DNA of 64,000 bases, taken from NCBI RefSeq assembly GCF_029223865.1, contig NZ_CP119520.1, forward strand, positions 4,154,001 through 4,218,000, written 5' to 3'. Both the position numbers and the translations under genes were made by a program. The notes under the pieces are model-generated. The model saw nothing but the letters and a program-made list of their open reading frames with translations. It was not told the DNA's origin and did not search any database. The DNA is from Telluria mixta. Its GTDB lineage: Bacteria; Pseudomonadota; Gammaproteobacteria; Burkholderiales; Burkholderiaceae_D. Shown here one piece after another: positions 1 through 64,000 of this stretch. Within the stretch, counting starts at the first letter, position 1, and each line of letters begins with the position of its first letter.

Positions 1-964
1 CGTACGGGAAGGCGGTGAAGTCGTCGCGCTTGAACCAGTGCTTGTTGCCGGACACCGTTGCGAGCCAGTCCGGCGCCAGCTTGTACTCGAAGCGCAGGCC
101 GACGTTGCTGTCCTTCGTCGTGACGGGACGCGTCCACGGCTGGTCGTTCAGCAGCATCCTGGCCGACACGCCGGTCGGCAACGTCGTACCCTGGATCAGC
201 TGGAAGCCGGGCGCCGTGATCTGGGCCTTGCGCTGGTAATCCATGTCCAGCTGCAGAAGCGCATCCGGCGTGATCTGCCAGTCGAAGGCGGCGGACACGA
301 ACTGGCGGTCGCCGTTCGCGCCGCGCACGTACGGATGCAGGTCGGCGGCGGCCGCGTTGATGCGGTAGCCGAAACGGCGGTCCTCGAAGCGGCCGCCCAG
401 GTCCACGGTACCGTACAGGGTGCCGCGCTCGGACACTTCCACGGTCGCGGAGCGCAGCGGCGCATTCGTCGGGCGCTTGGTCACGTAGTTGACGATGCCG
501 CCCGGCGTGGCGATGCCGGCCGTCAGGCCCGCGAGGCCTTTCAGCACTTCGATGCGTTCCTTGTTCTCCAGCGGGATCTGGGTGTCGCCCGGGATCGCGA
601 AGCCGTCCTTGCGGTAGCTGTAGTTGTTGTCGAGGGCGAAGCCGCGGATCGAGAACTGCTCGGCATAGCCGACGGCGTTGTAGGCGTCGGCGACGGACGC
701 GTCGAAGCGCATCGCCTCGGTCGTCGAACGGATCGACAGGTCCTGCATCTGCGTGCGGCCGATGGCGGTGATGGAGGCCGGTGTGTCGAACAGCGACGCT
801 TCGCCGAACCCGCCGACGCTGGCGCGGTCGACGGCGATGAAGCGGTTGCCCGTCACGACGACTTCGGCGACGGGGCGGGTGTCTTGTACCTGCGCGTAGG
901 CGACGTGCGCGTACGCTTGCATCAGCGCGCAGGCCAGGATGGAGTACTTCAGTTGACGGTTCAT
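1..964 (-). CDS. TonB-dependent outer-membrane receptor (N-terminal part, probable thiamin-compound uptake)
   Basis: The first 321 residues of a TonB-dependent receptor are visible; the rest lies beyond the left edge. Residues 1 to about 24 form a signal peptide ending AYA. The plug domain follows, with the typical stretch TPASITAIGRTQMQDL and then GFAIPGDTQIPLENKERIEV and KGLAGLTAGIATPGGIVNYV, after which barrel strands begin. General annotation would call it a siderophore receptor of the FhuA/FoxA type. However, a TPP riboswitch precedes the gene on the same strand, so the ligand is more likely thiamin or a precursor (inference from regulation, not from residues). The start at 964 fits the signal peptide; a GAGC sequence lies 5 bases upstream. 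Confidence 0.9.
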   Translation of the reverse strand, partial: MNRQLKYSILACALMQAYAHVAYAQVQDTRPVAEVVVTGNRFIAVDRASVGGFGEASLFDTPASITAIGRTQMQDLSIRSTTEAMRFDASVADAYNAVGYAEQFSIRGFALDNNYSYRKDGFAIPGDTQIPLENKERIEVLKGLAGLTAGIATPGGIVNYVTKRPTNAPLRSATVEVSERGTLYGTVDLGGRFEDRRFGYRINAAAADLHPYVRGANGDRQFVSAAFDWQITPDALLQLDMDYQRKAQITAPGFQLIQGTTLPTGVSARMLLNDQPWTRPVTTKDSNVGLRFEYKLAPDWLATVSGNKHWFKRDDFTAFPY

Positions 965-1060
965 GGTTTGCTCGTTTTCGCGCGCCGGCAATGGGCGCGC
1001 TGCTTTTTTTAAAAGCCGGAGCCAACGGGGAGAAGGGCAAACAAGGATGGGAACTGCGTT

Positions 1061-1152
1061 GCGCTTTCCTTCGCTGGCATTATCCAGATCAGGTACGAAG
1101 GGTATCTCTCACCCGGGAAGCGAACTCCCAGGACCCCTAGCGAAGGCGCGAG
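1061..1152 (-). promoter_or_regulatory. TPP riboswitch (THI element)
   Basis: On the minus strand the conserved thi-box parts occur in order: a P1 arm CCTTCGCT, GGGTGAGAGATACCC, then ACCTGATCTGGATAATGCC, and the closing P1 arm AGCGAAGG. These match the universal TPP aptamer. It lies about 100 bases upstream of the TonB-receptor start and in the same orientation, so it should reduce receptor synthesis when TPP is plentiful. The leader between aptamer and start holds a 7-bp GC hairpin (980-1000), which may be part of the expression platform, but no U-run follows it on this strand. Confidence 0.95.
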
Positions 1153-1158
1153 TGTAGC

Positions 1159-1189
1159 ACAGACGCGCCCCATGGTGGTGCGTCTGTCA
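1159..1189 (-). repeat. Inverted repeat upstream of the riboswitch
   Basis: ACAGACGC and GCGTCTGT form perfect 8-bp arms around a short loop. No U-run follows on either strand. The repeat lies between the end of the DUF535 gene and the riboswitch. It could be a weak terminator for the former or an operator near the promoter of the latter. A TTGACA overlaps its outer arm and a TACACT lies just downstream on the minus strand, but their spacing of 28 bases is too long for one sigma-70 promoter. Confidence 0.4.
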
Positions 1190-1259
1190 ATAGACATGTT
1201 GTAAAGCGAATGGTTCCCGCACGAGGCCAGCGTGACGTCGCCGGCCCCGTTCATGCGGA

Positions 1260-2216
1260 TCAGGCCGGCTCGGGCACCGCCGCCGGATGCACCACATGCG
1301 CGCGCGCATGCAGCAGATGGCGCTGGATGACGGCGCGGGACGCGTCGCCGATCAGGCGCCAGTGCTCGCGCCGCAGCGCCGCGCGCTTGCGGTGCTTGGA
1401 CGGCATCTCGGACAGCGGCTTCACGTAGAACGGCAGCGGGATCAGATAGCCGTCGCGGCCAGGCATCTCCTCGCCGCCGAGGATCTTCCAGAAGCCGTCA
1501 TACGCGTTGGCGAAATGTTTTTCCGGATCGGGATCGTAGGCGATATGCGCGTCGCTGCGGATTGCGACCACTTTGTCCATGCCGAGCGCCAGTGCGATGC
1601 CCTGCATGGCTGCGAAGCAAAAGAAACTGGGCGAGTTGTTCGGGAAGACGCGCTCGAACGCTTCGAACGCGGCGCCGGAATCGATCCAGCGGCCCTGGTT
1701 GCGCGCGATGAACGCGACGACGGGCATGTCGACGCCCACCATGTCGCCTTCGAGCCAGCTGAAGGAGAGGCGGTGCAGGCATTTGCCGTCCGCGATGAGG
1801 GCGAGAGTCAGGTCGCCTTCGGCATTGCTGCGCGAGGCCATCTCGAGCTGGATCATGAAGGTGCTGCCGTCATCCTGGTGGTGCCACAGGGGCAGGCCGC
1901 GCTGGCCGTAGACGGCGTCCAGGTAGCCGTCGTTGAACGTCGTTTCCTCGAACCGGTAGTGGCTCAGCACGGCCTGCACGCGCTGGCGCGGACTCAAGCC
2001 CTTGATGAGGTAATCGCGGTGACTGAGGTGATGGAACAGGTCCTCGCTGGCGTCTTTCGCGACGTGGTTGCGGTAGACGCCGAGCTGGCACAGCGCGCGG
2101 TGGTCGCGGTAATACGCCAGCACGCGCAGGCTGCGCGCGATGCACAGCACCCACGACGACAGGCTGTGCTGGCGGCGACGGGCCATCCAGTGTTTGGTCA
2201 GGTGAGCGAAAATCAT
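1260..2216 (-). CDS. DUF535 (VirK/YbjX) family protein
   Basis: This 318-residue protein resembles the VirK/YbjX (DUF535) family across its length, with recognisable blocks HHLSHRDYLIKGLSPRQR, FEETTFNDGYLDAVYG and a C-terminal basic segment (KHRKRAALRREHWRLIGD). Members are linked to envelope stress and antimicrobial-peptide resistance in enterobacteria and lack a known enzymatic activity. It has no signal peptide or clear membrane segment. The start is supported by GGAG at good spacing. It is transcribed alone toward the riboswitch region. The family call is from sequence pattern recognition; the role here is not shown. Confidence 0.75.
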   Translation of the reverse strand: MIFAHLTKHWMARRRQHSLSSWVLCIARSLRVLAYYRDHRALCQLGVYRNHVAKDASEDLFHHLSHRDYLIKGLSPRQRVQAVLSHYRFEETTFNDGYLDAVYGQRGLPLWHHQDDGSTFMIQLEMASRSNAEGDLTLALIADGKCLHRLSFSWLEGDMVGVDMPVVAFIARNQGRWIDSGAAFEAFERVFPNNSPSFFCFAAMQGIALALGMDKVVAIRSDAHIAYDPDPEKHFANAYDGFWKILGGEEMPGRDGYLIPLPFYVKPLSEMPSKHRKRAALRREHWRLIGDASRAVIQRHLLHARAHVVHPAAVPEPA

Positions 2217-2465
2217 GATGCGCTCCGGGCAATCGTTATCGGTGAATTCGTCTTGTGTAGCTTGCTTAACGGGAATGAATCGTTCAGCAAGTCAAGATCG
2301 GAGCCTCCGATGCCCCATCCCGTTATCAATTCTTGTTTTCATGTCTCTCTTTTTATTAATCTTTTGTCAGGCAAGCGCCAGACGCAAGACTAGCACGATT
2401 GCCGCGCCGAACATCAAAATCCTGCTCGATAATTGAGTCAGACCGAACAAGATGAGGAGCGTGGC

Positions 2466-3173
2466 ATGGTGTATGAACTTTTTTATTGGCCGAGCATCCA
2501 GGGCCGCGGCGAATTCGTGCGCCTGGCGCTGGAAGAAGCAGGGGTGCAGTACGTGGACGTGGCGCGCGAGCCGGGCGGCATGGGGCGCATGATCGCGGCG
2601 ATGGACGGCGCCGACCACCCGTCGTTCGCGCCGCCGTTCCTGAAGGCGGGCGACGTGACGGTGGGCCAGACCGCCAACATCCTGATGTTCCTGGGCGAGC
2701 GCCACGGCCTGGCGCCGCAGGATGTGCAAGGTAAATTTTGGGTGAACCAGATCCAGCTGACCATTGCCGACCTGGTGGCCGAGACGCACGACACGCACCA
2801 CCCGATCGCGACGTCGCTGTATTTCGAGGACCAGCGCCCGGAAGCGAAGCGCCGGTCGGCCGATTTCATCGACACGCGCATCCCGAAATTCTTCGACTGG
2901 TTCGAGAACATCCTGGCCCGGCCCGAGCCGAAGGATTATCTGCTGGGGGACACGGTCACGTATGCGGACTTGTCGCTGTTCCAGCTCGTCGCGGGCCTGC
3001 GCTACGCCTTCCCCAAGGCGCTGGGCCGCGTCGACGCGGGCTATCCGCTGCTGACGGCCCTGCACGACCGGGTGGCCGCACGGCCGCGCATCGCGGCCTA
3101 TCTGAAATCGCCGCGGCGGATTCCCTTCAACGAGGAAGGGATCTTCCGCCACTATAAAGAGCTGGATAAATAA
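2466..3173 (+). CDS. Glutathione S-transferase
   Basis: A 235-residue cytosolic GST. The N-terminal thioredoxin-like half begins YELFYWPSIQGRGEFVRLAL; the early Tyr and the R-G-E-F-V-R-L helix resemble the alpha/sigma-type fold, where Tyr activates glutathione. The GSH-binding turn is around VGQTANILMFLG. The all-helical C-terminal half contains DYLLGDTVTYADLSLFQLV, the N-capping motif of GSTs. A TTG start 11 codons upstream is possible, but the ATG used here has GAGGAG at a good distance and starts directly on the first beta strand. The gene stands alone and faces away from the DUF535 gene. Substrate unknown. Confidence 0.85.
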   Translation: MVYELFYWPSIQGRGEFVRLALEEAGVQYVDVAREPGGMGRMIAAMDGADHPSFAPPFLKAGDVTVGQTANILMFLGERHGLAPQDVQGKFWVNQIQLTIADLVAETHDTHHPIATSLYFEDQRPEAKRRSADFIDTRIPKFFDWFENILARPEPKDYLLGDTVTYADLSLFQLVAGLRYAFPKALGRVDAGYPLLTALHDRVAARPRIAAYLKSPRRIPFNEEGIFRHYKELDK

Positions 3174-3179
3174 GCGCCG

Positions 3180-3983
3180 TCAGTCCCACGCCGGCGCGAA
3201 GTCGGGGCTGACGAGGCGCTCGCCCCGGTCCAGCGCATCGATGGCGGCGATGTCCTGCCGCGACAGGATCAGGTCGCGGGCCCGCAGGTTGCTCTCCAGG
3301 TTCGTACGCTGCGTCGACGACGGGATCACGGCATGGCCCTTCGCCATCGACCACGCCAGCGCCACCTGGGCCGGCGTCGCGCCGTGCGCCTGCGCGATGC
3401 GGGCGATGGTGGGGTCTTCCATCACCTTGCCGTAGGCGAGCGGCATGTACGCGGTCAGGTGGATGCCGGCATCGACCATGAACGCATCCAGCGCGCGGTT
3501 CTGCAGGAACGGATGCAGCTCGACCTGGTTCGTCGCGATGTTGTCCGCGCCCACGGCGGCGATGGCGTCGCGGAGCAGGGCGATCGGGAAGTTCGATACG
3601 CCGATGGCACGCGTCAGTCCGGCCTCGCGCGCGGCCAGCAGCGCTTCCATCGATTCCGCGACGGACACCGCGGCGCCGGGCGACGGCCAGTGGATCAGCG
3701 TGAGGTCGACATAGTCGGTACGCAGCTTGGCCAGGCTGTCTTCGAGGCTGGCGCGCAGGCGGCTTGCTGCCAGGTTCTCCGTCCAGATCTTGGTGGTGAC
3801 GAAGACGTCGGCGCGGGGCACGCCGGATTCTGCCAGGGCTTGCCCGACCTCGGCCTCGTTGCCGTAGATCTGCGCCGTGTCGACGTGACGGTAGCCCAGG
3901 TCCAGGCCGGTGGCGACGGCATCGATGGCCTGTCGTTCCTTCAGGCGGAACGTGCCGAGGCCCAGTTGCGGAATAGTGTGCAT
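3180..3983 (-). CDS. Aldo/keto reductase, DkgB-like
   Basis: A 267-residue NADPH-dependent aldo/keto reductase. The TIM-barrel signatures are in order: [30 protein letters not shown] containing catalytic Asp and Tyr, the catalytic Lys in TTKIW, LIHWPSP containing the active-site His, and IGVSNF. The C-terminal coenzyme region reads [15 protein letters not shown]. It is closest in pattern to 2,5-diketo-D-gluconate reductase B (DkgB/YafB), a broad methylglyoxal and beta-keto ester reductase. AAAGGA precedes the chosen ATG. It begins 16 bases after the stop of the MFS gene, so the two are likely co-transcribed. Confidence 0.85.
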
Positions 3984-3999
3984 GGTGTTTCCTTTCAAT

Positions 4000-5208
4000 T
4001 CAATGCATGGCGACGGCGCGTTCGCCGCGGGTGGCGTGCTGCGGCGCCGGGTCGCGCCGGTCCAGCCAGCCGGCCAGCGTGGTGAGGGCGAGGGCGCCGA
4101 TGACGATCAGGCCGCCGATCCACGGCGTGTGCATCAGGCCGAGGTGTGCGACGATCAGGCCACCGCCCCACGCGCCGATGGCGATGCCGACGTTGAACGC
4201 GGCGATGTTCAGGCCCGACGCGACGTCGACGGCACCGGGTGCATCGCGCTCGGCGCGCTGCACGACGTAAACCTGCAGGCCCGGCACGTTGCCGAAGGCG
4301 ACGGCGCCCCAGGCCAGTACGGTGACGAGGACGGCGATCTTGTTCGCGGCCGTAAACTCCAGGACGAACAGCACGGCGGCCAGCAGCGCGAACACGATCT
4401 GCAGGGCGCGCACGGGGCCCTTGCGGTCCGCCAGCCTGCCGCCCCAGATATTGCCGAAGGCGACCGACACGCCGTACACGAGCATCACGAGGCCCACGCT
4501 GTTCGACGAGAAGCCGGCAACCTGTTCGAGGATCGGTGCAAGGTACGTAAAGGCGATGAACGAGCCGCCGTAGCCCAGGGTCGTCATCGCATACACGAGC
4601 AGCAGGCGCGGTTTCTTCAGCACCGACAGCTGCGTGAGGAGGCTCGACGGCTTGCTGCCGGCGATGCCGCGCGGGACGAGCAGGGCGATGCCGGCGAATG
4701 CGATCACGCCCAGCAGCGCGACGGCCAGGAACGTCATCTGCCAGCCGAAGTGCTGGCCGATGAACGTCCCGAGCGGCACGCCCGTCACGAGGGCCACGGT
4801 CAGGCCGCTGAACATCAGGGCGATGGCGCTGGCCGCTTTTTCCTTGGCCACGAGGCTCGTGGCGATCGTCGAACCGATCGAGAAGAAAACGCCGTGCGCG
4901 AGGCCCGTCAGCACGCGCGCGGCCATCAGGGCGGCGTAGCCGGGGGCCATCCACGCGGTCAGGTTACCGGCCGTGAACAGCAGCATGAGGCCGAGCAGCA
5001 GCGTCTTGCGCTGCATGCGGCCGGTGAGGGCGGTCAGCACCGGTGCGCCGATGGCGACGCCCAGCGCGTACAGGCTCACGAGCAGGCCGGCGGACGGCAC
5101 GGATACATGCAGGCTGGATGCGATGGTGGGGATCAGGCCGACGATCACGAATTCCGTCGTGCCGATGGCGAAAGCGCTCAGTGTGAGGGCCCAAAGTGCG
5201 AGTGGCAT
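4000..5208 (-). CDS. MFS transporter, DHA1 family (AraJ/YdhP type)
   Basis: A 402-residue major facilitator with about 12 membrane segments. It opens with [25 protein letters not shown], the pattern typical of the AraJ/YdhP/NepI group of drug and sugar effluxers, and carries the loop 2-3 motif as [13 protein letters not shown]. The export motif region around [20 protein letters not shown] is present. AAGGATAAC precedes the ATG. It is upstream of, and probably co-transcribed with, the aldo/keto reductase, which suggests export of a reduced aldehyde or similar small compound (inference). Its promoter region contains a REPIN-like element. Confidence 0.85.
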
Positions 5209-5225
5209 ATCGTTATCCTTAAAAA

Positions 5226-5323
5226 GCCGTCATCCCCGCGAAGGCGGGGATCCAAGTTCTGCGTGCGTCGTGGCGATGCTTGCGAAATTGGGCCCCCGCC
5301 TTCGCGGGGGCGACGTTGGTTGC
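5226..5323. repeat. REPIN-like element, copy 1 (paired inverted palindromes)
   Basis: Two GC-rich palindromic units lie in opposite orientation: CGTCATCCCCGCGAAGGCGG near the left end and, read on the other strand, CGTCGCCCCCGCGAAGGCGG at the right end. They are separated by about 40 bases. Related pairs occur at 26764-26861 and 32464-32590. The element lies in the divergent promoter region between the MFS and LysR genes. Confidence 0.7.
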
Positions 5324-5402
5324 GTCGAAGGTGCATTCTCTCCGGCCGGTCTACAAAGAAAAACCCGTCGCCGTACAATAGACTTTTGACCTGGGAGCAA
5401 AG

Positions 5403-6299
5403 ATGCTGGACGTGGGCGCGTTGATTGCATTCGTCGCCGTGATCGACACGGGTTCGTTTTCCAACGCGGCGCAGCAACTGGGGCAGACGCCATCCGGCGT
5501 GTCGCGCACCATTGCGCGCCTGGAGCAGCAGCTCGGCATGACCCTCATCCACCGCACGACGCGCCGCCTCGACCTCACCGAGGAAGGCAGCTGGCTGCTG
5601 GCCCGCGCGCGCCGCATCCTCGCCGAGCTGGAAGAGACGGAATCGCAGGCCGCCCTCGCGCGTGCGCAACCCGCGGGCCTCGTGCGCGTGAACGCGGCGA
5701 CGCCGACCCTGGACCACCTGATCGCGCCGCAGCTGGCGGCCTTTTTCGATGCGTACCCCCAGGTGCAGGTGGAACTCACGAGCGGCGAGACCGTCGTCGA
5801 CCTGATCGAGGAAAAGGCCGACGTCGCCATCCGCATCGGCCACCTGGCCGACTCCACGCTGAATGCCCGCCGCCTGGGCCGCAGCCGCATCCGCGTGCTG
5901 GCCGCCCCCGGCTACCTCGAACGCCATGGCGTACCACAGCGCGTGGAAGACCTGGCAAAGCACCGCCTGGCCGGCTTCGTCGCGCCCGCGTCGCTGAACA
6001 CGTGGCCGCTGCGCGCGGGAACCGAAGAAGGCTGGCGCATCGCGCCGCACGTGACGGCCACCAGCGGCGGGACCGTCCGCCACCTCGCGCTGCAGGGCGC
6101 GGGCATCGTCAGCCTGTCCGACTTTCTCACACGCGCCGACATCGCCGCGGGCCGCCTCGTGCCGGTGCTGGAGGAGGCGGCGCTGCCGTGGACCCAGCCC
6201 GTGTGGGCCGTGTTCTACAAGCAGGGCGCGCTGGCGCCGCGCGTAAAGGCGTTCGTCGACTTCCTGGCCGATCGGCTGGCCGGCGTGCTCGAACCCTGA
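5403..6299 (+). CDS. LysR-family transcriptional regulator
   Basis: A 298-residue LysR regulator. The N-terminal winged helix (residues 1-60) shows LIAFVAVIDTGSFSNAAQQL followed by TPSGVSRTIARLEQQLGMTL and LDLTEEG. The periplasmic-binding-protein-like effector domain follows from about residue 90. It is of the AaeR/YafC-like subgroup with the FVDFLADRLAG ending. GGGAGC lies before the ATG, and a TACAAT at 5376 may be the -10 box. It is divergent from the MFS exporter and 25 bases upstream of phzF-like, so it could control either or both. The effector is unknown. Confidence 0.88.
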   Translation: MLDVGALIAFVAVIDTGSFSNAAQQLGQTPSGVSRTIARLEQQLGMTLIHRTTRRLDLTEEGSWLLARARRILAELEETESQAALARAQPAGLVRVNAATPTLDHLIAPQLAAFFDAYPQVQVELTSGETVVDLIEEKADVAIRIGHLADSTLNARRLGRSRIRVLAAPGYLERHGVPQRVEDLAKHRLAGFVAPASLNTWPLRAGTEEGWRIAPHVTATSGGTVRHLALQGAGIVSLSDFLTRADIAAGRLVPVLEEAALPWTQPVWAVFYKQGALAPRVKAFVDFLADRLAGVLEP

Positions 6300-6324
6300 T
6301 CATTCACCCCAACAAGGAGACCGC

Positions 6325-7176
6325 ATGACCATCACGACCTCGCACATCCTTCGTATCGCCGCATTCTCGGACGGCGACGCCGGCGGCAATCCGGCCGGCG
6401 TCTGGATCGGAGAGTCTCTCCCGCCGGCGGACGAGATGCAGCGCCTGGCCCACGCGGTCGGTTACTCGGAGACGGTGTTCGCGGCGCAGGAAGGGGAGGG
6501 CTGGCGCGTGCGCTATTTCTCGCCGGCGTTCGAAGTGCCGTTCTGCGGCCACGCGACGATCGCACTCGGCGCCGCACTGGCCCGGCGCGAGGGTGACGGC
6601 GTGTATGCCCTGGCCCTGAACGATGCCGGCATCACGGTCGAAGGACGGCGCGAAGGGGAACGGGTAGCCGCCGCGCTGCAATCGCCGCCGACGTGGAGCC
6701 GGCCGGCCACGCCGGAGCTTGTCGCGGAGGCATTGTTGTTGTTCGGTTACCACGATGCGGACCTCGACCCGCGCATTCCGCCCGGCCTCGCACACGCGGG
6801 CGCGAACCACCTCGTTCTGGCGCTGGCCAGCCGCGACCTGCTGGCCGCCATGCGCTACGACCTGGAGGCCGGCCGTGCGCTGATGGCGAAATACGGCCTG
6901 ACGACGATCGTGCTGGCCTATGTTGAAACGCCGCAACGTTTTCATACCCGCAATCCATTCGCCATCGGGGGCGTCTACGAGGACCCGGCCACGGGTGCGG
7001 GGACGGCCGCGCTGGCCGGGTATTTACGCGACCTCGGCTGGCCGCACGGCGGCGCCATCGACGTCGTGCAGGGCGAGGACATGGGAATGCGGTCGTTATT
7101 GCATGCCGAAATCGGTCCGGAACAGGGCGGTTCGATCCGCGTTAGCGGGACGGCAAGAATGTTGGTGAAAGACTAA
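6325..7176 (+). CDS. PhzF-family isomerase/epimerase-like protein
   Basis: A 283-residue member of the PhzF/DapF-fold family. Family marks are AFSDGDAGGNPAGVWIG, the catalytic-region Glu in VGYSETVFA, and FCGHATIALGAAL; the second half has GGVYEDPATGAGTAALAGYL and a closing IRVSGTARML. PhzF itself isomerises DHHA in phenazine synthesis, but most homologues of this kind lie outside phenazine clusters and their substrates are unknown; no phz genes are nearby. AAGGAG precedes the ATG. It follows the LysR gene closely and is probably in the same transcript. Confidence 0.85.
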   Translation: MTITTSHILRIAAFSDGDAGGNPAGVWIGESLPPADEMQRLAHAVGYSETVFAAQEGEGWRVRYFSPAFEVPFCGHATIALGAALARREGDGVYALALNDAGITVEGRREGERVAAALQSPPTWSRPATPELVAEALLLFGYHDADLDPRIPPGLAHAGANHLVLALASRDLLAAMRYDLEAGRALMAKYGLTTIVLAYVETPQRFHTRNPFAIGGVYEDPATGAGTAALAGYLRDLGWPHGGAIDVVQGEDMGMRSLLHAEIGPEQGGSIRVSGTARMLVKD

Positions 7177-7308
7177 TGAAATTGATCATGATTTATTGAA
7201 AATTGAAATAGGGGCAAAAGACACGCTTTTTCGACAAATTGTTAACCCCTGCAACGTTGATAAAGTTCAAAGCACGATACGTTTCTGAACATCAACACAG
7301 GAGTCAAC

Positions 7309-8082
7309 ATGGAAATGCGCCACCCCGGCGTTCTTCGCCCCGTCATGACAGCCCCCGCCGGGTTCGCGGGCAAGCCGACCGAACGCCTGCCCTTTACCAT
7401 CCGCCGCGTCGACAACGAAGCCGACTTGTGGAAAGCCGTCCGCGTGCGTCACGCGGCCTATGCGCGCCACGTCCCGGACTTCGCGCGCCAGCTCGGCCAG
7501 CCCGAATCTTCTGACTACGGCGACGACGCAATCGTTTTCCTCGCCGAATCCAAGCTGGACGGCGCCCCGCTGGGCACGGCCCGCATGCAGACGAACCTGC
7601 ATGAGACGCTGCACGTCGAAGAGTCCGTCGAGCTGCCCGACTGGCTGCGTGGCCAGCCCCTGGCCGAGATGAGTCGCCTGGGCGTGGACAACGGCCGTAT
7701 CGGACGCATGGTCAAGACCGCGCTGTTGAAGGCCGGCGTCATGTATTGCCAGCAGAACGGCATCCACTGGGCGCTGGCGACGGGGCGCGCGCCGATCGAC
7801 CGCCAGTACGAGCAGCTGACCTTCGTCGACGTCTTCCCGGAAGTGGGCTTCGTCCCGCTGCGCCACGTGGGCAATATTCCGCACCGGATCATGGCGTTCG
7901 ACATCACGACGATCGAGGAACGCTGGACGGCCGCGCAGCACCCGCTGCTGAACTTCTTCTGCCACACGCACCATCCGGATATCGACGTCAGCGGCCGGGC
8001 CGGCGTGCGGCCGCCCCTGCCCAATGCGGGTCGTACGGGTGTTGTAAGGCAGGCATCGGATTGGCATGAACTTGTTGCCTGA
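7309..8082 (+). CDS. FeeM-like N-acyl amino acid synthase (GNAT fold)
   Basis: A 257-residue protein with the FeeM-type acyltransferase pattern: a start in YTIRR style (FTIRRVDNEADLWKAVRVRH), AYARHVPDFARQLG, the strand DDAIVFLAESK, GTARMQTN, and LAEMSRLGVDN, then a helix rich in small residues. FeeM enzymes join an acyl chain from acyl-ACP to an amino acid such as tyrosine, and related proteins often sit beside exosortase or c-di-GMP genes. GGAG precedes the ATG. It is followed 100 bases later by a GGDEF/EAL protein. The product is unknown; the family call is by motif recognition. Confidence 0.75.
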   Translation: MEMRHPGVLRPVMTAPAGFAGKPTERLPFTIRRVDNEADLWKAVRVRHAAYARHVPDFARQLGQPESSDYGDDAIVFLAESKLDGAPLGTARMQTNLHETLHVEESVELPDWLRGQPLAEMSRLGVDNGRIGRMVKTALLKAGVMYCQQNGIHWALATGRAPIDRQYEQLTFVDVFPEVGFVPLRHVGNIPHRIMAFDITTIEERWTAAQHPLLNFFCHTHHPDIDVSGRAGVRPPLPNAGRTGVVRQASDWHELVA

Positions 8083-8182
8083 TCCATTAATTGCATGACG
8101 GCACTACTGTAAAGCTGTATCCTTGCGAGACAATAATGGCCGCCCGCGCCAACGGGCCGCATTACGAGCTTCGCAGATACTC

Positions 8183-11143
8183 ATGCAATTCACATCATCC
8201 GGTCGCTGGAAACTGCCGGGCCTGGCGCAGTCGGCGCTTGACCTGACGTTCCGGACGTTCGCCTACTATCTGATTCCGATCGCGATCGGTGTCGTCTCGA
8301 TCGTTGCCCTCGTGTGCTGGGACAGCCAGTATGTGTCGGGCAGCAGCGATGCGCGCGACATCCGCGTCCTGAAGGAAACGGCGCCGCTGAGCCCGCCCGC
8401 GGCGAACGCGCGCCTGCATGCCGCCGTCCCGGTGTCGTACTTCGACACGCATCTGTCCGAAGCTCCCGTGTGGTTCCGCTTCAGCACGCGGCCGCGTGCG
8501 ACCGGCAGCATCGTCGGCGACGTGATCGAATTCCCGTCGCGCCACGCAGTCGATATTTCCTGCTGGGACGCCGCCACCCTGCAACCGCTCGGCACCGCCA
8601 CGCGCGAGCAAAGCACACCGTATCTGCATCCTTCCAAGGCCGGCTTCGCCCTGCAGCTCACCGATCTGCCGCGCGAGATCCTGTGCCGCGGCACCTTCGC
8701 CGGCCCCGCGCGCGTCAACGTCGTGCAATGGCCGGAGACGCAATTCGACCTGTCCGTCGAGGGCTACCACCGCAAGTCGGGCCTGCTCGACGGCGGCATG
8801 ATCGTGTTGTCGCTGTTCGTCCTGATCACGGCGCTCATCAACCGCCAGCCGCTGTACGTCCTGTTCTCCGGCTGGCTGCTCCTGAACCTGCGCATCGCCG
8901 GGCTGTCGGCCGGCTGGGACATCCAGTGGCTGGGCATGACCGTGCCGCCGCAATGGATGCTGCTGGGCCGCTCGCTGACGATCGCGCTGTACGGCGTGTC
9001 CACGCTCACGCTGTACCAGGCCCTGTTCCGCGAGGAGCTCGTCAAGACGCGCTGGGCGATCCCGCTGCGCATCACGCAATGGGCGTGCATCCCGCTGCTC
9101 GTCGGTGCCGTCACCATGCCGTACGGGACGTTCCTGCCGATGCTGTGGGTCATCATGGCCTTCGGCTTCTCGCTGATGACGCTGGGCCTCGTCTCGATCA
9201 TCATCCGTTCGCGCAACCGCGTGGCGGGCTGGTTCGCGGCGTCGTTCGCGCTGACCTATGTCGCTTCGCTGGCGGAGGTCGTGTCGGCGGCGCTCGGCAT
9301 GCACCAGGTGCTGAACGTGATCAACAGCGTGACCGCGGCGCTCGCATCGAGCCTGCTGGCCGCGCTGGCCGTGGCCGAGCAGATGCGCATCGAAACGCAG
9401 AAGCGCCGCGAAGCCCAGGAAAAGCTGGAGCACGCCTACGAGGCGATGCCCGTCGGCCTGTTCACGCTCGATATGTACGGCAACATCGTGAGCGCCAACC
9501 CGGCCATGCGCAAGATGCTGGGCATCACCGAGATCGTTTCGGGACGCACGTCGTGGAAGCAGTTCTTCGCCGACAGCCTGTGGACGGAACTGCTGGAACA
9601 GGTGCACCTGCGCAGCGACGCCGAGATGCAGATCGCCAGCCGCGACGGCGCCCAGCGCTTCATGGTCAGCGCCACGCTCGCGCGCGGCCGCGTGGAAGCC
9701 GTGCTGCAGGACGTCACCGAGCAATACCAGGCCACCGAGCAACTGCGCTTCATGGCCAACAACGACCCGCTCACCAAGGTCTTCAACCGGCGCGGCATCG
9801 AAAAGATGTTCGAGGGCGCGGCCCAGCTGCTCAACGCGGGCAAGCCGCTGGCGCTGGCCTACATCGATCTCGACCGTTTTAAACTGATCAACGACCTGTT
9901 CGGCCACGCGGCCGGCGATGAAGTGCTGAAGCAGGTGTGCGAACGCATGGAGCTGACCCTCGCCGGCGGCCAGAAGATCGGGCGCGTGGGTGGCGACGAA
10001 TTCGTCATCGTCATGCCGGACACCGCGATCCCGCTGGCGTCGCTGATCTGCCGCGGCATCGTCGACCGCATCGGCGGCACGCCGTACCGCGTGGGCGACA
10101 AGGCGTTCCACGTGCGCGGCTCCGTCGGCCTGATCGAAGTGTCGCCGGGCATGCCGATGAAGGATGCCGTGTCGACCGCCGACCGCGCCTGCCGCGAGGC
10201 GAAGGACGGCCACCACGAAGGTCTCGTCGTGTACGAACGCGGCTCGAACGCGTTCCAGGAGCGTGCCAACGAACTGAACCTGGTCGCGCGCCTGTCCGGT
10301 CCCGACGCCACCGAGGGCATGTTCCTCGAGATGCAGCCGATCATGTCGCTCTCCGCGCCGTACGAATCGCTGAACTTCGAAGTGCTGCTGCGCATGCGCG
10401 AGGCGGACGGCCGCGTGGCCCCGGCCGGTCCCCTGATCGCCGCCGCCGAAAAGAGCGGACGCGCCGGCGTGATCGACCGCTGGGTGCTGTCGACCACGCT
10501 GTCGTGGATCGAGGATAACCTGGAATCGCTGACCAACACGCGCTTCGTGTGCATGAACCTGTCCGGCGCGTCGCTCAACGACGAGCGCTTCGTGCAGGAC
10601 ACGCTGGAAATCCTGGCGCGCTACACGCACGTGGCGAGCCGCCTGTGCATGGAGATCACGGAAAGCGTGGCGCTGCACGACCTGGACAACACGCGCCGCT
10701 TCATCGACCAGGTGCGCAATTTCGGCGTGAAGGTGGCGCTGGACGATTTCGGCGCGGGTTACACGTCGTTCTCGTACCTGAAGGAGCTGCCGGCGGACGT
10801 GCTCAAGATCGACGGCAACTTCATCGTCAACATCAACGCCCACCCGGCCAACGTGGCCATCGTGGAAGCGATCGTCAACCTGGCCGGCAACCTGGGCATG
10901 CGCACGATCGCGGAGTGGGCCGAGGACGCCGCCACGATCCGCACGCTGGCGGAGATCGGCGTCGACTACGTGCAGGGCTATGCTGTGGCGCGCTCGCAGC
11001 CGCCGGAAAAACTGCTGGCCGCGAGTTCATCGGCCAGCTTCATCCAGGGCGACGATGTGCTGCAGCTCGTGCGTACGCTGGGTGCGTCGGCCAACGAGCC
11101 GGAACTCCTCGGGTTTGCGCCGTACGACGAGCACCTGTTTTAA
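8183..11143 (+). CDS. Membrane GGDEF-EAL protein with 7TMR-DISM-like sensor and PAS domain
   Basis: A 986-residue c-di-GMP protein. Order: one N-terminal membrane segment (about 15-40), a periplasmic region, seven membrane segments (about 205-400), a coiled coil (EQMRIETQKRREAQEKLEHA), a PAS domain, a GGDEF domain and an EAL domain. The cyclase motif GGDEF (603-607) is intact. The inhibitory RxxD site expected just before it is absent (AGGQ at that place). The EAL signature reads EVL (733-735), while DDFGAG (854-859) and LKIDGNF are preserved. It could therefore make c-di-GMP without product inhibition and may also degrade it. The ATG at 8183 is preferred over an upstream TTG because it starts just before the first membrane segment. 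Confidence 0.9.
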   Translation: MQFTSSGRWKLPGLAQSALDLTFRTFAYYLIPIAIGVVSIVALVCWDSQYVSGSSDARDIRVLKETAPLSPPAANARLHAAVPVSYFDTHLSEAPVWFRFSTRPRATGSIVGDVIEFPSRHAVDISCWDAATLQPLGTATREQSTPYLHPSKAGFALQLTDLPREILCRGTFAGPARVNVVQWPETQFDLSVEGYHRKSGLLDGGMIVLSLFVLITALINRQPLYVLFSGWLLLNLRIAGLSAGWDIQWLGMTVPPQWMLLGRSLTIALYGVSTLTLYQALFREELVKTRWAIPLRITQWACIPLLVGAVTMPYGTFLPMLWVIMAFGFSLMTLGLVSIIIRSRNRVAGWFAASFALTYVASLAEVVSAALGMHQVLNVINSVTAALASSLLAALAVAEQMRIETQKRREAQEKLEHAYEAMPVGLFTLDMYGNIVSANPAMRKMLGITEIVSGRTSWKQFFADSLWTELLEQVHLRSDAEMQIASRDGAQRFMVSATLARGRVEAVLQDVTEQYQATEQLRFMANNDPLTKVFNRRGIEKMFEGAAQLLNAGKPLALAYIDLDRFKLINDLFGHAAGDEVLKQVCERMELTLAGGQKIGRVGGDEFVIVMPDTAIPLASLICRGIVDRIGGTPYRVGDKAFHVRGSVGLIEVSPGMPMKDAVSTADRACREAKDGHHEGLVVYERGSNAFQERANELNLVARLSGPDATEGMFLEMQPIMSLSAPYESLNFEVLLRMREADGRVAPAGPLIAAAEKSGRAGVIDRWVLSTTLSWIEDNLESLTNTRFVCMNLSGASLNDERFVQDTLEILARYTHVASRLCMEITESVALHDLDNTRRFIDQVRNFGVKVALDDFGAGYTSFSYLKELPADVLKIDGNFIVNINAHPANVAIVEAIVNLAGNLGMRTIAEWAEDAATIRTLAEIGVDYVQGYAVARSQPPEKLLAASSSASFIQGDDVLQLVRTLGASANEPELLGFAPYDEHLF

Positions 11144-11481
11144 TTCAGACCCGCCAGGCGCGGGCGCGCATCGTGCAGCATCAGCATGCGCCGTGCCTCC
11201 TTCAAGGTGGCGATGTCGCGCGCCAGCTTCACCGGCGCCGCGAGATTCGGCTTCTTCCACGCCACGCGCGGCAGCTCGGCCGCGGGCAGCACGTGGCGCT
11301 GCGCCGGCAACGGGCCGGTGTCGCGCGACACGGGCGTAGAGACCGAACCGGACGCGCAGGGCTGGTCCGTCAGCGTGATGTGACCGTTGCTGTCCACACA
11401 TTTGACGATCTCGCCGGCCAGTGCCGGCGCCGCCAGAACCGCGGCGGCGATCATGCTCAGCAGTCTAACTGGGCGTTTCAT
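11140..11481 (-). CDS. DUF4124 secreted protein
   Basis: A 113-residue exported protein. Residues 1-22 are a signal peptide (KRPVRLLSMIAAAVLAAPALA). The mature start EIVKCVDSNGHITLTDQPC is the DUF4124 pattern common in betaproteobacterial periplasmic proteins, with two cysteines that may pair. The rest is basic and unassigned. AGGAGAAC precedes the ATG. Its stop overlaps by 4 bases the stop of the convergent GGDEF/EAL gene. Function unknown. Confidence 0.75.
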   Translation of the reverse strand: MKRPVRLLSMIAAAVLAAPALAGEIVKCVDSNGHITLTDQPCASGSVSTPVSRDTGPLPAQRHVLPAAELPRVAWKKPNLAAPVKLARDIATLKEARRMLMLHDARPRLAGLN

Positions 11482-11543
11482 GATGTTCTCCTGTGCTAGG
11501 TTCCCATCGTGCCCGGTGCGGCCGCCTGCCTCTGTTCGCTGAC

Positions 11544-12497
11544 TCACCCAGTGCGCATGTCCGCTTCCAGCACCGTCGTGACGCGCGTCTCTTCGCGATG
11601 CGCCCGCGCGCACATCACGACGCCCGCGATGAGCAGCATCAGCGCCAGCGCTTCGAGCGGTGCCGGCCAGCGGCCCTCCCACAGGTAGCCGTACAGCGAC
11701 GCGAAGATGGTCTCGAACACGATCATCTGCCCCGTGAGCGCGAGCGGCAGCGCGCGGCTCGCGACATTCCACAAGCCGTTGCCGAGCACGGAACAGAACA
11801 GCGCCATCGCGCCGATGAGGCCAAGGAAGCGCAGCCAGTCCGTGTGCGCGTGGACGAACGTGTCGCCATGAAATGCTGGCACGGCCAGCACGATGGCTTC
11901 GAGGCCCGTGACGACGCCCGTCAGCAGGCTCCAGTCCTGCGCCGACACATGGTCGAGCCGGGCCAGCCAGCGGCTGTTGGTGACGGCATACGCCGTCCAC
12001 GACACGAGTGCGCCAGCTGCGCACAGCAGGCCCGTCAACGAGCCCCAGCCGGACGTTACCAGCGATTGCCAGCTGATGCAGAGGAGCCCGGCCGTGCTGC
12101 AGGCCAGCGAGGGAAGCAGCTCGCGCAAGGTGGGAGAATGCCGCTCGCGGCTGCCGACGAGCGTGACGGCAAGCGGCAGCAGGCCGATCACGAAGGCGGT
12201 CATCGCGACGCCCCCGGTCTGCACCGCCTTGGCCAGCAGCACGTAGTACAGGATGTTGCCGATGAAGCTGAGCCAGGCGAGGGCTCGCCACTCGCGCCAC
12301 CCGAGCGCGCCCTTCAGCCGGCGCCAGGACGGCGCCACGAGCACGGCGGCGACGAGCCCGTAGGCAAGATAGCGCCCGGCGGACAATTGCAGCGGCGGAA
12401 AATCGGCGGCCAGCCTGGGTGCGAGGAAGACGAGGCCCCAGAACGCGCCGGCGACGATGCCGGCCGCGATGCCGAGGAGGGTTTTGTTCGTGGTCAC
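11544..12497 (-). CDS. EamA-family (DMT) transporter
   Basis: A 317-residue integral membrane protein with two EamA repeats and about ten membrane segments, for example GIAAGIVAGAFWGLVFLAP at the start and MIVFETIFASLYGYLWEGRW in the second half. Family members export amino acids or other small metabolites; the substrate here is unknown. A GTG start is chosen because CTGGAG lies 8 bases upstream. An ATG ten codons earlier has no ribosome-binding site. The DUF4124 gene follows 62 bases downstream in the same direction. Confidence 0.82.
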   Translation of the reverse strand: MTTNKTLLGIAAGIVAGAFWGLVFLAPRLAADFPPLQLSAGRYLAYGLVAAVLVAPSWRRLKGALGWREWRALAWLSFIGNILYYVLLAKAVQTGGVAMTAFVIGLLPLAVTLVGSRERHSPTLRELLPSLACSTAGLLCISWQSLVTSGWGSLTGLLCAAGALVSWTAYAVTNSRWLARLDHVSAQDWSLLTGVVTGLEAIVLAVPAFHGDTFVHAHTDWLRFLGLIGAMALFCSVLGNGLWNVASRALPLALTGQMIVFETIFASLYGYLWEGRWPAPLEALALMLLIAGVVMCARAHREETRVTTVLEADMRTG

Positions 12498-12586
12498 GGG
12501 GATGCTCCAGATGCGGAAAGCATCCATTGTCGGGGGAGGGAGGAGGGGAGTCTTGGCGGGAACTACTGGCGATTTGACCGGGTCTC

Positions 12587-12712
12587 TCAGCAGACGCCGC
12601 CTTTTGCGAATTCTTTCAGTCCGTAGCCGATCAGTTGCCCGGCGAGGCAGACGGCTACGATCAGGAAGGCGATGATGGCCAGTAAAACGGTTGCGATCTT
12701 TTTTGCTCTCAT
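12587..12712 (-). CDS. Small single-pass membrane protein (41 aa)
   Basis: A 41-residue ORF: a positively charged start MRAKKIA, a hydrophobic segment TVLLAIIAFLIVAVCLAGQL, then a short polar tail ending GGVC. This is a clean N-in single-pass or lipid-facing peptide pattern. AGGA lies only one base before the ATG, which is too close to be ideal, so the start or its reality is not certain. It lies upstream of the EamA gene in the same direction. No family recognised. Confidence 0.5.
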   Translation of the reverse strand: MRAKKIATVLLAIIAFLIVAVCLAGQLIGYGLKEFAKGGVC

Positions 12713-12973
12713 TCCTGACAGTTGCGTTCGGTCTTTACTTGTCGCGAGGATAGCATTTTTCGTACACTCGACTTAGCGGTGTCCCGCTGTCGGCCAGAAG
12801 TGGACTGTTGAAGGTGAGAATGAGCTACCCTGGGAAATTGTATTGTTCTCTGCGTCTGGGTACAGGCCGGAGCGAGATGATGCGTTCTTACGTTACCCGC
12901 TCGCAGCTCGCATTGTTGGGGTGTGAGTTCATTAAAGAACGCTATATTCACAACGTCCAAACCGGAGGCAACG

Positions 12974-13168
12974 ATGACCATAAAAGTCTACCGCTTCGCC
13001 CAGCACCCAATCAACAATGACGAGTCATTGTCGGGTGGCTACGCAACGATGGAGTTCATTGTCCTTAACAAGCTGACTGCCATACCGGACAGCGAGATGG
13101 ACGTTGATCCGACGCATGTCGACCAGGAAGGGCGCTACCTAGGACTGAACAGCAGCCGCCCCAAGTGA
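12974..13168 (+). CDS. Hypothetical protein (64 aa)
   Basis: A 64-residue ORF starting MTIKVYRFAQHP with GGAGG well placed before the ATG. The sequence SGGYATMEFIVLNKLTAIPDSEMDVD suggests a small alpha/beta protein, but no family is recognised. The local base composition is clearly lower in GC than the surrounding genes. It opens a group of three orphan ORFs that precede VapBC. The next ORF begins one base after its stop. Confidence 0.55.
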   Translation: MTIKVYRFAQHPINNDESLSGGYATMEFIVLNKLTAIPDSEMDVDPTHVDQEGRYLGLNSSRPK

Positions 13169-13169
13169 T

Positions 13170-13469
13170 ATGCGTGCCATGCCTGCCCTTCTGCGAACTT
13201 CGCAATCGGCCAAGACCGGACGTCTAATCTGTCAGCTCAAGGCGCAATCTGTGTATCAAACCCAACGATTTATGCGTCGGCATCAAGACGCTGACGACAA
13301 CATCGATGCGTTGCGGCGGTTTCTTGAGAAGGCGCCAGGTGTGGCGAACATCTCAACCCTGGAAGCCCACCGGAAGGGTGGGTATCAGGCAGGATTCGAT
13401 TTGGTGCCAAACTGCATTGATGCATTCATTGCCGAGCTTTACAACAGCGGCTGGATGACGGTGATGTGA
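13170..13469 (+). CDS. Hypothetical protein (99 aa or shorter)
   Basis: A 99-residue ORF directly after the previous one. The second half looks like a folded domain (DNIDALRRFLEKAPGVANI and GGYQAGFDLVPNCIDAFIAEL). The first 34 residues are basic and low in pattern, so an internal ATG at 13272 may be the true start. No ribosome-binding site decides the matter. No family recognised; composition is lower in GC than the chromosome around it. Confidence 0.45.
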   Translation: MRAMPALLRTSQSAKTGRLICQLKAQSVYQTQRFMRRHQDADDNIDALRRFLEKAPGVANISTLEAHRKGGYQAGFDLVPNCIDAFIAELYNSGWMTVM

Positions 13470-13505
13470 AGGTCTGCAATGGGGCGTAAGCCGCCTGTCG
13501 TGACA

Positions 13506-13525
13506 GTCAAGGAGTTTTCCTTGAC
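13506..13525. repeat. Perfect hairpin GTCAAGGA-GTTT-TCCTTGAC
   Basis: Perfect 8-bp arms with a 4-base loop in the 122-base gap between two orphan ORFs. No T-run follows, so it does not look like an intrinsic terminator. It could be an operator or an RNA structure in the leader of the downstream 87-residue ORF. Confidence 0.5.
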
Positions 13526-13591
13526 GGCAACCTGCTATCCTGAGCTGAACGGCCGAGATCGGCCAGGAGCGGACCTAACATAAGGTTTCCC

Positions 13592-13855
13592 ATGGGGCAA
13601 AGAAAAGAACTCGATGAGCTACAAGAAATCGCCCGCGTAGCAACGTACGAGGCACTTAAGGAATTTCAGCAGCTACCTGCCGAATGGCAGACAGGCCTTA
13701 CCTTGGGAGCTGGCCTCGACGATGTATATGGCGTTTTCGAGCTTTACGTAGCAGGAGCGCGACCGGAAGATGCGATAGTCATCAGTTCGGCCCGCGTCCA
13801 TAGAGAAACCAGATCAGTTGAGGTAACGATTTCCAACCTCAGGAAGATTGGCTAA
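13592..13855 (+). CDS. Hypothetical protein (87 aa)
   Basis: An 87-residue ORF with AAGG before the ATG. It starts with a helix (ELDELQEIARVATYEALKEF) and ends with a beta pattern (YGVFELYVAG, AIVISSARVHRETRSVEVTI). No family recognised. It is part of the lower-GC patch. The sequence before it (TCGGCCAGGAGCGGAC) resembles one found in the non-coding stretch upstream of the 64-residue ORF. Confidence 0.55.
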   Translation: MGQRKELDELQEIARVATYEALKEFQQLPAEWQTGLTLGAGLDDVYGVFELYVAGARPEDAIVISSARVHRETRSVEVTISNLRKIG

Positions 13856-13960
13856 CGTCCGGTATGGGTCGGTTCCGGCCTGTCGTGCCCGTCCAGGCTC
13901 GCTTGTGAAGATGCGCCTCTGATGCACAATGTCTCCATCTTTGATGCCCGGAGGAGATCG

Positions 13961-14164
13961 ATGCGAACCACAGTGACAATTGACGACGCGCTGTACGAGA
14001 AAGCGTTGGAAATGGCGGATCCGGACATGGACAAGGCCGACCTGTTTCGGGAAGCAATCAAAACCTTTGTGCGCGTCCAGGCCGCGCGGCGACTTGCCAG
14101 TCTTGGCGGGACGGCGCCCGATATGGCGGACATACCCCGCCGGTCGGGCGGGCCGGAGGAATGA
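13961..14164 (+). CDS. vapB: VapB-type antitoxin
   Basis: A 67-residue type II antitoxin. The N-terminal ribbon-helix-helix shows [19 protein letters not shown] and the second helix [18 protein letters not shown], which bind operator DNA as a dimer; the C-terminal tail ending RRSGGPEE would wrap around the toxin. GGAGGAG precedes the ATG. Its stop overlaps the start of vapC in ATGA, so translation is coupled, as is usual for such pairs. Autoregulation by the VapBC complex is expected from the family. Confidence 0.88.
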
Positions 14165-14544
14165 ATGATGTCCTGGTCGATACCTCGGTATGGGTAGACC
14201 ACATCCGCAATCGCAACGAGGATCTGGTCAGCCTGTTGACGCTGGACCGGGTCTTGTCCCATCCGTTGATCGTGACCGAGCTCGCGTGCGGCACGCCGCC
14301 GACGCCGCGGTCCCGTGCGCTGGCAGATATCGCGACATTGCCTCAGGCGCGTCAGGCGGCGCTGGAAGAGGTCCGGGGTTTCATCGAGCGCGAGCAGTTG
14401 TATGGTCTGGGATGCGGCGTGGTCGGCCTGGCTCTGCTGGCGTCGACGCTGCTCACGCCAGGAGCGCGCTTGTGGTCGCTGGACAGGCGCCTGGCACAGT
14501 TGGCGCAACGGTTCGGCGCTGCTTTTCTGCCGGCGCTTCAATAG
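14161..14544 (+). CDS. vapC: VapC-type PIN-domain toxin, one catalytic Asp replaced
   Basis: A 127-residue PIN protein that would cleave RNA (often tRNA) when free of VapB. Asp7 in [10 protein letters not shown], Glu40 in VTELACG and Asp108 in LWSLDRRL match the metal site. The third acidic residue, usually in a GWVDAHLLA-like helix, is not present: here the helix reads [10 protein letters not shown] with Gly89 at the expected place. This may weaken or abolish nuclease activity (inference). It overlaps vapB by 4 bases. Confidence 0.85.
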
Positions 14545-14577
14545 GTGTTCAAAACGCCAGCCTTCGGCCGGCTGCTT

Positions 14578-15030
14578 TCATTTCTTGCGGTGAAACCGTT
14601 GCGCCCCCACCGGCTTCCCGGCCGCGTACTCGATCAATTCGATATGTTGGGTGTCGTAGATCAGCGGGTAATTGATCCTCACGGCCGAGCTGCCGCTGCC
14701 GCAGGTGCCGCCATCCAGCTGCAGCAGATACGTCGGTATGCTGCCTTTGAACCCGGCGATGAATTTCGTGCCGCGCGCATTCGTGTACACCGTGCCCGGC
14801 CTTTCCTGTTGTACCGCGAATTGCCGCACGCACTTCGGCACCGATTTGTCCCGCCCGTGCCACGAGATGGTGTCGCCCTTTACCGTGAGGTTCGTGTAGG
14901 GCGATGCCGCCTGATCGTCCGCGAGCCAGCGTCCGGCAAAAGGCACCGGCTCCGCGAGGACGGATGCACTGCAGCCGAGTCCGGCCACGACTGCAATGAG
15001 CCGCGCGAGACACATCACACGCTCAGTCAT
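14578..15030 (-). CDS. Hypothetical secreted protein (150 aa)
   Basis: A 150-residue protein with an N-terminal signal peptide (CLARLIAVVAGLGCSASVLA). The mature part begins EPVPFAGRWLADDQ, a lipocalin-like FxGxW opening, and has several cysteines (KCVRQF, GTCGSG). No family is recognised with certainty. The ATG at 15030 overlaps the end of the upstream AraC gene; an in-frame ATG at 15015 is also possible. The overlap suggests the two genes are translated from one message. Confidence 0.65.
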   Translation of the reverse strand: MTERVMCLARLIAVVAGLGCSASVLAEPVPFAGRWLADDQAASPYTNLTVKGDTISWHGRDKSVPKCVRQFAVQQERPGTVYTNARGTKFIAGFKGSIPTYLLQLDGGTCGSGSSAVRINYPLIYDTQHIELIEYAAGKPVGAQRFHRKK

Positions 15031-15751
15031 TGCGCTGAGCCCGCCGATACGCCCCAGGCGTCATCCCCGTCACATCCCTGAGCGCCCGCGTCAACGCGCT
15101 CTGGTCCGAAAACCCGGCCGCCAGCGCGATGTCGGCGATGGAGCGCGACGTGTCGGCCAGCCACGCTTGCGCGCGCGCCAGGCGCACGTCGCGCAGCCAC
15201 GCGTGCGGGCTCGTGTCCAGCTCGGCGCGGAACAGGGCATGCAGACGGCTGACGGACAGGCCCGCGCAGCGCGCCATCGAGTCCGTCGTCCAGGCGAGGC
15301 CGGGCTCCGCTTCGACCCGGGCCATGAGCGCGGCGAGGCGGGAAGCGGGGCGGGGTGCGTCCAGCGCGATGGTGTCGAGCAGCAGCGGCATCCAGCCCCG
15401 CAGCAGGCCTCGGTCGAACGCCTGTGTGCGCATCATGCCCATGAATTCGACCAGCTTGCGCGCGCCCGGGCCGAGCGTCATGAACGGGCGGTCCAGCATG
15501 CGGTCCCAGGCCGGGTGCGACATGGCGTCCGGTTCGACGTCCAGGATCAGCGACCGGTTGGCCCCGATGCCGCACTGGGCGTGCCAGGCGTTCGGCGCGA
15601 CGCAGGCGGCGCGCAGCGGGTCGAGCCGTTGCTGGCGGCCTTCGATGTCGAGCAGCACGGCGCCGCTCACGGGCAGCACCAGCTGGGCGAATACGTGGCG
15701 GTCGGCGACGATGTCGGCGCCGTAGGTGCGCAGGTGGAGGTCGGTATCCAT
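15023..15751 (-). CDS. AraC-family transcriptional regulator
   Basis: A 242-residue AraC regulator. The N-terminal half is a cupin-like sensing domain (FAQLVLPVSGAVLLDIEGRQQ). The C-terminal half carries two helix-turn-helix units: MARCAGLSVSRLHALFRAEL with PHAWLRDVRLARAQAWL, then SIADIALAAGFSDQSALTRA and TGMTPGAYR. The effector is unknown. The start used here follows TCGGTATCC poorly but begins the cupin fold. The secreted-protein gene overlaps its 3' end. Confidence 0.82.
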   Translation of the reverse strand: MDTDLHLRTYGADIVADRHVFAQLVLPVSGAVLLDIEGRQQRLDPLRAACVAPNAWHAQCGIGANRSLILDVEPDAMSHPAWDRMLDRPFMTLGPGARKLVEFMGMMRTQAFDRGLLRGWMPLLLDTIALDAPRPASRLAALMARVEAEPGLAWTTDSMARCAGLSVSRLHALFRAELDTSPHAWLRDVRLARAQAWLADTSRSIADIALAAGFSDQSALTRALRDVTGMTPGAYRRAQRND

Positions 15752-15856
15752 GGCGGGCAGTCTATCAGTGATTGTCCGACGAGGCCTACAAGTCGACGGG
15801 AAAAATATGAGGCAAGTGACCCCTTGCAGGCGCGGCCGCCGTCCCAATTTGTCATC

Positions 15857-15954
15857 CTGATTCAGCGCCTTCGGGCGCAGGTCTCCTCTGTCTCCTCCAA
15901 GTGCAAACTTGGATTTACCGCCTGGCGCAGCGATGCGCAGGCGGTTTCTTTTTT
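15857..15954 (+). ncRNA. Candidate small RNA ending in an intrinsic terminator
   Basis: In the 245-base gap between two minus-strand genes the plus strand holds three successive hairpins and no ORF. They are GCGCC-TTCG-GGCGC (15865-15878), TCCAAGT-GCAA-ACTTGGA (15896-15913) and a terminator with T-run. The unpaired stretch between the first two is pyrimidine-rich (TCTCCTCTGTCTCC), able to pair with Shine-Dalgarno sequences. The layout resembles Hfq-type regulatory RNAs and should be compared with the Rfam betaproteobacterial toxic small RNA family; the match is not verified. The 5' end is estimated from a weak TTGCAG box at 15824. Confidence 0.6.
15917..15954 (+). terminator. Intrinsic terminator of the candidate small RNA
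   Basis: ACCGCCTG pairs with CAGGCGGT, extended inside by CGCA/TGCG around a GCGA loop, and is followed by TTTCTTTTTT. No plus-strand gene lies upstream within reach. Confidence 0.9.
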
Positions 15955-15996
15955 CTGCGCCCGGCCAGCCTGTCCGGGCGCGGTGCGGCGGCTGCG

Positions 15997-16356
15997 TCAG
16001 TCGCGGCGCGGATTGTTCGGATGGTCGTCGAGCCGGTTCGGCACGCCGTCGCCGTCACGGTCGCCGCGGCGCCAGGCGCCCCGTTCCATCACCCAGTGGC
16101 CGTCGCGCTCGACCCACGTCGGAGCGCGGTAGGCGTAGCCGTGGCGCTCGCGCAGCCATTTGCCTTTCGTCCAGACATAGCGGCCGTGGCGATATTCCCA
16201 GTGGCCCGGCGCCCACACGTAGCCGTGGCGTGCAGCGGGGATGCGTTCGTCGCGCGGCGGCGGCGGGGCGGTGCGGATGACGACGTCGGCGGCGGCCGGC
16301 AGCGCGACGCTGCCGAACGAACCCGCGACCAGGGCAGCAATGAGCAGTTTTTTCAT
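15997..16356 (-). CDS. YXWGXW-repeat secreted protein
   Basis: A 119-residue exported protein. Signal peptide 1 to about 23 (KKLLIAALVAGSFGSVALPAAA). The mature part contains the aromatic repeats HGYVWAPGHWEYRHGRYVW and ERDGHWVMERGAWRRG, typical of the YXWGXW family, and ends with a DRDGDGVPNRLDDHPNNP segment like a calcium-binding thrombospondin type 3 loop. Members are abundant in Burkholderiales, with unknown envelope roles. Transcribed alone. Confidence 0.85.
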   Translation of the reverse strand: MKKLLIAALVAGSFGSVALPAAADVVIRTAPPPPRDERIPAARHGYVWAPGHWEYRHGRYVWTKGKWLRERHGYAYRAPTWVERDGHWVMERGAWRRGDRDGDGVPNRLDDHPNNPRRD

Positions 16357-16463
16357 CTTGGCCTCCTCATAAGTAGGTGTAGGCCGACTGTACTGCCGCG
16401 TTGCGGGCGCGACCGTGCGGCGTTTCGCTTAACGCCGCAACTGATGATGCCGGAAGGGAATGC

Positions 16464-17810
16464 TCAGGTGGCCAGCGGCAACGCAAACTGCAGCACGAGC
16501 CCGCCGCCGTCGCGGTTGCGTACGGTGAGCTCGGCGTTATGGCGGGTGATCACGCGCTCGACGATGGCGAGACCCAGGCCCGCGCCGTTGGCCTGGCCGC
16601 GGGCGCTGTCCAGGCGGGTGAACGGCCGCAGCAGCTGCTCGATCTGGTCGTCCGGGACGCCGGTGCCATGGTCGTTGATCTCGACGACGGCGCGGCGGCC
16701 ATGGCCCGTCATCTTCACGTGCAGGGCCATGTCGATCTCGGTGACGTCTTCGCCCGGCGTCTTGCCGTAGCGGCGCGCGTTCTCGATCACGTTGTTGATC
16801 ACGCGGCGCAGGTCCGTCGAGTTGCCCATCACGTGGATGTCCGCGTCAATGTCGGTCGTCGTGCGCACGTCCGGCAGGCGGGCGGCCGCGTGCGCGCAGT
16901 CTTCCAGCAGTTCCGAGAGGTTGACCGGCACGAATGTCGCGCTTTCGGTCGGGCGTGCGAAGTCGAGGAACTGGCCGATGATGGCGTCCATCTGGGCGAT
17001 GTCGGACTGCATGCCCGTGCGGGCCTCGTCCGACAGCGGCGCCATCTCCACTTCCAGCTGCATGCGCGCGAGCGGCGTGCGCAGGTCGTGCGAGATGCCG
17101 GCCAGGATGATGGCGCGGTCCTTCTCGAGCTGCTGCAGGTCGTCGACCATCTGGTTGAAGCTGCGGTTCGCCTCGATGATCTCGCGCGATCCTTTTTCCG
17201 GCAGCGGGGTGGGGCGCTTGCCCTGGGCGATCGAGCGCGCGGCCGCTGTCAGGCGTGCGAGCGGCAGGTTCACGAGGCTCGAGATCAGCGCGGCGCCCAG
17301 CAGCGACAGCACGCCGACGACCGTGGCCCAGCCGAGCCACTGCACGCGCGTGAGGCCGGGCAGCTTGTCGCGCTCCAGCATGAGCCAGTACTTGTCGCCG
17401 TCGATGTCGAAGCTGACCCAGAAGCCGGGGATCTCGTTGACCATGCGCGAAAAGCGCGTGTCCGGCCCGAGCTTGTCGCGCACGATGGCTGCCACTTCCG
17501 GCATCAGCGAATTCGGCGGCGGCGGTTCGACCGTGTCCGTCGGCTTCACGTCGTAGATGCGGATGCCTTCGTTCGACACCAGCTCGAAGAGGAGCTCGCG
17601 GCGCAGGTCGGGTGCGGAGTGCGTCAGCGCGGCCTTCGTGATGGTGACGACGGAGACGAGCAGCTCGGCCGTCTGCTCGACCTGCGGGCCGCGCTGGAAG
17701 ACGTTGAGCATGCCGATCCACGAAGCCATCGACAGCCCGGTGAGCATGGACAGCAGGAAGAAGGTGCGCCAGAACAGGCCACTCTTCATCCTGCCGAAAA
17801 TACGCGGCAT
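16464..17810 (-). CDS. envZ: EnvZ-like sensor histidine kinase
   Basis: A 448-residue membrane kinase. Two membrane segments (about 11-38 and 158-181) flank a periplasmic domain; a HAMP region follows, then the phosphoacceptor His241 in ISHDLRTPLARM, and an ATPase domain with NVIENARRYG (N box), DHGTGVP (G1) and GAGLGLAIV (G2). It resembles EnvZ-type kinases of Burkholderiales. AAGGA precedes the ATG at 17810; the frame is open from a GTG at the end of the regulator gene, but that start lacks a site. It would phosphorylate the OmpR-like protein encoded just upstream. Confidence 0.88.
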   Translation of the reverse strand: MPRIFGRMKSGLFWRTFFLLSMLTGLSMASWIGMLNVFQRGPQVEQTAELLVSVVTITKAALTHSAPDLRRELLFELVSNEGIRIYDVKPTDTVEPPPPNSLMPEVAAIVRDKLGPDTRFSRMVNEIPGFWVSFDIDGDKYWLMLERDKLPGLTRVQWLGWATVVGVLSLLGAALISSLVNLPLARLTAAARSIAQGKRPTPLPEKGSREIIEANRSFNQMVDDLQQLEKDRAIILAGISHDLRTPLARMQLEVEMAPLSDEARTGMQSDIAQMDAIIGQFLDFARPTESATFVPVNLSELLEDCAHAAARLPDVRTTTDIDADIHVMGNSTDLRRVINNVIENARRYGKTPGEDVTEIDMALHVKMTGHGRRAVVEINDHGTGVPDDQIEQLLRPFTRLDSARGQANGAGLGLAIVERVITRHNAELTVRNRDGGGLVLQFALPLAT

Positions 17811-17839
17811 GGCCTGTTCCTTCGGGGTCGATGCGAACA

Positions 17840-18604
17840 CTAGCGCGGCTGGCCTTCAGGGATGAATACGTAGCCCAGGCCCCACACGGTCTGGATGTAC
17901 AGCGGGCTCGAAGGATCGGGCTCGATCAGCTTGCGCAGGCGCGAGATCTGCACGTCCAGCGAGCGGTCGAACACTTCGTACTCGCGGCCGCGCGCCAGTT
18001 CCATCAGCTTTTCGCGCGACAGCGGCTGGCGCGCATGGCGCGCGAACACTTTGAGCACCGAGAATTCGCCCGTGGTCAGCGGCACGGTCTCGCCGTTTTT
18101 CTTCAGCGTGCGCGTGCCGAGGTCCAGCACGAAGTCGCCGAATTCGAACGTCTGCGGCGTCTCGCTCGGTGCGCCCGGGATCTCGTCCGGCCCCTTGCGG
18201 CGCAGGACGGCATTGATGCGGGCCACCAGCTCGCGCGGGTTGAACGGCTTCGGCAGGTAGTCGTCCGCGCCCATCTCGAGGCCGACGATGCGGTCGACGT
18301 CCTCGCCTTTCGCGGTCAGCATGATGATCGGGGTCTGGTCGCCCGCACCGCGCAGGCGGCGGCAAATCGACAGGCCGTCTTCGCCAGGCAGCATCAGGTC
18401 CAGCACCAGCAGGTCGTAGCGCTCGCGCAGCCACAGCTTGTTCATCGCGGGCGCGCTTTCGGCCGTCACGACCTGGAAGCCCTGTTCGGTCAGGTAGCGG
18501 CGCAGCAGGTCGCGCAGGCGCACGTCGTCGTCGACGACCATGATCCGGGCGGAGTGGCCGCTATTCGCGCCGGGTGTGCCGGCATTCGAGCTCGTTGCAT
18601 TCAT
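17840..18604 (-). CDS. ompR: OmpR-like response regulator
   Basis: A 254-residue response regulator. The receiver domain (about 20-135) has acidic residues DDD at 25-27, phosphorylated Asp69 in LVLDLMLPGEDG, TAKGED and the conserved Lys in LPKPFNPREL. The DNA-binding winged helix (about 155-250) shows LTTGEFSVLKVFARHARQPL and the C-terminal hairpin QTVWGLGYVFIP. The kinase gene follows 29 bases after its stop. Together they form a two-component system, probably of the EnvZ/OmpR type for envelope or osmotic control. Confidence 0.9.
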   Translation of the reverse strand: MNATSSNAGTPGANSGHSARIMVVDDDVRLRDLLRRYLTEQGFQVVTAESAPAMNKLWLRERYDLLVLDLMLPGEDGLSICRRLRGAGDQTPIIMLTAKGEDVDRIVGLEMGADDYLPKPFNPRELVARINAVLRRKGPDEIPGAPSETPQTFEFGDFVLDLGTRTLKKNGETVPLTTGEFSVLKVFARHARQPLSREKLMELARGREYEVFDRSLDVQISRLRKLIEPDPSSPLYIQTVWGLGYVFIPEGQPR

Positions 18605-18823
18605 CGTTCTGTCGGATTTGTCAGATTAATGTCGCTATGGTAACGTCTTATGGCTCGACGCCAAGGGGGTACCGTTGAGTCATTACATTGTGTTACAAAC
18701 TTTACCCAATTCGCCTTATGCCCGGAGTCGATTCCTCATACACTGGCCTCATCGAATCGCAGCTTACACCACAGCTCAAAACCACAGCTTACTCCTGACA
18801 CGGCAACGCGAATGAGGAACACC

Positions 18824-19201
18824 ATGAACAGTGCGTTCACACACCACCACGCAGCGAAAAAGGCCGGCCGCCTGGCCCGCTGCGCTGTGCTGGCGTGCGC
18901 CCTGGTGCTGGGAGCCGGCGGCGCGTTTGCCCAGCAAAACGGCGACCGCCGCGACGACCGCGGCGACATGCAGCAATCGCAATCGCAATCGCAGTTCTCG
19001 CGTTTCCGCCTGCCTTCGCGGGACCGCGACCCGCGCGACGACATGCGCGCCTACGAGGAACAGCGCCGGGCCCAGCAGCAGGAGCAGCGCGAGCAGCAGC
19101 ACGATTCGCGCCGTCCCAGCCGCATGACGCCGGACGAACGGCGCGACCTGCGCCGCCAGATCAACGAAGCGGGCATGGACCTGTACCCGCAGCGTCGCTG
19201 A
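18824..19201 (+). CDS. Small basic periplasmic protein (125 aa)
   Basis: A 125-residue protein divergent from the ompR-like gene. The signal peptide reaches about residue 39 (ARCAVLACALVLGAGGAFA). The mature part is very polar: DRRDDRGD, a QSQSQSQ run, then a charged glutamine-rich stretch and a C-terminal MTPDERRDLRRQINEAGMDLYP that is helical. No known enzyme motif. GAGG lies before the ATG at 18824. Its position opposite a two-component system suggests, but does not show, regulation by it. Confidence 0.65.
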   Translation: MNSAFTHHHAAKKAGRLARCAVLACALVLGAGGAFAQQNGDRRDDRGDMQQSQSQSQFSRFRLPSRDRDPRDDMRAYEEQRRAQQQEQREQQHDSRRPSRMTPDERRDLRRQINEAGMDLYPQRR

Positions 19202-19317
19202 AATTTCCCTGCATCAACTTAGTTGCTTGTTGTTTATTTTCAAGTGACAACATGATACGCTAGCCGGATTCGCCCCGGCCCAGCCCTCGCCGTGGCATCA
19301 ACCGCACGGAGCGTATC

Positions 19318-21201
19318 TTGACCACAGACCTTCCTGCCGCGGCGACTCGATTCGCCGCGACCGGTCCAGAGCATTGCATCGCCAAACGCGACGACGGCGT
19401 GTATGCCGATCCTTCCGTGCTCGGCACCACGCTGGTTGCTGCCATCGACAACGTCTACCGTGCCGGGAATTACTTCACCGGCATCGATTATCCCGTGCTG
19501 ATGAAGGCCCTGTTCGGCCACGGCCCCGACCTGCCGCGCGGGCCGGACGGCACCACGGTCGTGCGCTTCGCGGCCGACATCCAGGCCTTCGATCCGGCGC
19601 GCCGCGCGCTGTACCGCGCCGTCAAGATCGGGCGCGGGTATGCGGAATACTACTTCGAGCCCGTCTGGCTGCCCAATCCCGTCGACCCCGACGCCGAGGG
19701 CTTCCAGACCCGTCTCGACCCCGACGAATTCATCGCCGACGCGTGGATCAAGGGCATCCGCTTCGGCCTCGACCTGCCTGCCATCCGCGCCGCGATCGAC
19801 GCCAGCAAGGCCGACCGCATCACGGTCGCGCGCCAGCTCGAGGCAAGGCCGGGCGAAGATGCGCACATCGTCGAAGTCTCGGACGACCTCCACCGCAGCG
19901 ATGCGCCGCTCGAACTGGGCAACGGCCGCCTCGACCTGAACAGCTTCCAGAACCGCTTCCCGCAGATCCAGGCCGGCGTGCGCCTCCTGAAAAAGGTCCC
20001 GGCCACGGCCGGCACGATGGGCTTCGAGATGTCCGGCACGCCGCTGCCGCCCGAACCGGGACGCGACCTCGACCTGCCGGCATATGCGGGCGCCGGCACG
20101 AAGGTCGAGCGCGCACCGGATGGCGAGTTCCTCGTGTCCAGCGCGGCCGGGTTCCTGATGGTCGATCCGAAGACGAGCCGGATCTCGGTCGAGGACAAGG
20201 TCGTCAGCCGCGACGGCGTCAGCGCCAAGACGACGGGCAACCTGAGCCTGACGGGCGACTACGAGGAGTTCGGCGAAGTCCAGGAAAAGCGCGTGATCGA
20301 GGCCGACAGCATCACCGTGCACGGCGACGTGTTCGGCAGCCTCGTCTCGCGCGGCGGCACGGTCAATGTGCGCGCGAACCTCGTGGGCGGCAGCGCCCGC
20401 AATGCGCGCGGCGACATCCACGTGCGCGGCGTTGCGTCAGCCTCGATGCTGTCCGCGGAAGACGGCAGGATCGTCATCGAGCGCGCGGAGAACTGCGTCA
20501 TCGCGGGCACGCGGGTCGAGGTCAATCATGCCGTGAACTGCGAGATCGTCGGCGACGAAGTCGTCGTGAACGTGGCCGAGGGCTGCGCGCTCGCGGGCCG
20601 GCGCGTGACGGTGGAATGCACGGTGCCGCGCAAGCAGAGCGAGATGCTCGTGGCCGTGCTGTGCGCGGAAGGCCAGCAGATCGACGAGGTGATCGCGGCG
20701 GTGACGCAGCGCGTCGCGCAGTTCGCCACCCTGGCCGCGCAGCTGAAGGCCGCGCTGGATGCGATGACGGCCAAGCCGGACGTGCGCCGCTACCTGATGC
20801 TGGCGGCGCGCGTGCGCAAGGGCGAGGTCAATCTGACGCCCGAGCAGGCGCGCCAGTTCCAGAAGATGGCGCAGGACGTGGCGCCCGCGCTGAAGGCGAT
20901 CGGCGACGTCTCCACGAAGATCAAGGCGGCCGAGGCGGAGCAGCAGAAGGGCGGGGCCATGCTCGCGAACCTGGAAACCCAGCGCGGCGACGCCGCCAGC
21001 ATTTCCAGCGTGGCGATCGCCTCGGTGCAGGGCGAGACGCAGGTGCGCATCCTCGGCTACAGCCCCGCCGGCGGACCGCCGTATCGCTGGCCGCCGCGCG
21101 AGATCCGCACGCGCCTGCGCGGGCCGCAGGCGGGCGAGCTGCTGTTCATGGGCGACGCGGGCAGCGTCGCGTGGAGCAGCGATACCGTCCCGTCGGCGTA
21201 A
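19318..21201 (+). CDS. FapA/DUF342 family protein
   Basis: A 627-residue protein of the DUF342 (FapA) family. After an N-terminal region it has the family's flagellar-assembly-protein-A core, including RAGNYFTGIDYPVLMKALFG, GTPLPPEPGRDLDLPAY and KTSRISVEDKVVSRDGVSA. A right-handed beta-helix follows, with repeated IHVRG / VIERAENCVIAGTRVEV units, and then a long helical segment with coiled-coil character (RQFQKMAQDV to KIKAAEAEQQKGGAM). Such proteins are associated with polar flagella in vibrios. The start is TTG with GGAG 7 bases upstream. The gene is alone. Confidence 0.8.
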   Translation: MTTDLPAAATRFAATGPEHCIAKRDDGVYADPSVLGTTLVAAIDNVYRAGNYFTGIDYPVLMKALFGHGPDLPRGPDGTTVVRFAADIQAFDPARRALYRAVKIGRGYAEYYFEPVWLPNPVDPDAEGFQTRLDPDEFIADAWIKGIRFGLDLPAIRAAIDASKADRITVARQLEARPGEDAHIVEVSDDLHRSDAPLELGNGRLDLNSFQNRFPQIQAGVRLLKKVPATAGTMGFEMSGTPLPPEPGRDLDLPAYAGAGTKVERAPDGEFLVSSAAGFLMVDPKTSRISVEDKVVSRDGVSAKTTGNLSLTGDYEEFGEVQEKRVIEADSITVHGDVFGSLVSRGGTVNVRANLVGGSARNARGDIHVRGVASASMLSAEDGRIVIERAENCVIAGTRVEVNHAVNCEIVGDEVVVNVAEGCALAGRRVTVECTVPRKQSEMLVAVLCAEGQQIDEVIAAVTQRVAQFATLAAQLKAALDAMTAKPDVRRYLMLAARVRKGEVNLTPEQARQFQKMAQDVAPALKAIGDVSTKIKAAEAEQQKGGAMLANLETQRGDAASISSVAIASVQGETQVRILGYSPAGGPPYRWPPREIRTRLRGPQAGELLFMGDAGSVAWSSDTVPSA

Positions 21202-21267
21202 AGTTTATACTGGTGGGCGGCCGCGAGGCCGTACCCATAACGACTCCAATCCGACAGAGGGGAAACC

Positions 21268-23142
<1,875 letters not shown>

Positions 23143-23143
23143 T

Positions 23144-24163
23144 CTACGCGGCCTCCGTCAGGGCCGCATAGCAGGGCGCCGCCTCCGGCGGCAGCCCTGC
23201 AAACAAGGCTTCATCCGCCTCGTCGACGAGCCCTTGCTCGACGAGCATCCGCACCTTCCCGAGATAATCCGCCAGCTTGAGCAGGCGCCCCAGCGGCGAC
23301 ATGATCACGCCGCGCCGCAGCTCGCCCTGTTCCAGCAACGCAGTACTGACCGTCTCCGGAAAATTCCACTCGCGCGCGATGCTCGCGCACAGGCGCCGCG
23401 TGTCGCGGGCCAGCTGGGCCAGGAACACGTCGGAGCCGAGGCTCTCGCCGTCCTTCGCTTCCTGGTCCATGATGCGCAGGCTGACGATCAGCCCCACGTT
23501 CTGCAGCAGCCCGGCGAGGAAGGCGTCGAACGGTTCGATGCCGGCGCCGGCCATCTGGCGCGCGGCGATCGCGCAGCGCTCCGAATGCGCCCACAGGTGC
23601 GGCGCCAATCGGCGCGTATAAAACCCCGAACGCACGTCGATGATGGGCCGGAACGCGACCGTCGTGATCAGCTGGCGCAAGCCTTCCTGGCCGATCAGGA
23701 TCACCGCCTGTTCGACGCTCGTGATGGATTGGCCCGTCCCTTTGTAGCAGCTGTTCGCGAGGCGGACGACGGCTGCGACCAGCACGGGATCGGACGCGAT
23801 CGTGCGCGATAGCGCGCTGCCGGAAAACGTCTCGCTGCGCAGGCTTTGCAGCAGTTGCGGGACGAGCCCCGGCATGCGCCGCACGAGCGCCGCGCCGGAC
23901 TGCTGCGAGCCGGCGATGGCCGCCAGCGCGTCCAGGACGCGCGTTTCCGCATCCGAAAGCTCCAGCCCGCCGTCGGCGCGGTCGAACAGCCACGCGTTCC
24001 AGGCGCCGTTGATCCGTTCCAGCTGCTCGAACGAGACGGGCGCCGTGCCCGGTTGCGGTGCGGCCGCCACGGGCGCGGGGGCAGGGACGGGTACAGGTTC
24101 GGCAACCGGCTGCGGCGGCGCAGCGGCCGGGCTGGAAAACAGGCTATGCAGCCACCGGAACAT
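23144..24163 (-). CDS. HDOD-domain signalling protein
   Basis: A 339-residue cytosolic protein. A proline/alanine-rich N-terminal linker (about 10-45) is followed by an HDOD domain: LVPQLLQSLRS, SALSRTIASDPVLVAAVVRLANS, then QSITSVEQAVILIGQEGLRQL and the helix LWAHSERCAIAARQMA. The HD catalytic pair is not present, as normal for HDOD. Such proteins act in c-di-GMP and motility signalling. The ATG used has AAGGGGG six bases upstream. It is divergent from cheW with a shared palindrome between them. Confidence 0.82.
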   Translation of the reverse strand: MFRWLHSLFSSPAAAPPQPVAEPVPVPAPAPVAAAPQPGTAPVSFEQLERINGAWNAWLFDRADGGLELSDAETRVLDALAAIAGSQQSGAALVRRMPGLVPQLLQSLRSETFSGSALSRTIASDPVLVAAVVRLANSCYKGTGQSITSVEQAVILIGQEGLRQLITTVAFRPIIDVRSGFYTRRLAPHLWAHSERCAIAARQMAGAGIEPFDAFLAGLLQNVGLIVSLRIMDQEAKDGESLGSDVFLAQLARDTRRLCASIAREWNFPETVSTALLEQGELRRGVIMSPLGRLLKLADYLGKVRMLVEQGLVDEADEALFAGLPPEAAPCYAALTEAA

Positions 24164-24238
24164 CGTCATCCCCCTTAGGTCAATTCCGAACATTGTACGG
24201 ACGTAAGCGCCGAGCGCAAGGTAGGAAATGTCTCATTC

Positions 24239-24260
24239 ATTGTTGACTGTACTCAACAAT
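24239..24260. promoter_or_regulatory. Palindrome ATTGTTGA-N6-TCAACAAT between HDOD and cheW genes
   Basis: Perfect 8-bp arms with a 6-base centre, in the 146-base divergent region. The same half-sites, fused without a spacer, form the palindrome at 43898-43911 near the response regulator-GGDEF gene. It is a candidate operator; no protein can be assigned. Confidence 0.45.
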
Positions 24261-24309
24261 TTCCGGTCGTCATCGCCTTAGCATGGCGATCTTGAGGAAA
24301 GGATCCGCC

Positions 24310-24780
24310 ATGCACATGACTACGACGACCACCACCCAATTCCTGAGTTTTACGCTCGGCGGCCTCGAGTACGGGCTCGACGTCGCGAAGGTGCAGGAAC
24401 TTCGGGTGCTCAAAGCACTCGAGCGGTTTACATCGGCCGGCGAGATCATCGGCGGCGTGGCCGTCTCGCGCGGCGTGATCATGCCGCTCGTCGACATGCG
24501 CGCCGCCTGCGGCACGTCGCCCGGCGCGCCCGACCCGATGACGGACGTGATCATCCTGAGGCTGTCGACCTGCACGATGGGGATGGTCGTGGATGGCGTG
24601 ACGGGCGTCGTGTCGCTGGCGCCCGAGCAGGTGTCGCCCGTGCCCGGCGCGGACCAGGCGCAGGTCGATTACCTGATCGGGCTCGGACAGCTGGGGGCGC
24701 GGCGGTTGATTCTCGTCGATATCGACCGGCTGATGTCGGTGCGCCGGCCGAAGAAGGACGGCGCACGGCAGGTCGCCTAG
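24310..24780 (+). CDS. cheW: CheW-like chemotaxis coupling protein
   Basis: A 156-residue CheW domain protein. The two-subdomain beta pattern is clear: TTQFLSFTLGGLEYGLDVAKVQEL, the turn GGVAVSRGVIMPLVDMR, and GMVVDGVTGVVSLAPEQVSP. CheW links chemoreceptors to the CheA kinase. No other che genes are nearby, so it may serve a distant array. AAAGGA precedes the chosen ATG. Its stop overlaps the stop of the convergent ABC-F gene by 3 bases. Confidence 0.85.
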   Translation: MHMTTTTTTQFLSFTLGGLEYGLDVAKVQELRVLKALERFTSAGEIIGGVAVSRGVIMPLVDMRAACGTSPGAPDPMTDVIILRLSTCTMGMVVDGVTGVVSLAPEQVSPVPGADQAQVDYLIGLGQLGARRLILVDIDRLMSVRRPKKDGARQVA

Positions 24781-26744
24781 GCTACCAAACTTTCCAGCTG
24801 CTCCTGCAGCTCCAGCCACTCGTTCTCGAGATTGCCCAGGTCCCGCGTCAGGAACGCCTGGTCGGCCACGAGATTCTTCAGCTCTTCCTTCTTGTCCGCT
24901 TCGTAGATGCCCGGCTCCAGCAGCCGGGCGTCGACGTCGGCCTTCTTCGCGTTCAGCTTGGCCATCTGCTCTTCCAGCCGCTTGATGCGGTTTTCGATCG
25001 GCTTCTTCAGCGCGGCCAGGCGCTGGCGCTCTTCCGCTTCCAGGCGCTTCTGTTCCTTGCGGTCGACGGTGGAGATGGGCGCCGCCGGGGCCGAGGACGG
25101 CAGCGGTGCGCTCGTGCCGGCATCGGCCTTCAGCTTGGTCTGGAACAGCCAGTCCTTGTAGTCGTCCAGGTCGCCGTCGAACGGCTGCAGGCGGCCGTCG
25201 GCCACGATGATGAACTGGTCGGTCGTCGCGCGCAGCAGGTGGCGGTCGTGCGAGACGACGACGAGCGTGCCTTCGAACTGCGCCAATGCCAGCGTGAGCG
25301 CCTCGCGCGTTTCCAGGTCCAGGTGGTTGGTCGGTTCGTCCAGCAGCAGCAGGTTCGGACGCTGCCACACGATCAGCGCCAGCGCCAGGCGTGCCTTCTC
25401 GCCGCCGGAGAACGGCTTGATGGAACTCGTCACCATATCGCCCGGGAAGTTGAAGCCGCCGAGGAAGTTGCGCAGTTCCTGCTCGCGTGTGGTCGGCGCG
25501 ATCTTTTGCAGGTGCCACAGCGGCGATTCGTCGTGGCGCAGCATCTCGACCTGGTGCTGGGCGAAGTAGCCGATGACCAGACCCTTGCCCAGCGTGGCCG
25601 TGCCGGCCAGCGGCGCGAGGTCGCCGGCCACGGTCTTGATCAGCGTCGATTTACCGGCGCCGTTCACGCCGAGGAGGCCGATGCGCTGGCCCGTCTGCAG
25701 GGAGAAATTCACCTTGTGGACGATGGTCTTGCCGCCGACCTTGTCGCCGTGCGCGTCGAGCAGCGGATAGCCGGCGTCGACGTCTTCCATTACGAGCAGT
25801 GGATTCGGCGCCGAGACCGGGTCGCGGAATTCGAACGAGAACTCGGCCGCGGCGCGCAGCGGCGCCAGTTCTTCCATCTTCGCCAGCGCCTTCATGCGGC
25901 TCTGCGCCTGGCGGGCTTTCGTCGCCTTGGCCTTGAAGCGGTCGACGAACGATTGCAGGTGGGCGCGCGTGCGCTGCTGCTTTTCGTACGCGGCGGCAGC
26001 CAGCACGAGGTGCGCGGCGCGCTGGCGCTCGAACGCCGAGTAGTTGCCCGAGTAGCGTTTCAGCTTGCGCTCGTCGATGTGCACGATGACGTTCACGATC
26101 TCGTCGAGGAAATCGCGGTCGTGCGAGATGATGATCAGCGTGCCCGTGTAGCGCTTCAGCCAGTCCTCGAGCCAGATGATGGCGTCGAGGTCCAGGTGGT
26201 TGGTCGGCTCGTCCAGCAGCAGCAGGTCGGACGGGCACATCAGCGCCTGCGCCAGGTTCAGGCGCATGCGCCAGCCGCCCGAGAAGCTGGCGACGGGCTG
26301 GCGCATCTGGTCCAGCGAGAATCCCAGGCCCAGCAGCAGTTGCTCGGCACGGGACTGCACCGTGTACGCGTCCGCATCGGCCAGCCCCGAGTGGACGTGG
26401 CCGATGGCGATGCCGTTCTCCGTCGTGTGGGGCAGGGCTTCCAGGCGGTCCAGCTCGGCCTGCAGGGTGCGCAGGTGGGCGTCGCCGTCGATGGCGTACT
26501 CGATGGCGGGACGGTCCAGCGCCGGGGTCTCCTGCGCCACGTAGGCCATGCGCCAGCGCGCGGGGAAGTCGATCGCCCCCTGGTCCGGATGCAGCTCGTT
26601 GCGCAGCATCGCGAACAGGCTGGATTTGCCGGCGCCGTTCGCGCCGATCAGGCCGATCTTGTCGCCGGGATTGAGGGTAAGGTCGGCGTCTTCCAGCAGC
26701 GGTTTCGTGCCGCGCATCAGGCTGACGTTGGAGAATCGGATCAT
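24777..26744 (-). CDS. ABC-F family ATPase (YheS/Uup type)
   Basis: A 655-residue soluble twin-ABC protein without membrane segments. The first domain has Walker A GANGAGKS (34-41), signature FSGGWRMRLNLAQAL and Walker B LLLLDEPTNHLD; the second has GVNGAGKST, PFSGGEKARLALALI and LLLLDEPTNHLD. A charged linker joins them and the C-terminus is a coiled coil (KRLEAEERQRLAALKKPI and later). ABC-F proteins act on the ribosome. The start is set at MIRFSNV; the open frame upstream only reads through the REPIN-like element. Confidence 0.9.
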   Translation of the reverse strand: MIRFSNVSLMRGTKPLLEDADLTLNPGDKIGLIGANGAGKSSLFAMLRNELHPDQGAIDFPARWRMAYVAQETPALDRPAIEYAIDGDAHLRTLQAELDRLEALPHTTENGIAIGHVHSGLADADAYTVQSRAEQLLLGLGFSLDQMRQPVASFSGGWRMRLNLAQALMCPSDLLLLDEPTNHLDLDAIIWLEDWLKRYTGTLIIISHDRDFLDEIVNVIVHIDERKLKRYSGNYSAFERQRAAHLVLAAAAYEKQQRTRAHLQSFVDRFKAKATKARQAQSRMKALAKMEELAPLRAAAEFSFEFRDPVSAPNPLLVMEDVDAGYPLLDAHGDKVGGKTIVHKVNFSLQTGQRIGLLGVNGAGKSTLIKTVAGDLAPLAGTATLGKGLVIGYFAQHQVEMLRHDESPLWHLQKIAPTTREQELRNFLGGFNFPGDMVTSSIKPFSGGEKARLALALIVWQRPNLLLLDEPTNHLDLETREALTLALAQFEGTLVVVSHDRHLLRATTDQFIIVADGRLQPFDGDLDDYKDWLFQTKLKADAGTSAPLPSSAPAAPISTVDRKEQKRLEAEERQRLAALKKPIENRIKRLEEQMAKLNAKKADVDARLLEPGIYEADKKEELKNLVADQAFLTRDLGNLENEWLELQEQLESLVA

Positions 26745-26763
26745 TTCAATAGCTACCGTAAAA

Positions 26764-26861
26764 ACGTCGTTCCCGCGGAAGCGGGAACCCATGCTGAGCA
26801 TCAAAATGCCGACTCAGTATGGGTTCCCGCCAAGGCGGACGGCTAGTCCGGGAACGACGGT
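26764..26861. repeat. REPIN-like element, copy 2
   Basis: The left unit CGTCGTTCCCGCGGAAGCGG with its tail ACCCATGCTGAG recurs inverted at the right end as ACCCATACTGAG plus a longer palindrome. The outer units share the sequence of copy 3 more closely than copy 1. It sits between prmB and the ABC-F gene. Confidence 0.75.
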
Positions 26862-26867
26862 GCTTTC

Positions 26868-27755
26868 TTATTTGGCGAGTTGTTCCGCCGTCAGCAGAAA
26901 CACCGCATCGTCGCCCTGGCTCGTGGTCAGCCACGTGAGGCCCAGGTGTCCGAACGCCGCTTCCGCGTACTCGCGCTCGTTGCCGATCTCGACGATCAGC
27001 ACGCCTTCCGGGCTCAGGCGCTCGGCTGCGCCGTCGACGATCTTGCGCACGAGGTCCATGCCGTCTTCGCCGCCGGCGAGGGCGATCTGCGGCTCGCGCA
27101 GGTACTCCGGCGGCAGCTTGCCCATCGAATCGCTGTTCACGTACGGCGGATTGGTCACGATCAGGTCGTACTTCTTGAACGGCACGTGCTGGTACAGGTC
27201 GGACTCGATCGGGTTCACGCGGCCTTCCAGCTTGTAGTCGCGGATGTTGCGCTCGGCCACGGCCAGTGCGTCCTTCGAGATGTCGACGGCGTCGACGACC
27301 GCATTCGGGAACGCGTCCGCCAGCATGATCGCCAGGCAGCCGGAACCGGTGCACAGTTCGAGCACGTTCTCGACGCCTTCCGGATCGGCCACCCACGGGC
27401 TGAACAGGTTCGGGATCAGCTCGGCGATGAACGAGCGCGGGACGAGCACGCGTTCGTCGACGTAGAAGTTGTAGCTGCCCAGCCAAGCCTCATTGGTGAT
27501 GTAGGCGGCCGGCACGCGTTCGTTGACGCGGCGCTCGATGACGGCCATCACCTGCAGGATTTCTTCCGGCAGCAGGCGGGCGTCGAGGAAGGGCTCGAGC
27601 TTGTCCAGCGGCAGCTTCAGGGTGTGCAGGATCAGGTAGGCGGCCTCGTCGAACGCTTCGGCGCTGCCATGGCCGAAGAACAGCTTCGCGCCGTTGAAAC
27701 GGGTCACGGCGTAGCGCAGCAGGTCGCGGGGCGTGCAGAAATGGGTCGTGGTCAT
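26868..27755 (-). CDS. prmB: Ribosomal protein L3 glutamine methyltransferase
   Basis: A 295-residue SAM-dependent methyltransferase. The N-terminal helical domain (TPRDLLRYAVTRFNGAKLFFGHG) is typical of PrmB rather than PrmC. The catalytic domain has the SAM loop VLELCTGSGCLAIMLADAFP and the substrate motif NPPYVNS, which methylates a glutamine side chain. It ends just downstream of dapE by 15 bases, in the conserved dapE-prmB order, and is probably in the same transcript. Confidence 0.92.
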   Translation of the reverse strand: MTTTHFCTPRDLLRYAVTRFNGAKLFFGHGSAEAFDEAAYLILHTLKLPLDKLEPFLDARLLPEEILQVMAVIERRVNERVPAAYITNEAWLGSYNFYVDERVLVPRSFIAELIPNLFSPWVADPEGVENVLELCTGSGCLAIMLADAFPNAVVDAVDISKDALAVAERNIRDYKLEGRVNPIESDLYQHVPFKKYDLIVTNPPYVNSDSMGKLPPEYLREPQIALAGGEDGMDLVRKIVDGAAERLSPEGVLIVEIGNEREYAEAAFGHLGLTWLTTSQGDDAVFLLTAEQLAK

Positions 27756-27770
27756 GGCCAGGTCTCGTCG

Positions 27771-29348
<1,578 letters not shown>

Positions 29349-29447
29349 TTAGCAATGGCGGCGGCAGGGCGGCGTTATGTTGATTGGTTAGACAAGGAAT
29401 TAACATTTCCGTAAGATGATGCGCTTCTGTCAATACATGGAAATCCA

Positions 29448-30497
29448 ATGCGCATTTTCCTTCCCGCCTGTTCGCTCGCGCTATTGGCCGGTTGTGCAAC
29501 GACACCCGCGCCGCGTTCGCTCGATACGGCCGGCCTGACGGCTGTGCGCAACCAGAGCGTGGCCGTCACGTCGCGGCCGCGGCCGGGTTTCGCCGTGCTC
29601 AAGGCCGGTAACATGATGTTCGGTGCCCTGGGCGGCCTCGCAGGCGTAGACGAGGGCAACAAGATCGCGACCGCCAACGGTTTGCCGAACCCGGCCGATG
29701 CCATCGCGCAAGAACTGGTCATCGCCCTGCGCGACACCCAGGGGGCGCAGTCCGCCGCACCGGTGGCGGTCGAGACGAACGACGTGGAACGCATCGCCGC
29801 GCAGGCGAAGGGCAAGGCGCGCTTCGTGCTCGACGTCGAAACGCGCATGTGGCACGTCACCTATTTTCCGACCGACTGGACGCACTACCAGGTACCCTAT
29901 GCGGCCGTGGCACGCCTGATCGATGCCGACACGGCCAGGGTGCTGGCCGAAGCGTCGTGCAAGGTCGAACCCGGGACGAATGCCGGCGCGCCGACCTACG
30001 ACGAGCTGCTGGCAGGCGGCGCGGCGCGGCTGAAGGCGACGATCGCCGCGTCTGTCGCGACGTGTGCCGCCCAGTTCAAGCGCGACATGTTCGCCATGCG
30101 CGAGGCGGCTGCGTCGGCCGTCGCGGCGGCTGCGTCGGCACCGGCACCGGCCGCGGAGACCGTCGCCTGGACAGGGACCATGGCCTGCGGCGCCCGCAAC
30201 GACAGCGGCCCGAACGCGGCGGCCTACGAGGCGAAATTCAGCGTCGACGTGCAGGGGCCGTCGGTGCGCGCGCACCGCAAGACGGCCGACGTCGAGGAAA
30301 CGCTGGCCGGCGAAGTGCGGGGCGATCAGCTGGAACTGCGGGGCACTGGCAATCGCGTCGCCGACCCGGCGCGCAGCTGGGGATTGGGCGTGAGCGGTGC
30401 GTTCGCACCTGGCGCGACGTCGTATGTCGGCAAGGGCAACATGGTCGTGGGCGGCCGGCCGATCCGGGCGTGTGAGCTGCGCATGACGCGCGCGTGA
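29448..30497 (+). CDS. Lipoprotein of unknown function (349 aa)
   Basis: A 349-residue predicted lipoprotein with lipobox LLAGC (Cys16). Residues about 30-215 form an unassigned domain containing VETNDVERIAAQAKGKARFVLDVETRMWHVTYF. A low-complexity alanine run (around residues 220-240) links it to a C-terminal beta-rich domain (TMACGARNDSGPNAAAYEAKFSVDV and GGRPIRACEL), which may be disulfide-bonded. It is transcribed against the dap block on both sides. No family recognised. Confidence 0.7.
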   Translation: MRIFLPACSLALLAGCATTPAPRSLDTAGLTAVRNQSVAVTSRPRPGFAVLKAGNMMFGALGGLAGVDEGNKIATANGLPNPADAIAQELVIALRDTQGAQSAAPVAVETNDVERIAAQAKGKARFVLDVETRMWHVTYFPTDWTHYQVPYAAVARLIDADTARVLAEASCKVEPGTNAGAPTYDELLAGGAARLKATIAASVATCAAQFKRDMFAMREAAASAVAAAASAPAPAAETVAWTGTMACGARNDSGPNAAAYEAKFSVDVQGPSVRAHRKTADVEETLAGEVRGDQLELRGTGNRVADPARSWGLGVSGAFAPGATSYVGKGNMVVGGRPIRACELRMTRA

Positions 30498-30530
30498 GCG
30501 GAATTCGGTTATGCGGGATGCGAGGGCGAC

Positions 30531-31202
30531 TTACTTCTGCGGCTTGAAGGCGTGGCTGTTGTCGAATCCAAACTGATTTTCGTCATACATCCGCTTCATC
30601 TTGCGCACCAGATGCGTTTGCAGAACGGGTGGCAGCTTGAAGTAGGATGCGCTGGCAGTGGTCGAGCGTTGCAGGTCCAGGTCGCCTGTGATGGCCCGGA
30701 CGGCGACTTTCGCGTCACGGTGAAAAGCGATCATCTTCAGCCGGCCTTCATAGGGGTCGCTCAGCATCTTGCCGTTGTCGCTGTCGTAGAAGCGGTAAAC
30801 CAGGACCGGATCGACCAGGCCATCGCCGTCGATATCGTTCAACTCGGTCAGCTTGGTCCACCATTGCACACCGGCCATCCCTTCCGGTGCGCTATCGTTG
30901 ACTGTGCCCCTGGCCGCCAGGGTCGGGCCAGCATTTATTTTGAACAAGTACGCGCCGATTTTGCTCGACAAGGTTTCGCCATCGTAGCGACGGTCGCCGC
31001 TTTCGGTCAGGTACACCACGTAGTCGCCGCTATTGTCGCGATAGCAGAAGTGGGCGAACACCGGCAAGGTCACCTTGGCAGCCTTGAGGGTATCGCGATG
31101 CAGCAGGAAGTCATCGCTGGCGCAGCGCGAATTGGGCACGGCATGCGCATTCGAGGACGACAATATGAGAAGACCAAACAGGAGTGCGATAAGGAAATGC
31201 AT
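30531..31202 (-). CDS. Secreted protein of the M949_RS01915-like surface group
   Basis: A 223-residue exported protein. Signal peptide 1-21 (HFLIALLFGLLILSSSNAHA). The mature part has DGDGLVDPVLVYRFYD, a calcium-loop-like DxDxDG segment, and a pattern I associate with M949_RS01915-type proteins named for surface polysaccharide synthesis, though no enzyme motif is visible. By eye its base composition is lower in GC than neighbouring dap genes, which suggests later acquisition. It ends 33 bases from the lipoprotein stop. Confidence 0.55.
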   Translation of the reverse strand: MHFLIALLFGLLILSSSNAHAVPNSRCASDDFLLHRDTLKAAKVTLPVFAHFCYRDNSGDYVVYLTESGDRRYDGETLSSKIGAYLFKINAGPTLAARGTVNDSAPEGMAGVQWWTKLTELNDIDGDGLVDPVLVYRFYDSDNGKMLSDPYEGRLKMIAFHRDAKVAVRAITGDLDLQRSTTASASYFKLPPVLQTHLVRKMKRMYDENQFGFDNSHAFKPQK

Positions 31203-31238
31203 CGTGGCCGTGCGTAACAGGCAGGGCGGTCAGTCAAG

Positions 31239-32381
31239 TCAACTATCCAGCGTAAATTCCGTGAACGACGGCCCATCCGGCTCGGCCGGCTTGGGCGCTT
31301 CCTCTTCTTTCGCCTTGCTGTCCGGCCCATTGTTGATCAGCCAGAGCAAATTCGTGGCCGAGTCGGCATTGGCGAGCGCCTCCTCCTGCGTGATCAGGTC
31401 CGCCTGCACGAGCTCCAAGAGTGCCTTCTCGAACGATTGCGAGCCCGGCGACAGGCTCTTGTCCATCGCTTCCTTGATCTGGCCGATCTCGCCCTTTTCG
31501 ATCAGGTCCGCGACGTAGCGCGTGTTGACCATGATTTCCACGGCCGCGTGGCGTTGCCCGCCGGCCTTGGCGCGCACGAGGCGCTGCGACACGATCGCCT
31601 TGACGGCGGACGACAGGTCCTGCAGCAGGGCGGGGCGGTTCTCGATCGGGTAGAAGCTGATGATGCGGTTCAGCGCGTTGTAGCTGTTGTTCGCGTGCAG
31701 GGTCGCCAGCACGAGGTGGCCGGACTGGGCGTAGGCGAGGGCGGCGGCCATCGTTTCCTTGTCGCGGATCTCGCCGATCAGGATGCAGTCCGGCGCCTGG
31801 CGCATCGAATTGCGCAGGGCGACGTCGAAGCTCTTCGCGTCGCTGCCGATCTCGCGCTGGTTCACGATCGATTTCTTGTTCTTGAACAGGTACTCGATCG
31901 GATCTTCCAGCGTGAGGATGTGGCCGTGGCGCTGCTCGTTGCGGTGGTCGAGCATGGACGCGATCGTCGTCGACTTGCCGGAGCCGGTCGCGCCGACGAT
32001 CAGCAGCAGGCCGCGCTTCTCCATGATCAGCTCGGACAGCACGGACGGCAGGCCCAGTTCGGCCAGCGGCGGAATCGTGGCGGGAACGAAACGGAACACG
32101 GCGGAGATGCTGCCGCGCTGGCGAAAGGCGGACAGGCGGAAGCGGCCCAGGTTGGCGACCGAGATGCCCATGTTGAGTTCGTTGTCGCGGTCCAGCTCTT
32201 CCATTTGCTCCGGCGACGCGATTTCGGACAGCAGGACGCGGATGTTCTCGGGCTCGAGCTTGTTCTGGTTGATCGGGATAAGGTTCCCGTTGATCTTGAT
32301 GTGGACTGGGGAATTGACCGCGAAGAACATATCGGACGCGTTCTTTTCCTTCATCAATTGGAACAGGCGTTCCATCATCAT
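31239..32381 (-). CDS. pilU: PilU-like type IV pilus retraction ATPase
   Basis: A 380-residue hexameric ATPase. Walker A is GATGSGKST (130-138). HILTLEDPIEYLFKNKKSIVN, the Asp box, and LIGEIRDKETM (Walker B) and ATLHANNSYNALNRI (His box) follow. The N-terminal MERLFQLMKEKNASDMFFAV and the acidic C-terminal tail favour PilU over PilT. It powers pilus retraction together with PilT, which is not in the window. It follows dapD in the same direction after a REPIN-like element. Confidence 0.9.
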   Translation of the reverse strand: MMMERLFQLMKEKNASDMFFAVNSPVHIKINGNLIPINQNKLEPENIRVLLSEIASPEQMEELDRDNELNMGISVANLGRFRLSAFRQRGSISAVFRFVPATIPPLAELGLPSVLSELIMEKRGLLLIVGATGSGKSTTIASMLDHRNEQRHGHILTLEDPIEYLFKNKKSIVNQREIGSDAKSFDVALRNSMRQAPDCILIGEIRDKETMAAALAYAQSGHLVLATLHANNSYNALNRIISFYPIENRPALLQDLSSAVKAIVSQRLVRAKAGGQRHAAVEIMVNTRYVADLIEKGEIGQIKEAMDKSLSPGSQSFEKALLELVQADLITQEEALANADSATNLLWLINNGPDSKAKEEEAPKPAEPDGPSFTEFTLDS

Positions 32382-32463
32382 GGCGGTCTCTCCCTTGCTT
32401 CGCGGTAATTATTTGCGGTTAAGGGATTCTAACCTGAGGGGCCGCCAATCGGTGGCCCTGATA

Positions 32464-32590
32464 CGTCGTTCCCGCGAAAGCGGGAACCCATGCTGAGTAT
32501 CAGAAACCACACTGTCGTGCTGTTTGCGACAGTTCGAAGAATGCGGCTTCGGTGCCTCAGCTTGGATTCCCGCCTGCGCGGGAATGACGG
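32464..32590. repeat. REPIN-like element, copy 3
   Basis: Left unit CGTCGTTCCCGCGAAAGCGG with tail ACCCATGCTGAG. The right unit, read on the opposite strand, is CGTCATTCCCGCGCAGGCGG with tail ATCCAAGCTGAG. The interior of about 60 bases is not palindromic. It lies between dapD and pilU. Confidence 0.8.
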
Positions 32591-32605
32591 TTTTTAGTGC
32601 AACGA

Positions 32606-33430
32606 TTAAACGCCGCGCAGCAGCTCGTTGATACCCGTCTTCGCACGGGTCTTCGCATCGACCTGCTTGACGATCACCGCGCAGTACAGGCTGTACTTGC
32701 CATCCGGCGACGGCAGGCTGCCCGACACGACGACGGAACCGGCCGGGATGCGGCCATAGCTCACTTCACCGGTCTCGCGGTTGTAGATCTTCGTCGACTG
32801 GCCGATGTACACGCCCATCGAGATCACCGAGTTCTCTTCGACGATGACGCCTTCCACGATCTCCGAGCGGGCGCCGATGAAGCAGTTGTCTTCGATGATG
32901 GTCGGGTTGGCCTGCATCGGTTCCAGCACGCCGCCGATGCCCACGCCGCCCGACAGGTGGACGTTCTTGCCGATCTGGGCGCAGGAACCGACGGTGGCCC
33001 ACGTGTCGACCATCGCGCCTTCGTCGACGTAGGCGCCGATGTTCACGTACGACGGCATCAGCACGACGTTCTTGCCGATGAACGAGCCGCGGCGGGCGAC
33101 AGCCGGCGGGACGACGCGGAAGCCGCCCTTGGCGAAGTCTTCGGCCGAGTAGTTGGCGAACTTGGTCGGCACTTTGTCGTAGAACTGCATGCCGCCGCCT
33201 TCGACGGGCACGTTGTTCTCGAGGCGGAACGACAGCAGGACGGCCTTCTTGATCCACTGGTTCACGACCCAGCTGCCGGTGTCCTTCTGGGCGACGCGCA
33301 TGCTGCCGTCGTCAAGGCCGGCCAGCACGTGGGCGACGGCGTCGCGCACTTCGGCGCTGGCGCTGGTCGGGCTGATGTCTGCGCGCTGTTCCCACGCGGT
33401 GTCGATGATGGTCTGGAGTTGTTGGGTCAT
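32606..33430 (-). CDS. dapD: Tetrahydrodipicolinate N-succinyltransferase
   Basis: A 274-residue acyltransferase of the lysine pathway, transferring succinyl from succinyl-CoA to tetrahydrodipicolinate. The N-terminal helical domain is followed by left-handed beta-helix hexapeptide repeats ([60 protein letters not shown]). Length equals that of the family. It starts 25 bases after the dapC stop and is probably co-transcribed with it. Confidence 0.95.
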
Positions 33431-33455
33431 GATAATGGTCTATACAGGTGGTGTT

Positions 33456-34676
33456 TCAGGAAGCCTTGAGATCGTTGCAGAACTGGACGATGCGGTTCGC
33501 CGCTTCCAGTCCTTCGTCCACTTCGGCGACGAGCGCCATGCGGATGCGGTTGCGGCCCGGGTTGCTGCCGTGCGCGTCGCGCGCCAGGTAACTGCCGGGC
33601 AAAACCGTCACATTATATTCGGCGTACAGGCCGCGTGCGAACTCCGTGTCCGACAGGCCCGTGCGGCGCACGTCGGCCCACAGGTAGAAGCCGGCGTCCG
33701 GCAGCTCGACATCCATCACCTGCTTCAAGAGCGGGGTGATGAGAGTGAACTTTTCCTTGTACAGGGTGCGGTTCTCCTGTACGTGGCCTTCGTCGTTCCA
33801 CGCGGCGATCGACGCGGCCTGCACCGGCGGCGACATCGCGCCGCCGCAGTAGGTGCGGTACAGCAGGAATTTCTTCATCAGTTCCGGATCGCCGGCGACG
33901 AAGCCCGAGCGCATGCCCGGCACGTTCGAGCGCTTGGAGAGGCTCGAGAACACCATCAGGTTCGCGTACGGATGCGCGCCTTCGCTGCGGCCCAGCTGGT
34001 GCGCCGCTTCCAGCGCGCCCAGCGGCGGGGTGGCGCCGAAATAAATCTCGGAATAGCACTCGTCGGCCGCGATGACGAAGCCGTGGCGGTCGGACAGCGC
34101 GAACAGCTCGCGCCAGTCGTCCAGCGACAGCACGGCGCCCGTCGGGTTGCCCGGGGAGCAGAGGTACAGCAGTTGGACGCGCGCCCACACGTCGTCCGGC
34201 ACGCTGGAGTAATCGCAGGCGAAGTTGCGGGCCGGCTGGGAATTCACGAAATACGGCTCGGCGCCCGCCAGGTAGGCCGCGCCTTCGTAGATCTGGTAGA
34301 ACGGGTTCGGGCTGACGACGAGCGCGCCCGGCTTGCGCGGATCGATCACGGTCTGCGCGATCGCGAACAGCGCCTCGCGCGACCCGTTCACCGGCAGCAC
34401 CATCGTGGCCGCATCCAGCGCCGGAATCCCGTAGCGGCGCTCCAGCCAGCCGGCGATCGCGGTGCGCAGCGGCTCGTTGCCATGCGTCGTCGGATACGTG
34501 GCGAGGCCGGCCATCGCATGCGTCAGCGCTCTCTGGATGAACGCGGGCGTCGGATGTTTCGGCTCGCCGATACCGAGGCTGATGGGCTTGTAGTCTGGAT
34601 TCGGCGTGACGCCGGCGAACAGCTGGCGCAGCTTTTCGAACGGGTACGGGTGCAGGCGGTCGAGATGTGGGTTCAC
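33456..34676 (-). CDS. dapC: Succinyldiaminopimelate transaminase
   Basis: A 406-residue class I aminotransferase. PLP motifs: LPVNGSREALFA, LCSPGNPTGAVLS, IAADECYSEIYF and the PLP-binding Lys in SSLSKRSNVPGMRSGF. Position before dapD supports assignment as DapC. No in-frame ATG lies at the N-terminus; the GTG at 34676 (VNPHLDRL) is chosen, with AGGA 12 bases before it, and a TATAAT box lies 42 bases upstream. A TTG 14 codons upstream is within the likely promoter and so is unlikely. Confidence 0.88.
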   Translation of the reverse strand: MNPHLDRLHPYPFEKLRQLFAGVTPNPDYKPISLGIGEPKHPTPAFIQRALTHAMAGLATYPTTHGNEPLRTAIAGWLERRYGIPALDAATMVLPVNGSREALFAIAQTVIDPRKPGALVVSPNPFYQIYEGAAYLAGAEPYFVNSQPARNFACDYSSVPDDVWARVQLLYLCSPGNPTGAVLSLDDWRELFALSDRHGFVIAADECYSEIYFGATPPLGALEAAHQLGRSEGAHPYANLMVFSSLSKRSNVPGMRSGFVAGDPELMKKFLLYRTYCGGAMSPPVQAASIAAWNDEGHVQENRTLYKEKFTLITPLLKQVMDVELPDAGFYLWADVRRTGLSDTEFARGLYAEYNVTVLPGSYLARDAHGSNPGRNRIRMALVAEVDEGLEAANRIVQFCNDLKAS

Positions 34677-34717
34677 GGCGATGTGTTTTCCTGGCGATAT
34701 TCGAGATGAGAAGGGCA

Positions 34718-34723
34718 ATTATA
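34718..34723 (-). promoter_or_regulatory. Probable -10 box of the dapC-dapD promoter
   Basis: A perfect TATAAT on the minus strand upstream of dapC. A -35 box at 17 bases is weak. It would give a leader of about 35 bases before the GTG start. Confidence 0.5.
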
Positions 34724-34782
34724 GCCACGTGCCCCGGCCTGCGTTAGTATTGACGTAAGGAATCCTAACCGGACCCATCATC

Positions 34783-35538
34783 ATGCAGCGCTCCGTCGAC
34801 TATGTCCGCACCCTGACCGCCCAGGCGCGCAGCGCGCGCGCCAACCGCCATCTCGGCTACGCGCTGGCCGGCGTGGCCGGGGCCATGAACGCCGGCGGCT
34901 TCCTCGCCGTGCACCAGTACACGTCGCACATGACGGGCATCGTGTCGTCGGCCGCCGACAACCTCGCGCTGGGCGCCGGCGATCTCGTGCTCGACGCGCT
35001 CGGCGCCATCGTCTGCTTCCTGCTGGGCGCGGCCACGACGGCGCTGCTCGTCAACTACGGCCGGCGCCGCGCGCTGGCCAGCGAATACGCGTTGCCGCTG
35101 CTGTGCGAAGCGCTGCTGCTGCTCGCGTTCGGCGTGCTGGGCGCGCAGCTGTCCAGCATGCAGGGCCTGTTCGTGCCGGCGACCGTGATGCTGCTGTGCT
35201 TCACGATGGGCCTGCAGAACGCGCTCGTGACCAAGCTGTCGCACGCGGAGATTCGCACCACGCACATGACGGGCATCGTCACCGACATCGGCATCGAGCT
35301 GGGAAAACTCCTGTACTGGAACGCCGACGAGGCGGCGCGCCCGCGCGTGGCCGCGAACCACGAGCGTCTCGCGGTGCTGTGCGGCCTGCTGGGATCCTTC
35401 TTCTGCGGCGGCGTGGCGGGCGCGCTCGGCTTCAAGATCCTCGGCTACGTGGCGACGGTACCGCTGGCATTGCTGCTGTGCGGCCTCGCCATCGTGCCCG
35501 CGCTGGACGACCTGCGCGCGCGGGCGCGCAAGCGCTGA
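34783..35538 (+). CDS. YoaK/DUF1275 membrane protein
   Basis: A 251-residue integral membrane protein with about six segments. The DUF1275 marks are the paired motifs THMTGIVSSAADNLALG-like (HQYTSHMTGIVSSAADNLAL) and, in the second half, TTHMTGIVTDIGIELGKLL, showing an internal duplication, and FTMGLQNALVTKLS. The function of the family is unknown. It is divergent from dapC and convergent with an AraC gene. Confidence 0.85.
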   Translation: MQRSVDYVRTLTAQARSARANRHLGYALAGVAGAMNAGGFLAVHQYTSHMTGIVSSAADNLALGAGDLVLDALGAIVCFLLGAATTALLVNYGRRRALASEYALPLLCEALLLLAFGVLGAQLSSMQGLFVPATVMLLCFTMGLQNALVTKLSHAEIRTTHMTGIVTDIGIELGKLLYWNADEAARPRVAANHERLAVLCGLLGSFFCGGVAGALGFKILGYVATVPLALLLCGLAIVPALDDLRARARKR

Positions 35539-35545
35539 TCGCCCC

Positions 35546-36559
35546 CTATGTTTTACCGGCCGCGCGCTCGCGCCACGCGCCGGGATTCATCCCCGACCAT
35601 TCGCGGAACGCGTGCGTAAAGGCGCTCTGTTCCTGGAAGCCGAGGAGGAAGGCGATGTCGACGAGCGACAGGCCGTCCTGGCGCAGGTAATCCATCGCAA
35701 GTGCGTAGCGCGCGGCGTCGAGCACCTGCTGGAACGTCGCGCCCGCGTCGGCCAGCTTGCGCTGCAGGGTGCGCGGCGACATATCCAGCGCGGCGGCGAT
35801 GCCGGCCAGCCGCACCGACTCGCGCGCAAGAGTCTCGACGATGGCCGCATGCGCCTGCGCGACGATGTCATTGGTGGCCTGCGCCCGTTCGCGCAGCAGG
35901 CGTTCGGCGTGCTGCTGCAGCAACGGGTACATGCCGGTGTCCGCGGCGGGCAGCGGCAGCGCGAGGAGGGCCGCGTCGAAGTCGGCGGTGTGCGCGGGCG
36001 CGCCGAAGTCCGGCATCGTGCCGAGCACGCGCGCGTATTCGGCCGGGTCGGCGTCAAGTGGACGCGCATGCGCGAAGGCGAGGGCGTGCGGCGCGAGCGG
36101 CCGGCCCGCGAGCCACGACCCGAACGTACGGATGCCCGCGAACACGCTTTCCGCCAGGTGGCGGCTCGCATGCGGATAGTGGCTCGTCCACGTGTAGCGG
36201 GCGAGGGCGCCGCCCGGCTCCAGGCACGAGCGTCCGAGGTCGTGTGCCAGCTGTTCGTAGCGCTGCGTCTGATCGAGCGCCTGGCCGATGTCGCGGCAGG
36301 CCAGCAGCACGAGGCCGTACACGCTGTACGTGCCGGGCCGCACGCGCTCGCCGACGTGCAGGCCGAAATGCGGATCGCCAGCGAGGCGGCTGCCCGCGTC
36401 GAGCAGGGCGATGTAGTCGGCGGCCGGCAGCGGATCCGGCGCGATGGCGGCGAGACCGGCCTCCGACGCCAGCGCGGCGGCGTCGATGCCGCGCGCGGCC
36501 GCCGTCTCCAGCAGCGGCTGCAGATAGGCCGCGGTGACTCTCGGCGGCGTGGCTGGCAT
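35546..36559 (-). CDS. AraC-family regulator (OruR/ArgR-like, arabinose-binding N-terminal domain type)
   Basis: A 337-residue regulator. The N-terminal part (LQPLLETAAARGIDAAALAS, FGLHVGERVRPGTYSVYGLV) is the PF12625-type sensing domain. The C-terminal helix-turn-helix pair is VRLAGIAAALDMSPRTLQRKL and LSLVDIAFLLGFQEQSAFTHAF with the P-x-x-R-like ending GMNPGAWRERA. It is divergent from the flavoprotein-glpD-kinase operon, so it is the natural candidate regulator of it. The start is uncertain: ATG at 36559 or an in-frame ATG at 36580; neither has a good site. Confidence 0.82.
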   Translation of the reverse strand: MPATPPRVTAAYLQPLLETAAARGIDAAALASEAGLAAIAPDPLPAADYIALLDAGSRLAGDPHFGLHVGERVRPGTYSVYGLVLLACRDIGQALDQTQRYEQLAHDLGRSCLEPGGALARYTWTSHYPHASRHLAESVFAGIRTFGSWLAGRPLAPHALAFAHARPLDADPAEYARVLGTMPDFGAPAHTADFDAALLALPLPAADTGMYPLLQQHAERLLRERAQATNDIVAQAHAAIVETLARESVRLAGIAAALDMSPRTLQRKLADAGATFQQVLDAARYALAMDYLRQDGLSLVDIAFLLGFQEQSAFTHAFREWSGMNPGAWRERAAGKT

Positions 36560-36647
36560 GTTCGAACAAGCGCTTGGCATGAATCCGCAATACGGTCGTG
36601 ATGACGCAAGGCAGTATAGCCGCATAATAAATACGGAGAAAGCATCG

Positions 36648-38240
36648 ATGCGACGCTGGAACGGCTGGGGAGACGATACGATCGAGGTGGCGCTGGGCGA
36701 GTCCGCGCTGGATTTCCTGCGGGGGCAGATCGGCGCGGGTACGGCCCCGCGCGACGCGGCGTTCGACACGCTGTGCGCTTCGCTGCCGCCGGGCAGGCTG
36801 CCGGCGCATCCGCTGGTCGATGCGACGCCGCCAGCCCGCCTGATGCACGCGGCGGGCCAGAGCCTGCAGGACTGGTTGCGCCTGCGCTACGGCCGCATCG
36901 GCACGGCGCCGGATGCCGTCGCGTTTCCGGAAAGCGGTGCCGACGTGCGCACCTTGCTGCGCTGGGCCGCGGACCATGACGCGGCCGTCGTCCCGTACGG
37001 CGGCGGCACGAGCGTCGCCGGGCACCTGGACGCCGTCGGCGCGCGGCCGACCCTGTGCATCGACATGGCGCGCATGCGCTCGCTCGTGTCCATCGATGCG
37101 GATGCACAGCTGGCCGTGTTCGAAGCCGGCGTGGCCGGGCCGGACCTGGAAGCGCAGCTGCGCGCACACGGCTGCACGCTCGGTCACTTCCCGCAATCGT
37201 TCGATTATTCGACCCTGGGCGGCTGGGTCGTCACGCGCTCGTCCGGCCAGCAATCGCTGCGCTACGGCCGCATCGAACAGCTGTTCGCCGGCGGCCGCGT
37301 GGAGACGCCCGCCGGTCCGCTCGCCATCCCGACCTTTCCCGCCTCCGCCGCCGGCCCGGACCTGCGCGAGCTGGTGCTCGGGTCGGAAGGGCGGCTCGGC
37401 ATCCTGACGGAAGCCACGGTGCGCATCAGCCGCCTGCCGGACTACGAAGCGTTCCACGCGGTGTTCTTCCCCGACTGGACGGCGGCCGAACAGGCCGTGC
37501 GCACCATCGTGCAGGCGCGATTGGGCCTGTCGATGCTGCGCCTGTCGAACGCCGTGGAGACGGCGACGATGCTCACCCTGGCCGGCCATGGCCGCCAGGT
37601 GGCGCTGCTGGAAGCGTGGCTGAAGCTGCGCGGCGCGGGCTCTGATAAATGCATGCTGCTCGTGGGCGCGAGCGGAGAAAAAACGCAGGCGCGCGCCGCC
37701 CTGAAGGCCGCGTTGTCTCTGGCGCGGCGCGATGGCGGCGTGCACGTCGGCCGGGGACTCGGCGAGCGGTGGAAGCGCAACCGCTTCCGCAACGTCTACC
37801 TGCGCAACAGCGCGTGGGCGCACGGCTATGCGATCGATACGGTGGAGACGGCGCTGGACTGGCCCCGCGTCACGCCCGCCATGCACGCCATCGAACGGGC
37901 CGCGCACGATGCGCTCGCGCGCGACGGCGAAAGGGTGCACGCGTACACGCATCTCTCGCACCTGTATCCGCAGGGCGCGAGTGTCTACTCGACGTTCATC
38001 TGGCGGCTCGCCGGTGATTACGACGCCGACCTCGCGCGCTGGCGGCTGTTGAAGACGGCCGTGTCCGAGACGATCGTCGCGAGCGGCGGCACGATCAGCC
38101 ACCAGCACGGCGTGGGCCGCGACCACGCGCCGTGGCTCGCGCACGAAAAGGGAGCGCTGGGCATGGCCGCGCTGCGCACCTTGTTCCGCGAATTCGACCC
38201 GGACGGCCGCATGAACCCGGGCAAGCTGGTGACGCCGTGA
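36648..38240 (+). CDS. FAD-binding oxidase, alkyldihydroxyacetonephosphate synthase-like
   Basis: A 530-residue flavoprotein of the VAO/PCMH fold. The FAD-binding half shows VVPYGGGTSVAGHL, HFPQSFDYSTLGGWVVTRSS and GSEGRLGILTEATVRI; the C-terminal half ends with GGTISHQHGVGRDHAPWL and FDPDGRMNPGKL. The pattern FDYSTLGGWV...S.GQQS..YGRIE and the HQHG near the end are those of alkyl-DHAP synthases, which exchange the acyl chain of acyl-DHAP for an alkyl chain in ether-lipid synthesis. Relatives may have other substrates. GGAG precedes the ATG. The next gene overlaps its stop (GTGA). Confidence 0.82.
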   Translation: MRRWNGWGDDTIEVALGESALDFLRGQIGAGTAPRDAAFDTLCASLPPGRLPAHPLVDATPPARLMHAAGQSLQDWLRLRYGRIGTAPDAVAFPESGADVRTLLRWAADHDAAVVPYGGGTSVAGHLDAVGARPTLCIDMARMRSLVSIDADAQLAVFEAGVAGPDLEAQLRAHGCTLGHFPQSFDYSTLGGWVVTRSSGQQSLRYGRIEQLFAGGRVETPAGPLAIPTFPASAAGPDLRELVLGSEGRLGILTEATVRISRLPDYEAFHAVFFPDWTAAEQAVRTIVQARLGLSMLRLSNAVETATMLTLAGHGRQVALLEAWLKLRGAGSDKCMLLVGASGEKTQARAALKAALSLARRDGGVHVGRGLGERWKRNRFRNVYLRNSAWAHGYAIDTVETALDWPRVTPAMHAIERAAHDALARDGERVHAYTHLSHLYPQGASVYSTFIWRLAGDYDADLARWRLLKTAVSETIVASGGTISHQHGVGRDHAPWLAHEKGALGMAALRTLFREFDPDGRMNPGKLVTP

Positions 38241-39802
38241 GCGGCGCGTTCTCCGCGCTGTGGCGGCAAGGCGGCCGCGCGGGCCTCGGGGACGTGCTGG
38301 CGCGCGACTGGGACGTGCTCGTGATCGGCGGCGGCATCAGCGGTGCCGGCGTGCTGCTGGAAGCTGCGCGTCGCGGACTCAAGGCGCTGCTCGTCGAGCG
38401 CCGCGATTTCGCGTGGGGCACGTCGAGCCGTTCGTCGAAACTCGTGCACGGCGGCCTGCGCTACCTGAAGGATGGCCACGTACGGCTGACGGCGGAATCC
38501 GTGCGCGAGCGCGAGATGCTGCTCGCCTGCGCGCCCGGTCTCGTCGAACCGCAGGGCTTCGCGTTCGCGCAGTACGATGGCGCGCGCGGCCGGCGCAGCT
38601 TCCTGGCCGGCCTCGCGATCTATGACGTGATGGCGGGCCGGCGCGAACGGCACTGGCTCGATGCCGACGACTTCCTGATGGCGGCGCCGAACGTGAAGCG
38701 GGACGGCCTCGCGGGCGGCATCGTCTATACGGACGCCCGCACGGACGACGCCCGTCTCGTGCTCCGTGTGCTGCGCGAAGCGCTCGATCATGGCGCGGCG
38801 GCCGTCAACTATCTTGGCGCGCGCGAGCTGCTCCGCTCCGGCGACCGCGTGTGCGGGGCGCTGCTCGCCGGCGACGGTACGGACTACGAGGTGCGCGCCC
38901 GGGTCGTCGTCGATGCGACAGGCGCGTGGTCGGGGCCTCTGCACGGTGGCGGCCCCCGCCTGCGTCCGCTGCGCGGCAGCCATCTCGTGCTGCCCGCGTG
39001 GCGGTTGCCGCTGGCGCGCGCCGTCAGCCTGATGCATCCGCACGACGGCCGGCCCGTGTTCGCGTTTCCGTGGGAAGGTGCGACGCTGGTCGGCACGACG
39101 GACCTCGACCACGCGGAGAGCATGGACCGCGCGGCCCGCATCACGCGCGCGGAAGTCGATTACCTGATGATGGCGTTGCAGGCGCAGTTCCCCAGCCTGC
39201 AACTAACCGACAGGGACATCGTGTCGACTTACGCGGGTGTGCGCCCCGTCATTGCGGGCAAGGAGGGCGGGGCGCCGTCGCAGGAGGGGCGGGAGCATGT
39301 CGCGTGGAGTTCGGCCGGTCTCGTTGCGATTGCCGGCGGCAAGCTGACGACGTTCCGTGCCATCGCGCTCGACGCGCTGCGGCTCGTGAAGGAGCAACTG
39401 CCCGGCTGGGACGATCCGCTCGATGCCTGCGCCGTGTTTGCGCCTGTGCCGCAGGTCGGCGCGGGTGCGCCGCGGCGCCTCCACGGCCGTTATGGCGCGT
39501 GTGCGGCTGCCCTGCTGGATGCCGCGCTGCCGGGCGAACTGGCACGCATTCCCGGCACGGAAACGGCGTGGGCCGAGCTGCGCTGGGCCGCGCGCTGCGA
39601 AGCGGTGCACCACCTGGACGACCTGCTGCTGCGCCGTACGCGCCTCGGCCTGTTGCTGCGCGACGGCGGCACGGCGCATATGGAGCGCATCCGCGCCATC
39701 TGCCAGCCGGAACTCGGCTGGGACGATGCGCGCTGGGCGCGGGAAGACGCGGCCTATCGCGAGCACTGGACCACTCACCACGGTTTGCCACATGAAGACT
39801 GA
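38237..39802 (+). CDS. Glycerol-3-phosphate dehydrogenase/oxidase family (GlpD-like)
   Basis: A 521-residue FAD protein. The dinucleotide motif [10 protein letters not shown] lies at about 29-38, followed by [20 protein letters not shown], the GlpD/GlpA signature, and TSYAGVRPV-like sequence [12 protein letters not shown] with GGKLTTFR near the end of the catalytic part. It would oxidise glycerol 3-phosphate to DHAP and feed electrons to quinone. It starts with GTG overlapping the flavoprotein stop by 4 bases, and its stop overlaps the kinase by 11 bases, so the three are translated as a unit. Confidence 0.87.
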
Positions 39803-41357
39803 TACGACGACGATCCTCGCCATCGACAACGGCACCCAGAGCGTGCGCGCTTTGCTGTTCGACCTCGCCGGAAACATCGTCGCCAAATCGCAGGTGATGC
39901 TGGACCCGTATTTTTCCACGCAGCCCGGCTGGGCCGAGCACGATCCGGAAGATTACTGGCAGGCGCTGTGCCGCGCATGCCAGGGCCTGTGGACGCAGCC
40001 GGGCGTCCGCCGCGACTCCATCGCGGGCGTGGCCGTGACGACGCAGCGCGGCACCGTCGTCAACCTGGACCGCAACGGCCGGCCGCTGCGGCCCGCGATC
40101 ACGTGGCTGGACCAGCGTCACACGGACACCGTGCCGCCGATCTCGTGGGGGTGGCGCACGGCGTTCAAGCTGGCGCGCGTGGACGGCACCATCGATTATT
40201 TTCGCGGCGAAGCGGAGATCAACTGGATCCGCGCGCACGAGCCGGACGTGTGGGCGGCGACCGACAAATTCCTGCTGCTGTCCGGCTACCTGAACTGGCG
40301 GCTGTGCGGGCGCTTCGCGGATTCGTCCGGCTCGCAGGTCGCCTACATCCCGTTCGATTACAAGCGCCGCCGCTGGGCCGGTCCGCGCGACTGGAAGTGG
40401 CAGGCGCTGGCCGTCGAGCCGCGCATGCTGCCGGAACTCGTCGAGCCGGGCGACCACCTGGGCGAGATCGGGCGGGACGCATCCGACGCCACCGGCATCC
40501 CGGCCGGCACGCCGCTGCTGGCCGCGGCGGCCGACAAAGCCTGCGAAGTGATCGGCGCCGGCTGCCGCGAGCCGCACGTGGGGTGCCTTAGCTACGGCAC
40601 GACGGCCACCATCAACACGACGGGGACGCGCTACGTCGAGGTGACGCCGTTTTTACCGCCGTATCCGGCCGCGATTCCCGGCGCGTACAGCAGCGAGGTG
40701 CAGGTATTCCGCGGCTACTGGATGGTCAACTGGTTCAAGGAGCAGTTCGGCCACCGCGAGCAGCAGCGCGCGCTGGCGGAAGACGTCGCTCCCGAGCAGC
40801 TGTTCGACCAGCTGGCGAGTTCCGTCCCGCCGGGTTCGATGGGCCTGATGCTGCAGCCGTACTGGACGCCCGGCATCCGCGTGCCGGGCCGCGAGGCAAA
40901 GGGGGCCATCGTCGGCTTCGGCGACGTGCACACGCGGGCGCACGTGTACCGCGCGATCCTGGAAGGCCTCGCGTACGCGCTGCGCGAAGGGAAGGAGCGC
41001 ATCGAGAAGAGAAGCGGCGTGGCGATCACGGAACTGCGCGTGTCCGGCGGCGGTTCGCAGAGCGATTGCGCGATGCAGCTGACGGCCGACATCTTCGGCC
41101 TGCCGACGGCGCGGCCGCACGTCTACGAGACGTCGGGCCTGGGGGCCGCCATCGACGCGGCGGTGGGCCTGGGCCTGCACCGCGACTTCGCGACGGCGAT
41201 CGGGGCGATGACGCGGGTGGGGCGCGTGTTCGAGCCCGTGCCGGCGCACCGCGACGTGTACGATCGGCTGTACCGGCAGGTCTATCTGAAGATGTATCGG
41301 CAGTTGCAGCCGTTGTATCGGGAGATTGCGGAGATTACGGGGTATCCTGAGCGATGA
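39792..41357 (+). CDS. FGGY-family carbohydrate (glycerol-like) kinase
   Basis: A 521-residue sugar kinase. The N-terminal ATP/phosphate motif [16 protein letters not shown] and [15 protein letters not shown] lead; the C-terminal half has the second phosphate loop [12 protein letters not shown] and the adenosine motif [18 protein letters not shown]. The signature fits the FGGY family; the close link to a GlpD-like gene suggests glycerol or dihydroxyacetone as substrate (inference). It overlaps the glpD-like gene, and the next small ORF overlaps its stop in ATGA. Confidence 0.85.
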
Positions 41358-41509
41358 TGACTACCGCAAAGACAAAGTACGAAAAACTGATTGCAGCGTA
41401 TGAGGAATTCACTGGGACGATCGCTGGCATGAATGATCGAATGGCTGCAATGCTGTGCACCTTGTGCGAGACCACAAAGCGCAACTATGTACAAGCGCTT
41501 GCGTCGTGA
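41354..41509 (+). CDS. Small coupled ORF (51 aa)
   Basis: Starts [19 protein letters not shown] and ends RNYVQALAS. The ATG overlaps the kinase stop (ATGA) and its own stop overlaps the next ATG (TGATG), so it is placed exactly as a coupled cistron. The predicted peptide is mostly helical with two Cys (LCTLCE). GC is markedly lower than in the kinase gene. No family recognised. It is short, so chance cannot be excluded, but the double overlap favours translation. Confidence 0.5.
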
Positions 41510-42036
41510 TGGACCACCTCGAGTTGATGCGGGACCCGGCCCGCACATTCCCATCCGTTGCCGATCCCGATGCCGTGCGCCAGGCAACGATATGGCATTG
41601 CCGGTATGCGAGTCTCGCACCGCTGGCCGGGCTGCGCCACCTGGAACGACTCGTGATCGCCACGTTTCCCGATGCGTCGCTCGAGTTCCTCGGACGGCTC
41701 GAACAGCTGCGCCATCTGCGTATCATGCATATGCCAAAGGTCAGCGATATCGAACCATTGGCCGGGCTGACGCAGCTGACGTCGTTATCCTTGTCGACGC
41801 TGCCGAGCTGGGACGCTTCCGGCAAGACGACGACCGTCCGCTCGCTCGAACCGCTGGCGGCACTGCCGGCGCTCGCCCATCTGGAACTCCTTGGCATCTG
41901 CCCGCCCGACAAGTCGCTCGTCCCGCTGGAGCAGTGCCCCCATCTGCGCACGGCCCGGTTCTCGCACTACCCGGCAGCCGAAGTGGAGCGGTTCTTCCGC
42001 CAAACGGCGGTTGCGGATCAGTTCAACCCTGTCTGA
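41509..42036 (+). CDS. Leucine-rich-repeat protein (175 aa)
   Basis: A 175-residue cytosolic protein with 4-5 leucine-rich repeats: LAPLAGLRHLERLVI, LEFLGRLEQLRHLRIMHM, IEPLAGLTQLTSLSLSTL, LEPLAALPALAHLELLGI and a terminal LVPLEQCPHLRTARF. The fold would be a short curved solenoid for protein binding. No signal peptide or enzyme domain. Its ATG overlaps the stop of the 51-residue ORF. The role in the lipid-type operon is unknown. Confidence 0.7.
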   Translation: MDHLELMRDPARTFPSVADPDAVRQATIWHCRYASLAPLAGLRHLERLVIATFPDASLEFLGRLEQLRHLRIMHMPKVSDIEPLAGLTQLTSLSLSTLPSWDASGKTTTVRSLEPLAALPALAHLELLGICPPDKSLVPLEQCPHLRTARFSHYPAAEVERFFRQTAVADQFNPV

Positions 42037-42053
42037 ATGGTCGCCCGAAATCG

Positions 42054-42435
42054 TTACGCAGACATGGGTTTGCCAGGGCGATCAGTGGCCGCCCCGTAGT
42101 GGATGTCGACTTGCAGGTCGATGTGGCCCGACGCGGTTTTACTGAGGCGCAAGCGCCTCAGCACGATCGTCGGGGCCTGGTCGACCGGCGTGTGCAGCTC
42201 GGTCTGGAAGACGTGCCTGCCGTCGGTGCGGGGTCGAGGGCGGACTCTTCGACGATGTAGCGCGGGGCGAGCCCCTGCGCCGGTACACCTTGCCACGGTA
42301 GACGATGGACCGATAGTTGGCCCAGATGGCGTAGCCCAGGCTGAAATGCCCGGGTTCGCCTCGTGCGTCGCCGAAGCCGGTATGGCGCAGTTCGAAGCCG
42401 TCGACGCCGCTGACCGCGCGGGTCCCGATTCTCAA
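42054..42435 (-). pseudogene. Frame-damaged hypothetical gene (two apparent single-base losses)
   Basis: Three reading frames on the minus strand join into one sensible protein. Frame 1 reads SLGYAIWANYRSIVYRGKVY; after a GGGG run (near 42273) frame 2 reads LAPRYIVEESALDP; after a CCCC run (near 42235) frame 3 reads DGRHVFQTELHTPVDQAPTI to the stop at 42054. Adding one G and one C to these runs restores a single frame of about 127 codons. The first codon is uncertain; a TTG overlaps the stop of the response-regulator gene upstream. It is either a genuine pseudogene or the result of two homopolymer errors. No family recognised. Confidence 0.65.
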
Positions 42436-43763
42436 TACACCGCAGCGTCCTGCACCACGTCCCACGCCGCCCCGACGATGGTCGACTCCACCCGATTGCG
42501 CCCCCCGGCCTTGGCCGCATACATGGCCCGGTCCGCGCACACGAACAGGTTGTCGATCGCATCGAGCTGCGTCGGCACGATCGTCGCCACGCCCACTGAC
42601 ACCGTGAGCCAGGTCGACGTCGTCGAACGCGGGTTCAGGATTTCCAGCGCCAGCACGGCGGCGCGGATCATCTCTGCCAGGCGCTGTGCGGTTTCCGCGG
42701 GCGTTTCCGCGAACAGCAGCACGAATTCCTCGCCGCCGTAGCGGGCCGCGAGATCGGTCGGACGCGCGGCGTGGTCCTGCAGCGTCTGCGCGACCTTCTG
42801 CAGGCAGACGTCGCCCGCCGCGTGGCCGAGCGTGTCGTTGTACAGCTTGAAGTGGTCGACGTCCAGCACGACCAGCGACAGCGGCTGGGCGTTGCGGATG
42901 GCGCGGTGCCATTCCTTGTCGAGGAAGGCGTCGAAGTGGCGGCGGTTGGCGATCTTGGTCAGCGGGTCCAGCATCGCGGCGCGCTGCAGCGCGTCCTCGG
43001 ACTGCTTGTGGTGCGTGATGTCGTGCAGCAGGACGACGAACAGGCCGTCGGCCGCGTGCATCGGCGTCATCGTCAGGTCCATCGCGCGCAGGCCGCCGTC
43101 GCGGTGGCGGATCTTGACCTCGCGCGTGCCGTAGGCCAGCGCATCGAGGCCTTCGCAGCAGCCGGGTTCATGGCAGTCCAGCAGATCCTTCAGCGACTGC
43201 CCGACCAGTTCCTCGGGCGCATAGCCCAGGTAGCGGTCGCACGCGGGGTTCGCGTACTGCACGCGGCCGCAGCTCTCCACGATCAGCAGGCCCTGGTCCA
43301 TGCTGTTGACGATCATGCGCAGGCGGTCGGTCTGTTCGGACTGGGTCTCGGTGCTGCTGCGCAGGCGCAGCTGGGCGCGCACGCGGGCGCACACTTCTTC
43401 CAGGCGCAGGGGCTTCGGGATGTAGTCGGCAGCGCCGGTGTCGAAACCGGCGACGATGTCTTCCGTCTCGCCGCGCGCACTCATGAAGATCACGGGGATG
43501 CGCGTCGTGGCCGGATGCGCTTTCAGGCGGCGGCACGTTTCCAGGCCGTCGATGCCGGGCATGACGATGTCCAGCAGGATCAGGTCCGGCTTGACGCGTT
43601 GGGCGATGTCCAGCGCGCGGTCGCCGGAAGTGGCGACGAACGTCTGGTAGCCTTGACGCAGCATCATCGAACGCAGCATGCCGAGGTTGTCGGGTGCGTC
43701 GTCGACGATGAGAATGGCGGGCTTGCGCGGGTCGGCAAGCGGCACGGGCGCTGGGTTGGTCAT
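42432..43763 (-). CDS. Response regulator with PAS and GGDEF domains
   Basis: A 443-residue cytosolic diguanylate cyclase. The receiver domain (about 15-130) has LIVDDAPDN, phosphorylated Asp in LILLDIVMPGIDG, MSARGE and PKPL. A PAS domain follows (MIVNSMDQGLLIVESCGRVQ) with a CHEPGCC cysteine cluster that could bind metal or sense redox state. The cyclase domain has DPLTKIANRRHFD and the active GGEEF in RYGGEEFVLLF. It is the likely output of an unlinked kinase. The damaged gene follows directly. Confidence 0.9.
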   Translation of the reverse strand: MTNPAPVPLADPRKPAILIVDDAPDNLGMLRSMMLRQGYQTFVATSGDRALDIAQRVKPDLILLDIVMPGIDGLETCRRLKAHPATTRIPVIFMSARGETEDIVAGFDTGAADYIPKPLRLEEVCARVRAQLRLRSSTETQSEQTDRLRMIVNSMDQGLLIVESCGRVQYANPACDRYLGYAPEELVGQSLKDLLDCHEPGCCEGLDALAYGTREVKIRHRDGGLRAMDLTMTPMHAADGLFVVLLHDITHHKQSEDALQRAAMLDPLTKIANRRHFDAFLDKEWHRAIRNAQPLSLVVLDVDHFKLYNDTLGHAAGDVCLQKVAQTLQDHAARPTDLAARYGGEEFVLLFAETPAETAQRLAEMIRAAVLALEILNPRSTTSTWLTVSVGVATIVPTQLDAIDNLFVCADRAMYAAKAGGRNRVESTIVGAAWDVVQDAAVY

Positions 43764-43897
43764 ACGGTGCTTTGCGGGGACTGCACGTTGATATTGCGTG
43801 CAAAATCATACACCCGCAGAGCTGACATAGGGCAATAAGTTCTTTTACAACTGGAAAAATTTGTAACTTTTGCGCAACTTACAAGTGTTTGGCTTGT

Positions 43898-43911
43898 TCA
43901 ACAATTGTTGA
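43898..43911. promoter_or_regulatory. Palindrome TCAACAATTGTTGA
   Basis: A perfect 14-bp palindrome upstream of the response regulator-GGDEF gene and downstream of the aminotransferase. Its halves match those of the palindrome between the HDOD and cheW genes. Candidate operator. Confidence 0.4.
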
Positions 43912-43912
43912 T

Positions 43913-43938
43913 GCCCGGCGGCATTTCTGCCGCCGGGC
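43913..43938 (-). terminator. GC-rich hairpin after the aminotransferase gene
   Basis: GCCCGGCGGC and GCCGCCGGGC form a perfect 10-bp stem with a 6-base loop, 12 bases beyond the aminotransferase stop. A T-run is absent, so termination efficiency is unclear. Confidence 0.5.
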
Positions 43939-43950
43939 TGGCACAAGCGC

Positions 43951-45144
43951 TTACATCTGGTCCTTGATCAGCTTGCCGAGCGTCGCAATGCCTTCGCGGA
44001 TGCGTTCTGGCGGCACGGTGACGAACGACAGACGCAGCGTGTTCGTTTCCGGCTTGTTCGCATAGAACGGGGCGCCCGGGACGAACGCGACGCGGGCGGC
44101 GATCGCCTGGTCCAGCAGTTTCATCGCGTCGATGTGCTTCGGCAGCGTGACCCAGATGAACATGCCGCCTTCCGGACGGGTCCATGTCACGCCTTCCGGG
44201 AACTGCTCGGCCATCGCGTCCAGCATCACCTGGCACTGGTTCGCGTACAGGTTGCGGATGGTCGGGATGTGTTCGTTCAGGAAGCCGTCCTTGACGACTT
44301 CGTGCACGACCATCTGCGTCAAGGTGGCGGTGTGCAGGTCGGCGGCCTGCTTGGCCAGCTCGAGGCGGCGCACGAGCGGCAGCGGGGCGACGACGTAGCC
44401 CAGGCGGATGCCTGGCGTCAGCACTTTCGAGAACGAGCCCATGTAGATGACGCCGTCCGGGTTCATCGACAGCATGCGCGGCATCGGCTCGCCCTTGTAC
44501 GACAGCGCGCCGTACGGATCGTCCTCGATCAGCGGCAGGCCGAGGCGGGCGCAGGTTTCCACCAGTTCGCGGCGGCGTTCGATCGACAGCGAGCGGCCGG
44601 TCGGGTTCTGGAAGTTCGGCAGCGAATACAGCAGGCGCGCACCCTTGGCCAGCGGCTCGATCGACGACGGCACGAGGCCGTGGTCGTCCGTCTCCACCGA
44701 CTGGAATTCCGGGCGGTAGACCGAGAAGGCTTGCAGCGCGCCGAGGTAGCTGGGGGTTTCCACCAGCACGCGCGAGCCTTCGTCGATCAGGACTTTACCC
44801 AGCAGGTCGAGGGCCTGCTGCGAGCCGGACACCATCAGGATCTGTTCCGGAACGATCTTGCTGCCTTCCGTGGACAAGTAATTCGCCACCCATTCGCGCA
44901 GCGGCGCGTAGCCGTCCGTCGGGCCGTACTGCAGGGCCTGCTTGCCATTCTCGGACAGTACTTTGTCGTAGGCCGCCTTCATGCGTTCGACGGGGAAGGT
45001 GGCGGGCGAGGGCAGGCCGCCGGCGAAGGAAATGATTTCCGGACGCTGGGTGATCTTCAGGATCTCGCGGATTGCCGAGCTTTGCAGCTGCTGGGCGCGC
45101 TCCGAGAACTGCCACTGGATGGGATTGGGATTTTCGATTTTCAT
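43951..45144 (-). CDS. PLP-dependent aminotransferase (LysN / 2-aminoadipate type)
   Basis: A 397-residue class I aminotransferase without a DNA-binding domain. It has ITQRPEIISFAGGLPSPATFP, the QYGPTDGYAPLREW motif, LYSLPNFQNPTGRSLS, LIEDDPYGALSY and PLP-binding Lys in GSFSKVLTPGIRLGYV. This is the pattern of LysN/ArAT-type enzymes that use 2-oxoglutarate with aromatic or branched acids or 2-aminoadipate. A TATAAT sequence lies at 45183-45188 upstream. RidA is encoded upstream in the same direction. Confidence 0.85.
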   Translation of the reverse strand: MKIENPNPIQWQFSERAQQLQSSAIREILKITQRPEIISFAGGLPSPATFPVERMKAAYDKVLSENGKQALQYGPTDGYAPLREWVANYLSTEGSKIVPEQILMVSGSQQALDLLGKVLIDEGSRVLVETPSYLGALQAFSVYRPEFQSVETDDHGLVPSSIEPLAKGARLLYSLPNFQNPTGRSLSIERRRELVETCARLGLPLIEDDPYGALSYKGEPMPRMLSMNPDGVIYMGSFSKVLTPGIRLGYVVAPLPLVRRLELAKQAADLHTATLTQMVVHEVVKDGFLNEHIPTIRNLYANQCQVMLDAMAEQFPEGVTWTRPEGGMFIWVTLPKHIDAMKLLDQAIAARVAFVPGAPFYANKPETNTLRLSFVTVPPERIREGIATLGKLIKDQM

Positions 45145-45182
45145 ACTGGTCTCACAGGAAGGGCCACGATGGTGCGTCGGCC

Positions 45183-45188
45183 ATTATA
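45183..45188 (-). promoter_or_regulatory. Probable -10 box of the aminotransferase gene
   Basis: TATAAT on the minus strand, 38 bases upstream of the ATG. The -35 box is poor. It suggests the aminotransferase is transcribed separately from ridA. Confidence 0.4.
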
Positions 45189-45273
45189 AAGCACGCCGGG
45201 TAGGCTGCTCTCTCGATAGAGGAGCACGCCTGATAAGCATGCTCCGGTTAAATTTTTGCAACTGGACGATAGC

Positions 45274-45735
45274 TTACGCCACTTCGGCGATCAGTTCGAT
45301 CTCGACACAGGCACCCAGGGGCAGCGACGACACGCCGAACGCCGAGCGCGCGTGCTTGCCGGCGTCGCCGAACACTTCGCCCAGCAGTTCCGAGCAGCCG
45401 TTCGTCACGAGGTGCTGTTCCGTGTAGTCCGGCGTCGACGCGACCAGGCTCATCACCTTGACGATGCGCTTCACACGGTTCAGGTCGCCGCCGACGGCCG
45501 CCTGCAGCGTGCCGATCAGGTCCACCGCCACGGCGCGCGCCGCTGCCTTGCCCTGTTCCGTCGTCTTGTCGCGGCCCAGGATGCCGGTATTCACCGTGCC
45601 GTCCGCATTCTTGCTGATGTGACCGGACAGGAAGATCGTGTTGCCGGTCTGCGCATACATGACGTAGGCGGCCGCCGGCGTCGCCGGTGCCGAGAGGGTG
45701 ATGTTCAGTGCGTTGAGTTTGTCGTAGACGGACAT
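45274..45735 (-). CDS. RidA/YjgF family protein
   Basis: A 153-residue member of the RidA superfamily, which hydrolyses reactive enamines and imines released by PLP enzymes. Motifs: [42 protein letters not shown] and RSAFGVSSLPLGACVEIELIAEVA. The usual catalytic Arg is not in the classical R-x-A form: the sequence near the end is HARSAFGVSSLP. GGGG precedes the ATG. Its place next to an aminotransferase gene fits the detoxifying role. Confidence 0.88.
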   Translation of the reverse strand: MSVYDKLNALNITLSAPATPAAAYVMYAQTGNTIFLSGHISKNADGTVNTGILGRDKTTEQGKAAARAVAVDLIGTLQAAVGGDLNRVKRIVKVMSLVASTPDYTEQHLVTNGCSELLGEVFGDAGKHARSAFGVSSLPLGACVEIELIAEVA

Positions 45736-45816
45736 GGATTCCCCAGGGTTGTTTGAAAAGAAAGCCGTTATTGTACGACTTGCCGGCGGGCGAGGGCAGC
45801 GCTGGACGCATATCCA

Positions 45817-46737
45817 TTATCGCCTCACCTGCATGCGTCGGCCCAGCGCCACGGTTGCGATCACGGCCAGGGCGAAGCCGACGTTGGCAAGCGTGAGCGT
45901 TTCACCGAGCAGGGCGGCCGCGCCGGCCAGCGACAGGAACGGCTGCAGCAGCTGCACCTGTCCCACGCGCGCCACGCCGCCCAGCGCCAGGCCGCGGTAC
46001 CAGAAAAAGAAGCCGATGAACATCGAGAAGACGGTGACGTAGCCGAACCCGAGCCAGCTCGCGGGGCCGACGTCGCCCAGGCGGCCGATCTGCTCGCCCT
46101 CCAACGCCAGCAGCAGGACGGCGGCCGGAACGGCGGCCAGTACGAGCGCCCAGCAGATCGTTTCCTGCCCGCCCAGCGTGCGCGCCAGACGGCCGCCTTC
46201 CGCATAACCGGCCGCGGCGGAGACGATCGCGCCGAACATCAGCAGGTCGGCCGCCTGCAACGCGCCGCCGCCCTGGCCCAGCGCGAACGCGACGACCAGG
46301 CTCGACCCCAGCAGCGCGACGAGCCAGAACCCGTTCGACGGCCGCTCGTAGCCGCGCAGCGCCGCGTACAGCGCCGTCGCCAGCGGCAGCATGCCCGCCA
46401 GCACGGCGCCGTGCGACGCCGGTACGCTGCGCATCGCGATCGAGCTGAGCAGCGGAAACCCGAGCACGCAGCCGAGCGCCACGATGGTCAGCGGCCGCAG
46501 CGCCGCGCGTCCCGGCCAAGCGACGCGCCGCATGCGCAGCCAGCCGGCCGCCAGCACGGCCGCGCCCAGTGCGCGCGCCAGCGTGAGGAACAGCGGATCG
46601 AGCTCGCGCACCGCGAGCCGCGTGAACGGCAGCGTGAGGCTGAAGATGGCGACGCCGATCAGGCCGAGCAGCATGCCGCGCGCTTCGTCGGACGGCGTGA
46701 CCAGGGGTGTGGTCGGGGTGAGTGTCGTGGGACGCAT
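45817..46737 (-). CDS. EamA-family (DMT) transporter
   Basis: A 306-residue protein with ten membrane segments in two EamA repeats, for example GLIGVAIFSLTLPFTRLAVREL and LLQPFLSLAGAAALLGETLT near the end. It is divergent from a MocR-type regulator across 110 bases. Such divergent pairs are common, and the regulator usually controls the transporter. Probable small-molecule exporter; the substrate is unknown. Confidence 0.85.
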   Translation of the reverse strand: MRPTTLTPTTPLVTPSDEARGMLLGLIGVAIFSLTLPFTRLAVRELDPLFLTLARALGAAVLAAGWLRMRRVAWPGRAALRPLTIVALGCVLGFPLLSSIAMRSVPASHGAVLAGMLPLATALYAALRGYERPSNGFWLVALLGSSLVVAFALGQGGGALQAADLLMFGAIVSAAAGYAEGGRLARTLGGQETICWALVLAAVPAAVLLLALEGEQIGRLGDVGPASWLGFGYVTVFSMFIGFFFWYRGLALGGVARVGQVQLLQPFLSLAGAAALLGETLTLANVGFALAVIATVALGRRMQVRR

Positions 46738-46847
46738 ACGTTCTCCGGTTGTCGTTGCAGCAAACTTTGGTCAGGGTTATGCTAGTCCCGAAGAGCAGTA
46801 CAGTCCCTATACACTTACCGATATCCTTTACGCACTGTATTGCAAAA

Positions 46848-48281
46848 ATGACCGATACAACGATACCGACATTGCTGTCACGCGATTCCGGCGAACCGCT
46901 GGCCGACCAGATCGTCCGGATGATCAGCGCGCGCATCGACGACAAGCAGCTGCGCGCGGGTGCGCGCATGCCCTCGATCCGTCGCTTTGCCGCCGCGCAC
47001 GGCGTGTCGCCGTTCACCGTCGTGGCCAGCTACGACCGCCTCGTCGCGCAGGGCTACCTGGAATCGCGCCGCGGCGCCGGCTTCTTCGTGCGCGAGCGCG
47101 CGCCGCTGAATACGGCATTGCGCCGCGACGATCCGGACAGCGCCGGGGTGATGGAGAAACGCGCGCTGGACGTCGTCTGGCTGGTCCGCCACATGTTCCG
47201 CCAGATGCCGGGCCAGCCGACGAGCGCGGCCGGCGTCTTGCCGACGGCGTGGCTGGACGGGCAGGGCGTCGCCAACGCGCTGCGCGCGGTCAGCCGCCAG
47301 AACGGCAGCGCGCTCTTGAACTACGCCGGTCCGCAGGGCTATGCGCCGCTGCGCGAACAGCTGCAGCGCAAGCTGGCGGAACTGGAAATCGCGGCCGCGC
47401 CCGAACAGTTCGTGACGACGCTCGGCGTGACGCAAGGCCTGGACCTCGTCGCACGCGAATTCTGCCGCCCCGGCGACACCGTGTTCGTCGACGACCCGGC
47501 GTGGTTCCTGATGTTCGGCTCGTTCGCCGCGATGGGCCTGAAAGTGGTCGGCATCCGGCGCCAGGCGGACGGCCCGGACCTGGTCGAGTTCGAGGCGCTG
47601 GCGGCGCTGCACAAGCCGCGCCTGTACATCATCAATTCGGTGCTGCATAACCCGAGTTCGACGTCGCTGTCGGCCGCGAAGGCCTTCCAGATCCTGCGCA
47701 TCGCCGAGCGCCACGACATCACGATGGTGGAGGACGACATCTATTGCGACCTGCACCCGGGCGGTTCGCAGCCCGCCACCCGGCTGGCGGCGCTCGACCA
47801 GCTGCAGCGCGTGATCTACCTGGGCGGTTTTTCGAAATCGCTGGCGCCGAACCTGCGCGTGGGCTTCATCGCGGCCTCGAGCGACATCGCGCAGCGCCTG
47901 GCCGACCGCAAGATGCTGGCGACCCTGAGCACGAGCGACCTGGGCGAGCGGGTCGTTTATAAAATCCTGTCCGAGGGCGTGTACCGCAAGCACCTGGACC
48001 GCATCCGCGCCCGCCTGGACGCCATCCGCCCGTCGGTGCTGCGCCGCATCGAGTCGCTCGGCATGATCCTGGAGCCGGCGCCGACGGCCGGCATGTTCGC
48101 GTGGGCCGACTGCGGCCGCGACACCAACGTGCTCGCGGCGCGCGCGATGGACGAGGGCCTGCTGCTCGCGCCGGGCAGCCTGTTCTCGCCGAACCAGCTG
48201 CCATCGACGAAGCTGCGCCTGAACGTGGCGGCCATGGAAGATGACACCGCGTGGCGCTTCCTCGAGCGCTCATTGGCCTGA
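46848..48281 (+). CDS. MocR-family regulator (GntR-type DNA binding with aminotransferase domain)
   Basis: A 477-residue fusion. Residues about 15-80 form a GntR winged helix (LADQIVRMISARIDDKQLRA, MPSIRRFAAAHGVSPFTVV, SYDRLVAQGYLESRRGAGFF). The rest is a class I aminotransferase fold: YAGPQGYAPLREQL, VDDPAWFLMFGSFAAMGLKV, EDDIYCDLHPG and the PLP Lys in GGFSKSLAPNLRVGF. Such proteins sense PLP or amino acids and regulate the divergent gene, here the EamA transporter. The ATG at 46848 begins just before the winged helix. Confidence 0.88.
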   Translation: MTDTTIPTLLSRDSGEPLADQIVRMISARIDDKQLRAGARMPSIRRFAAAHGVSPFTVVASYDRLVAQGYLESRRGAGFFVRERAPLNTALRRDDPDSAGVMEKRALDVVWLVRHMFRQMPGQPTSAAGVLPTAWLDGQGVANALRAVSRQNGSALLNYAGPQGYAPLREQLQRKLAELEIAAAPEQFVTTLGVTQGLDLVAREFCRPGDTVFVDDPAWFLMFGSFAAMGLKVVGIRRQADGPDLVEFEALAALHKPRLYIINSVLHNPSSTSLSAAKAFQILRIAERHDITMVEDDIYCDLHPGGSQPATRLAALDQLQRVIYLGGFSKSLAPNLRVGFIAASSDIAQRLADRKMLATLSTSDLGERVVYKILSEGVYRKHLDRIRARLDAIRPSVLRRIESLGMILEPAPTAGMFAWADCGRDTNVLAARAMDEGLLLAPGSLFSPNQLPSTKLRLNVAAMEDDTAWRFLERSLA

Positions 48282-48284
48282 TGG

Positions 48285-49211
48285 TCAAGGCAGCTTGATC
48301 GACACGACGCCGGCCAGCAGCACCATCGCGCCCACGAGCCGGACGCCGGAGACAGCGCTTTTCGGCAGGCCGAACAGGCCGAACCGGTCGGTCAGGATCG
48401 CCACGACCTGCTGCCCGGCGATCGTGAAGCCGACCGTCGCGGCCGCGCCGATCACCGGCAACGCGAGGAACACGGTCGTGACGTAGCACACGCCCACCGG
48501 TCCGCCCAGCCAGGCCCACCACGGCACGGCGCACAGTCCGCCGAGCTTCGGGCGTTCATTGCGGTTCAGCGCCATCACGAGGGCGAGTACGGTCGCCATG
48601 CCCGCCGTCGCCACGGCGAAACTCGTGAGCGACACGACCAGCGGCGCACCGACCGTCCGCGCGACGGCCGCGTTGAGCGCACCCTGCACGGGCAGCACGC
48701 CGCCGCACAACGCGGCTGCCGCCACCCACGCAGGCTCGATCCGGCGCGGCGGGGCGCCCGCGGCGGGACGCTGTCCGCGCACGATCAGGAGGATGCCGGC
48801 GGCGACGCACGCGGCGCCCAGCCACGTGAACGGTCCAGGCGCACGCTGGACGACGCCCAGCAGGCCGGCGCCGTCCAGCAGCAGCGACGTAAACGCCTGC
48901 CCCGCGATGAACAGGCCGATCGTGGTGACGGCGCCGATGCGCGGGATGAACACGATCCCCGCGACGACGTACATGGCACTGGCGAGGCCGCCCAGCAGCT
49001 GCCACCACGGCACCAGTCCGAGCCGGCCCAGTGCGGGCAGGGCGCCGCCGGCGGCGACGGCCAGGAACAGCAGGATGGTGGCGACGAACAGTTGCAGGGT
49101 CGCCGCGGCGAACGGGCTCGCGACGGCCTTGCCCAGGCGCGCGTTGGCGGCCGCCTGCAACGGCAGGCCGCAGCCCGCCAGGAAGGCGATAACAATATAA
49201 ATCGTATTCAT
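48285..49211 (-). CDS. DMT-superfamily transporter, YdcZ (DUF606) type
   Basis: A 308-residue protein made of two similar halves, each of five membrane segments: LAGCGLPLQAAANARLGKAV and VLPVQGALNAAVARTVGAPL are matching starts, PWWQLLGGLASAMYVVAGIV and PWWAWLGGPVGVCYVTTVFL matching middles. This fits a fused YdcZ (DUF606) pair. The start ATG overlaps the SMR gene stop (ATGA). It is probably co-transcribed with the SMR and GST genes. Confidence 0.83.
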   Translation of the reverse strand: MNTIYIVIAFLAGCGLPLQAAANARLGKAVASPFAAATLQLFVATILLFLAVAAGGALPALGRLGLVPWWQLLGGLASAMYVVAGIVFIPRIGAVTTIGLFIAGQAFTSLLLDGAGLLGVVQRAPGPFTWLGAACVAAGILLIVRGQRPAAGAPPRRIEPAWVAAAALCGGVLPVQGALNAAVARTVGAPLVVSLTSFAVATAGMATVLALVMALNRNERPKLGGLCAVPWWAWLGGPVGVCYVTTVFLALPVIGAAATVGFTIAGQQVVAILTDRFGLFGLPKSAVSGVRLVGAMVLLAGVVSIKLP

Positions 49212-49531
49212 GAATGCTCCAGGACTTTGAGACCGGCGATGCCGCCGAAGACGAACGCCATGCACAGCATCCGCGCGGGCGACAGCGGCTCGGCGAAGAC
49301 GGCGACACCGACGAGGCTGACGCCGAGCGCGCCGATGCCCGTCCAGACCGCGTACGCGATCCCGAGCGGTAGCGTGCGCACGGCGGCGGCCAGCAGCCAG
49401 ATGCTGCCCAGCGCGGCGAGCACGGCCAGCAGCGAGGGCACGGGCCGGGTGACGCCCGCCGATGCCTTCAGTGCGAAGGCCATGACGACCTCCAGCACGC
49501 CGGCCGCGAACAGTTGCGCCCATGCGGCCAT
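49208..49531 (-). CDS. Small multidrug resistance (SMR/EmrE-type) transporter
   Basis: A 107-residue four-segment membrane protein. The essential Glu of the first segment is in AAGVLEVVMAFALKAS, and the WTG motif region GIAYAVWTGIGALGVSLVGV is complete. Members work as dimers and exchange protons for cationic or guanidinium compounds. It lies between a GST gene 1 base upstream and the DMT transporter gene that overlaps it. Confidence 0.88.
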   Translation of the reverse strand: MAAWAQLFAAGVLEVVMAFALKASAGVTRPVPSLLAVLAALGSIWLLAAAVRTLPLGIAYAVWTGIGALGVSLVGVAVFAEPLSPARMLCMAFVFGGIAGLKVLEHS

Positions 49532-49532
49532 G

Positions 49533-50135
49533 TCAGGCTTTCCGCATCTTGATCCGGGCCCGCTCGACGGCGGGGCGCCCGGCGATCCTGCGCAGCCACG
49601 CTGCCACGTGCGGATAGCCGGTCATGTCGATGCCCAGTTCGTCGTAGGTCGCCAGCCACGGGTAGAAGGCGATGTCGGCCACCGTGTACTCGTCTCCCGC
49701 GACATGGGTCGAGACGGCCAGCCGGCGTTCGATCACGCCGTACAGCCGCTGCGTTTCGCGCGTGTAGCGGTCCAGCGCCATCTGGTTGCGCTCAGGTGCG
49801 GCATGGCGGAACCACCACAACTGCCCCAGCATCGGCCCGACGCTGGCCGCCTGCAGGAACAGCCATGGCAGGACGATGTCGTCATCCGGGAGCAGCTTGC
49901 CCGTGGCGCGGCCGAGGTGGACCAGGATCGCGCACGATTCGAACAGGCCCTGGCCGGTGCGCTCGTCGACGAGTGCGGGGATCTTGTTGTTGGGGCTGAT
50001 CTGCAGGAATTCGGGCGCGAACTGCTCGCCGGCGCCCAGGTCGACGTGGCGGACCCGATAGTCCAGGCCGAATTCTTCCAGCGCGATGATGAGTTTCCTG
50101 CCGTTCGGCGTATCGGCGACATAAGCGGTGTACAT
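49533..50135 (-). CDS. Glutathione S-transferase, YfcG-like
   Basis: A 200-residue GST of the nu-class/YfcG group. The N-terminal domain has TAYVADTPNGRKLIIALEEF, EFLQISPNNKIPALVDE and LFESCAILVHLG, including the Asn-rich segment that binds glutathione in YfcG. The C-terminal domain has WWFRHAAPERNQ and DEYTVADIAFYPWLATY. YfcG acts as a disulfide-bond reductase. AGGAGGAC precedes the ATG. Divergent from a LysR gene that may regulate it. Confidence 0.87.
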   Translation of the reverse strand: MYTAYVADTPNGRKLIIALEEFGLDYRVRHVDLGAGEQFAPEFLQISPNNKIPALVDERTGQGLFESCAILVHLGRATGKLLPDDDIVLPWLFLQAASVGPMLGQLWWFRHAAPERNQMALDRYTRETQRLYGVIERRLAVSTHVAGDEYTVADIAFYPWLATYDELGIDMTGYPHVAAWLRRIAGRPAVERARIKMRKA

Positions 50136-50152
50136 ACTGTCCTCCTGTGTTT

Positions 50153-50228
50153 GACAGGAAGAGCGTAGCTTGTGCAAGAATGGATGAACATTCGATTTAT
50201 TCAGACATTTCCTGTCTGTTTTTGCACA
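50153..50228. promoter_or_regulatory. Interleaved inverted repeats between GST and LysR genes
   Basis: GACAGGAA (50153) pairs with TTCCTGTC (50209), and TGTGCAA (50171) pairs with TTGCACA (50222). The two pairs interleave across the 96-base divergent promoter region. This is compatible with LysR-type binding that controls both directions. Confidence 0.4.
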
Positions 50229-50231
50229 TCC

Positions 50232-51104
50232 ATGGACTGGGACGACTATCAATATTTCCTGGCGGTGGCGGGCAGCGGGTCCGTCTCGGCCGCCGCGCGC
50301 CGGCTCGGGCAAAGCCACTCGACGGTGCTGCGCCGGCTGGACAAGCTGGAAACGGCGCTCGACGTCCGCCTGTTCGAGCGCTTCCAGACCGGCTACGTGC
50401 TGACGGCCAGCGGCGAGGAATTGCAGGCCCTGCTGGCCCCGATCGGCGAGGGCATGCAGGACATCGAGCGCAAACTGGGCGGACAGGATGCGGCGCTGCA
50501 GGGCACCATCCGCGTCACGACGACCGACACGTTGCTGACCGTGCTGCTGTCGGTGCTGGCGGATTTCCGCGCGCGCTACCCCGGCATCCAGCTGCAGATC
50601 ACGGTCAACAACAGTTTTTTGAATCTATCGAAGCGCGATGCGGACGTCGCCATCCGGCCGTCGAACACGCCGCCGGACAATCTCGTCGGCCGCAAGCTGG
50701 GTGTCCTGCGCACGGCGCCGTATGCGTCGACGGCTTATCTGGCGCAGCGATCATCGGGAGACCATGACTGGATCGCGCCCGACGACAGCCTCGCGCACCT
50801 GCGCCAGGCCCGCTGGCTGCGCGAGCACGTGCCGGCAGATAAAATCGCCGCCAGCGTGGATTCGCTGCTGGGCATGGCGGCCGCCGTCGAGGCGGGCCTG
50901 GGCGCCGGCATGCTGCTGTGCCTGCTGGCGGATGCGCGGCCGGGGCTCGTCCGGCTGGCCGATCCGGATCCCGCGCTGGACACGGACGTGTGGATGCTCA
51001 CGCATCCCGATCTCAGGCGCGTGCAGCGGATCCGGGTGTTCACCGCGTTCGTGTCCGACGGGTTGTCGCGGCAGCTGGGGCTCACGCCATCGGCTGGCGG
51101 ATGA
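50232..51104 (+). CDS. LysR-family transcriptional regulator
   Basis: A 290-residue regulator. The N-terminal winged helix shows DDYQYFLAVAGSGSVSAAARRLGQSHSTVLRRLDKLE and FERFQTGYVLT; the effector-binding domain follows. It is divergent from the GST-SMR-DMT genes and probably regulates them. The ATG at 50232 starts the helix directly; earlier in-frame ATGs would place the first residues inside the shared promoter region. Its 3' end overlaps by 23 bases with the convergent GyrI-like gene. Confidence 0.88.
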   Translation: MDWDDYQYFLAVAGSGSVSAAARRLGQSHSTVLRRLDKLETALDVRLFERFQTGYVLTASGEELQALLAPIGEGMQDIERKLGGQDAALQGTIRVTTTDTLLTVLLSVLADFRARYPGIQLQITVNNSFLNLSKRDADVAIRPSNTPPDNLVGRKLGVLRTAPYASTAYLAQRSSGDHDWIAPDDSLAHLRQARWLREHVPADKIAASVDSLLGMAAAVEAGLGAGMLLCLLADARPGLVRLADPDPALDTDVWMLTHPDLRRVQRIRVFTAFVSDGLSRQLGLTPSAGG

Positions 51105-51690
51105 TCGTCTTCCACCGGGCCGGATCGGCGCGGCGGATGTCGCTCAGGTAGATTTCATGGTGCTTGCCGGCGAGGCTGCCGCGCGCCTCGATGAAGTCGT
51201 GAACCCGCTGGATCGTCGGGCCCTCTTCGGTGAACGGGCCGACGTGCAAGGTCTGGGCGCACGGGCCTTCCGTAAAACGCTCGATCCGCAGCATGTCGAT
51301 GGCTTCCAGGCCCTTCTTGCGCTTCACCTCCGCCATGGCATCGCGCAGCAGCGACTCGTCCACGAACGCCGGCTGGTGGATCATCATCGTCCATTGCCAC
51401 TTCGTCCGGTCGTCGGCGACGAACGACGCCATGTCGTCCGACCACCACAGGCCTTCGAGCGGCATCACCGCGTAGTCGATGGCTGCCGGTCCCTTCCTGG
51501 CCATGAATTTGGCCGTATAGGACACGGAGAACAGCGCTTCCACGGCCCGCGCGTAGTGCGGCGACGTGTTCGGATCGCCCGCGCCGTCGATCATCAGGTA
51601 GCGGAAGGCGGGGACGTCGACCTGCACGACGTCGCGCGCGGACGGCTGGTAAAGATGCTTGAGGTCTTTCTTGAGGTCGATTTTGTCCAC
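51082..51690 (-). CDS. GyrI-like small-molecule-binding domain protein
   Basis: A 202-residue protein of the GyrI-like superfamily (SOUL/AraC-effector fold): FRYLMIDGAGDPNTSPHYARA, the duplicated strand pattern YAVMPLEGLWWSDD, and HVGPFTEEGPTIQRVHDFI near the end. Related proteins bind hydrophobic cations or drugs. The start is GTG just 4 bases after the sigma-factor stop; the gene is therefore the last member of the ECF42 operon. Ends inside the convergent LysR gene. Confidence 0.83.
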   Translation of the reverse strand: MDKIDLKKDLKHLYQPSARDVVQVDVPAFRYLMIDGAGDPNTSPHYARAVEALFSVSYTAKFMARKGPAAIDYAVMPLEGLWWSDDMASFVADDRTKWQWTMMIHQPAFVDESLLRDAMAEVKRKKGLEAIDMLRIERFTEGPCAQTLHVGPFTEEGPTIQRVHDFIEARGSLAGKHHEIYLSDIRRADPARWKTIIRQPMA

Positions 51691-51694
51691 GGGT

Positions 51695-52999
51695 CTATTT
51701 TTCCAGTAGTGCGCTCGACCGTGCCCGCTCCAGCAGCAGCGCCTGTTCGCGCTCGTTCTGCGTGAGGCTGGCCGCCCGTTCGAACTCCGCCTTCGCTTCG
51801 GCGTGCCGGCCCAGTTTCGCCAGCAGGTCGCCGCGCACGCTCGGCAGCAGGTGATAGTTGCGCAGCGCCGGCACGTCCAGCAGGGCGTCGGCGAGGGCCA
51901 GGCCCGCGTCGGGGCCATAGGCCATGCCCAGCGCCACGGCGCGGTTCAGTTCCACGACGGGCGACGGCGTCAGCTGGGACAGCGCGTCGTACAACGCGGC
52001 GATGCGGGCCCAGTCCGTCGCTTCCGGCGTGAGGGCGCGCGCATGGCAGGCGGCGATGGCGGCCTGCAGCGCGTAGGGACCGAGAGCGCCGAGCCGGCCC
52101 GCGCGGTCGAGCGCGGCCAGCCCGCGGCCGATCAGCAGGCGGTCCCAGCGCGAGCGGTCCTGGTCCATCAGCAGGATCGGCGCGCCGTCCGGGCCAGTGC
52201 GTGCGCGCTCGCGCGAGGACTGGATCTCCATCAGCGCGACGAGGCCGTGCACTTCGCCCTCGTCGGGCATCAGTTCCGCCAGCACGCGGCCCAGGCGCAG
52301 CGCTTCGCGGCACAGGGTCGGCCGCAGCCATTCGTTGCCCGCGCTCGCGGAATAGCCTTCGTTGTAGATCAGGTAGATCACCTGCAGCACGGACGCGAGG
52401 CGCGGCCTGAGTTCTTCCCCGCGCGGCACCTCGAACGGCACGCGCGCTTCCGCCAGGGTGCGCTTGGCGCGCACGATGCGCTGGGCCACGGTGGCCTCGG
52501 GTACGAGGAAGGCGCGGGCAATCTCTCCGGTGGCGAGGCCGCCCAGCAGCTTCAGCGCCAGCGCCGCGCGCGCCTCGGCCGACAGCACGGGGTGGCAGCA
52601 GACGAAGATCAGGCGCAGCACGTCGTCGTCGATCTCGCCGGCCGTTTCCTGCGTCAGCGCGGCCAGTTCGGCCGGGTCGCGGAAACTCCCGCTGTCCGCG
52701 AGCAGGTTGTCCATCTCCCAGCTCAGCTCACCTTCCTTGCTGGCGTGCATCGCGTGATGGCGCAGGTGGTCGAGGGCGCGCCGTTTGGCCACCTGCATCA
52801 GCCAGGCACCGGGCCGGTCCGGCACGCCGTCCGCGGGCCAGCGTTCCAGCGCTTCCAGCAGCGCGTCCTGGGCGAGTTCCTCGGCCCGGCCGAGGTCGCG
52901 CAGCATGCGGGTCAGCGCGCCGACGATGCGCGCCGACTCCATGCGCCAGACGGCATCGACGATCTTGCCGATCTCGAACTGCAGGGTGCCGCGCGTCAT
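51695..52999 (-). CDS. ECF42-type RNA polymerase sigma factor with C-terminal TPR-like extension
   Basis: A 434-residue sigma factor, far longer than a normal ECF factor. Region 2 (about 20-90) reads RMLRDLGRAEELAQDALLEALERWP and PGAWLMQVAKRRALDHLR. Region 4 (about 125-180) reads LRLIFVCCHPVLSAEARAALAL and ATGEIARAFLVPEATVAQRI. The remainder is a helical extension with TPR-like repeats (SPVVELNRAVALGMAYGPDA and HLLPSVRGDLLAKLGRHAEA). This layout defines the ECF42 group, whose members are linked to DGPF proteins and lack an anti-sigma gene. It follows the DGPF gene by one base. Confidence 0.9.
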   Translation of the reverse strand: MTRGTLQFEIGKIVDAVWRMESARIVGALTRMLRDLGRAEELAQDALLEALERWPADGVPDRPGAWLMQVAKRRALDHLRHHAMHASKEGELSWEMDNLLADSGSFRDPAELAALTQETAGEIDDDVLRLIFVCCHPVLSAEARAALALKLLGGLATGEIARAFLVPEATVAQRIVRAKRTLAEARVPFEVPRGEELRPRLASVLQVIYLIYNEGYSASAGNEWLRPTLCREALRLGRVLAELMPDEGEVHGLVALMEIQSSRERARTGPDGAPILLMDQDRSRWDRLLIGRGLAALDRAGRLGALGPYALQAAIAACHARALTPEATDWARIAALYDALSQLTPSPVVELNRAVALGMAYGPDAGLALADALLDVPALRNYHLLPSVRGDLLAKLGRHAEAKAEFERAASLTQNEREQALLLERARSSALLEK

Positions 53000-53000
53000 G

Positions 53001-53882
53001 TCACGGACGGTCCCATGCGGGTTGCGGGGCGAGCTCGGCGCGCAGGGCGGCGTCGAGCTGTTCGGCGCGCACGCTGGCGTCCTCGCGCAGCCGGGCCGTC
53101 GCGGTATCGACCGGGGCGTGCCTGCCGAGCGGCGCGATCAGCGCGACGGGCCGGATCTCGACCTCGACTTCCGGCCCCGTCGGATACGGCAGCGTGCGGG
53201 CCCAGTCGAGGGCGGCGTCGATGGACGGTGCGCGGATCATCCAGAAGCCGGCGATCAATTCCTTGGCTTCCGCGAACGGCCCGTCGATGATGCTGGCGCC
53301 GCCGTTCGCCACGCGCACGCGTGCGCCGCGTGCCGTGGACTTCAGGCCGTCGCCGGCGAGCAGGGTGCCGGCCGCCGCGTGGATCGCGTTGAAGGCGTTC
53401 AGCCGGTCCAGCTTCTCCTGCAGCGGGATGGCGTCGCGCTCGGTGCCGGCGTCGGACCGCAGCAGGATCGCGTAGCAGGTGTCCTCGCCGGCCACGCCGG
53501 GCGGGATGCTCGCGCAGCCGCCGGGGCAGCCCGTCTCGCGCAATTCCACCGTGACGTCGCCGCCCGCGGCGATCACGCCATTGGCCTGCAGCCATGCCAG
53601 CGCCGCGGCGCGCGACGGCGCCTCGAACACGGCGAAGCCGGCCGGCAGGCGCTCTCCGGCCGGGAACGGACCGGACGTCACGGTCTCGCCGCCACCGGGC
53701 GACAGTGTCAGGCGCCGGGCTTCGGCGTCCGGTGCGAACGCCAGGGCGAGCGCCGGCGCGCGCGGACCGTCGGCTGCTGCGTGGCCGCCGGGCAGGCGGC
53801 GCAGCAGGTCGTCCAGCACGGCCTGCGGGTCGGTTGCCGCGGCGCGCGTGTCGTTGTCGGTACGGATGAGCATGAACTGCAT
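53001..53882 (-). CDS. Tandem YciI/DGPF-domain protein
   Basis: A 293-residue protein with two domains of the YciI-related DGPF family. The second has the complete signature IIDGPFAEAKELIAGFWMI, followed by the tail GPEVEVEIRPVALIAPL. The first half is more diverged (SGPFPAGERLPAGFAVFEA). Such proteins are constant partners of ECF42 sigma factors and may sense or process a signal; their chemistry is unknown. It lies between the single-domain YciI gene and the sigma factor. Confidence 0.85.
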   Translation of the reverse strand: MQFMLIRTDNDTRAAATDPQAVLDDLLRRLPGGHAAADGPRAPALALAFAPDAEARRLTLSPGGGETVTSGPFPAGERLPAGFAVFEAPSRAAALAWLQANGVIAAGGDVTVELRETGCPGGCASIPPGVAGEDTCYAILLRSDAGTERDAIPLQEKLDRLNAFNAIHAAAGTLLAGDGLKSTARGARVRVANGGASIIDGPFAEAKELIAGFWMIRAPSIDAALDWARTLPYPTGPEVEVEIRPVALIAPLGRHAPVDTATARLREDASVRAEQLDAALRAELAPQPAWDRP

Positions 53883-53892
53883 GGTGGTCTCC

Positions 53893-54318
53893 TTAGCGTG
53901 CCGCCATTTGTTCGCGCAGGCGGTCTTCCTGCGCGCGCACGTCGGCCGGGAGGTCCGTGCCGAAGTCGTCAGGACCGAAGATCTGGCGGATCTCGATCTC
54001 GCTCTCGCCGTCCTCGTGCGGGTTCGGGCAACGCTTGAACCACTCGATGGCTTCTTCCTTCGAACCCACCTCGATCAGCCAGAAGCCGGCCACGAGTTCC
54101 TTCGTTTCCGCGAACGGACCGTCGATGACGGTGCGCTGGCTTCCATTGAACCGGATGCGGGCGCCCTTGCTGCTGGGGTGCAGGCCCTCGCCGGCCAGCA
54201 TGACGCCGGCCTTGACGAGTTCCTCGTTGAAGTTGCCCATGTCCGTAAACAGTTTTTCGCTCGGCATGATGCCGGCTTCCGAGGCCGCGCTGGCCTTTAC
54301 GATGACCATGAACTTCAT
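53893..54318 (-). CDS. YciI/DGPF-domain protein
   Basis: A 141-residue single-domain DGPF protein: MKFMVIVKASAASEAG, GVMLAGEGLHPSSKGARI, the signature VIDGPFAETKELVAGFWLI and the tail CPNPHEDGESEIEIRQIFG. The start ATG overlaps the stop of the VOC gene. Belongs to the ECF42 operon. Confidence 0.9.
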   Translation of the reverse strand: MKFMVIVKASAASEAGIMPSEKLFTDMGNFNEELVKAGVMLAGEGLHPSSKGARIRFNGSQRTVIDGPFAETKELVAGFWLIEVGSKEEAIEWFKRCPNPHEDGESEIEIRQIFGPDDFGTDLPADVRAQEDRLREQMAAR

Positions 54319-54803
54319 TGCTGTGCTCCTTCGCAGCCCTGGCCCATCGATTTCTGCATTTCTTCCTGCATCTGCTCGGGCGTCATGTCGCGCTTGTGGG
54401 TGGCGATCGACCAGCGGTGGCCGAACGGGTCCTCGATCTGGCCGTAGCGGTCGCCCCAGAACATGTCGGTCACGGGCATCAACGGCTTGGCGCCCGCTTC
54501 CACGGCACGGGTCCAGACCGCGTCGGCGTCTTCCACGTACAGGTGGATGTAGACGGGTGTGTTGTTCAGCGCCCGCGGATCGACGCAGTTGGACTCCGGG
54601 AAGGCGTCGGCCAGCATGAAAACGGAATCGCCGATGCGCATCTGGGCGTGCATGAGCTTGCCGCCCGGGGCGGGCATGCGCATCGTCTCGACGGCACCGA
54701 AGGCCTGTGTGTAGAAGGTCAGCGCGTCGGCCGCGCCGCAGCACACGAGGTGCGGGGTGATCGTGTGGAAGCCTTCGGGGATGGGACGCACTTGCTGGGT
54801 CAT
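54315..54803 (-). CDS. VOC-family (glyoxalase/PhnB-like) protein
   Basis: A 162-residue VOC protein of the PhnB-like group: HTITPHLVCCGAADALTFYTQAF, MHAQMRIGDSVFMLAD and WGDRYGQIEDPFGHRWSIA. The fold often binds a metal and hydrophobic small molecules. First gene of the ECF42 operon; AGGAG precedes the ATG and a promoter matching the ECF42 motif lies 44 bases upstream. Its stop overlaps the next start. Confidence 0.88.
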   Translation of the reverse strand: MTQQVRPIPEGFHTITPHLVCCGAADALTFYTQAFGAVETMRMPAPGGKLMHAQMRIGDSVFMLADAFPESNCVDPRALNNTPVYIHLYVEDADAVWTRAVEAGAKPLMPVTDMFWGDRYGQIEDPFGHRWSIATHKRDMTPEQMQEEMQKSMGQGCEGAQQ

Positions 54804-54846
54804 GATGATCTCCTGTTCGGTGAATGTTCGGTGCTGCTGTCCGTAC

Positions 54847-54873
54847 GACGATCGGGCTTCCGTGGTTTCGACA
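54847..54873 (-). promoter_or_regulatory. Putative ECF42-dependent promoter
   Basis: On the minus strand TGTCGA (54868-54873) is followed after 17 bases by CGTC (54847-54850). This matches, from memory of the published ECF42 work, the group's consensus TGTCGA at -35 and CG(A/T)C at -10. It sits upstream of the whole VOC-to-GyrI operon, so it implies positive autoregulation. Confidence 0.65.
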
Positions 54874-54979
54874 CGCCCGCATAAAAAAATTTCGGCGGAC
54901 CGATACGTTATGCCGACTTGATCAAAAAGTCGAGAATCTTGATATATGCATAAGAAAATGAGCCGAGGAAAAAATAGGC

Positions 54980-55007
54980 CTTGAAATCCTTGTTGGTATC
55001 CCAATAT
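54980..55007 (+). promoter_or_regulatory. Sigma-32 (heat-shock) promoter of htpG
   Basis: CTTGAAA (54980-54986), a 13-base spacer, and CCCAATAT (55000-55007) closely match the RpoH consensus CTTGAAA-N11-16-CCCCATNT. The gene start is 41 bases downstream. Confidence 0.88.
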
Positions 55008-55048
55008 CGGACCGGTCTGTCCAACCCTGTTATCAACGAGGATATAAG

Positions 55049-56971
55049 ATGGCTGTCGCCGAAAAAGAAACCCTTGGGTTCCAAGCAGAAGTCAAACAGC
55101 TGCTGCAACTGATGATTCACTCCTTGTATTCGAACAAGGAGATTTTCCTCCGAGAACTGATCTCCAATGCGTCCGACGCGGCCGACAAGCTGCGCTTCGA
55201 GGCCATCAACAACGACAGCCTGTACGGCAACGACCATGAACTGAAGATCAAGGTCCTGTTCGACAAGGATGCGAAGACCGTCACCATTTCCGACAACGGC
55301 ATCGGCATGAGCCGCGACGAGGTGATCTCGCACCTGGGCACCATCGCCAAGTCGGGCACGAAAGAATTCTTCAGCAAGCTGTCGGGCGACCAGCAGGCCG
55401 ACGCCGCGCTGATCGGCCAGTTCGGCGTGGGCTTCTATTCGGCCTTCATCGTGGCCGACCGCGTCACCGTCGAGACCCGCCGCGCGGGCGCCGACGCGGC
55501 GGACGGCGTCCGTTGGGAATCGACGGGCGAGGGCGACTACACCGTCGAGCAGGTCGAGAAGACCAACCGCGGCACGGACATCATCCTGCACCTGCGCGAA
55601 GGCGAGGACGAGCTGCTGTCGTCGTGGAAGCTGAAGTCCATCATCCGCAAGTACTCCGACCACATCTCGCTGCCGATCGTGATGCAGAAGGAAGAGTGGG
55701 ACGAGGAAAAGAAGGAAACCGTCGTCAAGGACGAATTCGAGACCGTGAACCAGGCGTCCGCGCTGTGGGCCCGTTCGAAGTCGGACATCACGCAGGAACA
55801 GTACGAGGAATTCTATAAACACGTCTCGCACGACTTCCAGCCGCCGCTTGCGTACACGCACAACCGCGTCGAAGGCCGCAGCGAGTACACCCAGCTGCTG
55901 TACGTGCCGGGCCACGCCCCGTTCGACCTGTGGGACCGTAACAAGCGCGGCGGCATCAAGCTGTACGTGAAGCGCGTCTTCATCATGGACGACGCCGAGC
56001 AGCTGATGCCGGTCTACCTGCGCTTCGTGAAGGGCGTGATCGATTCGAACGACCTGCCGCTGAACGTCTCGCGCGAGATCCTGCAGGAATCGCGCGACGT
56101 GCGCGTAATCCGCGAAGGCTCGACCAAGCGCGTGCTGGGCATGCTGGAAGAGATGGCCAACAGCGACGAGCAGGAAGGCAAGGACAAGTACGCGACCTTC
56201 TGGAAGGAGTTCGGCCAGGTGCTGAAGGAAGGCATCGGCGAGGATGCCACCAACAAGGACCGCATCGCCAAGCTGCTGCGCTTCGCGTCCACGCACACGG
56301 ATTCCTCGGACCAGACCGTCTCGTTCGCCGACTATATCGGCCGCATGAAGGAAGGCCAGGACAAGATCTATTACGTCACCGCGGATAACTACAACGCCGC
56401 GAAGAACAGCCCGCACCTGGAAATCTTCCGCAAGAAGGGCGTCGAAGTGCTGCTGCTGACCGACCGCGTGGACGAGTGGATGCTGTCGTTCCTGAACGAC
56501 TTCGACGGCAAGGAACTGGCATCCGTCGCGAAGGGCGGCCTGGACCTGGGCACGCTCGAGGACGAAGCCGAGAAGAAGGAGCACGAAGAGACCGAGTCGC
56601 AGTACAAGGAACTCGTCGAGAAGATGAAGGGCGCCCTGGCCGACAAGGCCAAGGACGTGCGCGTCACGTTCCGCCTGACGGATTCGCCGGCCTGCCTCGT
56701 GGCGGACGAACACGAACTGTCCGCGAACCTCGTGCGCATGCTGAAGGCGGCCGGCCAGAACGCGCCGGAGTCGAAGCCGATCCTCGAGATCAACCCGAAC
56801 CACCCGCTCGTCACGCGCCTGAAGTACGAGGATGCCGCGAGCCCGCGTTTCGGCGACTGGGCGCATATCCTGTTCGACCAGGCCATGCTGGCCGAAGGCG
56901 GCAGCCTGACGGATCCGGCGGCGTTCGTGAAGCGGTTGAACGAGATGCTGCTGGCCACCAGCGCCAAATAA
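55049..56971 (+). CDS. htpG: Chaperone HtpG (Hsp90)
   Basis: A 640-residue cytosolic Hsp90. The N-terminal ATPase domain has [33 protein letters not shown] and [15 protein letters not shown]. The middle domain has [31 protein letters not shown]; the C-terminal domain mediates dimerisation. Length equals that of other betaproteobacterial HtpG. GAGG lies before the ATG. A sigma-32 promoter precedes it and an intrinsic terminator follows. It is a single-gene transcript. Confidence 0.97.
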
Positions 56972-56987
56972 GGCGTCGGCGGCGGCG

Positions 56988-58061
56988 TTACAGGGAGGCC
57001 GGGTTCGCCCGGCCTTTTTGTTCGGGCTTCGTGTCGTCCTTGCGCGCGCCCGCGGATTCCTGCGCCCAGCGCTGGCACGACTCCAGGCTGCGCTGGGGGT
57101 TCGGTCCCCATTGCGACACGTCGATCTTCGGGCCGAGCTCCGCCAGCAGCGCCACCAGCGTGGGCCGGTCCCTGGCCAGGCAGGCCATGTGGGCGAAGTG
57201 GCTGCGGCGCCCCGGGCTGTTCGGGAAGCGGGCCTGCATGTCCTCGTAGCCCTTCTTCATCGTCGGCCAGTCGACCAGGCTGTTCTCGAACAGTTTGTGG
57301 CCGAAGTCCTGGTCGGCCGCCGTCGCGTACAGCCGCGCATACATGCCCATGCCGTAGTCGGCCTGCGTCTGCTTCGTGGCCTGACGAATGTAGCGGTCCA
57401 GGGTCTCCGGATCGCCGCCCCATTTCGGCAGCAGCGGCGTCAGCATGCCGAAGTACAGCATGACGTCGTCCGGATTGCGCTTCAGGCCTTCCTGCTGGAT
57501 CGCCATGAGCGTGCCGTTATCCCATTCGAGGCCGGTGCCGATCCGCAGCAGCAGGGCATGGGCGGAGGAATCGGCCAGGGCGACGTCCGCGTGTGCCTTC
57601 AGGTACTCGGCGGCGCGTTGCAGATATTTGTGGAAGTCCGCCCAGGCTTCCGGTGGCACCTCCTTGGCATAGCCGCCGCCGCGATACGACCACGCGTGCT
57701 GTACCAGGACCTCGGCGTGCAGGATATGGGCGAGCGACGACTTCGGGTGCTCGGTCGCCCATTGCAGCGTGAGCGCCTCCAGTTCGCGCAGAAACGGTTC
57801 GCTGTGGTCGACCTTCGTGCGCATCACGCTGCCCAGGCCCAGGCGGAAGTATTCGAGTTCGGAACCGGCGTCGGGGGCGAAATGCTTGCCGTGCTTCAGG
57901 AACTCGTTCTGTTTGTCCAGCGCGGCGAAATCGCCTTTCCAGAAGGCCTGTTCGGTCTCGGTCGTGAGCGGGTTTTTGGCCGCCAGCGCGTGGCCCGGCA
58001 GGGCCGCGCAGGCGAGCGCGCCCAAGGCCCAGGCCACGAGGCGGCGCAAGGTCGGCGTCAT
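56988..58061 (-). CDS. DUF4034 periplasmic protein
   Basis: A 357-residue exported protein with a signal peptide (1 to about 27, ALPGHALAAK). The rest is helical and repeats in TPR-like fashion: LRELEALTLQWATEHPKSSLAHILHAEVL, AWADFHKYLQRAAEYLKAHAD, ALLLRIGTGLEWDNG, and others. This is the DUF4034 pattern; function unknown. Its ATG overlaps the stop of the upstream gene. Its last codons contain the htpG terminator on the opposite strand. Confidence 0.78.
   Translation of the reverse strand: MTPTLRRLVAWALGALACAALPGHALAAKNPLTTETEQAFWKGDFAALDKQNEFLKHGKHFAPDAGSELEYFRLGLGSVMRTKVDHSEPFLRELEALTLQWATEHPKSSLAHILHAEVLVQHAWSYRGGGYAKEVPPEAWADFHKYLQRAAEYLKAHADVALADSSAHALLLRIGTGLEWDNGTLMAIQQEGLKRNPDDVMLYFGMLTPLLPKWGGDPETLDRYIRQATKQTQADYGMGMYARLYATAADQDFGHKLFENSLVDWPTMKKGYEDMQARFPNSPGRRSHFAHMACLARDRPTLVALLAELGPKIDVSQWGPNPQRSLESCQRWAQESAGARKDDTKPEQKGRANPASL
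56997..57019 (+). terminator. Intrinsic terminator of htpG
   Basis: GGCCGGG-TTCG-CCCGGCC followed by TTTTT, 26 bases after the htpG stop. It lies within the 3' end of the convergent DUF4034 gene, whose last codons must therefore encode the hairpin. Confidence 0.93.
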
Positions 58062-59248
58062 GGTTTGGCTCCTTTCGCCGTCGTGGCGTTCTTGTCGCCA
58101 TCCAGGCGCCAGACCATCTGGAACGTATAGGGCACGTTCGCTGACGCCTTGTCATAATGGCGGCCTTCCTGGGCCGCATAAGTCTCGATCGTGGCGTCGA
58201 AGACGTTTTCGAATGCTACCGGCCGCACGCCATGGATGCCCGGCACGTCGACCTTGCGACCCGTCACGGCCGCCTGCACCGGCTTGCCTGCCGCATCCAC
58301 GCGCACGCTCACGGTCGTGACACCGGTTGCACCGAAGTGCGACGCGATGCCGGGATAGGGTGGCGGGCCTGCAGGATCCTTTTTCTCGGCGGCACCCGGC
58401 TTGTCGAACGCATCGCCGAAGCGGTCGACGGCGGTCAGCATGGTGCCGTAACGGAAGGCGTTCAGCGCGGCGGCCGGCGTCACGCCAGCGCGCATGCTTT
58501 CGCGCAACCACCATTGCTGCAGGGCGCACCGCTCCACCGGGTGCATGGTCGTGTAGTCGCGGCCCAGGCCGAGTGTGGCCGCCGCCAGCCGGGGCGGCAG
58601 CGCCAGCCGGGGATGCCCGGCATCGGCCGGCCCGCGCTGGAGCAACGCGAATGCGGCCCGTTGCGGCAATGGATCGGGCCAGGGCGGGGGTTCGGCGCGA
58701 GGCCGGCCCCAATGGGCCAGCAGTTCGCGTTCGCTGGCCAGCATGGCCTTGCGTTCCGCCGCCGGCAAGGCCTGGATGCGGAGGATGCGGCTGGCGAAAT
58801 CGGTCAGGCGGTAGTCGCCGCTGAGGTCGCAGACCCCGGCCGCGCTGCGCAGCACGGCCAGCGTCGTGCTCTCGTAGTGCGCGTCGCCCGGTTCGAGCTG
58901 CCACAGCGACAATTCATTGAGCAGTCGCGCGAGGACGGCGTAATACACCGCGGTCGACGCGGGCGCCTTGCCTGCGCGGGTCTGGCGGGTGCGTTCCTCG
59001 TCCAGCCAGGCGGGCAGCAGCTTGTCGACGCGTTCCAGGTGCTCGGCGCTCAGCCGGTCCGCCTCGGCGCGCAGCGCAGGGTCCAGCGGCAGGTCCTTGT
59101 CGAGCACGAAGGCCGGCGCCACGCCCCCGTGCAGGCTGCGCAGCATCTGTGCGCGCAATTCCTCGGCGGGTCCTTCCGGTGCGGCGGCCTGTGCGCTGGT
59201 AATCCCGCACGCCAGCGCGCAGGCCAGGGCGATGGAAAAGATGTTCAC
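58058..59248 (-). CDS. Hypothetical exported protein with a TonB-C-like tail
   Basis: A roughly 396-residue protein. The N-terminal region is a hydrophobic export signal ending AQA. The central part is helical and unassigned (SSLSL not present; EERTRQTRAGKAPASTAVYY and others). The last 90 residues read VTTVSVRVDAAGKPVQAAVTG and later YTFQMVWRLDGD, similar to the C-terminal domain of TonB-like energy transducers. The start is unclear: this GTG, or a GTG 26 codons upstream that adds a basic n-region. It overlaps the DUF4034 gene. Confidence 0.6.
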   Translation of the reverse strand: MNIFSIALACALACGITSAQAAAPEGPAEELRAQMLRSLHGGVAPAFVLDKDLPLDPALRAEADRLSAEHLERVDKLLPAWLDEERTRQTRAGKAPASTAVYYAVLARLLNELSLWQLEPGDAHYESTTLAVLRSAAGVCDLSGDYRLTDFASRILRIQALPAAERKAMLASERELLAHWGRPRAEPPPWPDPLPQRAAFALLQRGPADAGHPRLALPPRLAAATLGLGRDYTTMHPVERCALQQWWLRESMRAGVTPAAALNAFRYGTMLTAVDRFGDAFDKPGAAEKKDPAGPPPYPGIASHFGATGVTTVSVRVDAAGKPVQAAVTGRKVDVPGIHGVRPVAFENVFDATIETYAAQEGRHYDKASANVPYTFQMVWRLDGDKNATTAKGAKP

Positions 59249-59329
59249 GTTAGTGTATGCATAAATGTGCAATCGGAAAGGGACAGCATAACGCAGCCGT
59301 TTCCTTAAAAATACACACACTTCCACAAT

Positions 59330-60442
59330 TCAGGAGATGCCGAGGCCCCGCGCCCCGAACGCCAGCCCGGCATCGATCGCGCGCCGCAACAGCCGCTGCA
59401 GCGCTTCCGTGAGCGGATTCAGCGCCAGCGCCACGACGGCGATCGCGGTGCCGATCGCGAGGATCTCGTGCGATGCGCCGCGCTCGATCGGCAGCAGCGT
59501 TTGCCACAACCCGATCACGATCCCGTGCGACAGGTACAACGTGAAGGTGTGCCCGGCCACGAAGCGGATCGGGCGCGCCAGCCGGAGCAGGGCGTCGAAC
59601 CGCGATTGGCGCGCACAGGCGAAGTTCAGCAGCACGAGCAGCATGACGGTGTAGTCGGCCAGCACGCGGTCGGCGCTGCCCATGCGGATGCCGGGGAAGG
59701 GCCACAGGCCATTGGCGACGCCGCGCAGGTACGGCTCCGGATCGAACCGGCCCCACAGGCCGATCAGCACGACGGAGAGCACCCAGCCGGCGCGGGCGAG
59801 GGCGGGGCCGAACGTCAGGCGGCCCTGCAGGCGGTACAGCGCGACGCCGGACAGCCAGACGGGCAACAACAGCCACAGGCGCGGGCCGACGACGGCCAGC
59901 ACGGCGCCGGCGGCGAGCCAGCGGCGCCGGCCGGGTGTGAAATGAAAGACGCCGAACAGCACGTAGTACCAGGCTTCGTAATCGAGCGACCAGTACGGGA
60001 TCAGCCATGGCGGCCGCTCGACGAAGCCCCACGCGTCGCCCAGGAAGGCCAGGTGGAACGGCACGTAGAGCCAGGGGCGGCGCAGTTCGTAGCTGTCCTC
60101 GACAGGCAGCTGCAGGAGGTCCCGCACGCCGATCGCCAGGATGAACGACAGGGCCAGCACGGGCAGCACGACGGAGTACAGGCGTGCGGCGCGTGCCACG
60201 ACGTAGCTCGTCGCCGTGAGGTTCTTGTGCTCGGCGCTGTACGCGATCACGAAGCCGGACAGGACGAAGAACGCGATGACCGCCTCGCGCCCGAAGTCGG
60301 GGATGCGGGCGATCTGGGCGTCGTCGAAGATGCGGAAATAACCGAAGTGCGCCACCACCACGGCCAGCGCCGCGCAGGCACGCGCGAGGTCGAGGTAGAG
60401 GGAGAAGCGCGCGTCGAGCGCGCCGGCCCGCGCCGGGGTCAT
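59330..60442 (-). CDS. Acyltransferase 3 family membrane protein
   Basis: A 370-residue protein with about ten membrane segments. The N-terminal catalytic motif is DLARACAALAVVVAHFG with the His, followed by FFVLSGFVIAYS and the Arg in RAARLYSVVLPV, the family signature. Members transfer acyl groups to sugars in cell-surface polysaccharides. The acceptor is unknown. It begins 15 bases after the stop of the hydrolase gene. Confidence 0.85.
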   Translation of the reverse strand: MTPARAGALDARFSLYLDLARACAALAVVVAHFGYFRIFDDAQIARIPDFGREAVIAFFVLSGFVIAYSAEHKNLTATSYVVARAARLYSVVLPVLALSFILAIGVRDLLQLPVEDSYELRRPWLYVPFHLAFLGDAWGFVERPPWLIPYWSLDYEAWYYVLFGVFHFTPGRRRWLAAGAVLAVVGPRLWLLLPVWLSGVALYRLQGRLTFGPALARAGWVLSVVLIGLWGRFDPEPYLRGVANGLWPFPGIRMGSADRVLADYTVMLLVLLNFACARQSRFDALLRLARPIRFVAGHTFTLYLSHGIVIGLWQTLLPIERGASHEILAIGTAIAVVALALNPLTEALQRLLRRAIDAGLAFGARGLGIS

Positions 60443-60456
60443 CGTGCCGTCCGGCG

Positions 60457-61002
60457 TTACGGGTTCAGGTCGCGGCAGAATTCGTCGAGCATCGCTTCGC
60501 CCTCCGGCCATGGACCGTAGCCGCTGCCGCCGTTGATGTGGCCCGCCGGCCCGATCTCCACCAGCTTGCTGCCCCACGCCTGCGCGAACGTGCGGGCGCG
60601 GTCCGGCGCCACGTATTCGTCGTTGCTGCTGGCGACGACGATCGACGGGAACGGCAGCTTTGCCAGCGGGATCGGCTTGAAGCCGTTGGCATCGATCGGG
60701 TAGGACGTGGCTTCGACGTCGCTCGGCGCGACGAGGAAGGCGCCGGCGATCTTCAGCTTCGATCCGGACTGGGCCCATTGCGCCACCAGCATGCAGGCGA
60801 GGCTGTGCGCGACGAGGATCGGCCGGCCTTCGCATTCGGCGATGGCGGCATCCAGTTCGGCCACCCACTCGTCCCGGTCCGGGTTGTTCCAGTCGCGATG
60901 CGGCACCCGCGTCCAGGCCGGGTATTTACGCTCCCAGTGGGTCTGCCAGTGTTGCGGGCCCGAGTTCCAAAGGCCGGCCAGGGTCAGGATGTCGCACTTC
61001 AT
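60457..61002 (-). CDS. RBBP9/YdeN-family serine hydrolase
   Basis: A 181-residue alpha/beta hydrolase. N-terminal strand ILTLAGLWNSGPQHWQTHWE, nucleophile Ser in VAHSLACMLVAQW, acid in ASSNDEYVAPDRA and the catalytic His in GPAGHINGGSGYG, in the right order. RBBP9/YdeN proteins are small esterases of unknown physiological substrate. Transcribed with the acyltransferase gene, 46 bases after the kynA stop. Confidence 0.88.
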   Translation of the reverse strand: MKCDILTLAGLWNSGPQHWQTHWERKYPAWTRVPHRDWNNPDRDEWVAELDAAIAECEGRPILVAHSLACMLVAQWAQSGSKLKIAGAFLVAPSDVEATSYPIDANGFKPIPLAKLPFPSIVVASSNDEYVAPDRARTFAQAWGSKLVEIGPAGHINGGSGYGPWPEGEAMLDEFCRDLNP

Positions 61003-61048
61003 GTTCGCTCCAGTGTGGTCTTGCCGGTCATTGTACGATGGCGCGCCG

Positions 61049-61897
61049 CTACAGCGCCGTGCGTAGCGCGAACAGTTCCGGGAACAGCACGACGTCCAGC
61101 ATCTTGCGCAAATAGCTCACGCCCGCCGTGCCGCCCGTGCCGGTCTTGAAGCCGATGATGCGCTCCACCGTCGACACGTGGCGGAAGCGCCAGAAGCGGA
61201 ACGCCGTCTCCAGGTCGACCAGCTTCTCGGCCAGTTCGTACAGGGCCCAATGGTGCTCCGGGTCGCGGTAGACCTCGAGCCACGCGGCCATCACGGAGTC
61301 GTCATGGACGGTCGGCTGTGTCGGGTCGGCGTCCAGCCGGCCCGGGGCGATGGCGAGGCCGGTCCGGGCCAGCAGCCGCACGGCTTCGTCGTAGATCGAC
61401 GGCGCGTGCAGTTCGCGTTCGAGCAGCGCGTGGTGCTCGGGCGACGTCTTGTGCACGGCCAGCATAGCGGCGTTCTTGTTCCCGAGGATGAATTCCAGCT
61501 CGCGATATTGAAATGACTGGAAGCCGGACGACGAGGCCAGGTAAGGGCGGATCGCGCTGTATTCCGGCGGCGTCATCGTGGCCAGCACGTCCCACGCGTG
61601 CACCAGCTGGTCCATGATGCGCGCCACCCGCGCCAGCATTTTAAAAGCGGGCGGCAGGTCGTCGGCCCGGATGTGGGCGCGCACGGCCTGCAGTTCGTGC
61701 AGCATCAGCTTGATCCACAGCTCGCTCGTCTGGTGCTGGACGATGAACAGCATTTCGTTGTGGTTCGGCGAGCGCGGGTGCTGGGCCGACAGGATCTGGT
61801 CCAGGCCCAGGTAGTCGCCGTAGCTCATGCTGCGGCTGAAATCCATCTGCGCGCCGTGCCACTGCGCGTCTGCTTTGTCTTCCTTACCGGTGTCCAC
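61049..61897 (-). CDS. kynA: Tryptophan 2,3-dioxygenase
   Basis: A 282-residue heme enzyme that opens the indole ring of L-tryptophan to N-formylkynurenine. Motifs: [55 protein letters not shown], the helix with heme-binding His in [17 protein letters not shown] and the terminal [14 protein letters not shown] is the start, with GAGGAGGC seven bases before it. It follows kynU by 9 bases; the two form an operon. Confidence 0.95.
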
Positions 61898-61906
61898 GGT
61901 GCCTCC

Positions 61907-63181
61907 TCAGGTCACGGCGCTGCGTTCGGCGCGGGTGTCGTATGCTTCGCGGTCGAGGATGTCGCGCAGGGTCTCGACGGCGTCCCACACGTCCGCGAAG
62001 CTGGTGTACAGCGGCGTGAAGCCGAAGCGCATGATCGCCGGCTCGCGGTAGTCGCCGATGACGCCGCGTGCGATCAGCGCCTGCATCACCGCGTACCCGT
62101 GCGGATGCGTGAAGCTCACCTGGCTCCCGCGCGCGGCATGCTCGCGCGGCGTGACGAGGCCCAGCGGATGCGCGGCGCAGCGGCTTTCCACCAGCGCGAT
62201 GAACAGGTCCGTCAGCGCCAGCGATTTGGCGCGCAGGGCGGCCATGGTGGTGGCCTCGAAGATCTCGAGCCCGCACTCGACGAGCGCCAGCGACACGACC
62301 GGCTGCGTGCCGCACAGCGCGCGCCCGATGCCGTCGGCGGCCTCGAACCCGTGCGACATCGCGAACGGCGCCGCATGGCTCCACCAGCCCGTGAGCGGAT
62401 GGCGGAACGCGGCCTGGTGGCGCTTGGGCACCCAGATGAAGGCGGGCGCGCCCGGCCCGCCGTTCAGGTATTTATACGTGCAGCCTACGGCGAAGTCGGC
62501 ATCGGCCCCATTCAGGTCCACCGGCACGGCGCCGGCCGAATGGGCGAGGTCCCACAGCACGAGGGCGCCGCGGGCGTGCGCGTGACGGGTCAGCGCGGCC
62601 ATGTCGTGCATGCGCCCCGTGCGGTAGTTCACGTGCGTGAGCATCAGTACGGCGCAGTCGGCGTCGACGGCCGCTTCCAGTTCTTCCGGCGTGTCGACCA
62701 GGTGGATGCGGTAGCCGCGGTCCAGCCAGCGTGCGAGACCGTCCGCCATATAGATATCGGTGGGGAAGTTGCTGCGTTCCGTGACGAGGACCTTGCGGGC
62801 CGGGTCGCGGTCGGCCTGGATCGCGAGCGCGGCGGCCAGCGCCTTGAACAGGTTCAGCGACGTCGTGTCCGTGACGACCACTTCGCCGGCCCCGGCGCCG
62901 ATCAGGGGCGCGAGGCGGTCGCCCAGGCGGCCGGGCAGGGCGAACCAGCCGGCCGTGTTCCAGCTGCGGATCAATCCCTGGCCCCACTCCTGGGCGACGA
63001 CGTCGCGTGCGCGGTCGAGGGCGGCGCGCGGGCGGGCGCCCAGCGAATTGCCGTCCAGGTAGATGACGCCCTCGGGCAGGTCGAATCGGTCGCGCAGCGG
63101 TGCGGCCGGGTCGGCGGCGTCGAGCGCGAGGCTGGCCGCGCGCGTGGTGACGGCGGCGGTGTCATACGTAGGTGGGTTCAT
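61907..63181 (-). CDS. kynU: Kynureninase
   Basis: A 424-residue PLP enzyme that splits kynurenine into anthranilate and alanine. [19 protein letters not shown] opens the fold; [18 protein letters not shown] and [17 protein letters not shown] precede the PLP-binding Lys in [16 protein letters not shown]. The formamidase KynB, needed between KynA and KynU, is not in the window. No ribosome-binding site precedes the ATG; TACACT 6 bases upstream might even give a leaderless message. It starts 39 bases from the first repeat of the flhD array, on the opposite strand. Confidence 0.95.
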
Positions 63182-63252
63182 GCGGGAAGTGTAGCCACTT
63201 TTACATCAATCGGGCGCAGAAAAAATTTTTCGAAAATTTTTGGTCCGGACCC

Positions 63253-63279
63253 TAAAGTTCTCCGGAAGGCGTCCGATAA
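63253..63279 (+). promoter_or_regulatory. Sigma-28 (FliA) promoter P1 upstream of flhD
   Basis: TAAAGTTC, 11 bases, TCCGATAA. Fourteen of 16 positions match the consensus TAAAGTTT-N11-GCCGATAA. An A/T tract ends 11 bases before it. Confidence 0.8.
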
Positions 63280-63330
63280 CCCATCCAGATACCCGGGAAA
63301 GGGTCTCGAAAAAAATTTTTGCAGGAACCC

Positions 63331-63357
63331 TAAAGTTTTCAAAAAGGCTGCCGATAA
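63331..63357 (+). promoter_or_regulatory. Sigma-28 (FliA) promoter P2 upstream of flhD
   Basis: TAAAGTTT, 11 bases, GCCGATAA. All 16 positions match the enterobacterial FliA consensus. An A/T tract ends 10 bases before it. Confidence 0.88.
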
Positions 63358-63404
63358 CCCTCTCAGATGACCGGGATTGGATCAAAAAAAGTTTGTCGAA
63401 ACCC

Positions 63405-63431
63405 TAAAGTTCGGCAAAAACGGTCCGATAA
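63405..63431 (+). promoter_or_regulatory. Sigma-28 (FliA) promoter P3 upstream of flhD
   Basis: TAAAGTTC, 11 bases, TCCGATAA; 14 of 16 positions match. Confidence 0.8.
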
Positions 63432-63480
63432 CGAGTCAGTAGGGTTGCTTGAGGGACAAAAAATTTTTTTTGAGGAACCC

Positions 63481-63507
63481 TAAAGTTCCCGAAACCGTTG
63501 ACGTAAA
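63481..63507 (+). promoter_or_regulatory. Degenerate sigma-28-like promoter P4 upstream of flhD
   Basis: TAAAGTTC, 11 bases, GACGTAAA; 12 of 16 positions match, with losses only in the -10 box. It may be inactive, or read by another holoenzyme. Confidence 0.5.
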
Positions 63508-63614
63508 CCAACACAGCAATACGTTGTTGGCGACGTCGAAGGGCAGGAAAACGCCCCGGTTGCACATCATTCTTCCGCCCCCTTTTCATAGGGGAGCCAC
63601 CACGATTCGGCAGG

Positions 63615-63629
63615 GTTTGTCAGACAAAC
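63615..63629. promoter_or_regulatory. Palindrome GTTTGTC-A-GACAAAC in the flhD leader
   Basis: A perfect palindrome with 7-base arms in the 258-base stretch between the last repeat and flhD. The rest of this stretch has no convincing ORF. It may be an operator for a flhD regulator or an RNA hairpin. Confidence 0.45.
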
Positions 63630-63765
63630 TCCTACGGATCGACTTCGTCTTTGCCGGACGAAAAATACAGACACTCTCCAATTCTCCAAAAGTTTCCTCA
63701 CAGTCAGAATCTATCTCAACGGCAACACACAACGCCTCACAGATAGATCAACCGGAGAGATGGAA

Positions 63766-64000
63766 ATGACTGCGAACGACATGATGGCTGAAATTCGTGA
63801 TGCAAACCTGAGCTACCTGATGCTGGCACAGCAGATGATCCGCGCAGACAAGGTCACCGCAATCTTCCGTCTCGGCATCTCGGCCGACATCGCCGACCTG
63901 CTCGAAGGCATGAGCAACGCCCAGATCCTGAAACTCGCCGGCGGCAACATGATGCTGGCCCGCTTCCGCTTCGACGACGCCGCGATCCTCGGCATGCTGA
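63766..64000 (+). CDS. flhD: Flagellar transcriptional activator FlhD (N-terminal part)
   Basis: The first 78 residues of FlhD: MMAEIRDANLSYLMLAQQMI, DKVTAIFRLGISADIADLL and ILKLAGGNMMLARFRFDD. With FlhC it forms the class I regulator that turns on flagellar genes, including fliA. GGAG lies 8 bases before the ATG. The gene runs off the window and flhC is expected next. Its upstream region carries four sigma-28-type promoters. Confidence 0.95.
   Translation, partial: MTANDMMAEIRDANLSYLMLAQQMIRADKVTAIFRLGISADIADLLEGMSNAQILKLAGGNMMLARFRFDDAAILGML

Follow-up and report, generated by a model that had tools for sequence, protein, structure and literature searches.

A conserved tandem array of FliA-type promoters upstream of flhD in Telluria mixta and its relatives

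The flagellar cascade is a textbook one-way hierarchy. At the end of the 64,000-nucleotide stretch of the Telluria mixta genome analysed here (the window), the master gene flhD is preceded by four boxes that resemble promoters of FliA (sigma-28), a last-tier factor. The question raised by this locus is what such boxes do in front of a first-tier gene. Judged on the sequence, it is probable that they form a tandem array of FliA class III promoters driving flhDC together with the motility and chemotaxis (mot-che) genes behind it, which would create a direct positive loop.

The boxes all lie on the + strand, between flhD and a divergent gene that we take to be kynureninase-like (Table 1). Each consists of TAAAGTT(C/T) and a -10 element separated by 11 bases. 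Compared with TAAAGTTT / GCCGATAA, boxes 1-4 match at 14/16, 16/16, 14/16 and 12/16 positions, so that both the four boxes directed at flhD and their match counts are as given in the initial annotation. The boxes are embedded in a diverged direct repeat of four 58-nt copies at spacings of 78, 74 and 76, and identity to the reference copy is 71, 60 and 72% for the other three. Tandem Repeats Finder gives no report on the array because the copies are too diverged. An A-rich or A/T tract followed by CCC stands immediately 5' of the -35 element in all four units. Box 4, with its -10 of GACGTAAA, is weak as a FliA promoter.

Table 1. Positions of the array, the leader hairpins and the flanking genes, in window coordinates
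Feature	Position	Strand	Details
Divergent upstream gene	61907..63181	-	limits the intergenic region
Repeat unit 1	63231..63288	+	A/T tract, CCC, FliA-type promoter 1 (63253-63279, TAAAGTTC-N11-TCCGATAA)
Repeat unit 2	63309..63366	+	A/T tract, CCC, FliA-type promoter 2 (63331-63357, TAAAGTTT-N11-GCCGATAA, full consensus)
Repeat unit 3	63383..63440	+	A-rich tract, CCC, FliA-type promoter 3 (63405-63431, TAAAGTTC-N11-TCCGATAA)
Repeat unit 4	63459..63516	+	A/T tract, CCC, weak FliA-type promoter 4 (63481-63507, -10 GACGTAAA)
Leader hairpin H1 (as RNA)	63577..63597	+	arms covary among relatives
Leader hairpin H2 (as RNA)	63604..63640	+	palindromic core GTTTGTC-A-GACAAAC, covarying outer stem
flhD	63760..64000	+	ATG at 63760; extends beyond window end; whole gene L017:1261-1584; PF05247, 150.5 bits

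A 27-mer pattern with up to three mismatches, a limit that places box 4 outside the test, matches three times in the window against 0.05 expected, and none of 100 shuffles reaches three. Across the whole 7,444,617-base genome, the exact pattern TAAAGTT-N13-CCGATAA also has three matches; these are boxes 1-3, and they fall inside one 179-bp stretch upstream of flhD. Allowing two mismatches genome-wide yields no excess over the reversed pattern (16 vs 21, and 45 vs 92 for a looser pattern), so only close matches are informative.

A motif scan upstream of flhD, as proposed in the initial annotation, finds the array kept in close relatives and its copy number variable. The 80 named relatives are the best 80 of 525 confirmed places by FlhD similarity and include Massilia, Telluria, Pseudoduganella, Duganella, Rugamonas, Janthinobacterium, some metagenome-assembled genomes and one record labelled Herbaspirillum. 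Over the 1200 bp upstream of flhD in these relatives and the window, up to three mismatches and spacers of 10-12 give 214 forward and 2 reverse sites, against a shuffle mean of 4.0 (five rounds). Under the same settings at least two sites are listed in 79 of the 81 regions, a few being one place counted at two spacers. With at most one mismatch, a spacer of 11 and -10 variants allowed, 4, 3, 2, 1 and 0 boxes occur in 5, 26, 46, 1 and 2 of these best 80 of 525 loci, that is, at least two boxes in 77 of 80; on the reverse strand, at one mismatch and spacer 11, none of the 80 has a box. When TMAAGTT is allowed as well, every one of the 80 carries at least one box (1, 2, 3 and 4 boxes in 1, 44, 29 and 6 loci), which is the opposite of an array missing from all close relatives, the outcome that the initial annotation had named as speaking against it.

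The geometry is equally constant. In 81 regions of 750 bp from the window and its relatives, the spacer is 11 in all 138 pairs of TAAAGTT and CCG[AT][TAC]A[AC], with spacers of 8-27 tried, and TAAAGTT alone is found 184 times in the forward direction vs twice in reverse. Common -10 forms among the named relatives are GCCGTTAC, GCCGTTAA and GCCGTAAA; outside the Massilia group the element is often GCCGTTAC, which differs at the last base. The 62 genomes of the genus contain 76 exact copies of TAAAGTT-N13-CCGATAA and none of the reversed pattern. Fifty-eight of the copies, in 34 genomes, lie within 800 bp upstream of flhD and 18 elsewhere; 9 of these 18 are, by eye, less than 20 kb from fliA, as expected of flagellar promoters. 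The exact match is absent from 24 of the 62 genomes.

A looser motif with the same spacing has ten places with at most one mismatch in the T. mixta genome, three within the array and seven elsewhere. Five of the seven stand just 5' of motility genes named by Pfam as FlgM, FlgK, flagellin, FliT and YjfB, and the other two (L013 and L016) were not linked to a flagellar gene. The FliD gene has a site with two mismatches. FliA itself is encoded in this genome (TIGR02479, 273.7 bits, G000:C1:3409293), and its main form is found in 61 of the 62 genus genomes. The marks of a FliA class III promoter that can be looked for in sequence are thus all present: the motif with its spacer, the same motif at other flagellar genes, and a FliA gene. 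Since the motif at flhD also precedes flgM, flgK, flagellin and fliT, the boxes are very probably FliA promoters, and the identity first assigned to them stands.

The sequence just upstream of the boxes is also constrained. At positions -20 to -16 before the -35 box the A/T share is 0.98 against an average of 0.48 (204 boxes), and the tract upstream of each box is possibly an UP element. Such tracts are visible before the flagellin and FliT promoters and not before those of flgM and flgK. A pair of FliA-type sites stands in tandem at the flagellin gene (L012/L142, G000:C1:3450586-3450696), 84 bp from one another; the second has two mismatches, and with their A/T tracts they resemble the flhD module.

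The T. mixta genome holds a second FliA-type sigma factor gene (L300, G000:C1:496742-497371; 224.8 bits), located beside FliL- and MotA-family genes, which suggests a second flagellar gene set. Two FliA-type genes are found at E <= 1e-60 in 52 of the 62 genus genomes. The paralogue was considered as a necessary reader of the array and rejected, because genome G019 lacks it at this threshold and yet has CCGATAA boxes.

Downstream of the array, Pfam assignments give a row of genes in the same direction: FlhD, FlhC, a methyltransferase-domain protein, MotA, MotB, one protein without a Pfam name, a response regulator that is CheY-like by its place, CheA, CheW and CheR. The methyltransferase-domain gene 3' of flhC (L017:2246-3022; PF13649, 28.9 bits) has a relative after flhC in 79 of the 80 named relatives, the top-ranked 80 among 525 places, the 80th locus stopping too early. 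The sole + strand terminator-like site in L017 1200-10000 is at 9400, inside cheR, and we infer that the row from flhD through che is one transcript. The initial annotation saw correctly that the array points into flhD and overlooked that the row continues into motAB-che. Because it does so, and because a FliA site lies before motA elsewhere, the array probably also carries the ordinary class III duty for mot-che.

Two papers describe FliA sites nearer to motA. The motAB-cheAW genes of E. coli are transcribed from a FliA site that lies within flhC (PMC4183435), and A. vinelandii has its consensus FliA sequence in the interval from flhC to motA, as well as a putative RpoD promoter for flhDC (PMC2885672). 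Both species resemble T. mixta in having a FliA site in the flhDC-motAB neighbourhood that serves mot-che; their site is within or 3' of flhC and leaves flhDC untranscribed, whereas those in the window are upstream of flhD.

For a survey of where sites stand at flhD and motA, flhD-to-motA regions were also taken from further genera of this family and from members of other families in the order. In all, 147 loci were scored by one rule (TMAAGTT-N13-CCGWHAM, one mismatch), and three pairs proved to be the same DNA (L258/L123, L276/L099 and L277/L084), leaving 144 distinct loci. Sites occur at flhD only in 91, at motA only in 16, at both in 8 and at neither in 22, while motA was not seen in 7; the loci are related, so these counts are of non-independent events. 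Half of the 'neither' loci (11/22) belong to the family of the window. As background, the reverse strand of the 147 flhD regions gives 3 matches and that of the 140 motA regions none. Genus g13 of the same family has flhD sites in 0/16 and motA sites in 10/16 loci, and genus g27 has them in 5/9 and 7/9, with both in 3. At one mismatch or fewer, flhD sites are also absent from the single sampled loci of g10, g12, g24, g34, g35 and g38. Together with g13, these loci indicate that the loop would be dispensable.

In T. mixta itself, a two-mismatch form, TCAAGCTAATCTAGTTCCCTACGTAAA, is present 96 bp before motA. The notion that the motA site is wholly absent from this genome was therefore rejected, and since the degenerate form remains, mot-che may keep a weak class III start of its own. 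By eye, the same stretch would also fit a sigma-70 promoter.

A tree built with FastTree from the FlhD, FlhC and MotA of 91 loci, in which deep nodes are weakly supported, gathers most flhD-only loci in one crown group, along with L276 and L073, which have both sites, and L275, which has neither. Genera g27, g29 and g21, where both sites occur, branch outside this group, and flhD sites are found in the neighbouring families f23, f24 and f33 as well. The simplest story is an ancestor with both sites, after which the motA site decayed and the flhD copies multiplied in the crown group, while g13 lost its flhD site. Because deep support is weak, the direction of this shift is one that we infer. 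The likeliest reading is a transfer of class III control over mot-che to a position ahead of flhDC, giving a direct FlhDC-FliA positive loop.

Between the array and the gene, about 120-185 bases 5' of flhD, is a leader element with two hairpins, H1 and H2. Two tests, neither of which takes account of ancestry, support their pairing. In an arm-swap test on all 81 leaders (unique arm pairs only, 2000 permutations), own pairing scores -11.70 for H2 against a best permuted mean of -9.52, and -9.71 for H1 against -8.34 for the best permuted. A third candidate, H3, is unsupported (-4.61 vs -4.78 permuted) and was dropped. For H2, in a hand-chosen, register-consistent subset of 27 sequences, 97.9% of cells are paired and two-sided changes number 23, where shuffles give 7.9 +/- 1.8 (0/500 as high); further pair types in this subset are not above shuffles (269/500). 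Compensatory changes beyond the controls, as looked for in a structured cis-regulatory leader, are thus seen in both H1 and H2. Given 56 leaders out of 81, aligned with MAFFT, RNAalifold predicts the inner 8-bp stem alone; on our reading, the outer arms change register from genus to genus. The transcript predicted to start at 63514 has a fold z of -3.14, with 1/200 shuffles as good. In five loci from Pseudoduganella, Duganella and Massilia (L077, L092, L093, L108 and L125), the H2 core is swapped for a stem TGTAGGA ... TCCTAC and the conserved 3' strand is kept.

A covariance model of H2 was searched against 64 sources, namely the window plus all region loci but L247, L250 and L252 (63 of 66), with none of the 80 named loci included. 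Sixteen of these sources have a match in the flhD leader at E <= 0.001; they come from g1 (the window), g39, g23, g15, g29, g33, g27, g14 and family f24. One match, in L287 (E 2.5e-5), is to a locus without flhD sites at one mismatch or fewer; in g13 the model hits the same place with E values of 0.06-0.6, near chance, in 6 of the 13 loci given. Presence in L287, and weakly in g13, makes the element look like a general leader feature, and our working view is that it belongs to flhD leaders in general and that FliA transcripts would contain it too. Searches of the T. mixta genome with the H2 model return no other confident copy, Rfam 15 has no match at E <= 1 in window positions 62900-64000, and the scan for + strand terminator-like sites finds none after the element. 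H1 and H2 are possibly a cis-regulatory RNA or, for H2 with its near-perfect DNA palindrome, a protein operator. The initial annotation had considered an RNA made from the long flhD leader; a conserved structured element is indeed there, and the evidence from L287 and, weakly, g13 does not make it specific to FliA.

In the proposed mechanism, each repeat unit would act as a module of A/T tract and FliA class III promoter. FliA-RNA polymerase would start at the array and read flhD-flhC-methyltransferase-motA-motB-che, and the class III promoter kept before motA elsewhere would in this branch have weakened or gone, its job having moved ahead of flhDC. FliA, a sigma factor of the last tier, would thereby act on flhDC in the first. 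In E. coli, transcription of fliA needs FlhDC; assuming the same for T. mixta, the loop would be direct and positive. After completion of the hook and export of FlgM, freed FliA would raise flhDC along with the motor and chemotaxis genes, and the loop FlhDC -> FliA -> FlhDC would keep committed cells committed. It may also be bistable, as the initial annotation suggested. Probably, then, the late flagellar stage keeps the first stage running in the Massilia group.

A separate means of starting flhDC before FliA exists would also be required. The locus does not have the enterobacterial class I arrangement, in which flhDC is served by sigma-70 only and has no upstream sigma-28 promoter, as FliA-type sites are present upstream. 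A sigma-70 scan of the + strand of L017 600-3300 finds no consensus site upstream of flhD. In the Massilia group box 4 merges, by eye, into a conserved stretch like GTTGACGTAAACCAACACA (window 63498-63516). TTGACG in this part of unit 4 may be the -35 element of a sigma-70 promoter that overlaps the weak FliA box.

FliA feedback on flhDC, suggested in the initial annotation, remains the best reading of a conserved array that points at flhD, and it is not unheard of. Going by its title, a 2005 paper by Clarke and Sperandio (Mol Microbiol 57:1734) reportedly concerns FliA control of flhDC in EHEC, named together with QseBC, so the principle would already be known. The two cases would be alike in that transcription of the flagellar master operon responds to FliA. 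EHEC, however, is one pathovar with QseBC named, whereas the Massilia group has a tandem array conserved across genera, mostly of 2-4 promoters, ahead of a row that runs into mot-che. Three features appear to be new: that the array is conserved and multi-copy, that it stands ahead of mot-che, and that it swaps with the motA promoter. Titles and the beginnings of abstracts in the open-licence literature gave no account, for this family, of FliA promoters ahead of flhDC.

Positive feedback on flagellar genes, as proposed for the array, has precedents. A FliZ positive loop on flhDC with bimodal expression is reported in Xenorhabdus (PMC3814329) and a bistable motility switch in Salmonella (PMC4173784). 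The Xenorhabdus loop runs through FliZ, whereas in T. mixta the sigma factor itself would transcribe flhDC.

The strongest competing explanation accepts the promoters and doubts the loop. The array could in effect be a class III promoter for mot-che, with flhDC as a passenger, FlhDC limited after translation and no meaningful feedback. This would suit the tendency of flhD and motA sites to replace each other, as well as the shared gene row with no terminator-like site before cheR. A promoter close to motA, however, would do this more simply, and relatives use one; it is at flhD that copies have multiplied (mostly 2-4) and that the closest-to-consensus sites of the genome lie. Such multiplication of near-consensus copies suggests selection on flhDC output itself, and we consider a mere passenger role for flhDC rather unlikely. 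It is less probable still that the FliA transcript matters mainly as RNA, its 250-500 base leader with two hairpins serving as a riboregulator or a source of small RNA. The compensatory changes and the fold z score fit this idea, and sigma-28-dependent, UTR-derived small RNAs that act on flagella biosynthesis are reported in E. coli (PMC10578931). Those RNAs are reportedly made by FliA, whereas the T. mixta leader is a predicted structured element with no Rfam match; the element also occurs in L287 without flhD sites and near chance in 6/13 g13 loci, and no + strand terminator-like site follows it.

Two further explanations take the boxes as binding sites first of all, and we give both very little credence. 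According to one, they do bind FliA polymerase but chiefly titrate free FliA, delaying other class III genes. Several copies of the genome's closest consensus sites are indeed gathered here, and FliA titration by E. coli intragenic sites without clear transcription is discussed in PMC4183435. A sponge, however, would have no need of A/T tracts, which are kept, or of boxes facing flhD in one direction, as the strand counts of TAAAGTT reveal. According to the other, the repeats are sites of an unrelated regulator and resemble sigma-28 promoters by accident. Spaced multi-copy repeats with conserved flanks (AACCC) do look like operator arrays, and the -10 half differs between genera, but the T. 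mixta genome has the same bipartite motif with spacer 11 ahead of flgM, flgK, flagellin and fliT, and the motif's presence at flhD tends to swap with FliA-type sites at motA. The preferred reading is thus still the FliA class III array driving flhDC and mot-che.

A bolder version is possible, and we lean slightly against it. The branch containing Massilia, Duganella, Pseudoduganella, Rugamonas and Janthinobacterium may have rewired its cascade by moving class III promoters from motA to an array at flhDC, fusing the first and last tiers in one operon and one loop gated by FlgM export. Commitment would then be all-or-none and checked against assembly, with copy number tuning the gain and a new structured leader setting the amount of FlhD.

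If the FliA loop is true, a widespread case of a last-tier sigma factor feeding the master operon would depart from the textbook one-way cascade. The conserved leader hairpins would be an additional control point of flhD. Arrangements with the site at motA only, at both genes and at flhD only coexist in related lineages. With copy numbers from 1 to 4 among related species, the group would be a natural setting in which to study feedback gain and heterogeneity between cells.
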